From the NCBI GenBank assembly GCA_025457965.1, contig JALOTJ010000054.1, positions 1 through 36,275 on the forward strand: a stretch of 36,275 nt of DNA. Reading direction: 5' to 3'. Below are positions 1-36,275 of the stretch, piece after piece. The stretch is from Spirochaetota bacterium. Its GTDB lineage: Bacteria; Spirochaetota; UBA4802; UBA5368. The notes under the pieces were generated by a model that ran no database searches, was not told the origin of the DNA, and was given only the letters and a program-made list of their open reading frames with translations. Position 1 is the first letter of the stretch, and the number at the start of each line of letters is the position of its first letter. A program made the translations under genes and the position numbers.

Positions 1-94
1 AGCCTGTCGTTTTGAGCCTGCACCAAAGCCGATCGGACGGGCGTATTGCGATCCAGGAGATGAAAATACCAAACGACCCGTCAGGAAGACAATC

Positions 95-1036
95 ATGCAC
101 TACACCAGACTGCAGCACGAAGACATCACCATTTCAAAATTGATCCTCGGCACCTGGGCGATTGGCGGAGCGAACTGGGGCCCGTACGACGAGTCGCAGG
201 CCGTTCGGGCCATAGAGACCGCCATCGACCTCGGCGTCACCACGATAGACACCGCTCCCGCCTATGGCGGCGGCCACGCCGAGGAGCTCATTGGCCGCGT
301 CATCAAAGGCAAACGCGACAGGATCGTCATCGCGACCAAGTGCGGCATCGACATGCAGAACGGCTTTCGCTACGACCTCACGCCCGCCTTCATGGAACAG
401 GAGCTCGAAAACTCGCTCAGGCGTCTGGGCACCGACTACATCGACCTGTACCAGCCGCACTGGCCCGACCCCGATACGCCGGTTGAATACACCATGGAGG
501 CGCTCGAACGCTTCCAGGCTCAGGGGAAGATACGCGCCGTCGGAGTTTCAAACTTCAGCGCGGGGAATCTCGCCGAGGCCCTGGCGTTTGGCAGGATAGC
601 GAGCCTGCAGCCGCCGTATTCGCTCCTGGACCGCGACATCGAGAAGGAGATCCAGCCGCTCTGCGTCAGCGCCGGTATCGCCATGATCCCCTACGGGTCG
701 CTTGGCGCCGGAATGCTGACCGGGAAATACACCGAGCCGCCGAAATTCAAAAAGGACGACGCGCGTTCGTTTTTCTATCGTTTCTTCAATAAGCGATACT
801 GGGGGGGCGTTTCGGCACTCGTGGAGCTTCTGAGGAGTATCGCCGCGGCGCATAACGCAAAGCCCGGGCACGTGGCCATAGCCTGGCTCCTCTCGCGCGA
901 CGCCGTGGCGGGAACGATCGTCGGCGCGCGAAGCGCCGACCAGGTGAGGGAGAACGTGCGGGGGCTCGATCTAAGCCTCTCCCCGGAGGAAGTGGGCGAA
1001 CTCGACCGTATATCCGCCGCGGTCTATGAGGGTTGA
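95..1036 (+). CDS. Aldo/keto reductase family protein
   Basis: A 313-residue TIM-barrel NAD(P)H-dependent oxidoreductase of the aldo/keto reductase superfamily. The catalytic tetrad is visible: Asp52 and Tyr57 in the TIDTAPAYG stretch, Lys82 in ATKCG, and His122 in LYQPHWPDP. The family signature GVSNFS follows, and the C-terminal part has the GARSADQVREN cofactor-binding stretch. The length is normal for soluble bacterial members (about 310-340). An AGGA-containing site (caggaagacaatc) precedes the chosen ATG. The substrate cannot be told from sequence; relatives reduce sugars, methylglyoxal or other carbonyls. It stands alone on the plus strand, facing the minus-strand gene that ends at 1059. 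Confidence 0.93.
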   Translation: MHYTRLQHEDITISKLILGTWAIGGANWGPYDESQAVRAIETAIDLGVTTIDTAPAYGGGHAEELIGRVIKGKRDRIVIATKCGIDMQNGFRYDLTPAFMEQELENSLRRLGTDYIDLYQPHWPDPDTPVEYTMEALERFQAQGKIRAVGVSNFSAGNLAEALAFGRIASLQPPYSLLDRDIEKEIQPLCVSAGIAMIPYGSLGAGMLTGKYTEPPKFKKDDARSFFYRFFNKRYWGGVSALVELLRSIAAAHNAKPGHVAIAWLLSRDAVAGTIVGARSADQVRENVRGLDLSLSPEEVGELDRISAAVYEG

Positions 1037-1057
1037 GCACGGAAAACCGGCAGAGCA

Positions 1058-1081
1058 GTCAGGCCGCGGGAGCGGCCTGAC
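1058..1081. terminator. Perfect hairpin between convergent genes
   Basis: GTCAGGCCGC, loop GGGA, GCGGCCTGAC form a perfect 10-bp stem between the aldo/keto reductase stop and the end of the minus-strand gene. It overlaps the last codons and the stop of that gene. No strong U-tract follows on either strand (the minus side has only a short ttttc about 13 bases on). The call as a bidirectional terminator is therefore an inference from placement and stem strength. Confidence 0.45.
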
Positions 1082-1562
1082 GCACCACCACCTCGCAGAC
1101 GCCGTCGCCGCGGTTGAGATTTTTCGTGTGCCGCACCTCGACGACAGCGTCGCCTCCAAACAGGCCCCGCGCCAGCCCCTGGTAGGTCTGCACGGTGACG
1201 ATGCCGCAATCGGCAACGCCCGCCTTCGCGATCGCTTTCTGGGTCTGACATTCGGTGACCCGGACGATAATCTCGCCGTCCCGCAGCTCCACGCTCCGCC
1301 CGGCGATCCCGAGAACCTCGCTTAAAATATCGAGCGCGCCGAGGAAGCCCTCCGGCCATGCCGGCTCCGTAATCACGTTCTTCCGCAGGTATTTTCCGAA
1401 CACGTACGAGAACTGCGACCACGCCTCGACGTCCATCTCCCACGCCTCCTGAATGCCGTGCTTTTTAGCCAGCGAGAGAAACCACGCGCCGTCCATGCGC
1501 ACGAAGGCGTATTGCGCTATTTTAAGAAGTTCTTCCGCCGAAAGTTTCGTCGTCTCGATCAT
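1059..1562 (-). CDS. DUF6125-like protein (L-2-amino-thiazoline-4-carboxylate hydrolase-like)
   Basis: A 167-residue soluble protein. The mostly helical N-terminus (LSAEELLKIAQYAFVRMDGAWFL) and the central part, followed by a Cys/His-poor alpha/beta C-terminus, resemble the small DUF6125 family. That family is distantly similar to L-2-amino-thiazoline-4-carboxylic acid hydrolases and is often found in anaerobes. I assign the family from the look of the N-terminal motif only, and the function is unknown. Its ATG overlaps the stop of the upstream SDR gene (ATGA), so the two are almost certainly co-translated. It is the last gene of a long minus-strand run. Confidence 0.7.
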   Translation of the reverse strand: MIETTKLSAEELLKIAQYAFVRMDGAWFLSLAKKHGIQEAWEMDVEAWSQFSYVFGKYLRKNVITEPAWPEGFLGALDILSEVLGIAGRSVELRDGEIIVRVTECQTQKAIAKAGVADCGIVTVQTYQGLARGLFGGDAVVEVRHTKNLNRGDGVCEVVVRQAAPAA

Positions 1563-2317
1563 GCGAGCATCCCCCCATCCACCACGATGGTTGCGCCGGT
1601 GGTGTAACTTGCCAGGTCGGAGACGAGGTAGAGCACCGCTCCCGCCATTTCGTCGGGCTTCGCCACGCGGTTCATTGGAATGGACGGCAAAACGAACTTG
1701 AGGATGTCGTCGTTCGATGTAATCGCCGCGGCGAATTTGGTGTCGGTAAGCCCCGGAAGCAGCGCGTTCACGCGGATGTTCAGGGGCGCGAGCTCCTTCG
1801 CGAAGGACTTTGTGAGCGCGATCACCCCTGCCTTCGTAATCGAATAGATGGCCTGAAAAGGCGCGGGCCTGATGCCGTTCACCGAGGCCACGTTGACGAT
1901 CGCGCCGCCGCCCGAATTTTTCATCATCTTCGCCGCGTGCTGGCTCATGAAGAACATCCCTTTGAGGTTTACCGCGAAGGTCTTATCCCATACGTTCTCG
2001 TCGGCGCCCAGCACGTCGCCGAAGTAGGGGTTGGTCGCGGCGTTATTGACGAGGATATCCAGCTTCTTATAACGCTTCCTGATCTCGTCGAAGAGGGCAT
2101 TCACCTGCGCCATCTCGCCCGTATGGCAGGCGATCGCGTCGGCCGTACCGCCGGCCTCCCTGATCTCGTCGCCTACCTTATTCAAATCGTCGATCTTGCG
2201 GCTTGCCAGAATAAGCTCGGCGCCGTACGCGGCGAGCGTTTTAGCGATCGATTCGCCGATACCGCGGCTCGCGCCGGTCACCAGCGCCGTCTTTCCCTTC
2301 AGGCTGAGCTCAATCAT
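1559..2317 (-). CDS. Short-chain dehydrogenase/reductase (SDR)
   Basis: A classical 252-residue SDR, an NAD(P)-dependent oxidoreductase. It shows the Rossmann nucleotide motif TGASRGIG (residues 14-21), the NNAA stabilising motif (91-94), catalytic Ser145, the YxxxK pair Tyr158/Lys162, and the C-terminal VDGG turn. The length is standard. Ser39-Arg40 after the second strand suggests NADP(H) rather than NAD(H), an inference only. The substrate is not determinable; FabG-like or alcohol-dehydrogenase roles are both possible. It lies 42 bases downstream of the CCA/poly(A) polymerase gene and overlaps the DUF6125-like gene by ATGA. Confidence 0.93.
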   Translation of the reverse strand: MIELSLKGKTALVTGASRGIGESIAKTLAAYGAELILASRKIDDLNKVGDEIREAGGTADAIACHTGEMAQVNALFDEIRKRYKKLDILVNNAATNPYFGDVLGADENVWDKTFAVNLKGMFFMSQHAAKMMKNSGGGAIVNVASVNGIRPAPFQAIYSITKAGVIALTKSFAKELAPLNIRVNALLPGLTDTKFAAAITSNDDILKFVLPSIPMNRVAKPDEMAGAVLYLVSDLASYTTGATIVVDGGMLA

Positions 2318-2359
2318 GCGCCTCGCACCTCCGTAGTATATTCCTTTATGCGGCGCTTG

Positions 2360-3763
2360 TCATTCTCGCCGCCTGAACCGCTCGTCGTCTTTGGCCAGTT
2401 CGTATATCTCGCGCGCCTTCGCAAGGAGCGTCTCCCGCGTGTTCAACTCCGGGCTGTCGAGCACCACCTCGAGAAGCTCGTTCAGAATATGCCCGATGAC
2501 CGGGCCCGGTTTAACGCCGAACTCGTCCATCAGCGCATAGCCGTCGATGTCGAGATCGCGAACGGTGATGGCGTTCTCGGCCTCTATGACCCGGTCGATC
2601 CTGCGAAGCAGCTCGCGGATGGGCTGCGGCATACCGTCGCGCATGCCGTTGCCCCGCCGGTCGGCCATTCGGATCTCCAGGATGTCTTTGAGGTTTTCCA
2701 CGCCTACCTTGCGCATGAATCGCCGCACCGCGCCGTCGGTCCACTCGTCGGTGTAGTGGAACATGTGGTTTACCACCAGGTTCGTCACGCGCTCAATCTC
2801 CTCGTTGGAGAACTTCAACCGCTTCATAACGCGCCGCGCGATGCGCGCGCCGATCACCTCGTGATTGTAGAAGGTATGCTCGCCATCCTCGGCCGCCCTC
2901 CGCGTCGGCACCTTGCCCAGGTCGTGGAGCAGGGACGCAAGTCGAAGCACCGGGTCTTTTCCGGGTGCGGCGTCGCAGGAATAGATGCTGTGATAATAGA
3001 TATCGTGGAGGTGATACTTGTTCTGCGTCATGCCGTGGCTTGCGGCAAGCTCCGGCAGAAAAAGTCCCAGGAGTCCCGATTCGCGCATCCGCTCGAAGCC
3101 GATAGAGGGAAGGTCCGTCTCGAGGAGCTTAACAAGCTCGTCGCGAACCCGCTCCATCGAGACCATGGAGGCGATCTCCAGCGTCTTCGATATCGCGGCG
3201 AAGGTCTCCTCCTCGATGTCGAAATTGAGCTTGGCGGCGAAGCGGCAGGCACGGAAGGTGCGCAGGCCGTCCTCGCCGAAGCGCTCCATGGGATCACCGA
3301 TGGTGCGAATGAGCCTGCGCTCCATGTCCGCGAGCCCCCCGACGTAGTCGATGAGCTCCTCGGTCCGGACGTCGCAGGCGATGCCGTTGATGGTGAAGTC
3401 CCTGCGCCGCACGTCCTCCTCGAGCGTCCTGGAGAAGCGCACCTCCTCGGGGCGACGCCCGTCGATGTACTTCCCGTCGGAGCGATAGGTGGTCACCTCG
3501 TAAGCCTTCCCGCCGGAGAGCACCGATACCGTGCCATGCTTGATGCCGGTCGGGACCACTTTTCTGAAGAGCCTGCTCACCTGCTCGGGGCGGGCATTGG
3601 TGGCGAAATCGAAGTCGTCGACGTCGAAGCCCAGGATGATGTCGCGCACCGATCCCCCGACCAGGTAGCACTCGAAACCGGCCTCGAAGAAGCTATCGGC
3701 GATACGGCGTATATCCCGGTGCTTTTCCTTTGGAAGTTGTATTTTCATCAGCGGTGATTTCAT
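2360..3763 (-). CDS. CCA-adding enzyme / poly(A) polymerase family nucleotidyltransferase with HD domain
   Basis: A 467-residue class II nucleotidyltransferase acting on RNA 3' ends (tRNA CCA addition or polyadenylation). The N-terminal head has the YLVGGSVRD motif (33-41) and the metal-binding DDFDF aspartates (Asp50, Asp52). It continues with RRDFTINGIA and the neck/body helices with the ERVRDEL stretch. A metal-dependent HD phosphohydrolase domain (LASLLHDLGK) follows in the C-terminal half, as in bacterial Cca and some PcnB-like proteins. CCA and A-adding activities cannot be separated by eye. Met6 (MKIQLP) is a reasonable alternative start, since no strong ribosome-binding site marks Met1. 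Confidence 0.9.
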   Translation of the reverse strand: MKSPLMKIQLPKEKHRDIRRIADSFFEAGFECYLVGGSVRDIILGFDVDDFDFATNARPEQVSRLFRKVVPTGIKHGTVSVLSGGKAYEVTTYRSDGKYIDGRRPEEVRFSRTLEEDVRRRDFTINGIACDVRTEELIDYVGGLADMERRLIRTIGDPMERFGEDGLRTFRACRFAAKLNFDIEEETFAAISKTLEIASMVSMERVRDELVKLLETDLPSIGFERMRESGLLGLFLPELAASHGMTQNKYHLHDIYYHSIYSCDAAPGKDPVLRLASLLHDLGKVPTRRAAEDGEHTFYNHEVIGARIARRVMKRLKFSNEEIERVTNLVVNHMFHYTDEWTDGAVRRFMRKVGVENLKDILEIRMADRRGNGMRDGMPQPIRELLRRIDRVIEAENAITVRDLDIDGYALMDEFGVKPGPVIGHILNELLEVVLDSPELNTRETLLAKAREIYELAKDDERFRRRE

Positions 3764-3839
3764 GCATGGCGCTCTTCAGTTCTTCAAGCTCTTCGCCGGC
3801 CCCGGGCGTCAGCGCCATGACGTATTCTGCGTGCGACCA

Positions 3840-4296
3840 TTATAGTCCAATGTCGAACAATATCCTTCCGCCGTTTCCGGCCTCGCGGCAGTGCCGCTCG
3901 ACGGCGTCGCAGAAGCGCCTCGGATGGTCCGGCTCCTCGACGATGAGGTCACAGGAAATGCCGTCAACAAGAATATCCGGTGCGAATTCTTTCTCGAAAT
4001 CCCCGCCGCTCGTCCACTCGTGTTTTTTACACCCGAAGCAGCGCTCCGGCGCACCGAGGTGTTCGCCGGAATATCCCCGCGCGAATGGCATAAATCGATG
4101 ACGCCAGGGGTGTCGCCCCCTCGTCTATGTCACCGGTGTAATAATTATACTGTTCGAGTCCGGACCGCTTTTCATCGGGCACGTCCGGGGAAAAATCGAC
4201 CGATCGGAGCACCGCCGAAGGCGAAACTTCCCGCAGGGGCGGAATATGGCCCTGGATTCGGGCCGGTTCGACCACCGTGAAATCGTCCATTCCCAT
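3840..4296 (-). pseudogene. Broken gene of unknown family (frameshift plus in-frame stop)
   Basis: Two minus-strand frames look like one interrupted protein. The first begins MGMDDFTVVEPARIQG at 4296 and is sensible to about GDIDEG near 4115. The sensible reading then moves one frame over at a GGGGG run (PWRHRFMPFARGYSGEH, then a CFGC pair and an acidic FEKEFAPDILVDG segment) and stops at TAA 3842-3840. After that stop the same frame stays protein-like (WSHAEYVMALTPGAGEELEELKSAMHE), running into the 5' end of the CCA/poly(A) polymerase gene. So there is one frameshift and possibly one nonsense codon. It lies 12 bases after the LamG gene. I do not recognise the family. A sequencing or assembly error is an alternative to true decay. 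Confidence 0.55.
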
Positions 4297-4308
4297 GAAG
4301 GGAAGCCA

Positions 4309-5967
4309 TCAATTGGTTATCTCGGAACCCGGCGAAGGGCGCGCCGATATCTCCTTCGACAGCCCCGATTCGTGGTTGTGCGGAGTGTCGGGCCGGTACG
4401 AGTCGTAGGCGCTTACCGCGAAAAAGTACAAAACGTCATTTTTAAGAACGGGAAACGCGAGAAGCTTCCTCCGGTCAAGGGCCATGTTCTCCTGTATGAC
4501 TTCGTTGGTGACGTCTATCTCGATGTGGTTTCTTCCGGCCGCAAGGGCATTGTCGATACGCCTTCCGCCCGCCATGGCGATGATCCCGTCATATTTCCCC
4601 GGCGAGGTGCCGTAGTAAATCCGGTATCCAAGTATATCGTGCTCAACGCTTTTTTTCCATCTCAGCCGCACCATCGCGTCGCCGGTCTTCACCGTCTCTA
4701 CCATGATCGGCGGGCGCGGTGCCGGGTCCAGCTGGTACTGGATCTCGGCGCCGTACCAGCGGGGCGAGCGGAGGCCGTCGGGAGAGGCGAGCAGGTGGGC
4801 CCGCCACTGGTAGTATTTGCCGCGCAGGTACATCCCGTCAGTCTTTTTAAGATAGATATTGCGCTGGTTGTTCTCGATGCGGTACCACCTTGGCGCCTCC
4901 CCGTTGCGATCGAAGAGGTCGTCGCTCGTACGGAACTCCATCCAAATGTGGGTGTTCTCCGCGAGCAGCTCCTCCCACTGGAACAGGAGCACCCTGGTCC
5001 CCGTACCCGGGAAGGTGTAAACGGGACTGGTCACCACTCCCTCGCGGTTTACCGGCATTCTGCCGATGGCGCCGATGCCGCTGTAGCTTTTAATCGCCAG
5101 TTCCGTCTCTTTCTTCAGATCGTCGATATGGCGGTACGAGACACGGAGCTCGTCGATCGCGCCGTAGTAGTTTTTACCGACGACGACCACCGGCAGGTCC
5201 TCGCAGGCGAACGACGGTTCGTAGACGTTGACGAAGGGCTCTCCGTTATCCGACAGGTAGAGGACTTCCTGTTCCTCGCCGTCGACAAGCGAGGCGAGCT
5301 TGCCCGTGATGCGGTCGAAGCTGAGTGCGTAGTGGCGCCACTCCCCTTCGCTGAACGGACGCGCCCGGTTCAGGAAAACGTCGACGCGCCGGCCGGCCGC
5401 GTCGCGGAAGAAGCGGTGGAGGCGCGCCACGACGCGCTTTCCCTTTATTACGATCTCGACTCCCTGCTTCAGACCCGAGGCGTATCCCACGGAGGAAAAC
5501 AGCACCGCCCCGTCCGAAAGCGATGCCGGCTGCAGCCGCATCTCGATGGTGAACGACCCCGCATCGGTACAACTGCCCAGCCAGAGGTTTCGCTCGGGTC
5601 GAATCTCGACGCGGTGGCCGGACTTGAAGAAATAGGCCCCGGCCCCGCCGAGCGTCCCGGCTCCGCGCCTGGTCTCAAACTCGGCACGGCGTATGATGTA
5701 TTGCCCGCTGTCGTCCCGCACCAGATCCGAGGCGGGGCGGTTGAATGAAAGTACCAGATCAGTCGTATAGGGGATGCCGGCATGGCGGTAGCTGAGATCG
5801 GCGACGGCTAAAAACCGCCGCCTGCCGGGGTCCGAGTCCTCCCGCACGTTATAAAGGTCAAGCCCCTCACGGCCGAACTTCACCGTGTCAAAAAGCTCCT
5901 TCGCCGCCATTGCCAGAATGGACGCGAATATCAGGGGAAGCGCGTATTTAAATATTTTTCCTGGCAT
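4309..5967 (-). CDS. Exported LamG-like / fibronectin III-like surface protein
   Basis: A 552-residue protein with an N-terminal hydrophobic segment (about residues 8-22: signal peptide or anchor). A concanavalin A-like LamG jelly-roll domain follows at about 115-290, with signatures such as GSFTIEMRLQP, GEWRHYALSFD and YYGAIDELRVSYR. The middle region is beta-rich. A C-terminal fibronectin type III-like domain (about 415-540) contains VRLRWKKSVEHDILGYRIYYG. Such proteins bind glycans or other ligands at the cell surface. The neighbours are housekeeping genes (rpiB, asnS), so context does not refine the role. No catalytic motif is seen. Confidence 0.8.
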   Translation of the reverse strand: MPGKIFKYALPLIFASILAMAAKELFDTVKFGREGLDLYNVREDSDPGRRRFLAVADLSYRHAGIPYTTDLVLSFNRPASDLVRDDSGQYIIRRAEFETRRGAGTLGGAGAYFFKSGHRVEIRPERNLWLGSCTDAGSFTIEMRLQPASLSDGAVLFSSVGYASGLKQGVEIVIKGKRVVARLHRFFRDAAGRRVDVFLNRARPFSEGEWRHYALSFDRITGKLASLVDGEEQEVLYLSDNGEPFVNVYEPSFACEDLPVVVVGKNYYGAIDELRVSYRHIDDLKKETELAIKSYSGIGAIGRMPVNREGVVTSPVYTFPGTGTRVLLFQWEELLAENTHIWMEFRTSDDLFDRNGEAPRWYRIENNQRNIYLKKTDGMYLRGKYYQWRAHLLASPDGLRSPRWYGAEIQYQLDPAPRPPIMVETVKTGDAMVRLRWKKSVEHDILGYRIYYGTSPGKYDGIIAMAGGRRIDNALAAGRNHIEIDVTNEVIQENMALDRRKLLAFPVLKNDVLYFFAVSAYDSYRPDTPHNHESGLSKEISARPSPGSEITN

Positions 5968-6032
5968 TTGTTTTCAGGACCTGGCCTTGTATTTCGGCGC
6001 GGTGTCGGACAGTCCGCGAGTGAAGCCGTGTC

Positions 6033-6470
6033 CTATCCACCGCATTCTATCGCTTTGATTTTGTCCAGCCTCCGCTGGTGCCTGCCCCCCTCGAAGGGGG
6101 TCTCTACCCACGCGCGCACCATGGTGACCGCCTCGGCGTCTTCGATGACACGCGCGCCCAGAATGAGAACGTTGGCGTCGTTGTGCAGACGGGACATCTC
6201 CGCCATGAAGAGGTTCGTGCACAGGGCGGCGCGAATGCCGCCGAATTTGTTGGCCGTGATCGACGCGCCGATACCGGTGCCGCAGATACCGATACCCCGC
6301 TGCGCCTCCCCCCGCTGCACAAGTCGCGACAGGGCCGCGATGTGATCGGGATAGTCGGTCGACTCCTCGGAGAATGCGCCGACGTCGACGAACTCGACGC
6401 CGGTGATGGAGTTCTTGATTGTTTCTTTAAGCTTGAAGCCCGCGTGATCGGACCCTATGGCGATTTTCAT
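6033..6470 (-). CDS. rpiB: Ribose-5-phosphate isomerase B
   Basis: A 145-residue RpiB/LacAB-family sugar-phosphate isomerase that interconverts ribose 5-phosphate and ribulose 5-phosphate in the pentose phosphate pathway. The N-terminal IGSDHAG motif (6-11), the catalytic cysteine Cys63 in GICGTGIG and the ring-opening His96 in SRLHNDAN are all present. The length is typical. It sits 88 bases downstream of asnS on the same strand. Some family members act on allose phosphate, so the exact substrate is inferred from the family. Confidence 0.95.
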   Translation of the reverse strand: MKIAIGSDHAGFKLKETIKNSITGVEFVDVGAFSEESTDYPDHIAALSRLVQRGEAQRGIGICGTGIGASITANKFGGIRAALCTNLFMAEMSRLHNDANVLILGARVIEDAEAVTMVRAWVETPFEGGRHQRRLDKIKAIECGG

Positions 6471-6558
6471 GACAACCCCGCATCATACTATGAACCCTCC
6501 GGCCGGATAAAGCGCCGTCGCGCGACATGCGCGTTTGCGCCCACATCGCCTCAAACCG

Positions 6559-7944
6559 TTAAAACTCCGCGTTCCTGGGAGTGCGCGGGAACGGGATCAC
6601 GTCGCGTATATTCTGCATGCCGGTGACAAACTGCACGGTCCGCTCGAACCCGAGGCCGAAGCCCGCGTGCGGGACGGTGCCGAACCGCCGGATGTCCAGG
6701 TACCACGAGTAATCATCAGGATTTAAACCGACCTCGCGCATCCTGTCAATCAAAACATCATAGCGGCCCTCGCGCTCGCTCCCGCCGATGATCTCGCCGA
6801 TGCGGGGAACGAGCACGTCCATGGCGCGTACTGTTTTCCCATCCTCGTTCAGCCGCATATAGAATGCCTTGATGTTCCGGGGATAGTCCACGACCACCAC
6901 GGGACATTTAAATTTTTTTTCGGTGATGTAACGCTCGTGCTCGGACTGGAGGTCGTCTCCCCAGGCTACCGGGAATTCAAACCTCTCGGTCGATTTGCCG
7001 AGTATATCCACGGCTTCGGTGTAGCTGATCACCTCGAATCGGGCGCCCGCCACGCCCTCCAGCATGTCGACGAGGCCCTTCTGTATGCGGTCGTCGAAAA
7101 AGGCCATGTCCTCGGGGCAGCGCTCGAGACAGCGGCGGATTATGTGCTTTAAAAAGTCCTCGGCCAGCGCGATATCGTCGGGGAGTTCCGCGAAGGCCAT
7201 TTCGGGCTCTATCATCCAGAACTCGGAGAGGTGGCGGCTGGTGTTCGAGTTCTCCGCGCGGAAGGTCGGCCCGAACGTATAGATTTTATCCAGGGCCGTG
7301 GCGAGGAGCTCGCCTTCCAGCTGGCCGCTCACGGTAAGGCCGGTTTTTCGGCCGAAAAAATCCTTCGAATAATCCACCGCGCCGCCTTCAAGCGGAATGT
7401 TTAACAGATCAAGCGTCGTCACGGCGAAGAGCTCGCCCGCGCCCTCGCAGTCGCTTGCGGTAATAATGGGCGTCTGCACGTAGAGGAAACCGCGCTCCTG
7501 GAAGAACTCGTGAACGGCCGCGGCCAGGGCGTTGCGCACCCTGAAGACGGCGCCGAAGGTGTTGGTCCGCGGCCGCAGGTGCGCGATCTCGCGGAGAAAC
7601 TCGAAGGAATGCTGCTTTTTCTGAAGCGGGTATTCCACCGGGTCGGCCAGGCCGTACACGGTGATGGAGTCCGCCCGTATCTCGAAGCGCTGTCCCTTCG
7701 CCGGGGACTCCACCAGCTCGCCTTCGACCGCGACGCTGCACCCCGTCGAGAGTCTCGACGCCTCGGCATAACCCTGCATGGACTCCCCGGCCACCACCTG
7801 GATGCTGGTGACGACCGAGCCGTCGTTCACCTCGATAAAACAGAACCCGCGCGCCTCCCGGCGCGTCCTCACCCAGCCCTTTACGAGCACCCGCGCACCG
7901 GGCGTTCCGTTGCGTAAAAGGTCCCTGATGATCGAGCGTTGCAT
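6559..7944 (-). CDS. asnS: Asparaginyl-tRNA synthetase
   Basis: A 461-residue class IIb aminoacyl-tRNA synthetase that charges tRNA-Asn. The N-terminal OB-fold anticodon-binding domain carries [23 protein letters not shown]. Motif 2 ([21 protein letters not shown] region) and motif 3 ([10 protein letters not shown]) are present, with the AsnS-type C-terminus [14 protein letters not shown]. The frame is open upstream to 8013, but I chose the ATG at 7944 ([10 protein letters not shown]). It has a GTGAGG site before it, gives the family length, and a good promoter (8000-8027) would start transcription downstream of 8013. It is first in a long minus-strand run. Confidence 0.95.
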
Positions 7945-7999
7945 GCGGCGCCTCACTGTGATGTCTTCACGCCCACACCGTACCGGCAGAGCCTCGCTT

Positions 8000-8027
8000 A
8001 CTATGCCGGCCACGGCGCATCTGTCAA
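8000..8027 (-). promoter_or_regulatory. Likely sigma70-type promoter for asnS
   Basis: On the minus strand TTGACA (8027-8022) is followed after 16 bases by CATAGT (8005-8000). The -35 box is a full match and the -10 box matches four of six. The predicted start near 7993 lies upstream of the asnS ATG at 7944. Confidence 0.45.
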
Positions 8028-8063
8028 TAAAATATCACCGGCGCCCTCAATCCAATAAAATCA

Positions 8064-8092
8064 TTGACAGTACGATCGCGGACGTATTGCAT
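8064..8092 (+). promoter_or_regulatory. Possible divergent promoter for the sensor gene
   Basis: TTGACA (8064-8069) faces the plus-strand sensor gene, but the -10 at a 17-base spacing is poor (TTGCAT). With the minus-strand TTGACA at 8027-8022 it makes an inverted TGTCAAT/ATTGACA pair in the divergent intergenic region. Confidence 0.3.
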
Positions 8093-8211
8093 AAGCATGC
8101 CGTTTAATGGTTCCCTGGCCCCGTCACTCGGGGGAGAAACCCGGTGGTATTCTTATCACGGCAGACCAGTTTTTTCAGGAACCGGACAAGGCTCGCTTCG
8201 AGGTTAAAACC

Positions 8212-8961
8212 ATGAACTTGAAATACCGGATAATGATCGTGCTGGGCCTCTGCTTCATCCTCTGCATCAGTTCATACGTCCTTATCGCCCGCATGTTCAA
8301 CAATATGGAAAACCAGCTCTTCGAGAAATGCCGCGTCGACGCCCGCATCGGCGCGCACGTGGTCGGCGAAACGATCGCTCTGATGATCAACACCAGGGCC
8401 CTGAGCGAAAAGGCCGCCTTCGAGTTCGCCTATGTGCCGCTGGAGGGGACGAACCCCCGCAAATACTCCACGGGGCACGACGACCTCTTCGACCGCCACG
8501 TGCAGCCGATTATCGACGCGTTCCTTCTGGATCCGGACCTCAGCTACGCCATTCCCGTCGACCGCAACGGGTACGCCCCGACGCACAATTCGAAATTCGC
8601 GAAACCACTTTCCGCTGACCCCGCACTGGCGCTGCGAAACAGCAGGGCGAAGCGCATTTATGATGATCCGGCCGGAATCAAGGCGGCGCGTTACGACGGC
8701 GGGGGGACGATTCAGCAGCTCTACGCCCAGGACACCGGCGACACGATGTGGGACTTCGCCGCGCCAATCCGTGCGGGTGGCAAGCACTGGGGCGCGTTTC
8801 GGGTCGGCCTGTCAATGGAGCGGGTGGATGAGATCAACAACCAGATGATCATTCTTGTGACGATGTCCATCCTGGTAATCCTGAGCGTCACGATGCTCAT
8901 CCTGTTTCTCGTGATACCCCGCAAGCTCTACGATACCGATCTGGATATTCCCCGGTACTGA
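8212..8961 (+). CDS. Chemoreceptor-like membrane sensor lacking a cytoplasmic signalling domain
   Basis: A 249-residue protein with TM helix 1 (about 6-27), a periplasmic sensory region and TM helix 2 near the C-terminus (MIILVTMSILVILSVTMLIL). The periplasmic part has motifs seen in methyl-accepting chemotaxis protein ligand domains: IPVDRNGYAPTHNSKF, then NSRAKRIYDDPAG and MWDFAAPIRAGGKHWGAFRVG. After TM2 only about 13 residues remain, with no HAMP, no methyl-accepting domain and no kinase. The ATG at 8212 has a GAGGT site 8 bases upstream and is preferred over the in-frame upstream start at 8107. It could be a true stand-alone sensor that pairs with another protein, or a truncated receptor. 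Confidence 0.8.
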   Translation: MNLKYRIMIVLGLCFILCISSYVLIARMFNNMENQLFEKCRVDARIGAHVVGETIALMINTRALSEKAAFEFAYVPLEGTNPRKYSTGHDDLFDRHVQPIIDAFLLDPDLSYAIPVDRNGYAPTHNSKFAKPLSADPALALRNSRAKRIYDDPAGIKAARYDGGGTIQQLYAQDTGDTMWDFAAPIRAGGKHWGAFRVGLSMERVDEINNQMIILVTMSILVILSVTMLILFLVIPRKLYDTDLDIPRY

Positions 8962-9009
8962 GGTCGCACCGTAGGGTCCGGGGAGAACATCACGCAGTGG
9001 CGCGCATGC

Positions 9010-9801
9010 CTATTCCCGGTCAGGGGCCATCTCTATCTGCGCGTACGCGGAGTGGTTATGGATCGACTCCATGTTCTCGGACTCCACCGAGAACCATAAA
9101 ATCCTCTCGTTCTTCATGAGACTTTCGGCCGCGCTCCGGACCATGTCCTCCACGAACATGGGATTAGCGTACGATTTCTCGGTGATGTATTTCTCGTCCT
9201 CGCGTTTCAGGATCGAATAGATGTCCGATGACGCGGCCGACTCGGCGATCGCGATGACATCTTCGATCCATATTCGCTCCCGCGCTTTGATGGTGATCGT
9301 GATGATGGAGCGCTGGTTGTGCGCCCCGAACTCGCTTATCTCCCTGGAACAGGGGCAGAGCGAGAGCACCGGAACGCTCACCTCCAGAACGTAATAATCG
9401 TCGAATGAGCCGGCCGAAAGCTTGCAGCGGTATTCCATTTTGGCCTTTTCGCGCGAGACCGGGGCCTCCTTGGTGATGAAATAGGGAAAGTCGATCTCGA
9501 AATGTGCGTTGCGGGCGGAGAGGGCCGTTTTCATCTCTTCCAGTATTTCACGTATATTCAGCGTGCTGATGCCGTCCTGGTAGCGGTTGAGGATCTCGAT
9601 AAAACGGCTCATATGCGTTCCGCGGAAGTTGTGCGGCAGGTCAACGTACATGTTGACGCGCGCCACCGTGTGCTGCCTGCCCTCGGCCCTGTCCAGCACC
9701 ACCACGGGATAGGATATGTTCTTGACCCCGACCTTGTTGATCGGCAGGTTTCGGGGATCGGACTCCGACTGGATGTCTTTGAGGTCTTTACGCGGCATCA
9801 T
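9010..9801 (-). CDS. folE2: GTP cyclohydrolase FolE2 (type IB)
   Basis: A 263-residue GCYH-IB enzyme converting GTP to 7,8-dihydroneopterin triphosphate, the first step to folate and queuosine. The diagnostic catalytic stretch is present: Cys149 in SLCPCSREISEFGAHNQRS with His161, plus N-terminal DLPHNFRGTHMSRF. FolE2 can use metals other than zinc, which is known of the family and not visible here. Its start overlaps the stop of the upstream lipoprotein gene (ATGA), and a second ATG follows directly. It ends the recA-map-lipoprotein-folE2 run. Confidence 0.95.
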   Translation of the reverse strand: MMPRKDLKDIQSESDPRNLPINKVGVKNISYPVVVLDRAEGRQHTVARVNMYVDLPHNFRGTHMSRFIEILNRYQDGISTLNIREILEEMKTALSARNAHFEIDFPYFITKEAPVSREKAKMEYRCKLSAGSFDDYYVLEVSVPVLSLCPCSREISEFGAHNQRSIITITIKARERIWIEDVIAIAESAASSDIYSILKREDEKYITEKSYANPMFVEDMVRSAAESLMKNERILWFSVESENMESIHNHSAYAQIEMAPDRE

Positions 9802-10121
9802 CGTCCTTCCATTGATTTCATAATCGTGTACTTTTCACAATCGTTCAGACAGCGCTGTTCCCGCTCGTCACACTCATCCATGCAGGCGCCCGACGTCCAG
9901 TGCCATTCATTTTCCAGCCGGGCCTCCGGCCCCCCGAAACCGACCTTCGGGCGCATGCCGGTACAGTTCTCAAGGCACTCCCGGTTTAACGAATGGCAGT
10001 TCGCCCTGCATTCCCTCATCTCGGGTGACCCGGTCGAAGCGCACGAGCCGATGCACACGCCGGCAGTCATAATAAGACCACCGAGGATGATAACACCTGA
10101 CAGGGCCGTTGTAAGCTTCAT
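9798..10121 (-). CDS. Small lipoprotein with two CX3C-X6-CX3C motifs
   Basis: A 107-residue exported protein. The N-terminal hydrophobic segment ends in IGSC (Cys27), a plausible relaxed lipobox. The mature part has two identical cysteine patterns, CRANCHSLNRECLENC and CMDECDEREQRCLNDC, each C-x3-C-x6-C-x3-C. This is the spacing of a helical hairpin stapled by two disulfides. A Gly/Pro-rich linker separates them. No family is recognised. It overlaps folE2 by ATGA and lies 58 bases from map. A role in metal or redox handling at the envelope is only a guess. Confidence 0.75.
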   Translation of the reverse strand: MKLTTALSGVIILGGLIMTAGVCIGSCASTGSPEMRECRANCHSLNRECLENCTGMRPKVGFGGPEARLENEWHWTSGACMDECDEREQRCLNDCEKYTIMKSMEGR

Positions 10122-10179
10122 ATGATTTCCAATAAGCTCCCACTGCCCGAATATTGATCAGATCTCCCGCGCCCGGTAT

Positions 10180-10932
10180 TCAGGCCGTCAATACGACCGG
10201 CCCTTTCGAGGTCACCGCGACCGTGTGCTCGTACTGTGCCGAAAGCCTTCCGTCGGCGGTCACCACGGTCCAGCCGTCTCGAAGCGAAAGCACATCGGGC
10301 GCGCCCTCGTTGATCATGGGCTCGACCGCGAGTACCATGCCCTCCTCGATGACCCTTCCCGTGCCTTTTCTGCCAAAGTGCGGAATCGAAGGCTGTTCGT
10401 GTACCGCGAAGCCCACGCCGTGGCCGGTGAATTCCCGCACCACGCTGAACCCGCGGCTTTCGGCAAGGGATTGTATGGCCGCACCCACATCGCCCAGGCG
10501 GTTACCGGCACGCAACAGCGCTATCGCCCGCGCCAGCGCCTCTTCTGTGGTCCGCGCCAGGAGCGCCGCTCGCTCCGCGACGGGTTCGACCAGGAAGGTC
10601 ACACAACTGTCGGCGAAATACCCGTTTTTAACCACGCCTATGTCGATTTTAACCAGATCCCCGGCGCGTACAATCTTATTTTTTGAAGGGATGCCGTGAA
10701 CGATCTCATTGTTGAGCGAGATACAGCTGGCGTAATCGTACTTGCGTATCGTCTTGAACGAAGGCCGCGCCCTGTGCCGTTGTATCCGCTCCTCGATGAA
10801 ACGGTCTACCTCAAGCGTCGACCTGTCAACAAGCGTCTCGCCGGATATCTCCGCAAAGATTCCGGCGATAATCCTGCCCGCCTCCCTGATGCGTTCGATA
10901 TCGTCCGTGGATTTAAGACGTACATCCCTCAT
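10180..10932 (-). CDS. map: Methionine aminopeptidase, type I
   Basis: A 250-residue type Ia methionine aminopeptidase that removes the initiator methionine from nascent proteins. All expected residues are visible: His79 in EIVHGIP, and the metal ligands Asp97 (KIDIGV), Asp108 (FADSC), His171 (TGHGVG), Glu204 (AVEPM) and Glu235 (EHT). The length is standard. It starts 16 bases after the recA stop, so it is probably co-transcribed with recA. Confidence 0.96.
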   Translation of the reverse strand: MRDVRLKSTDDIERIREAGRIIAGIFAEISGETLVDRSTLEVDRFIEERIQRHRARPSFKTIRKYDYASCISLNNEIVHGIPSKNKIVRAGDLVKIDIGVVKNGYFADSCVTFLVEPVAERAALLARTTEEALARAIALLRAGNRLGDVGAAIQSLAESRGFSVVREFTGHGVGFAVHEQPSIPHFGRKGTGRVIEEGMVLAVEPMINEGAPDVLSLRDGWTVVTADGRLSAQYEHTVAVTSKGPVVLTA

Positions 10933-10948
10933 GGGGCCTGTAGCTCCC

Positions 10949-11992
10949 CTACGATTTCACCGCTTCCTCGGCCGGCTTCTCTTCGACGATGATTCCGGTG
11001 GCGAGCTTGATTTTATGCTCGATCTCGCGCGCAATCTCCTGATGCTCCTTTAAAAACGTTTTCGCGTTCTCCCTGCCCTGTCCCACGCGCTCCTCGCCAT
11101 AGGAATACCATGTGCCGGCCTTCTTCACAATGCCCAGGCTGGTGCCCATATCGAGAATGCCGCCCTCGCGCGATATACCTGAATCATACATAACGTCGAA
11201 TTCCGCCTGCCGAAAGGGCGGCGCCACTTTATTCTTGACCACCTTGACCCGGACGCGGTTGCCGATCGCCTCGTCCCCGTTTTTAAGCGTCTCGATACGC
11301 CGTATGTCAAGTCGCACCGAGGCATAAAACTTGAGCGCGTTTCCCCCGGTCGTGGTTTCGGGCGAGCCGAACATCACGCCGATCTTGTGCCGTATCTGGT
11401 TGATGAAAATAACCGATGTCTTGGACTTGGCGATCACCCCGGTGAGTTTTCGAAGCGCCTGGCTCATCAGTCGCGCCTGCAGGCCCATGTGCGAATCGCC
11501 CATCTCGCCTTCGATTTCGGCCTTGGGCACGAGCGCCGCGACTGAGTCGATTACCACCACATCCAGTGCTCCGGAGCGCACCAGCGCCTCGGTGATCTCC
11601 AGCGCCTCCTCGCCGGTGTCAGGCTGGGATACGAGGAGGTCGTCGGTTAGAACGCCGAGTTTCGCCGCGTAGGCCGGGTCGAGCGCGTGCTCCGCGTCAA
11701 CGAACGCGGCGACCCCGCCTGACTTCTGCGCCTCGGCGATCATGTGCAGCGTCAGCGTGGTCTTACCCGAGGATTCCGGACCGAATATCTCGGTGATCCT
11801 GCCACGCGGGATCCCCCCTATGCCGAGCCCAACGTCGAGCTCGATCGACCCCGAGGAGATGGCAGCCACCTTTATTTTGGCGGACTCGTCTCCGAGCCGC
11901 ATTATTGAGCCCTTGCCAAACTGCTTTTCTATCTGGGCCATGGCCGATTCGAGCGCCTGTGCCTTCTGGTTCAGTTCCTTTTGTTCTGACAT
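10949..11992 (-). CDS. recA: Recombinase RecA
   Basis: A 347-residue RecA that forms filaments on single-stranded DNA for homologous recombination and SOS induction. It has the Walker A motif GPESSGKT, the L1 loop region [25 protein letters not shown] and the L2 region with [24 protein letters not shown]. The C-terminal tail is acidic/Lys-rich. A GAGGAGAT site lies just before the ATG. The upstream 195 bases are AT-rich, but I find no convincing LexA box. Confidence 0.98.
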
Positions 11993-12098
11993 TCCGATCT
12001 CCTCGAGATTTTAAATTGCCACTCCGTGCTACTACTTAAACGAATTTACGCAACAAAATATGAAAACGAAATTGAGCCATATATAAAAATTTAAGAAA

Positions 12099-12125
12099 GC
12101 ACGGGCCGACCTCCCCGCTCCGTGC
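12099..12125 (-). terminator. Possible terminator hairpin between the YgiQ-type gene and recA
   Basis: GCACGG and CCGTGC form a 6-bp stem around a 15-base loop. Read on the minus strand it is followed by tttcttaaattttt. It lies between the YgiQ-type gene stop (12188) and recA. The stem is short, so support is modest. Confidence 0.35.
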
Positions 12126-12187
12126 CGCATTCGTTGTTTTTGTCGTCGATTTGCCGGAAAAAGTCAAGAAAAATACTACATTTATGT

Positions 12188-13849
12188 TTAGTTATTTGCT
12201 TTTTTATGGAAAACGTCGTGCTGACCCCTGCGCTCCTGGTCGCCGCGCGCAACGAAGACCTTTTCGCCGGTGAGCGGATCGAAGCCCGTGTGATATATCG
12301 CCGACGAGAGGGTGAGCGGAAGGGGTATAAACGCCTGCACCTGTTCCGGCATGAAACCAAAGACCGAGAGCACGCGCTCGCGCATTGCTTTCATGTCGGC
12401 CATGCGACAGCCCGGATGGCATGACATCAGGTAGGGAAGTATGTATTGCCGCCTGCCGGCCGTGCGCGACGCCGCGAAAAACGCCTCGGCGAACTCCTCC
12501 AGGCCGTAGAGGTGTTTTTTACGCATAACGTCAAGAACGCCCGCCGAGGTGTGCTCGGGGGCGATTTTGAGCTGGCCGCTTACGTGGTCACGTGCGAGGA
12601 TTTTAAGCAGCGACGGGTCGTCACGCATGAAAAGGTCATAGCGTATTCCCGAGCCCACCGTTGCGTGCCGCACGCCGGGCGCTCCCAGCGCCCGGGCCAG
12701 AAGCTTCATCCATGAGGCGGTGTTCACCTTCAGGTTCCGGCAGAGGTCCGGATGGAGACAGCTCTGCCGCGAGCACCGCCAGTCGGCCGCACAGACGGTC
12801 CCGTACATGTTCGCCGACGGTCCGCCGATATCGGTGATGTGTCCGCCGAAGCCTTCCTCGGCCGAGAGCCGGGCGACCTCTTCCATGATTGAATCCTCGC
12901 TCCGCGGCACGATCCGCCGTCCCTGATGGAGACCCAGCGAGCAGAAGGCGCAGCCGGACACGCAGCCGCGGTGCGAGTTGATCGAACTGCGAATCACCGA
13001 AAAACCGGGCACCTCCTCGCGGTACGACGGGTGCGGCCGCCGCGCGAAGGGCAGGCCGTATATGGCGTCCAGGCGTTCGCTCTCCATCCGCGGCGACGGG
13101 TGCTGCACGATATAACGCTTTCCGGACTCCTGTGCCAGCACACGGTGCTGGTTGCGGTAGAACTCCCCGTAAAAGCGCGCGTAGGTGTTCCGGTCCTTCA
13201 CGGTTTCGGCCTCGGGGGGGAGCATGAGCGCCCCGGCGGGCGGGTCCCGGCGCACCTCGACGGTGCCGGGAATGTCCGAAAGCGATTCGCCGGCGTTCAG
13301 CCTGTGCGCGATCTCCACAACCTGCGACTCGCCCATCCCGTGGACCAGGATGTCGGCCTTCGAGTCGAGAAGGATCGAGCGGCGTACCCGGTCATCCCAG
13401 AAGTCATAATGCGCGAAGCGCCGCATCGAAGCCTCGATACCGCCAAGCACTATCGGCACGTCCCTGTAGGCCGCGCGTATCATGTTGGCATAGACAATCA
13501 CCGCCCGCTCGGGTTTCCCGCCGCCGCCCCCCCCCGGTGCGTAGGGATCGTCATTGCGTACTTTCTTAAACGCGGTAAAGCGCGCGAGCATGGAATCCAC
13601 ATTGCCCGAGGTTACACCGAAGAAGAGGCGCGGCTTTCCAAAAACGGTCACGGCTTCGGGCGTCCTCCAGAGGGGCATGGGCAGAATGGCAACGCGGTAG
13701 CCCTCGGCCTCCAGGACCCGCCCGATCACCGCCGCGCCGAAGGACGGATGATCAACGTACGCGTCGCCCGTAATGATGACCGCGTCCACGGAGCGCCATC
13801 CGAGGCGCTCGACCTCTTCGCGCGATATGGGGAGAAACTGAAGAGACAT
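12188..13849 (-). CDS. YgiQ-family radical SAM protein
   Basis: A 553-residue protein of the YgiQ/UPF0313 family of radical SAM enzymes. The N-terminal B12-binding-like region carries DAVIITGDAYVDHPSFG and the LGGIEASMRRFAHYDFW signature. The radical SAM [4Fe-4S] motif is GCVSGCAFC (CxxxCxFC), and YLMSCHPGCRMADM lies near the C-terminus. It is shorter than E. coli YgiQ (about 740), but short forms ending after the SAM domain are common. The reaction is not established for the family. It is separated from recA by about 195 bases and diverges from the small winged-helix gene. Confidence 0.92.
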   Translation of the reverse strand: MSLQFLPISREEVERLGWRSVDAVIITGDAYVDHPSFGAAVIGRVLEAEGYRVAILPMPLWRTPEAVTVFGKPRLFFGVTSGNVDSMLARFTAFKKVRNDDPYAPGGGGGGKPERAVIVYANMIRAAYRDVPIVLGGIEASMRRFAHYDFWDDRVRRSILLDSKADILVHGMGESQVVEIAHRLNAGESLSDIPGTVEVRRDPPAGALMLPPEAETVKDRNTYARFYGEFYRNQHRVLAQESGKRYIVQHPSPRMESERLDAIYGLPFARRPHPSYREEVPGFSVIRSSINSHRGCVSGCAFCSLGLHQGRRIVPRSEDSIMEEVARLSAEEGFGGHITDIGGPSANMYGTVCAADWRCSRQSCLHPDLCRNLKVNTASWMKLLARALGAPGVRHATVGSGIRYDLFMRDDPSLLKILARDHVSGQLKIAPEHTSAGVLDVMRKKHLYGLEEFAEAFFAASRTAGRRQYILPYLMSCHPGCRMADMKAMRERVLSVFGFMPEQVQAFIPLPLTLSSAIYHTGFDPLTGEKVFVARGDQERRGQHDVFHKKANN

Positions 13850-14122
13850 CTAGTATAACACCCTTACCCTTCCGCCACCGCGTCTGTATTCGGCAACCGG
13901 ACGCTGTCACTACCAGATACTATCACCCGCACCGGAAATAAAGGCAAATATATGATGAAAAACGCATCCGGTCATAAAAAAACCGTACGCATTTCAAAAT
14001 TGACCCGGATGTCGACCGCGCGCATCGTAAATAGTTAATTGCCGCACTGCTTCCACGATTATTTCTTTGACAGCGGCGCGGCCTGATGATGCCATCGTAC
14101 CGTCGTTCGCCGGGAATTTCCC
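13850..14122. other. Divergent intergenic region
   Basis: The region separates the YgiQ-type gene (minus) from the small winged-helix gene (plus) and should hold both promoters. TTGACC near 13999 and TTGACA near 14064-14069 are visible, but neither has a good -10 at standard spacing. CATCCGG/CCGGATG half-sites about 33 bases apart flank the AT-rich part. I see no gene or RNA here. Confidence 0.4.
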
Positions 14123-14344
14123 ATGGAAAACACTAAACTTGACATTCTCCATGACATTTTTGTCCGCACGCGGGAGGGCGGATTCGTTTCCCTGCACGAA
14201 ATCGAGGTAAACACGGCACTCACGGGTTCGCGTCTTCGCCCTATTCTCGAAGATCTGAAGGAAGAAGGGCTCGTCAACGAGCAATCCGGGGGATTTTTTG
14301 TCGCCCCCGGCGGGATTCACTTCTGCCGCGGCCGGTGGGATTAA
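14123..14344 (+). CDS. Small winged-helix-like protein
   Basis: A 73-residue protein whose pattern fits a single winged-helix DNA-binding domain. It has an N-terminal helix (KLDILHDIFVRT), helix-turn-helix (SLHEIEVNTALTGSRLRPILEDLKEEGLV), then a beta-wing (QSGGFFVAPGGIHF). This is the usual MarR/ArsR-type ending reduced to the core. The ribosome-binding site is weak. It lies 146 bases upstream of ccmA on the same strand, so a role in regulating the ccm genes is possible but not shown. Confidence 0.6.
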   Translation: MENTKLDILHDIFVRTREGGFVSLHEIEVNTALTGSRLRPILEDLKEEGLVNEQSGGFFVAPGGIHFCRGRWD

Positions 14345-14442
14345 GCGGGGCATTCTCCGTGCTCTCGCGGCCTGCAGGATATTGAAGACTGCATAAATCG
14401 AAGGACGGCACGGGGATACACCAATCCCGGCGTTTAAAATAT

Positions 14443-14475
14443 TTGACAATTCAACAATCTGACACGATTCATTAT
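14443..14475 (+). promoter_or_regulatory. Possible promoter for the ccm operon
   Basis: TTGACA (14443-14448), a full -35 match, lies about 40 bases upstream of ccmA. The nearest -10-like hexamer, CATTAT (14470-14475), is 21 bases away, longer than usual. The call is weak. Confidence 0.28.
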
Positions 14476-14489
14476 GGATTGATGATCCC

Positions 14490-15110
14490 ATGGAAAATTC
14501 TGCAATAACCGTAACGGCACAATCCATATCGAAATCCTTCGGCCCCGCAAGGATTTTTGAAGGCATTTCCTTCTCACTCGTTACGGGTGAGTCGATTGCC
14601 GTCACCGGGCCCAACGGTTCGGGAAAATCAACACTGTGTGAGATCGTCGCCGGCATCCGTCGACCAACGGGCGGATCGATTGAGTATACTCTTAACCGGC
14701 AACCGCTGTGCGGGGACGGGCTGTTAAGCGTCACAGGAATCGCGAGCCCCAGGATCAATCCCTACGAAGCGCTGACGGGCATGGAAAACGTCGAATTCGC
14801 CGCACGGGCGCGTGGAATAGACATGTCTTCGACCCTGCCGTTGTTTGAATCGTTCGGACTCCACCGTCATCGCGGCAAGTCCCTCCGTCATTACTCCTCG
14901 GGCATGCGGCAGCGCCTTAAACTGATTCTCGCGGTGCTGCACCATCCCGCCCTGCTCATACTCGACGAACCGGGATCGAACCTCGATGCCGAGGGCAGAA
15001 GGCAGTTCGCCGCGTATATCGACTCGCTCCGTACACGCACCGCCATCATCATCGCCACCAACGACATGGAAGAGGCCCGCCTCTGCTGTGGGGCGGTGAG
15101 CCTTGCTTAA
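14490..15110 (+). CDS. ccmA: Cytochrome c maturation ABC transporter ATPase CcmA
   Basis: A 206-residue ABC ATPase of the CcmAB(CD) haem-handling complex. Its ATP hydrolysis releases haem-loaded CcmE from CcmCD. It has Walker A GPNGSGKS, the ABC signature YSSGMRQRL, Walker B LLILDEP and a switch region. The length matches CcmA. It overlaps ccmB by 8 bases, so translation is coupled. A generic ABC ATPase assignment is ruled out by the ccmBCDE genes that follow. Confidence 0.93.
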   Translation: MENSAITVTAQSISKSFGPARIFEGISFSLVTGESIAVTGPNGSGKSTLCEIVAGIRRPTGGSIEYTLNRQPLCGDGLLSVTGIASPRINPYEALTGMENVEFAARARGIDMSSTLPLFESFGLHRHRGKSLRHYSSGMRQRLKLILAVLHHPALLILDEPGSNLDAEGRRQFAAYIDSLRTRTAIIIATNDMEEARLCCGAVSLA

Positions 15111-15759
15111 CGCGATACTAAGCAACATCGTCAAGGACTTCCGCATCGAGTTCAGGCGTCGCTTCGCGGTGAACATCGCGCTGTCGTTCGCTGCAATAAC
15201 GACGCTCGCGGTAAGCCTCACCGCGGGGGGCGTGCGATTGGGCTCGCAGACGCAGGCCATGCTCTTCTGGATCATCCTGTTTTTCAGCGCCATGAACGGC
15301 CTGGCGCATGTCTTCACGCGCGAGGAGGAGGAAGGCACCGCGCTTTTTCTCAGGGTCACCTCCCCGGCCGCAGCGGTGTACACCGCGAAACTCGCTTTCA
15401 ACATCGCCGTCATTTTCATCATCGCCGCCGTAATAAGCCCGCTCTACGTGTTTTTTCTGAACGTCGACCTCGTCGCCCCGTCCGCGTTCGCGGCCGCGGT
15501 CTGCGCCGGTTCACTCGCCATCGCGTCCTCGGCGACGGTGCTCGCCGCCATCGTCGCCAGGGCGGGAGGGAGGGGCTCGCTCTTTACGATCATCTCGTTC
15601 CCCGTGGTGCTTCCCCCGCTCTGGGTGGCCGTCGGGGCCACCCGGGCCTCGATCTCAGGCAGCGCGTCGACCGAGGGCGTGATTTTTTTACTTGCATTTT
15701 CGGGTGCGCTCGTCGCTGTATCGTATATGCTTTTCGGGCACATCTGGATCGAAGAATAA
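15103..15759 (+). CDS. ccmB: Haem exporter permease subunit CcmB
   Basis: A 218-residue membrane protein with about six hydrophobic segments, partner of CcmA. The N-terminus (LSNIVKDFRIEFRRRF) and the FSAMNGLAHVFTREEEEGTALFLR loop are typical of CcmB, and the length equals the E. coli protein (220). The start is TTG at 15103, the first start after an in-frame TGA, and it overlaps the ccmA stop. It is part of ccmABCDEF. Confidence 0.92.
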   Translation: MLNAILSNIVKDFRIEFRRRFAVNIALSFAAITTLAVSLTAGGVRLGSQTQAMLFWIILFFSAMNGLAHVFTREEEEGTALFLRVTSPAAAVYTAKLAFNIAVIFIIAAVISPLYVFFLNVDLVAPSAFAAAVCAGSLAIASSATVLAAIVARAGGRGSLFTIISFPVVLPPLWVAVGATRASISGSASTEGVIFLLAFSGALVAVSYMLFGHIWIEE

Positions 15760-15779
15760 TCCCCGGCGGCGCAACCGAC

Positions 15780-16445
15780 ATGTTGATCACGCGACTTGTT
15801 TATATTTTCATGCCCACCGCCGTCATAATGGCATTCTGCTACGCGCCAGCGGCCGCGGTCCTGGGCGAGACGAGCAGGCTGCTCTACTTCCATGTGCCGC
15901 TCGCATGGATTTCGGTCATGGCCTTTGCCGTGTCAGGTGTTGCGGCGATGCTGTTTCTGGCTGATAAGAAAAGCCGCTTTACCTACATGGAAGACTCTTT
16001 CCACAATTCCGCATCGCTCGGCACACTCACCGCCGTGCTTGCCACCGCAAGCGGATCGGTCTGGGCGAAGCTCATGTGGGGGAGCTACTGGAACTGGGAC
16101 CCGCGCCAGACATCGATCGTCATTCTGCTCCTTATCTATTCAGCCTATTTCAGCCTCCGCTCCGCGCTCGAGGGCAAGCCCGCGCGGGGGCGGCTCTCCG
16201 CGGCCTACCTTATCATCGCAATGACCGCCATGCCGTTTTTCGTCTTCGTCGTGCCGCGCGTCTTCCCGTCGCTGCACCCCGACCCCGTCATCAATCCGGA
16301 CATGAAAATACATCTCGAGATCGAGATGAAGCTTACGCTGCTGATCTCGGTCGTCGCCTTTTCCCTGCTCTACTTTTACCTCCTTGAAATCCTGAACAGG
16401 CTGTCAAGAATTCGTAACGCCGTGGAGGTTCAACACCATGAATAA
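15780..16445 (+). CDS. ccmC: Cytochrome c maturation protein CcmC
   Basis: A 221-residue six-TM haem-handling protein that loads haem onto CcmE. It has the Trp-rich periplasmic WGSYWNWDPRQTS (WWD domain) flanked by the two haem-ligand histidines in YFHVP and SLHPDP. The length is as expected. Its end overlaps the start of ccmD by 8 bases. Confidence 0.94.
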   Translation: MLITRLVYIFMPTAVIMAFCYAPAAAVLGETSRLLYFHVPLAWISVMAFAVSGVAAMLFLADKKSRFTYMEDSFHNSASLGTLTAVLATASGSVWAKLMWGSYWNWDPRQTSIVILLLIYSAYFSLRSALEGKPARGRLSAAYLIIAMTAMPFFVFVVPRVFPSLHPDPVINPDMKIHLEIEMKLTLLISVVAFSLLYFYLLEILNRLSRIRNAVEVQHHE

Positions 16446-16707
16446 ACGACTGCGCCCGGCCCTTTCGGCACTTACTCTCGCGTTCCTGCTCGGGCTCACC
16501 GCCTTGACCGCTTCCGGCATAACGTCGGCCATGGCATATGCCGCCGAAACGGTATCGGAGGAGGCCGCGCCGTCCGATACCGCGGCCGACAGCGCTCCTT
16601 CACGCGTAATGTGGGTGGTGCTCTTCGTCTGGCTCGGCATTGGAGCCTATCTTTTCAAAATCGATCGGAGCATCGCCCGGCTGGAGAGAAAGATCGATGA
16701 GCGCTAA
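16438..16707 (+). CDS. ccmD: CcmD family protein
   Basis: An 89-residue small membrane protein in the CcmD position between ccmC and ccmE. An N-terminal hydrophobic segment (about 9-33), a Glu/Ala/Ser-rich linker and a C-terminal TM helix are followed by the basic tail YLFKIDRSIARLERKIDER, as in CcmD family proteins. A good site (GGAGG) precedes the ATG. CcmD bridges CcmC and CcmE for release of haem-CcmE. It is longer than E. coli CcmD (69) because of the N-terminal segment. Confidence 0.85.
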   Translation: MNKRLRPALSALTLAFLLGLTALTASGITSAMAYAAETVSEEAAPSDTAADSAPSRVMWVVLFVWLGIGAYLFKIDRSIARLERKIDER

Positions 16708-17071
16708 AAGGATCGTCGGCATACTCATCGTCGCCGCCTGCGTCTCGGTCGCCGCCTTCTCAATGCGCGGCATGCTTACGCCCTATGTATCGTTCGCCGA
16801 CGCGATGAAGTCCGGCGAATATGTCCAGATCATCGGCATGCGTCCGAAGTCGGCCCCGGTCGAAAACATGAAGGGTAGCTTCGCGTTCACGCTGCGCGAT
16901 GAGAATGGAGCGTCGCTGCGGGTGGTCCACAGGGGCGTCAGGCCTCAGAACTTCGAGCATGCCGACCGAATCGTCGCGCTCGGCACCTATGACCCACGGG
17001 GCGGCATTTTCGCTGCAGACAGGCTGCTGGTCAAGTGTCCATCGAAATACACGGGAGAGAAACAGCAATGA
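16697..17071 (+). CDS. ccmE: Haem chaperone CcmE, Cys-type (CxxxY)
   Basis: A 124-residue periplasmic OB-fold haem chaperone with one N-terminal TM anchor (about 6-22). The haem-attaching motif reads KCPSKYTGE: Cys114 takes the place of the usual histidine and Tyr118 is kept (CxxxY instead of HxxxY). Cys-type CcmE proteins are known from sulfate reducers and archaea, where the variant pathway is called System I* and usually lacks ccmH. The same is seen here, with no ccmGHI nearby. The start at 16697 (MSAKR), preceded by GGAGAG, is preferred over the in-frame start at 16640. It overlaps ccmD and ccmF. Confidence 0.92.
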   Translation: MSAKRIVGILIVAACVSVAAFSMRGMLTPYVSFADAMKSGEYVQIIGMRPKSAPVENMKGSFAFTLRDENGASLRVVHRGVRPQNFEHADRIVALGTYDPRGGIFAADRLLVKCPSKYTGEKQQ

Positions 17072-17637
17072 ACACCGGCACAGTGCTTATCCTGGTCTCG
17101 CTCGTCCTTTCGCTCGTATCGCTCTATTTTCTGGCGCGGGGCGCGGCGGGTAACGTTTTTGCGAAAATCACCGCACGGCGGATATTCTATCTATCCGGCA
17201 TTTCAATCACCTTCGCCGTAATCCTGCTTTTCTTCTCCTTCATCAGTCACAGCTTTCAGTTCAACTACGTATACAGCTATTCCTCGCGCGAACTGCCGCT
17301 TGCGTACCTTGTCGCGGGATTCTGGGCCGGGCAGGAGGGAACTTTTCTTCTGTGGGTCTTCATACTGTACGTCCTCGGTTTTTTCATAATTCGGTCGAAT
17401 GACCGTGACGAGTGCCTGGTGGTATCGATCGTCACCATCAGCCAGATTTTTCTTCTGCTCGTGCTCGTAATCTACAGTCCCTTCCGCTATGTCTGGCAGG
17501 CGCATCCGGAACAGTTCGCCGTCGGCTCGATCCCGCCGGACGGTGCGGGGCTCAATCCCCTTCTGCAGCCGCGCTGCTGCGAAACGATTTTTCAACCTGG
17601 ATCGTCAGGAGCTACCGATGGACGCTCTTCACCATGA
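17068..17637 (+). pseudogene. ccmF: CcmF N-terminal fragment (frameshifted)
   Basis: The ATG overlaps the ccmE stop (ATGA) with GGAGAG upstream. The frame reads as a normal CcmF/NrfE haem lyase for about 167 residues: several TM helices, GFWAGQEGTFLLWVFI, then IPPDGAGLNPLLQ. After the CTGCAG at 17563-17568 the frame becomes nonsense and stops at 17637. In intact CcmF this point is followed by the xPWxxxHPPxLFxGY haem-binding loop and a TM helix, which are missing. CcmF transfers haem from CcmE to apocytochrome. Confidence 0.85.
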
Positions 17638-19166
17638 CCTCGCTGGGCATCGGCATATTCCTGGGCGGATACTGGGCGTACAAGGTCCTCGGATGGGGCG
17701 GTTACTGGGGGTGGGACCCGGTGGAAAACTCATCGCTGATCCCCTGGATCGTGCTGGTCGCGCTCATGCACGGGATGATCGTGCAGCGGCGCAGGGGCGC
17801 GCTCGTGCGCACGAACATCGCGCTGGCGCTCCTCTCGTTCATCCTGGTGTTTTACAGCACCTTCCTCACCCGAAGCGGCGTGCTCTCGGATTTTTCGGTA
17901 CACTCCTTCTCCGACCTCGGCCTTTCGCGGCACCTTATATTTTTCATGCTGTTCTATGTCGTCATTTCGGTATTTCTATTCGCGAAGCGCTTCGGAGACA
18001 TGCGTTCGGCGAAACTCGGCGAATCGGCGGTCGCCTGGGACACCCTCGTGGCCTACGGCATCATCACGCTCTGCCTCTACTCCTTCCTGATCCTGGCCGG
18101 AACGTCGATGCCGATCGTCTCATCGATCTTCTCGAACCCCTTCTCCCTGCAGCCCGGCTACTATAACGGCATTTCGGTCCCCATGGGCCTGCTTATCCTG
18201 GGAACCATCGGGCTTGCCGGGATATTCCAGTTTCAGAAAAAGCCATCCATATGGAAGCTCGCGATGACCGGTGTTGCCGTGGTTGTTCTCGCCCTGCTTT
18301 TCAATGTCAACCACACCGCGAAGCCCGCCGCCTATGCCTTTTCCGCGGCCGCTTTCTTCGTGGCGGTCTGGGGCGTCATGGACCTGCTTACATTCAAACC
18401 CGCGGCCGTCCTCTCTTCGCGGCTCGCGCATATCGGCGTCGCGGTGATGGTGCTCGGGATCGTCGCCTCGTCACTGCACTCGCAGACCGAACACCGCGAA
18501 CTGCCGCTGGGCAAATACACGGTCATCGAATCGGCCGCGCTCACCTTCAGGGGCCTTACCGGTGCCGAAAAATCCGCCCTCGCCTTTACCTTCGCACGGG
18601 GCCGTTCGGTCAAAGAGATCGAAACCCCGTATTACATGGATGGGCGAACGCACTCGCTGTATCGCGAGCCGTACATCAGCTATGGATTCGCTCACGACGT
18701 CTACATCTCGCCGGTGGAATACCGCTCGGGTCTGGATTCGCTGACCAGGTTCGTCCTCGAGAAGGGTTCGAGCGTCGAGTCACAGGGGATCAAGATCACC
18801 TTCACGGGCTTCGATGTCGACCGGCAGCACATGATGGCGGGCGGTGACATGAAGCTCTTCGCTAAACTCACGCTCGAGCGCGGCCCCCACTCCGCATCGA
18901 TACGGCCCGGCCTTGAGCTCCGGGGCGGGGACAGCCGCGAATCAATCGCGGCAAGGATTCCCTTTACGGGACAGCAGGTGCGCCTCCTCGACTTCAACGT
19001 GAGCGACGGAACGGTCTACCTGTTCGTGGAGGCGCCGAAAGGAGCGGCGGTTCCGCCGGATTTGGCGGTCGTCGAAGTGTCGTTCAAGCGGCTCATCTGG
19101 TTCGTATGGCTGGGGACGGTGTTCATAGCGCTGGGCGGGGCCTTCGCCATACGCCGTGCGGGTTGA
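17569..19166 (+). pseudogene. ccmF: CcmF C-terminal fragment (out of frame with the N-terminal part)
   Basis: From the junction the second frame reads AALLRNDFSTWIVRSYRW and then the WWD haem-handling domain (GWGGYWGWDPVENSSLIPW). FLTRSGVLSDFSVHSF, many TM helices and a C-terminal periplasmic domain (about residue 330 onward of this part) follow, ending in a last TM and IRRAG. It has no good start of its own; ATG 17635 would cut into TM helices. Joined to the first part it gives nearly 700 residues, about 25 short of continuity. About 75-80 bases seem deleted, with a count of 3n+1. Without the HPP loop the protein should not work unless the lesion is an assembly error. Confidence 0.85.
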
Positions 19167-19176
19167 ACGTCCCGGT

Positions 19177-19198
19177 GGGAGGCGCGACAGCGCCCTTC
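19177..19198. terminator. Short hairpin between convergent ccmF and Fe-S gene
   Basis: GGCGC-GACA-GCGCC with wobble extension (GGGA/CTTC) fills the 31-base gap between the two convergent genes. There is no U-tract on either side, so terminator function is only suggested by position. Confidence 0.35.
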
Positions 19199-20187
19199 TA
19201 CGCCGGGATGTGTTCCGCCGGCCGCGCCTCGTGAAGCGTAATGGCTTCGAGCGGGCATGACGCGGCGCAGAGACCGCAGCCTATGCACCCCTCTTTGACA
19301 TGCGCGGGACCGTCGGTCATATCGATCGCCCTCACCGGGCAGACCCCGATGCACGCACCGCACCAGGTGCATACGGCCGCGTCAACGCGCGCGATAAAGC
19401 GGCTGGGGGCCAGCACTCCGGCGGTTTTCGCGTTCGAGGCGTAGCGCAGCATTTCGCAGCAGCAGGAACAGCAGTTGCATATGGCGTTCCCCATTCCCGC
19501 CCTGTTCTCGACCATATGCACCAGGCCGGCCTCCTCGGCCTTCTTTAATAGCTCGAGCGCCTCCTCCTTCCCTATTTCCCTTCCCGTGCCCCGTTTCAGC
19601 GTGTACTCGGCACCCCGGTTGAGCTGAATGCACACCTCGAGCGGCCTGTCACACAGCTTCTGCGATTTCCGGCATACGCAGGGGACCACTGCAATCGATC
19701 GCGCCTCCTCGATAAGGCGCGCCGCGTCTTCGTAAACGAGAACGCGGCTCTGCGAGTCCAGCGTGCGGTTGATGGGGATCACCCTCATAAAAGAGGGCAT
19801 CTTCACCTGGGTCACGAGCTCCAGAAGCGCCACATACTCGGTGTCCATAAAATTTACCCACAGCCCGTTCATTTCCTCCGGAGCGCCGTCCCAGAGAAGA
19901 CTGGCATCGTGGAACTGCACGATGTGTCGCGGCATGCGGTACACGGTCTCGCCGTCGCGGACCGATTCGAAAACTGCACCCTTTTTAAAAAGGGAATCGA
20001 GCATCTTCTCCATTTCCGCCAGGGGCCTCTCCGCCCTGCCGGCAAGCTCGGAAGCCGTTCCGGGGAGCATCGCCACAACGCGGGCCTCGTCCTCGGTGCA
20101 CACGGCTTGCCAGATCCGCGGCAGGATCTCCGAGTTTTCCATCATAAGCCTTCTCGAAAGCTCACGGTAAATTTCGCCTGTTCCCAT
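19198..20187 (-). CDS. Winged-helix/ferredoxin-domain Fe-S protein
   Basis: A 329-residue cytoplasmic protein. The N-terminal part looks like a winged-helix domain (LAGRAERPLAEMEKMLDSLFKKGAVF, then a wing). The middle has two unusual cysteine groups, PCVCRKSQKLCDRPLEVC and CNCCSCCC (about residue 240). The C-terminus holds two standard [4Fe-4S] ferredoxin motifs (CTWCGACIGVCP and CIGCGLCAASCP). Proteins of this layout are common in strict anaerobes and lack a firm role; redox sensing or electron transfer is plausible. It follows the small frameshifted gene of the two-component locus by 20 bases and may belong to the same transcript. Confidence 0.82.
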   Translation of the reverse strand: MGTGEIYRELSRRLMMENSEILPRIWQAVCTEDEARVVAMLPGTASELAGRAERPLAEMEKMLDSLFKKGAVFESVRDGETVYRMPRHIVQFHDASLLWDGAPEEMNGLWVNFMDTEYVALLELVTQVKMPSFMRVIPINRTLDSQSRVLVYEDAARLIEEARSIAVVPCVCRKSQKLCDRPLEVCIQLNRGAEYTLKRGTGREIGKEEALELLKKAEEAGLVHMVENRAGMGNAICNCCSCCCEMLRYASNAKTAGVLAPSRFIARVDAAVCTWCGACIGVCPVRAIDMTDGPAHVKEGCIGCGLCAASCPLEAITLHEARPAEHIPA

Positions 20188-20207
20188 GTACCTCCCCCGG
20201 GGCGCAA

Positions 20208-20473
20208 TCAGTCATTCTCTTCCATCGCCAGCCCTTTACTCGAGATGCGCGCGGTTCCGGCGAGCTTGTCTTCCGCCTGTTTGCGCCCGCTTATATCGCC
20301 GAAGCCCGGTGGTGCGGCGGCGATGGTTCCGAAGACCAGCTCCACCGGCTTCCGCTTTACATCCTCATGAAAATATTCGTGCGGCCGGCCTTTTTTTACT
20401 CCGCGTGGATGATCTCGTCGGAGATGATAGGCGGAAACGGGGACAAGTCAAGATAATAAATAACGGTGTTCAC
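20208..20473 (-). pseudogene. Small gene coupled to the response regulator, frameshifted
   Basis: A GTG at 20473 overlaps the response-regulator stop (GTGA) and opens a protein-like frame, NTVIYYLDLSPFPPIISDE then IIHAE, which stops at TAA 20398-20396. One frame over, the text continues as KKGRPHEYFHEDVKRKPVEL and so on (GTIAAAPPGFGDISGRKQAE), ending MEEND at TGA 20210-20208. Adding one base near 20399-20404 would give a single protein of about 88 residues. No slippery heptamer fits a programmed shift. I do not recognise the family. The tail is charged and the start is rich in hydrophobic residues. An assembly error is possible. Confidence 0.5.
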
Positions 20474-21156
20474 CGCCGACCGTGCGTCCACTCGATCGCA
20501 TACTTTACCAGCTGTACGCTGTTCTTCAGGTGGAGCTTTTCGCGTATTCGAAGACGGTGGGTCTCAACGGTCTTTATGCTAATTTTGAGTTTACCCGCGA
20601 TATCCGAACTCGAATTGCCGCTTCCGACAAGCCGCAGGACCTCGATCTCGCGGTCCGAAAGACGGTCCACGGGGTTAATGTTTTTATTCTGGCGATGACA
20701 CATCAGATCGTCAAGAAGGCGGGATGACATAGCGCCGCTCAGGTACACTTTCCCGTCAAGCACGGCGCGTGCGGCATCCACAACCTTGGCGGTAAGCTCG
20801 TTCTTCATCACGTATCCACGTGCGCCCGAGCGGATTACGCGCTCGGCGTACAGGGACTCCTCGTGCATCGAAAGCACCAGCACCGGAAGCTTGGGATAAC
20901 GACGTCGCAGCACCTTGATGAGCTCGAGGCCGCTTACGCCTTCCGCGAGGGATATGTCCACGATCACGAGCTCCGGCCTTATCTTCTCGACGGCGCGGAT
21001 GGCCCCGTCAGAGTCCTCCGCGTACCCGGCTATGCGCAGGTCCTTTTCCCGGCTGAACAGCTTTTCGAGCCCCTCGTAGACGATGGGGTGATCGTCAACC
21101 ACCAGGATCTTGGCCGCCCTGGGCTCTTTTATTTTTTCCGCCGCCTTTTTGTTCAT
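20470..21156 (-). CDS. NarL/FixJ-family response regulator
   Basis: A 228-residue regulator. The receiver domain (about 15-130) has Asp21/Asp22, phospho-acceptor Asp67 in VIVDIS, the LSMHEES switch and Lys in GYVMKNE. A C-terminal LuxR-type helix-turn-helix follows (LSDREIEVLRLVGSGNSSSD, then VETHRLRIREKL). It overlaps the 3' end of the histidine kinase gene by about 60 bases, so the two form a cognate pair. Targets cannot be inferred from sequence. No better internal start exists. Confidence 0.95.
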   Translation of the reverse strand: MNKKAAEKIKEPRAAKILVVDDHPIVYEGLEKLFSREKDLRIAGYAEDSDGAIRAVEKIRPELVIVDISLAEGVSGLELIKVLRRRYPKLPVLVLSMHEESLYAERVIRSGARGYVMKNELTAKVVDAARAVLDGKVYLSGAMSSRLLDDLMCHRQNKNINPVDRLSDREIEVLRLVGSGNSSSDIAGKLKISIKTVETHRLRIREKLHLKNSVQLVKYAIEWTHGRR

Positions 21157-23206
21157 ATCCGCCCGGTCCCTTTAACCTGAATTTGCACGCGACCTCCGTG
21201 CCTCCCCCGCGCCCCTTCCGCACCGACAGTGTCCCGCCGATAAGCCGCGCCCGGTGCTTCATGAGAGACAAGCCCAGCCCGGCCGACTCCCGCGTCCCGG
21301 CACTCATGCCGGCGCCGTCATCACTGACCTCCAGGGCGAGCAGATCCTTTCTCCGATGGAACGTTATCACCACCCGCCGGGCCCCGGCATGCTTTACGAC
21401 ATTGGCAAGCGCCTCGCTGATGATATAATACAGCTGTGTCGAAACCGTTGCATCGTCTATCTGGAAAGACCGGGGTGCCGCTATGACGCAGTCGATCGAG
21501 TACCGTTCCTTCATCTCCCGTGCCATCTCCTCGAGCAGCGCTCGAAAATTTTCCTTTTCCCCGACCAGCGGCAGCAGTCCCCGGGCGAGTGTTCGCACGT
21601 CCTGTATCGCCCGGTTTATTCCGTTTTCCACGGCAAGCGCCTCCTCCTCTTCACCGATAGAGCGCTCTTTCAGGCGCGCGTACAGGAGTCGGCAGCGGAT
21701 TGCTACCCCCAGCAAATTGTGGCTCACCCCGTCGTGCAGGTCCATGCCGATCCGCTGCCGCTCCCGCTGGGCGGCTGCCAGCACAGTGCCCTCGACCTTG
21801 AGCCGCTCGGTGATGTCTCTCAGGTTGATGATGACCCCCTCGACCTCTCTCCCGCGGGCACCCCTGAAAGGATACATGGAGATTTCCATATAGCGCAATC
21901 CCGGCACCGGATACTCGCACAGCTGCTCGAAAAAAATCTCCCCCCCCGAAAGACATGACTGAAATGAGAGTCCGAATACCTCATCGGACCAGCCCGACCC
22001 GAAAAGCTCCGCGAGCGGGCGCCCGACGGCATCCTCTTTCCGCAGATCGAAGGCCCGAATAAATTCCTCGTTGGCCGCGCGCACCACCATCGACGAATCC
22101 GCAAACACCATCTGGTCTTTTGTATGCGCCACAATGCGGCGGTAGAGCGAAAGCTCCTGATCGGCCTTCCGGCGTTCAAAAAGGTTTACGAAAATCTCAC
22201 CGACTATCCTGAGCAGCGCGATGATATCATCGGACCATGATTTATATTCCCGCACCGAATCGAAGCCGAAGAACCCTATGAGTCTACCGCTCAACACCAA
22301 CGGCACCGAAACCAGCGATTTCGCCTCCATCCCGCCAACGAAACACCGAAAGCCCCTGGCCTGCACGGGCAGATCGTCCACACGCGGAACATGTACCGTC
22401 TCGAACCTGGCATGACGCCCGAGGAGCCAGCGCAGCGGGCGAGCGGACGCTCCCTTCAGCGCGCCCATCCCGGGAGCGATACCCCGCGCGCGCCATTCAT
22501 ACGCGCCGGTGATGGTGCGCATGTCGTCCGAGAAAAGCACGATATGGCAGCGGTCCACGCGCGCGAAGGCGCCGATCATCCTGAGGGCGTGCCTGATTCC
22601 CCCGTCGATTTCATCGGACGGAATGTTTATGAAACGCGTCGCGATTGCGGTGACCAGGTTCTCGAACTCGTAGCGCTCCCGAAGGGCCTCCTCCATTCGC
22701 TTCCTCTCGGTGATGTCGCGCGTAACACCGAGGATCGCGACCGGCTTACCCGAATCGTCCCTGACGAACGAGGCCTTCGTTTCGGTCCACACCCCGCGCC
22801 CCTGTCTTTTCTCGGTCTCCATCCCGACGAAGAGGAGCGACCTGCCGGGATCGCGCAGGTGGTCGTTCGCCAGTTCGTCGGCGATTATACGCCTGGCCTC
22901 CCTTCGGGTTTTTGCGTCCATGTTGATGCCGACCGGAGATCCGATATACCGCTCGGGCGGAATGCCGAAGATCTCTTCGGAGTATGAATTCGCATAGATA
23001 TAACAAAGGTTGCGTATATCGAGCACCCAGATGGCGTCCCGCACGTTGTCTGCGACCAGGCGTAAAAAATACTCGCGCCCGCGAAGAGTACGCATAACCT
23101 CGTTCATTCCCGGACCCGGCCGGTTAGGGCCGGATGTCATCGCAGGCGACGCCCCGCGGGTGGCCGCCCGCCCTTTGGTCTTCCTGTTCTTCATATTCTC
23201 TTTCAT
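21095..23206 (-). CDS. PAS-GAF-PAS sensor histidine kinase (HisKA_3 type)
   Basis: A 703-residue soluble kinase. A basic N-terminal tail precedes PAS 1 with a PAC end (about 45-170, GVTRDITERKRMEE). A GAF-like domain (about 185-345) and PAS 2 (about 355-470, LRDITERLKVEG) follow. The dimerisation/phosphotransfer domain has His491 in IGMDLHDGVSHNLLG (HisKA_3), and the HATPase_c domain has SEALANVVKHAGA, DDGAGM and GLGLSLMKHRA. No TM helix is seen, so it senses a cytoplasmic signal. The NarL-type regulator overlaps its 3' end. The start may be Met1 or Met5. Confidence 0.94.
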   Translation of the reverse strand: MKENMKNRKTKGRAATRGASPAMTSGPNRPGPGMNEVMRTLRGREYFLRLVADNVRDAIWVLDIRNLCYIYANSYSEEIFGIPPERYIGSPVGINMDAKTRREARRIIADELANDHLRDPGRSLLFVGMETEKRQGRGVWTETKASFVRDDSGKPVAILGVTRDITERKRMEEALRERYEFENLVTAIATRFINIPSDEIDGGIRHALRMIGAFARVDRCHIVLFSDDMRTITGAYEWRARGIAPGMGALKGASARPLRWLLGRHARFETVHVPRVDDLPVQARGFRCFVGGMEAKSLVSVPLVLSGRLIGFFGFDSVREYKSWSDDIIALLRIVGEIFVNLFERRKADQELSLYRRIVAHTKDQMVFADSSMVVRAANEEFIRAFDLRKEDAVGRPLAELFGSGWSDEVFGLSFQSCLSGGEIFFEQLCEYPVPGLRYMEISMYPFRGARGREVEGVIINLRDITERLKVEGTVLAAAQRERQRIGMDLHDGVSHNLLGVAIRCRLLYARLKERSIGEEEEALAVENGINRAIQDVRTLARGLLPLVGEKENFRALLEEMAREMKERYSIDCVIAAPRSFQIDDATVSTQLYYIISEALANVVKHAGARRVVITFHRRKDLLALEVSDDGAGMSAGTRESAGLGLSLMKHRARLIGGTLSVRKGRGGGTEVACKFRLKGPGGYEQKGGGKNKRAQGGQDPGG

Positions 23207-23437
23207 GTAGATCCGGCGGTTGAATCAAAATGCCACGCTGGCAGAAAACCGTCACCCGCTCTGATATGGCAGGCGAACCCCCGGGTGGCACGGAGCGTCC
23301 CTTCCCCGGCCGTAGAATATGCGCCGCAGATGGTCGAGTCAAATATTAATATCCTCCGTTAAAAAGATTTGACCGCGCCGGACACCCCGTGCGTAGTATA
23401 AAATTGCCGGCGGAACAGCTATTATCGAGGGGCTGCA
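23207..23437. other. Divergent intergenic region, histidine kinase / smpB
   Basis: No gene is seen. Toward smpB there is TTGACC (23369-23374), with TAGTAT (23394-23399) at 19 bases and TATAAA (23397-23402) at 22 bases as possible -10 boxes. Both spacings are long. The segment nearer the kinase holds CCCCGGGT-type GC stretches but no convincing hairpin with a U-tract. Confidence 0.35.
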
Positions 23438-23896
23438 GTGGAAGACAAGTTTGCGGACATCGCAAAAAACAAAAAGGCCAGGTTCGAGTATGAGATACTC
23501 GAGACTTTCGAGGCGGGTATCGTCCTGGTCGGTACCGAGGTTAAATCGGTCAGGCAAAAAAAGGTTAGCATCAACGAGTCGTTCGCCAGGGTTAAAAACG
23601 GCGAACCCTTCATCCTCGGACTCAATATCGCCGTTTACGAGATGGGAAACCGGTTCAATCACGAACCCGCCAGGGAACGCAAGCTTCTGCTGCACAAGCA
23701 CGAGATCAAGCGCCTGATCGGAAAATTGAAGGAGAAGGGGCTGACGCTCGTACCGCTCAAGATGTATTTTAAAAACGGCAGGGTCAAGGTCCTGCTCGGC
23801 CTCGCCAAAGGGAAGGCCCAGTACGATAAACGCAAATCGATCCAGAAGCGCGAAGGCGATCGCGAGATCCAGCGGGCTTTGAAAAAATATCGCTGA
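23438..23896 (+). CDS. smpB: SsrA-binding protein SmpB
   Basis: A 152-residue SmpB that binds tmRNA and delivers it to stalled ribosomes for trans-translation. Typical motifs are NKKARFEYEILETFEAGIVL, GTEVKSVR, the GLNIAVYEMGN core and the basic C-terminal tail KGKAQYDKRKSIQKREGDRE. The start is GTG with CGAGGGG upstream. tmRNA is often next to smpB, but no tmRNA-like sequence is found here. Confidence 0.96.
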   Translation: MEDKFADIAKNKKARFEYEILETFEAGIVLVGTEVKSVRQKKVSINESFARVKNGEPFILGLNIAVYEMGNRFNHEPARERKLLLHKHEIKRLIGKLKEKGLTLVPLKMYFKNGRVKVLLGLAKGKAQYDKRKSIQKREGDREIQRALKKYR

Positions 23897-23904
23897 CTTT
23901 TACA

Positions 23905-23935
23905 TTGACTTTGGAGCGGACGGTGATAGTATCAT
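23905..23935 (+). promoter_or_regulatory. Likely promoter of the ech hydrogenase operon
   Basis: TTGACT (23905-23910) and TATCAT (23930-23935) match five of six bases each. They are 19 bases apart, slightly longer than ideal. They lie just after smpB and would give a leader of about 205 bases before echA. Confidence 0.45.
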
Positions 23936-23939
23936 AATT

Positions 23940-24148
23940 GTTGCCCGGGCGGGAAACGGCGGCAATCTTCACCGACGGGGCGGGTCGCCGGACAGTTCCT
24001 TCCGCACGTCCGGGCCGAGTCAGGCGCGAGAGTTTGTGCGAACCCGGTATGATGGAAAAATTCCCCCGCCGAAGGCGGAGGAAACCCGGCGTCCCCGTAA
24101 ATTGCAAATCCTCTGAAGATGTAAAAATCTAAGAGGTCGGAAGGTAAC
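23940..24148 (+). promoter_or_regulatory. Structured 5' leader of the ech operon
   Basis: This 209-base non-coding stretch holds at least three stem-loops. The first is GCCGGAC (23987-23993) with GTCCGG (24008-24013). The second is a 10-bp stem with one mismatch around GAA (24061-24083, CCGCC/GGCGG core). The third, CCTCT-AGAT/ATCT-AGAGG (24110-24136), sits directly before the GGAAGG ribosome-binding site of echA. The third could control translation. I cannot match it to a known riboswitch; cobalamin, c-di-GMP, tmRNA and SRP RNA motifs were looked for and not seen. Confidence 0.4.
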
Positions 24149-26035
24149 GTGGAAACCATCATCTTTCTGATAATCTTCCCCGCCGCGATTTCGCTCGTGC
24201 TGCTATCAATCCCAGTTAAATCGGTGCGCAGGCTTATTGCGGTAATCGCGAACATCGCCCTCATCGCCGGGACGATCCACCTTTTGTACGGATCGGCCGG
24301 GGAGACGATCCGCTACGAACTCGAGAACGTCTGGATCGAACGCGCGATGCTGACGCTCGAGGTGACGCTGTCAATCTACATACTCTATATGGGCATTCGA
24401 TTCAGGCGCTATCTGGTCGTTTTTTTCACCCTGCTTCAGCTCGCCCTTCTTGTCCATTTTGAAGCGTTCGCGATACCGGCGGTACCCGTGGCGCACAACC
24501 TTTTCGTGGACAACTTCTCCATCATCCTGGCCCTCATAATCGGCATCATCGGAAGTTTTATTTGTCTCTATGCCATAGGCTACATCGAGGAATACCACGA
24601 GCGGCACAAGGAATCCGAGGACAACAGGAGGTTCTTTTTCTTCCTGATGTACCTGTTCCTCTCGGCCATGTTCGGGATTGTGTTTTCCAACAACCTCAAG
24701 TGGATCTATTTTTTCTGGGAGATCACCACAATCTGCTCATTTCTGCTCATCAAGTACCACGAGGACGAGGAATCCATCGATAGCGCCTTCTCGGCGCTCA
24801 CCATAAACCTCATGGGAGGGCTCGCATTCGCCGCGGGGATCTCGTACGCCGGCATATACGCGGGAACACTGGAGCTCGACCGGCTCATCGCCGAAGGCGG
24901 GGCCTATGCCGTGATTCCCGCTGCGCTGATCGCTTTCGCGGGACTGGCCAAGTCGGCGCAGCTTCCCTTCTCGTCATGGCTCACCAAGGCCATGGTGGCG
25001 CCGACGCCGGTATCGGCCCTTTTACATTCGAGCACCATGGTGAAGGCCGGCGTGTATATCATCATCAAGGTCGCCCCGGCGCTGAAAGGCACCCTGGCGG
25101 CCGCCATGCTCTCGTACATCGGCGGGCTCACCTTTCTCGTCGCCTCTTTCATCGCGATATCGCAGAGCAACGCCAAAAAGGTTCTGGCATACTCGACCAT
25201 CGCGAACCTCGGGCTGGTCGTCGCCTGCGCGGGCATCGGCACCAACGAGGCGATCTGGAGCGCCATCCTCCTCATCGTTTTTCACGCCGTTGCCAAATCG
25301 CTCATGTTCCTGTGTGTCGGGCTCATCGAAAACAAGCTGAGCAGCAAGGAGATCGAGAACATGGACTTCCTGATCATGGAGATGCCAAAGGTGTCCGCCG
25401 CCATGATCATCGGAATATCGGGCATGTTTCTCGCGCCCTTCGGCATGCTCATCAGCAAGTGGGCCACGCTCAAGGCCTTTATCGATTTCAACCCCGTAAT
25501 GGCGATCATCCTCGCCTACGGCAGCGCCGCCACGCTCTTCTTCTGGACCAAGTGGATGGGCAAGATCATCACCATCAAGTACGGGCTGAAAAACCGCGAG
25601 AAAGTGGTGAGCCCCTGGGAATGGACGACGCTAGCGGTGCTCTCGTTCATGACGATCGGAGTGTGCATCATCTTTCCGCTACTGTCTTCGGCGCTCATAG
25701 AGCCGTACATCATCGAGCTCTTCGGGGTAAGCCCCTCGATGGACAGGTTCAATATAATCATCATAATGATCATCATGCTGGGGCTGCTCACGATCCTGCC
25801 GATCGCGCTGATGTACTACGCCTGGCTCGACAAGGACTACAAGCGCGTCGGCACCTATCTCGGGGGCGCGAATGTCGACAACGTCCGCTTTCTCGGATCG
25901 CTCGGCGCGCAGAGAACGGCCGATATCCGCAACTATTACCTCGACGGCTTTTTCAGCGAGAAGAAACTTTACAATTATGGATTGGTAACGGCCGTGTTCC
26001 TCGTTATCCTTATGCTCGGGGTGGTGGTCATATGA
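24149..26035 (+). CDS. echA: Energy-converting hydrogenase subunit EchA (antiporter-like)
   Basis: A 628-residue polytopic membrane protein of the NuoL/MrpD/HyfB antiporter-like family, the ion-translocating arm of a group 4 [NiFe] hydrogenase. Hallmarks are FFFWEITTICSFLLIKYHED, the conserved AKSAQLPFSSWL segment with TPVSALLHSSTMVKAGVY, and lysines within TM helices. EchA proteins are about 640 residues. The GTG start has GGAAGG eight bases upstream. Its stop overlaps echB (ATGA). The ion (H+ or Na+) cannot be told from sequence. Confidence 0.92.
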   Translation: METIIFLIIFPAAISLVLLSIPVKSVRRLIAVIANIALIAGTIHLLYGSAGETIRYELENVWIERAMLTLEVTLSIYILYMGIRFRRYLVVFFTLLQLALLVHFEAFAIPAVPVAHNLFVDNFSIILALIIGIIGSFICLYAIGYIEEYHERHKESEDNRRFFFFLMYLFLSAMFGIVFSNNLKWIYFFWEITTICSFLLIKYHEDEESIDSAFSALTINLMGGLAFAAGISYAGIYAGTLELDRLIAEGGAYAVIPAALIAFAGLAKSAQLPFSSWLTKAMVAPTPVSALLHSSTMVKAGVYIIIKVAPALKGTLAAAMLSYIGGLTFLVASFIAISQSNAKKVLAYSTIANLGLVVACAGIGTNEAIWSAILLIVFHAVAKSLMFLCVGLIENKLSSKEIENMDFLIMEMPKVSAAMIIGISGMFLAPFGMLISKWATLKAFIDFNPVMAIILAYGSAATLFFWTKWMGKIITIKYGLKNREKVVSPWEWTTLAVLSFMTIGVCIIFPLLSSALIEPYIIELFGVSPSMDRFNIIIIMIIMLGLLTILPIALMYYAWLDKDYKRVGTYLGGANVDNVRFLGSLGAQRTADIRNYYLDGFFSEKKLYNYGLVTAVFLVILMLGVVVI

Positions 26036-26919
26036 CGCCGATCGACTATTTCATCCACCTGGACAACATCTATCTGAAGGCCGTCATCTACGTTGTGCTC
26101 GCCCCCATACTCGGGGGACTGCTCGCCGGTGTCGACCGGAAGATAAGCGCGCGCATGCAGGGCAGGATCGGCCCCCCGATCCTCCAGCCCTTTTACGACG
26201 TCTTCAAGCTTTTCAGCAAGGAAAAGATCATCGTCAATAAATTCCAGAACTTCAACGTGATCCTCTTCTTCGTCTTCATGGTCTTCACGGGTTCCCTCTT
26301 TTTCCTGGGGGGGGATCTGCTCCTGGTGATCTTCGCGCTCACGCTCGCCGGCGTCTTCTTCGCGCTTGCCGGGTTTTCGGTCAACTCGCCATACTGTCAC
26401 ATCGGGGCCGAACGCGAGCTCATCCAGATGATGTCCTACGATCCCATGATCATACTGGTGGCCGTGGGCATGTACCAGGTAACCGGCACGTTCCGGGTCG
26501 ACGCGATCGCGATGTACGATGGGCCGCTTATCCTCTACCTTCCCGGTGTCTTTCTGGGGTACCTGCACGTGCTTACCATCAAGCTTCGCAAGTCTCCCTT
26601 TGATCTTGCGATGTCGGCGCATGCCCACCAGGAGCTGGTGAGCGGACTCAAAACCGAGTTCTCGGGCACCACGCTGGCCCTGATCGAGATCGGGCACTGG
26701 TACGAAAATGTACTGCTTCTGGGGATCATCTACCTGTTTTTCGCTTTCAACTCCTTCCTCGGGGTCGCGGCGATGCTTGTGCTGTATTTTTTCGAGATCA
26801 TCATCGACAACACCTACGCGCGCTTCAAATGGGAGTTGACGTTCAAGAGCACATGGCTCGTAACGGCGCTCTTCGGCGCGGCCAACATTATAATCCTGTA
26901 TTACGCGATGCAGCCGTAA
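26032..26919 (+). CDS. echB: Energy-converting hydrogenase subunit EchB (NuoH-like)
   Basis: A 295-residue membrane subunit of the NuoH/HyfC/EchB family that links the hydrophilic and membrane arms. It has the NuoH signature ARMQGRIGPPILQPFYDVFK, a charged FSVNSPYCHIGAERELIQM loop and about eight TM helices. The ATG at 26032 overlaps the echA stop. A much longer reading of this frame, back to 24976, is a shadow of echA. Confidence 0.93.
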   Translation: MTPIDYFIHLDNIYLKAVIYVVLAPILGGLLAGVDRKISARMQGRIGPPILQPFYDVFKLFSKEKIIVNKFQNFNVILFFVFMVFTGSLFFLGGDLLLVIFALTLAGVFFALAGFSVNSPYCHIGAERELIQMMSYDPMIILVAVGMYQVTGTFRVDAIAMYDGPLILYLPGVFLGYLHVLTIKLRKSPFDLAMSAHAHQELVSGLKTEFSGTTLALIEIGHWYENVLLLGIIYLFFAFNSFLGVAAMLVLYFFEIIIDNTYARFKWELTFKSTWLVTALFGAANIIILYYAMQP

Positions 26920-26944
26920 GTCGGCGGGCATAGGAGAAACCGGC

Positions 26945-27427
26945 ATGTTTTTTAAAAAATCTCCATGGATCATCCACTACGACGCCACCAGTTGCAACGG
27001 TTGCGATATCGAGGTGATCGCGAGCCTCACCCCGATGTACGATTTGGAGCGCTTCGGCATCATCAACACCGGAAACCCCAAACACGCGGACATTTTCGTC
27101 GTCACCGGATCGGTGAACGAGAGCAGCCACCAGGTCGTAAAAAACATCTACGACCAGATGCCCAACCCGAAAGTGGTCGTCGCGGTCGGCATCTGCGCGA
27201 CCTCGGGCGGAATATTCAGGGAGTGCTATAATGTACTCGGCGGCGTCGACACGGTTATACCCGTCGATGTGTATGTACCCGGGTGTGCCGCCCGGCCGGA
27301 GTCGATTATCGACGGCATAATCAAGGCACTCGACATTCTTGAAAGGCGGCTTGTGGAGTTCAGGAAAGCGAAAACAGAGGCGCGCCGCCAGGAGAAAAAG
27401 CTGAGGAGGTACCACCTGAATGATTGA
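26945..27427 (+). CDS. echC: Energy-converting hydrogenase small subunit EchC (NuoB-like)
   Basis: A 160-residue [NiFe] hydrogenase small subunit carrying the proximal [4Fe-4S] cluster. The ligands are Cys17 and Cys20 (SCNGC), Cys84 (GICATSGG) and Cys114 (PGCAARPE). This is the N2-like pattern of group 4 small subunits, with no further clusters. A basic helical tail follows. The end overlaps echD by 8 bases. Confidence 0.94.
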   Translation: MFFKKSPWIIHYDATSCNGCDIEVIASLTPMYDLERFGIINTGNPKHADIFVVTGSVNESSHQVVKNIYDQMPNPKVVVAVGICATSGGIFRECYNVLGGVDTVIPVDVYVPGCAARPESIIDGIIKALDILERRLVEFRKAKTEARRQEKKLRRYHLND

Positions 27428-27797
27428 GGAACAGACGACCATCGCGGTGGGCAAGGACGAGCTGCTAGGGACCGTGTCCGATTTCCACTCGCAGGGGTAC
27501 CGGCTTGTACAGATCTGCTGCACCGCGCTGGGCGATACGATCGAGATACATTACTCTTTCGATAAGGACTACCGCTTCACCAACCTGCGCCTCACCGTAA
27601 AGCCCGGAGAGGAGATACAGAGCGTAAGCATCATCTACTGGAGCGCCTTCGCCTACGAAAATGAAATGAGCGAGCTCTTCGGCGTCAAAATCAGGAATAT
27701 CGTCGTCGATTACAAGGGCCACTTTTACCGCACAGCGGTGGCGACCCCGTTTGTCGCAACCGAAACGGACGAGAAAAACGACACGGGAAAGGAATAG
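27420..27797 (+). CDS. echD: Energy-converting hydrogenase subunit EchD (NuoC-like)
   Basis: A 125-residue protein of the NuoC/30-kDa family, structural partner of the large subunit. The C-terminal signature WSAFAYENEMSELFGVKI matches the YExEMxDxFGI motif of this family. The length equals EchD (about 118). It overlaps echC, and echE follows after 9 bases. Confidence 0.9.
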   Translation: MIEEQTTIAVGKDELLGTVSDFHSQGYRLVQICCTALGDTIEIHYSFDKDYRFTNLRLTVKPGEEIQSVSIIYWSAFAYENEMSELFGVKIRNIVVDYKGHFYRTAVATPFVATETDEKNDTGKE

Positions 27798-27806
27798 GCA
27801 CGCTTA

Positions 27807-28886
27807 ATGTCCCAGAGAAACGTCATACCATTCGGCCCGCAGCACCCGGTGCTCCCCGAGCCGATCCACCTCGATCTCGTGACCGAGGATGAAACCGTCG
27901 TCGAGGCCATTCCGTCCATCGGTTTCGTCCACCGGGGGCTCGAAAAGCTTGTCGAGAAAAAGGACTATCAGGACTTCGTCTACGTGGCCGAGCGCATTTG
28001 CGGTATCTGCAGCTTCATGCACGGAATGACCTACTGCCAGGCGGTAGAGGAGGTCATGGGTATCGCCGTGCCCGAACGCGCGCTGTACCTGCGCACCGTC
28101 TGGGCGGAGCTCTCGCGCGTGCACAGCCATCTCATGTGGCTGGGGCTGGCGGCGGACGCCTTCGGCTTCGAGAGCCTTTTCATGAACTGCTGGAAGCTCC
28201 GCGAGGGCATCCTCGACATCATCGAAGCGACCACCGGCGGACGCGTGATATTCGGAAGCTGTAAAATCGGCGGAGTGAGGCGCGATATCGACGGCGACAC
28301 CATGAAGGGCATCGTGGAAAAACTCGACAGGATTGCCGCCGAGATCAGGCACACCACCGACGTGTTTCTGAACGATTACTCGGTCCAGCACCGTCTTAAA
28401 GAGGTCGGCGTTATGTCCGGTGAGGAGGCTTACGCCCTCGGCACTGTGGGGCCCGTCCTCCGCGCGAGCGGCGTGGCCATGGACGCCAGGAAGATCGGCT
28501 ACGCCGCCTACCGGAATCTGAAGTTCGAACCGGTTGTCGAAAAGTCCGGCGACTGCCATGCGCGCTGCCGTGTCCGCGTTCGTGAGATATTCCAATCGAT
28601 CGACCTGATCGGCCAGGCGGCACGGAAGATGCCGGAAGGAGAAATCGCGGTCAAGGTGACGGGCGCCCCGAGTGGAGAATACTTCAGCCGCGTGGAGCAG
28701 CCCCGCGGCGAGGTGATCTACTACGTCAAGGCGAACGGAACGAAGAACCTGCAACGCTTCCGCGTCAGGACGCCTACCTTCGCAAACCTGCCGGCCATGG
28801 TAAGGATGCTCAAAGGGGCGAGCATCGCCGACGTGCCGAACATCATCCTTACCGTGGATCCCTGTATAAGCTGTATCGAGCGATAG
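27807..28886 (+). CDS. echE: Energy-converting [NiFe] hydrogenase large subunit EchE
   Basis: A 359-residue NuoD-like large subunit carrying the active site. All four nickel ligands are present: Cys65/Cys68 in RICGIC and Cys353/Cys356 in the terminal DPCISC. It is therefore a real hydrogenase and not a complex I NuoD. The protein ends IER right after the last cysteine, so there is no C-terminal extension for a maturation protease, as reported for CooH-type enzymes. The length matches EchE (about 358). The active site needs HypA-F, none of which are in this window. Confidence 0.95.
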   Translation: MSQRNVIPFGPQHPVLPEPIHLDLVTEDETVVEAIPSIGFVHRGLEKLVEKKDYQDFVYVAERICGICSFMHGMTYCQAVEEVMGIAVPERALYLRTVWAELSRVHSHLMWLGLAADAFGFESLFMNCWKLREGILDIIEATTGGRVIFGSCKIGGVRRDIDGDTMKGIVEKLDRIAAEIRHTTDVFLNDYSVQHRLKEVGVMSGEEAYALGTVGPVLRASGVAMDARKIGYAAYRNLKFEPVVEKSGDCHARCRVRVREIFQSIDLIGQAARKMPEGEIAVKVTGAPSGEYFSRVEQPRGEVIYYVKANGTKNLQRFRVRTPTFANLPAMVRMLKGASIADVPNIILTVDPCISCIER

Positions 28887-28895
28887 AGGTGCAAG

Positions 28896-29288
28896 ATGGG
28901 ATTTTTATCGATGACCAGAAACATCGCGCAGAACCTCTTCGAGGGGCCGTCGACGCGCCGCTATCCGGCCGTTAAGCGCTACTACGAACCTAAATCGCGC
29001 GGCATGATCGGCATCGATATCGAGGCGTGCATCTTCTGCGGCCTGTGCTCGAAACGCTGCCCTACCGGAGCGCTCACCGTGGCAAAGGACCGGAAGGAAT
29101 GGGAGATCGACCGGTTGCGCTGCATTTTCTGCGGATACTGCGTGGAGGTGTGCCCCAAGAAGTGCCTTTCCATGGCGAACCACTATTCGCCCTGCGTCAC
29201 GGATCGCGGGGACGCGATTCACCTCGAAAAGCAGGCGCCCAAAGGCACGACGGAACAACCAGTGGAAGAGAAACTGGAGAAGGAGTAG
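28896..29288 (+). CDS. echF: Energy-converting hydrogenase ferredoxin-like subunit EchF (NuoI-like)
   Basis: A 130-residue polyferredoxin with two [4Fe-4S] motifs: Cys45-48-51-55 followed by Pro, and Cys76-79-82-86 followed by Pro. They pass electrons from soluble ferredoxin to EchC. The N-terminus (NLFEGPSTRRYPAVKRYYEP) is typical of NuoI/EchF, and the Glu/Lys-rich tail is variable. A GAGG site precedes the ATG. It ends 10 bases from the convergent guaA stop. Confidence 0.94.
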   Translation: MGFLSMTRNIAQNLFEGPSTRRYPAVKRYYEPKSRGMIGIDIEACIFCGLCSKRCPTGALTVAKDRKEWEIDRLRCIFCGYCVEVCPKKCLSMANHYSPCVTDRGDAIHLEKQAPKGTTEQPVEEKLEKE

Positions 29289-29298
29289 ACCCTACCGC

Positions 29299-30864
29299 CT
29301 ATTCCCACTCTATGGTCGAGGGAGGCTTCGAGGAGATGTCCAACACTACGCGGTTTATCCCGCGCACCTCGTTGATGATCCTGTTGGAAATCTTTCGCAT
29401 CACCTCTTCCGGAAGGTACGCCCAGTCGGCGGTCATGGCATCGACCGAGGTGACGCCGCGCAGGGCGATGACGTTTTCGTAGGTGCGCTTGTCTCCCATT
29501 ACACCGACCGATTTGACCGGCAGAAATACCGCGAACATCTGCCAGAGCTTGCGGTAAAGCCCCGCCGCACGGATCTCCTCTATCAGTATGGCGTCCGCCT
29601 CCTGGAGCGTCGCCACGCGCTCTCTGGTGACCTCGCCGACAATGCGGATGGCGAGTCCCGGACCGGGGAACGGATGGCGGTGGACCAGTTCGTCCGCCAG
29701 TCCCAACTCCTTCCCGAGAACCCGCACCTCGTCCTTGAAGAGCTCCTTGAGCGGCTCGATGACCCTGCCCGACTTGATGAGCTTCAGGACCTCGGGTACG
29801 CGGTTGTGATGACTCTTGATGGTATCTGACGGACCTTTCGTGGAAACCGACTCGATTACGTCGGGATAGAGCGTTCCCTGGGCCAGGAAATCGAATCGGC
29901 CGATTTTCCGGGCCTCTTCCATGAATACCCTGATGAACTCCCGGCCGATGATCTGGCGCTTTTTTTCCGGGTTCCCGACGCCTTTGAGCTTTCGCAAGAA
30001 GCGGTTCGAGGCGTCAACATAAATCAGGTTGAGCTTAAGATGGCGTTTGAACCGCTCGATCACCTGTTCGGCCTCGTTCTTTCTTAATACACCGTTGTTG
30101 ACGAAAACGCAGAACAGCCTTTTACCGATGGCCCGGTCCAGGAGCACCGCGGTCACCGTGGAATCCACGCCGCCGGAGAGTCCCAAAAGAACCGTCCCGT
30201 CCCCGACCTCGGCACGGATCGCTTCGACCGACGAGGCGATGAACGATTTCATGTTCCAGGAGGGCTTGAGCCCACATATATCGAACAGAAAGTTTCTCAA
30301 GATCGCACTGCCGTGAACCGTGTGATACACCTCGGGATGGAACTGTACTCCGTATATCCTCTTCTCGCTGTTCTCGATCGCGGCGGTCTCGGCATTGACC
30401 GAACTCGCGACAACCCTGAAACCCGGAGGCGGCGTGGTGACCTTGTCCCCGTGGCTCATCCAGACGGTTTGGCTCTTTTTCAGGCCCTTGAAGAGCTTCG
30501 ACTTTTCGCGTATCGTTATTTCAGCACGCCCGTATTCCTTGTGACTGGACCCCTTAATTTTACCTTTGAAGGCGTCAACCACCACGTACAGGCCGTAACA
30601 GATTCCAAGCACCGGTACGCCCAGCCCGAAGATTTCCGCACCTGTGCGCGGGGCGTTCTTTTCGTACAGCGACGACGGCCCGCCCGACAGGATAATCGCC
30701 GACGGTTTCTCCCTCCTGATTTCCTCGAACGATATACGGTAGGGTACGATTTCCGCATAGACGTTCAGCTCGCGGATTCGACGCGCGATGAGTTGCGTGT
30801 ACTGGGACCCGAAATCCAGTATCATCACCTTCTCCGTGGGGATCCCCGGTAAATGCTCGATCAT
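29299..30864 (-). CDS. guaA: GMP synthase (glutamine-hydrolysing)
   Basis: A 521-residue two-domain enzyme converting XMP to GMP. The class I glutamine amidotransferase domain has nucleophile Cys89 in LGICYG and the His/Glu pair in QFHPE. The ATP pyrophosphatase domain has the PP-loop GLSGGVDST, and the dimerisation domain ends in the usual PPSTIEWE. After CYG the usual MQ reads LY (ICYGLYVVV), a small departure from the oxyanion-hole consensus. The start overlaps the purE stop (TAATG). Confidence 0.97.
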
Positions 30865-31391
30865 TACTTTGCCTCTAAACCCTTTATATATTCCCTGTAC
30901 CCGATCTTCTGCAGCCTCTCGTTTTTTCCGATGACTCCTTCCGCCATTTTCTCCCGGTAGGAATCCAGTTTCGTCTCCAGCGACGAGTCGGTTGCCGCCA
31001 GCAGCGCTATCGCGAACAGGGCCGCATTGGCCCCGCCGGCGCCGCCGGCGGGCATGGTGGCCACGGGGATGCCCGCGGGCATCTGTAAAATTGAGAATAT
31101 CGAATCAAGTCCGCCCCCGATTGAAGTCTCTATGGGAACCCCTATTACGGGAAGCGTGGTAAACGCGGCGACCACACCGGGGAGATGCGCGGCGCCGCCC
31201 GCCACGGCGATAACGGCCTTAACCCCGCGGGTGCGCAGCGACGCGGCCCACTCTTTGGTTTTCTCCGGAGTGCGATGCGCGGAGGAAACTACAACCTCGA
31301 ACGAAACGCCAAATTCTTCGAGCAGATCGAAACAGCTTTTTACCTTGGGGAGATCGGAATCGCTTCCCAGTACCACTGAAACAAGCGGCAT
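30864..31391 (-). CDS. purE: N5-carboxyaminoimidazole ribonucleotide mutase, PurE class I
   Basis: A 175-residue PurE converting N5-CAIR to CAIR in purine synthesis. Signatures are [20 protein letters not shown], the [11 protein letters not shown] loop and [21 protein letters not shown] strong GAGGAGG site precedes the ATG. It is translationally coupled to guaA, so the pair feeds guanine nucleotide synthesis. No purK follows. Confidence 0.96.
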
Positions 31392-31698
31392 GCAAAACCT
31401 CCTCTATTAAATGATGGACGCAATGGGGACGATACACATTGACGCGCCGTTCTTTATATTGTAAAGAATTTTATGCCCGGCGCCGCGCAAACGGTATTAT
31501 TCTTGACGCTATCGGCCCGGTGTCCTCTTCTATAAGGGTCGGGCTCCAGTACCCCGGTCGCCCTGTATGTGCACGTTATGCCGCCCCTCTGGTCTGCGCG
31601 CTAAGTGGAAATCGGGAGTGTGCAAAAGCGGGATGAGCACGGCACGCACCTCGCCGGACGGTGCCTGCCCCGACAATCACTGATCGGATGAATACACG
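31392..31698. promoter_or_regulatory. Divergent control region with a 19-bp dyad
   Basis: This 307-base region between purE (minus) and the TPR gene (plus) has no gene. TTCTTTA-TATTG-TAAAGAA (31450-31468) is a perfect 7-bp inverted repeat and a candidate operator. TTGACG (31439-31444) with TAAAGA (31462-31467) at 17 bases is a weak plus-strand promoter overlapping it. A GC-rich imperfect stem (GGGTCGGG to CCCCGGTCGCCC) lies near 31536-31564. Confidence 0.4.
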
Positions 31699-33066
31699 AT
31701 GACAACGATTAAAATACTCGCTGCCGTCTTCACGCTCTGCCTGGTCCTCATCGCGGCCTTCGTTGCACGCAAGACACATCTGCCCGGCCGAATCAAAAAA
31801 GCGGAAGAATTCCTCGAAAACGAGGACATTCAGAAGGCCAGCGAAATAGTCAAAAAAATACTCAACAAATACCCGGATTATGCCCCCGCCCGCTATCTGC
31901 GCGCACGGATTTTAATAAAGCAAAAGCAATACCTCCTGGCAATATCCGAGCTGAACGGCGTTCTGGGAATCGCCGGATTCGCCGACTTCGTGAGCGAGGT
32001 CGATGTGCATTACCATCTCGCCAATCTCTATCGCGACACCCAGCAGTGGCAGAAGGAGGTCGAGGAATACAAAGCCATATTGAATTTCAATCCCGATGAC
32101 ATCCGGGCGAACCACCGCATAGGGCACGTATTATACCGCCAAAAAAATTACGGAGATGCCCGCGAGCACCTGCTCAAGGCATACACCCAGGACCCGTCCC
32201 TCGGCGACTGCCTGCTCCCTCTGGGCGTCTCGTGCTTCCATTCTGCCGATCACACGAACGCCGAACAATACCTTTTAAAGTCCCTCGAAGCGGCTTCGGA
32301 TCCCTCTGAGGCGCAATACTACCTGGGAGCCTTGTACAAATCGAAAAAGGATTACGAGACCGCCATGCGAATGTACAATGCCGTCCGCAAGGACCGGCGC
32401 TTCCTGGTGGGCAGCATGCGCGCACTTGGAGAAATTTATGCCGAGCAGGAGATGTACGACGAGGCGATCGAGAGGCTCGAGGAGGGACTGGGCGGCCTCT
32501 CCGGAAAAGACGAAGAGTCGCTTTCGTACCGTTACCTTCTGGCCGAGTGTTACGAGCGGGCCAACAAGATCACCGAGGCGGTCTACCACTGGCAGAAGAT
32601 ATCCGAAGCCAACTCGTCGTATCGTAACACAAAAACGAAACTCGACGACTACCGCGGCATACTGGACAACGACAACCAGAGGGTTCTTTTCACCGCCTCG
32701 CTCGAGGAACTGCAGCCGCTCATCACCGAAGTCATCGCCAGGCTCAACTATAATATAATTTCAAAAAACCCGGTCAATATTAACGAGTATTTCTACAAGG
32801 CCTTTAACATCAAGCGCATCAACGAACCCCCACTGGCCATCTATTTTAACAGGACCACGAGGGATATCACCGAGTCCCAGATCAACGACTTCTACCAGCG
32901 GATGAACGCCGAGAACTGCAAGAGCGGCATCTACCTGACCACGGCGAAATTCAGCATACGCGCGAAGAATGCCGCTTCGTCCATGATGGCCGAGCTCATG
33001 GATTCCACGTTCCTCAACAAGGCGGTGGAACGGGTGATGTTGAAGCGCTCCAAACCGGGAGGGTGA
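31699..33066 (+). CDS. Membrane-anchored TPR protein with Mrr-like C-terminal domain
   Basis: A 455-residue protein. One N-terminal TM anchor (about 5-23) is followed by tandem tetratricopeptide-like repeats (about 32-325), for example DYAPARYLRARILIKQKQY, DDIRANHRIGHVLYRQKNY and EAQYYLGALYKSKKDYETA. The last 110 residues resemble an Mrr/restriction-endonuclease fold, with PLAIYFNRT, ITESQINDFYQRM, CKSGIYLTTAKFSIRAKNAA and the final MDSTFLNKAVERV helix. The strand where Mrr has QxK reads YFNRT, so nuclease activity is unlikely. It starts a three-gene cassette; the next gene overlaps its stop region. Confidence 0.75.
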   Translation: MTTIKILAAVFTLCLVLIAAFVARKTHLPGRIKKAEEFLENEDIQKASEIVKKILNKYPDYAPARYLRARILIKQKQYLLAISELNGVLGIAGFADFVSEVDVHYHLANLYRDTQQWQKEVEEYKAILNFNPDDIRANHRIGHVLYRQKNYGDAREHLLKAYTQDPSLGDCLLPLGVSCFHSADHTNAEQYLLKSLEAASDPSEAQYYLGALYKSKKDYETAMRMYNAVRKDRRFLVGSMRALGEIYAEQEMYDEAIERLEEGLGGLSGKDEESLSYRYLLAECYERANKITEAVYHWQKISEANSSYRNTKTKLDDYRGILDNDNQRVLFTASLEELQPLITEVIARLNYNIISKNPVNINEYFYKAFNIKRINEPPLAIYFNRTTRDITESQINDFYQRMNAENCKSGIYLTTAKFSIRAKNAASSMMAELMDSTFLNKAVERVMLKRSKPGG

Positions 33067-33071
33067 TACCG

Positions 33072-34109
33072 GTGAAAAGGCCGGCCATCGCTTCGATGAT
33101 CGCATCCGTGCTCTCCGGCATGATCGCCTTTTCCTGCGCGGATAGCGGGGAAGAATCGCTTAGAAGGGCCGTAGTGTTGTACAAGAAGGGCCCGTCGTCC
33201 TCCACGATCGCCGGCATCGGCAATGCGATACTCACGATGTCGGAGTCCGGGTCGTTCAAACGTCCTTTCCCTGCCGAGTCGGCTGACACCCTGATCCTTC
33301 GCGATAAAAGCGGTACCTCGATTGTTTTCCCCTTCAACCGAACGATTGACGGCGGAGAGGATACCGCGATACTCATGGCGTCCCTTCCGGACCGGACCGT
33401 AGCAGCCGCCGTAGCGGATGGGCTTGTCCTGTACACCGGGCGAAGCGGCAAGAGCATCGTCCATTCTCCGATGAGCCCTGTCCGGGCCGCCGGCAGGCTC
33501 GATGAGGACGGTATACTGTTTCTGACCGGCAACGGATTGTTTCGCTATTCCCGCTCGAAAGACACTGCCGAGCCCTTCCTGGCGGGGGATAAATTCCCGC
33601 CACCGTTCCAGGGAGGATTTTACCGCGCGTCGCTCATACCATCCCGGGATCGCGTTCTCGTTGTCACCGGGATCGCCGGCCGCTATAATATGAGCCTCAT
33701 CTCCACAACCGGTCCCTCCGTTATCTTCAAGAATCGGCAGGTCGCCTCGCCGAGGCTCGCCTTTACTGAAAGCGGCGTCATTTACGTAACCGGTACACCC
33801 GGAGCATGGACCGTGGCCGAAACCTCGCTCGATGGAAAATCCACGCGCACGCTCCTGAAGCTGTCAGACCTTTCAGATATAGCCCTGTTCCCACGGGGCA
33901 TACTGTACGAGGAAAACGAGACCATCCGTGCTCTTCCCCGCGGCACGGACACGCCGCGCACGCTTCCTTTCGGCTGGAGGCTTGCCGGGCAGGCGGGCTT
34001 CTCGGCACTGGTCGAACATGACGATAAGCTTTACGTGCTGGACGCGGCGAAGCTTTTCACCGCCCTCCGGCTGATTGAACACGATGCCCCGGAGGTGTTA
34101 AAACGCTGA
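33072..34109 (+). CDS. Putative lipoprotein of unknown function
   Basis: A 345-residue exported protein. The N-terminal KRPAIASMIASVLSGMIAFSC looks like a lipoprotein signal with Cys22. The rest is rich in short beta strands (VAAAVADGLVLYTGRSGKS, GVIYVTGTPGAWTVAETSLDG, and others), suggestive of a beta-propeller, but no family is recognised. GTG 33072 has GGAGGG about 8 bases upstream. The in-frame GTG at 33063 overlaps the upstream stop but lies too close to that site. Its 3' end carries the GGAGGT used by the next gene. Confidence 0.7.
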   Translation: MKRPAIASMIASVLSGMIAFSCADSGEESLRRAVVLYKKGPSSSTIAGIGNAILTMSESGSFKRPFPAESADTLILRDKSGTSIVFPFNRTIDGGEDTAILMASLPDRTVAAAVADGLVLYTGRSGKSIVHSPMSPVRAAGRLDEDGILFLTGNGLFRYSRSKDTAEPFLAGDKFPPPFQGGFYRASLIPSRDRVLVVTGIAGRYNMSLISTTGPSVIFKNRQVASPRLAFTESGVIYVTGTPGAWTVAETSLDGKSTRTLLKLSDLSDIALFPRGILYEENETIRALPRGTDTPRTLPFGWRLAGQAGFSALVEHDDKLYVLDAAKLFTALRLIEHDAPEVLKR

Positions 34110-34894
34110 TACGCACCGCCGCGCTTCTAGTGCTGGTATCGCTTTTTCCGGCAGCCTCCGCATCGGCCGAAAAACTCGATCTCTCAAGTCAGCTCGTACA
34201 CATTGAAAAACGCTACGGCCTGAGCGTACGGTATACAATCGGTCAGGGCTTCTTTCCGGGGGAGTGGCTGGATGCTCCGATATCGGCCCGTGCCACGGCC
34301 ATCCCCGGAAACGAGATTAAGCGCACAGTATCGCTGATAACGGGGGCCCTGCGCCTCTATCCCGACACCGTCGTCAAAAACAGCCTTCGGGCGGTCCATC
34401 TCAGCGGCGGCCTTGAATTCTATGGTCTTAATTTCGGGGCCACGAGCACCGACGATTGCATATACCTGTGTAATGCCGGCACCGCGAACGGATACACCGA
34501 CCAATACATACTGCGCGCCTTTCATCATGAATTCGCCCACATCCTGTACGCCAGACACGCGTTTCCTTTGAGTGAATGGAGCGCATGCAATCCCGCGGGA
34601 TTTGCCTATCTGGGAGCTAACGACGGCGGTATCGAGGCGATCAGGAAAGGAGCGGATTCCCTCGTCGGGGAGGAGCGGCTCTACAGGATGGGATTCCTCG
34701 CCGAATACGCGATGTCCTCGCCCGAGGAGGATTTCTGCGTTTATTCCGAAATGGTTTTCGGAGCGGGTGAAGAGTTTGCCGGGATTGTGAACGGGCATGA
34801 CGCGGTAAAAAGAAAATACGTGATATGGCGACGATATTATCTTTCAATCGATCCCGCCTTTATTCGGGCGGTAACCGTTAAAAAACCACGATGA
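34106..34894 (+). CDS. Exported zinc metallopeptidase-like protein (HExxH)
   Basis: A 262-residue protein if started at CTG 34106. This start sits 9 bases after a perfect GGAGGT, overlaps the upstream TGA, and gives an ideal signal peptide (MIRTAALLVLVSLFPAASASA). The alternative GTG at 34130 loses its basic N-terminus. The mature part has a gluzincin-like HExxH (His141-EFA-His145), with acidic candidates for the third ligand further on (EEDFCVYSE). This fits a periplasmic zinc peptidase, with no family named. It is the third gene of the cassette and overlaps the convergent methyltransferase gene by 17 bases. Confidence 0.72.
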   Translation: MIRTAALLVLVSLFPAASASAEKLDLSSQLVHIEKRYGLSVRYTIGQGFFPGEWLDAPISARATAIPGNEIKRTVSLITGALRLYPDTVVKNSLRAVHLSGGLEFYGLNFGATSTDDCIYLCNAGTANGYTDQYILRAFHHEFAHILYARHAFPLSEWSACNPAGFAYLGANDGGIEAIRKGADSLVGEERLYRMGFLAEYAMSSPEEDFCVYSEMVFGAGEEFAGIVNGHDAVKRKYVIWRRYYLSIDPAFIRAVTVKKPR

Positions 34895-35597
34895 TATCGC
34901 GATATACTCCCTCGAATTCGAACACCTCCCCGCGGCGTACGGCATGCTCCTCGATTATTCGCCGAACATCTTCGAATCTGTCATCTGCAAGCCCGAGATG
35001 CCGGCAATAGTAGGCCGCTTCATCGTCGAGATTTTCGAATGAAGTGACGCGGCGCTGCTCCACAGGACTCGCAACGTATCCCACCCCGAGTTTGCGCAAG
35101 GAACGCACTATCCCTTCAAAAAAGGCGACGGGATTGCGCGTCATTCCGGTTTTCTCCCGCAAAATTCCGGTCAGGTTGCGCGATCCCTCGTCACTGCGCA
35201 CGAGCAGTATGCGTCGATCGGCATAGCGGATCATCTTCTCAATCGCGGCGCCTGCATCGGGCATGGGATAGATCGAATGCAGACAGACGAGCGCGTCAGC
35301 TCGTTCACCCGACCAGTTTTCCCAGGTCGATTGATGGATTCGTACGCGCGATGCCGTTTCATCATCAAGCTTGCTTTTCAGGATATCGAGCATGTGCATT
35401 GAAGGCTCTATCGCCTCCATATAATGCCCCCGTGCCGCAAGCGGAATGGCGAAAAAACCTGTGCCGGCCCCCACATCGATGACACGCCGCGCACCGCCGA
35501 GCTCACGCTCGACGTGATCAAGCAGGTTGCCCGGATATCCCTCGGCGCTCAGCCTCCGGTCATACTCGGCGGCGTATATCTTATCATAAAATTTCAT
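34878..35597 (-). CDS. SAM-dependent methyltransferase (class I)
   Basis: A 239-residue Rossmann-fold methyltransferase. Motif I is VIDVGAGTGFFAIPLA (about 39-54), followed by the acidic EAIEPS (motif II) and ADALVCLHSIYPM (motif IV region). The substrate is unknown; small-molecule or ubiquinone/menaquinone-type methylation are family possibilities. It ends inside the 3' end of the convergent metallopeptidase gene. Confidence 0.88.
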   Translation of the reverse strand: MKFYDKIYAAEYDRRLSAEGYPGNLLDHVERELGGARRVIDVGAGTGFFAIPLAARGHYMEAIEPSMHMLDILKSKLDDETASRVRIHQSTWENWSGERADALVCLHSIYPMPDAGAAIEKMIRYADRRILLVRSDEGSRNLTGILREKTGMTRNPVAFFEGIVRSLRKLGVGYVASPVEQRRVTSFENLDDEAAYYCRHLGLADDRFEDVRRIIEEHAVRRGEVFEFEGVYRDIIVVF

Positions 35598-35689
35598 TCG
35601 ATTATTCCGCGTTTACAAGCAACGATGGCTTCGCCGGCGGCATCACCCGCGAGTCCACGGGAAACATTGTACAGCTTTATTAAACAATA

Positions 35690-35725
35690 AAAAAGGAATA
35701 CCCGCGTCAGCGGATACTCCTTTTT
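35690..35725 (-). terminator. Intrinsic terminator downstream of the Ala/Lys-rich lipoprotein gene
   Basis: AAAAAGGA-a-TA-c-CCGC, loop GTCA, GCGG-a-TA-c-TCCTTTTT forms a long stem with two mismatches and A/T tracts on both sides, so it can end transcription in either direction. On the minus strand it lies 22 bases after the stop at 35748. Confidence 0.8.
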
Positions 35726-35747
35726 CAGTTTACTGAAAGGAAAAAAT

Positions 35748-36005
35748 TTACTTCTTCAGCATGTCCGCGCCCTTCTTGGTGGCGACGTCTTTCGCTACGC
35801 CTTTCGCGGCATCTTTAAGAGCGTCTTTGGAAGGAGCGGCATCCTTAACGGCATCCTTCGCGGCGTCGGCAACAGCAGCTGCGTCCTTCGTCTCTTCAGT
35901 TGCGGCCGGCGCGTTGGGATCAACAGCCTCTTCCTTCTTTGCGCAGCTGGTGAAAACCAGTCCGAGCGCGAAAACAAGAACGATAAGACTTGCAAACTTC
36001 TTCAT
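35748..36005 (-). CDS. Small Ala/Lys/Asp-rich lipoprotein
   Basis: An 85-residue protein. The Lys-Lys signal peptide ends in FTSC (Cys21), a relaxed lipobox of the kind seen in spirochaetes. The mature part is low-complexity with repeated KDA/KDAA units (AAKDAVKDAAPSKDALKDAA), predicted to be one amphipathic helix. An AAGGAGA site precedes the ATG. The function is unknown; such proteins can be abundant outer-membrane lipoproteins. Confidence 0.85.
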   Translation of the reverse strand: MKKFASLIVLVFALGLVFTSCAKKEEAVDPNAPAATEETKDAAAVADAAKDAVKDAAPSKDALKDAAKGVAKDVATKKGADMLKK

Positions 36006-36066
36006 GTGAATCTCCTTATTTTTTATTGTTTTATAAGACCTTCGTTAAAGCGGCTGCATAACCGAC

Positions 36067-36121
36067 AAATAGAGCGGTTTTTTCCCCCCGCCTGCGCGGG
36101 GGGAAAAGTCGCTATTTCAAG
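36067..36121. repeat. GC-rich inverted repeat
   Basis: TTTTCCCCCCGC, loop CTGC, GCGGGGGGAAAA make a perfect 12-bp stem, with AGCG/CGCT pairing further out. It lies between the Lys-rich gene and the lipoprotein gene on the minus strand. No U-tract follows beyond the stem, so it may be a terminator or an mRNA-stabilising hairpin. Confidence 0.5.
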
Positions 36122-36173
36122 GCCTGCAATGAGTCTAATAATAACTGCAAATTAATAGCAATAATTATTTATC

Positions 36174-36275
36174 TTACTTGGTCGTCTTCTTCTCGTCTTT
36201 CTTCGCGGCCTTGTCGTCCTTCTTCACGTCAGCCTTCTTCTCGTCGGCTTTCTTCGGGGCGGCTTCAGGCTTCGG
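36174..36275 (-). CDS. C-terminal end of a Lys/Glu/Asp-rich protein (partial)
   Basis: The last 33 codons of a gene that enters from beyond the window end. The tail is highly charged and repetitive (PKKADEKKADVKKDDKAAKK) and ends at TAA 36176-36174. No domain can be named from this piece. Its composition recalls the neighbouring lipoprotein, but with more lysine and less alanine. Confidence 0.7.
   Translation of the reverse strand, partial: PKPEAAPKKADEKKADVKKDDKAAKKDEKKTTK

Follow-up and report, generated by a model that had tools for sequence, protein, structure and literature searches.

A 79-base, frame-breaking gap in ccmF within the cytochrome c maturation operon of an uncultured spirochaete genome bin

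The ccm operon and the gap in ccmF

The window (the whole stretch of DNA analysed, 36,275 nucleotides) is contig C82 of an uncultured Spirochaetota genome bin, G000, which comprises 3.23 Mb in 174 contigs and is 77.57% complete. It carries a ccmABCDEF operon in which ccmF is directly preceded by ccmA, ccmB, ccmC, a ccmD-like gene and ccmE. The features of this operon are as follows, with amino acid identities given relative to G004, the nearest congener.

14490–15110, + strand: ccmA, ABC ATPase, intact (Pfam ABC_tran, 73.7 bits; 87% amino acid identity)
15103–15759, + strand: ccmB, intact (Pfam CcmB, 56.8 bits; 93% amino acid identity)
15780–16445, + strand: ccmC, intact and bearing a WWD motif of its own (Pfam Cytochrom_C_asm, 91.8 bits)
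16438–16707, + strand: ccmD-like gene, intact here and deleted in G004 (CcmD_alt, 22.1 bits, just under the 23.5 cut-off; orthologues in G003, G001, G006 and G005)
16697–17071, + strand: ccmE, intact (Pfam CcmE, 49.5 bits)
17068–17637, + strand: 5' part of ccmF, with about 166 correct residues (17068–17567; 92% amino acid identity), then 23 off-frame residues and a TGA at 17635–17637
17567–17568, + strand: ccmF junction, where 79 bases are missing relative to all three congeners compared (DNA alignment)
17568–19166, + strand: 3' part of ccmF in a shifted frame, with WWD, P-His2 (VHSF), both transmembrane histidines and the C-terminal domain (92% amino acid identity)

Apart from ccmF, the ccm genes are open and either overlap or nearly abut one another, in agreement with the initial annotation, which had read them as intact and tightly coupled. 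A survey of ten genomes of the group (this bin and nine relatives) found a CcmH-family protein in none of them, despite the System I ccmABCDEF operon. Because CcmH is missing from all ten, its absence here is not specific to the ccmF break, and we dropped a link between the two.

CcmF is jointly encoded by two open reading frames, 17035–17637 (with an ATG at 17068) and 17412–19166, which overlap in different frames. We compared ccmF with that of the congeners G004, G003 and G001 by ungapped anchoring of both flanks and found one gap, precisely 79 bases long (3 × 26 + 1), between 17567 and 17568. Each of the three congeners has the 79 extra bases and reads ccmF as one continuous frame, whereas here two frames meet at 17567/17568. 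A DNA alignment of the window to G004, at about 87–90% identity, contained no further gap in ccmF; indels within other genes cancel out, and the rest fall between genes or at gene edges. The missing stretch, as encoded in G004, is DPWMMAHPPVLFIGYAAATIIFAYAI, and its loss takes away about 26 residues: the DPWMxxHPP loop, including an invariant histidine, and most of the membrane helix that follows. The HPP motif is present in 29/29 aligned relatives and absent here, and ten columns of the missing segment are at least 95% conserved among those relatives. The initial annotation, working from this sequence, had placed a frame switch at 17568, had judged about 25 residues with a PWxxxHPP loop to be gone, and had expected a missing length of 3n+1 between 76 and 79 bases; the comparison with close relatives that it proposed bears out all of this and sets the length at 79.

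What remains of CcmF

The 3' part of ccmF is recognizable in its own right, matching PF01578 (Cytochrom_C_asm) at 67.6 bits and the CcmF_C domain PF16327 at 51.5 bits (cut-off 28.7). Its shifted frame keeps the WWD motif (WGGYWGWDPVENSSLIPW) and the other three haem-ligand histidines, that is, the one in VHSF and two in the membrane. The family, the WWD motif, the VHSF loop and the membrane histidines are shared with CcmF of System I, for example Thermus thermophilus CcmF (PDB 6ZMQ), as is the placement in a ccmABCDEF operon. An intact congener CcmF matches the 6ZMQ structure over 520 residues, missing stretch included. The gene in the window differs from such a System I CcmF in lacking the 79 bases, in its broken frame and in the loss of the HPP-loop histidine. 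Based on its position before WWD and the 6ZMQ alignment, we assign this periplasmic histidine of the HPP loop as the putative P-His1 (PMC10663686). P-His1 has been reported to be needed for CcmF function (PMC10746174), and the HPP-loop histidine is absent from both parts of the gene.

If present in cells, the deletion would remove the periplasmic HPP loop, whose histidine would help to ligate the haem during its attachment, would take most of one core membrane helix with it, and would leave the two halves in different frames. The haem lyase made from such a gene would not function, leaving NrfHA and other c-type cytochromes unmatured in the cells concerned. The plain reading of the sequence is thus that ccmF function has probably been lost.

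Deletion in the organism or slip in the assembly

The initial annotation had left two explanations standing: either CcmF was lost, or the assembly omitted some 79 bases. Both are still live. We place a real deletion slightly ahead: by a little better than an even chance, this is an ordinary System I operon in which ccmF, in at least some of the population sampled, recently lost 79 bases and with them its continuous frame. The clean difference from three congeners with open frames and the HPP motif in all 29 relatives favour this reading. Several observations suggest that the deletion is present in the DNA and not only in the assembly. First, the junction has a microhomology of only 0–1 base, which argues against simple repeat collapse, and we rejected repeat collapse as the origin of the gap since no repeat lies there. 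A k-mer assembler would presumably have needed reads spanning the junction. Second, among about 114 coding pairs from sampled contigs of the bin and G004, ccmF was the sole long gene found divided between two stop-free frames that abut. This screen took open reading frames of at least 100 residues, so that genes as short as ccmD would be missed, and its other candidates were, as judged by their pattern, mostly short antisense open reading frames or start-site differences. Since ccmF stood alone in this respect, errors do not seem to be widespread in the assembly, and we set aside generally poor assembly quality, which was not seen in the sampled contigs.

A raised N/S in ccmF on the branch of this bin (27/53 versus 11/54 on that of G004; Fisher p = 0.024, uncorrected) also speaks for a real deletion, although the excess is not significant in comparison with the branch's other genes (p = 0.11). 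To the extent that it survives, ccmF has hardly decayed. Apart from the deletion, it carries one private conservative change (L to I) at sites that are at least 85% conserved, and its dN/dS is 0.10–0.12. The break is therefore recent, or present in some cells only, or an assembly slip. The client points the same way in time: this genome has an open nrfA, immediately preceded by an NrfH-like open reading frame with four CXXCH motifs, and nrfA shows a dN/dS of 0.056 versus G004 with no replacement excess on this branch. Such strong purifying selection indicates that the need for c-type cytochromes persisted until very recently.

An assembly or gap-closing slip, by which the organism's ccmF is intact and the contig lost 79 bases, has a somewhat less than even chance of being correct. 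It would account for the undecayed flanks of ccmF, the intact neighboring ccm genes and the strong conservation of nrfA (dN/dS 0.056), and the source is a single, fragmented bin that is 77.6% complete. Much of what looks like pseudogenes in assemblies is artefact, assembly errors being a documented source, and the resulting inflation of pseudogene counts is a known effect (PMC11017572). The present case resembles the frameshift pseudogenes of single assemblies in that one frame-breaking indel interrupts an otherwise conserved gene in one assembly; it differs in that 79 bases without flanking repeats are missing, rather than one base or part of a homopolymer. Against a slip stand the junction, where no repeat would explain a collapse, and the sampled contigs, which show no other comparable break.

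A deletion in the same operon was found in a relative. In G004, an independent, frame-breaking deletion of 221 bases has removed nearly all of ccmD (G004:C16, about 24925–25070; window counterpart 16453–16681). It lies exactly between 8-base direct repeats, CGCCCGGC, both copies of which the window still has, one at 16453 and the other 221 bases on, at 16674. This makes real erosion of the operon credible and suggests that the ccm operon is under weakened constraint. The occurrence of two deletions in one operon is suggestive only, as the screen for broken genes, with its 100-residue minimum, would miss genes the size of ccmD. It is unlikely that the genus is losing its ccm operon piecemeal through independent deletions in ccmF (here) and ccmD (G004) while nrfHA is still conserved; if so, the loss of c-type respiration would have been caught in the act, or NrfA would be matured without CcmD or a full CcmF. 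We also considered G002, which lacks ccmC, ccmE and ccmF, as a precedent for a congener without ccm genes. Its contig (G002:C230:1-32) stops 31 bases upstream of the operon's neighbor gene, so the missing ccm genes are probably an assembly gap; the contig edge makes their absence uninformative, and we dropped this precedent.

Other routes to cytochrome maturation

To look for a substitute lyase, as the initial annotation had proposed, we searched the genome for a second ccmF or NrfE and found none in the 77.6% complete bin, which has one CcmF locus only. ResB (System II) was found in 0/10 genomes of the group, this bin included, and a search of a plasmid collection returned only distant ccmF/ccsA matches. 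Maturation by another lyase, raised in the initial annotation, was thus not borne out. That CcmF is truly lost and that a further haem lyase, encoded where the genome is unassembled, compensates is very improbable: the incompleteness of the bin leaves room for such a gene, but ResB is lacking across the group and the congeners G001 and G004, both 95% complete, have a single full-length ccmF each and no ResB.

In plant mitochondria, CcmF is split into CcmFN and CcmFC. These resemble the window's gene in dividing one CcmF between two reading frames and differ from it in keeping the haem-ligand histidines, one of which is deleted here. An ATG at 17634, in frame with the long, open 3' part, shares bases with the TGA that ends the 5' part (ATGA, 17634–17637), and the 3' piece with its WWD could in principle be made by translational coupling at this overlap and assemble with the 5' piece as a working split CcmF. 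We consider this highly unlikely, since the HPP-loop histidine and most of the core helix are in neither piece, P-His1 is reported to be necessary (PMC10746174), and close relatives have a conserved, ordinary Met codon at this place (MTSLGIG), so that the overlap is probably due to chance.

If the deletion is real, a spirochaete with nrfHA (nitrite ammonification) has just lost the making of c-type cytochromes, at least in some cells, and any respiration read from its nrfHA would be misannotated. Should the gap instead stem from assembly, the case urges caution in inferring loss of function from a single genome bin. Either way the case is ordinary in kind and no new mechanism is needed.

Finally, outside the operon, positions 24125–31202 of the window align unbroken to G003. 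The genes at 24149–28886, named from their translations alone as putative membrane and NiFe-hydrogenase-like or complex-I-like genes, are also found in G003 but are absent together from G004, which lacks them as a unit of about 5.3 kb.
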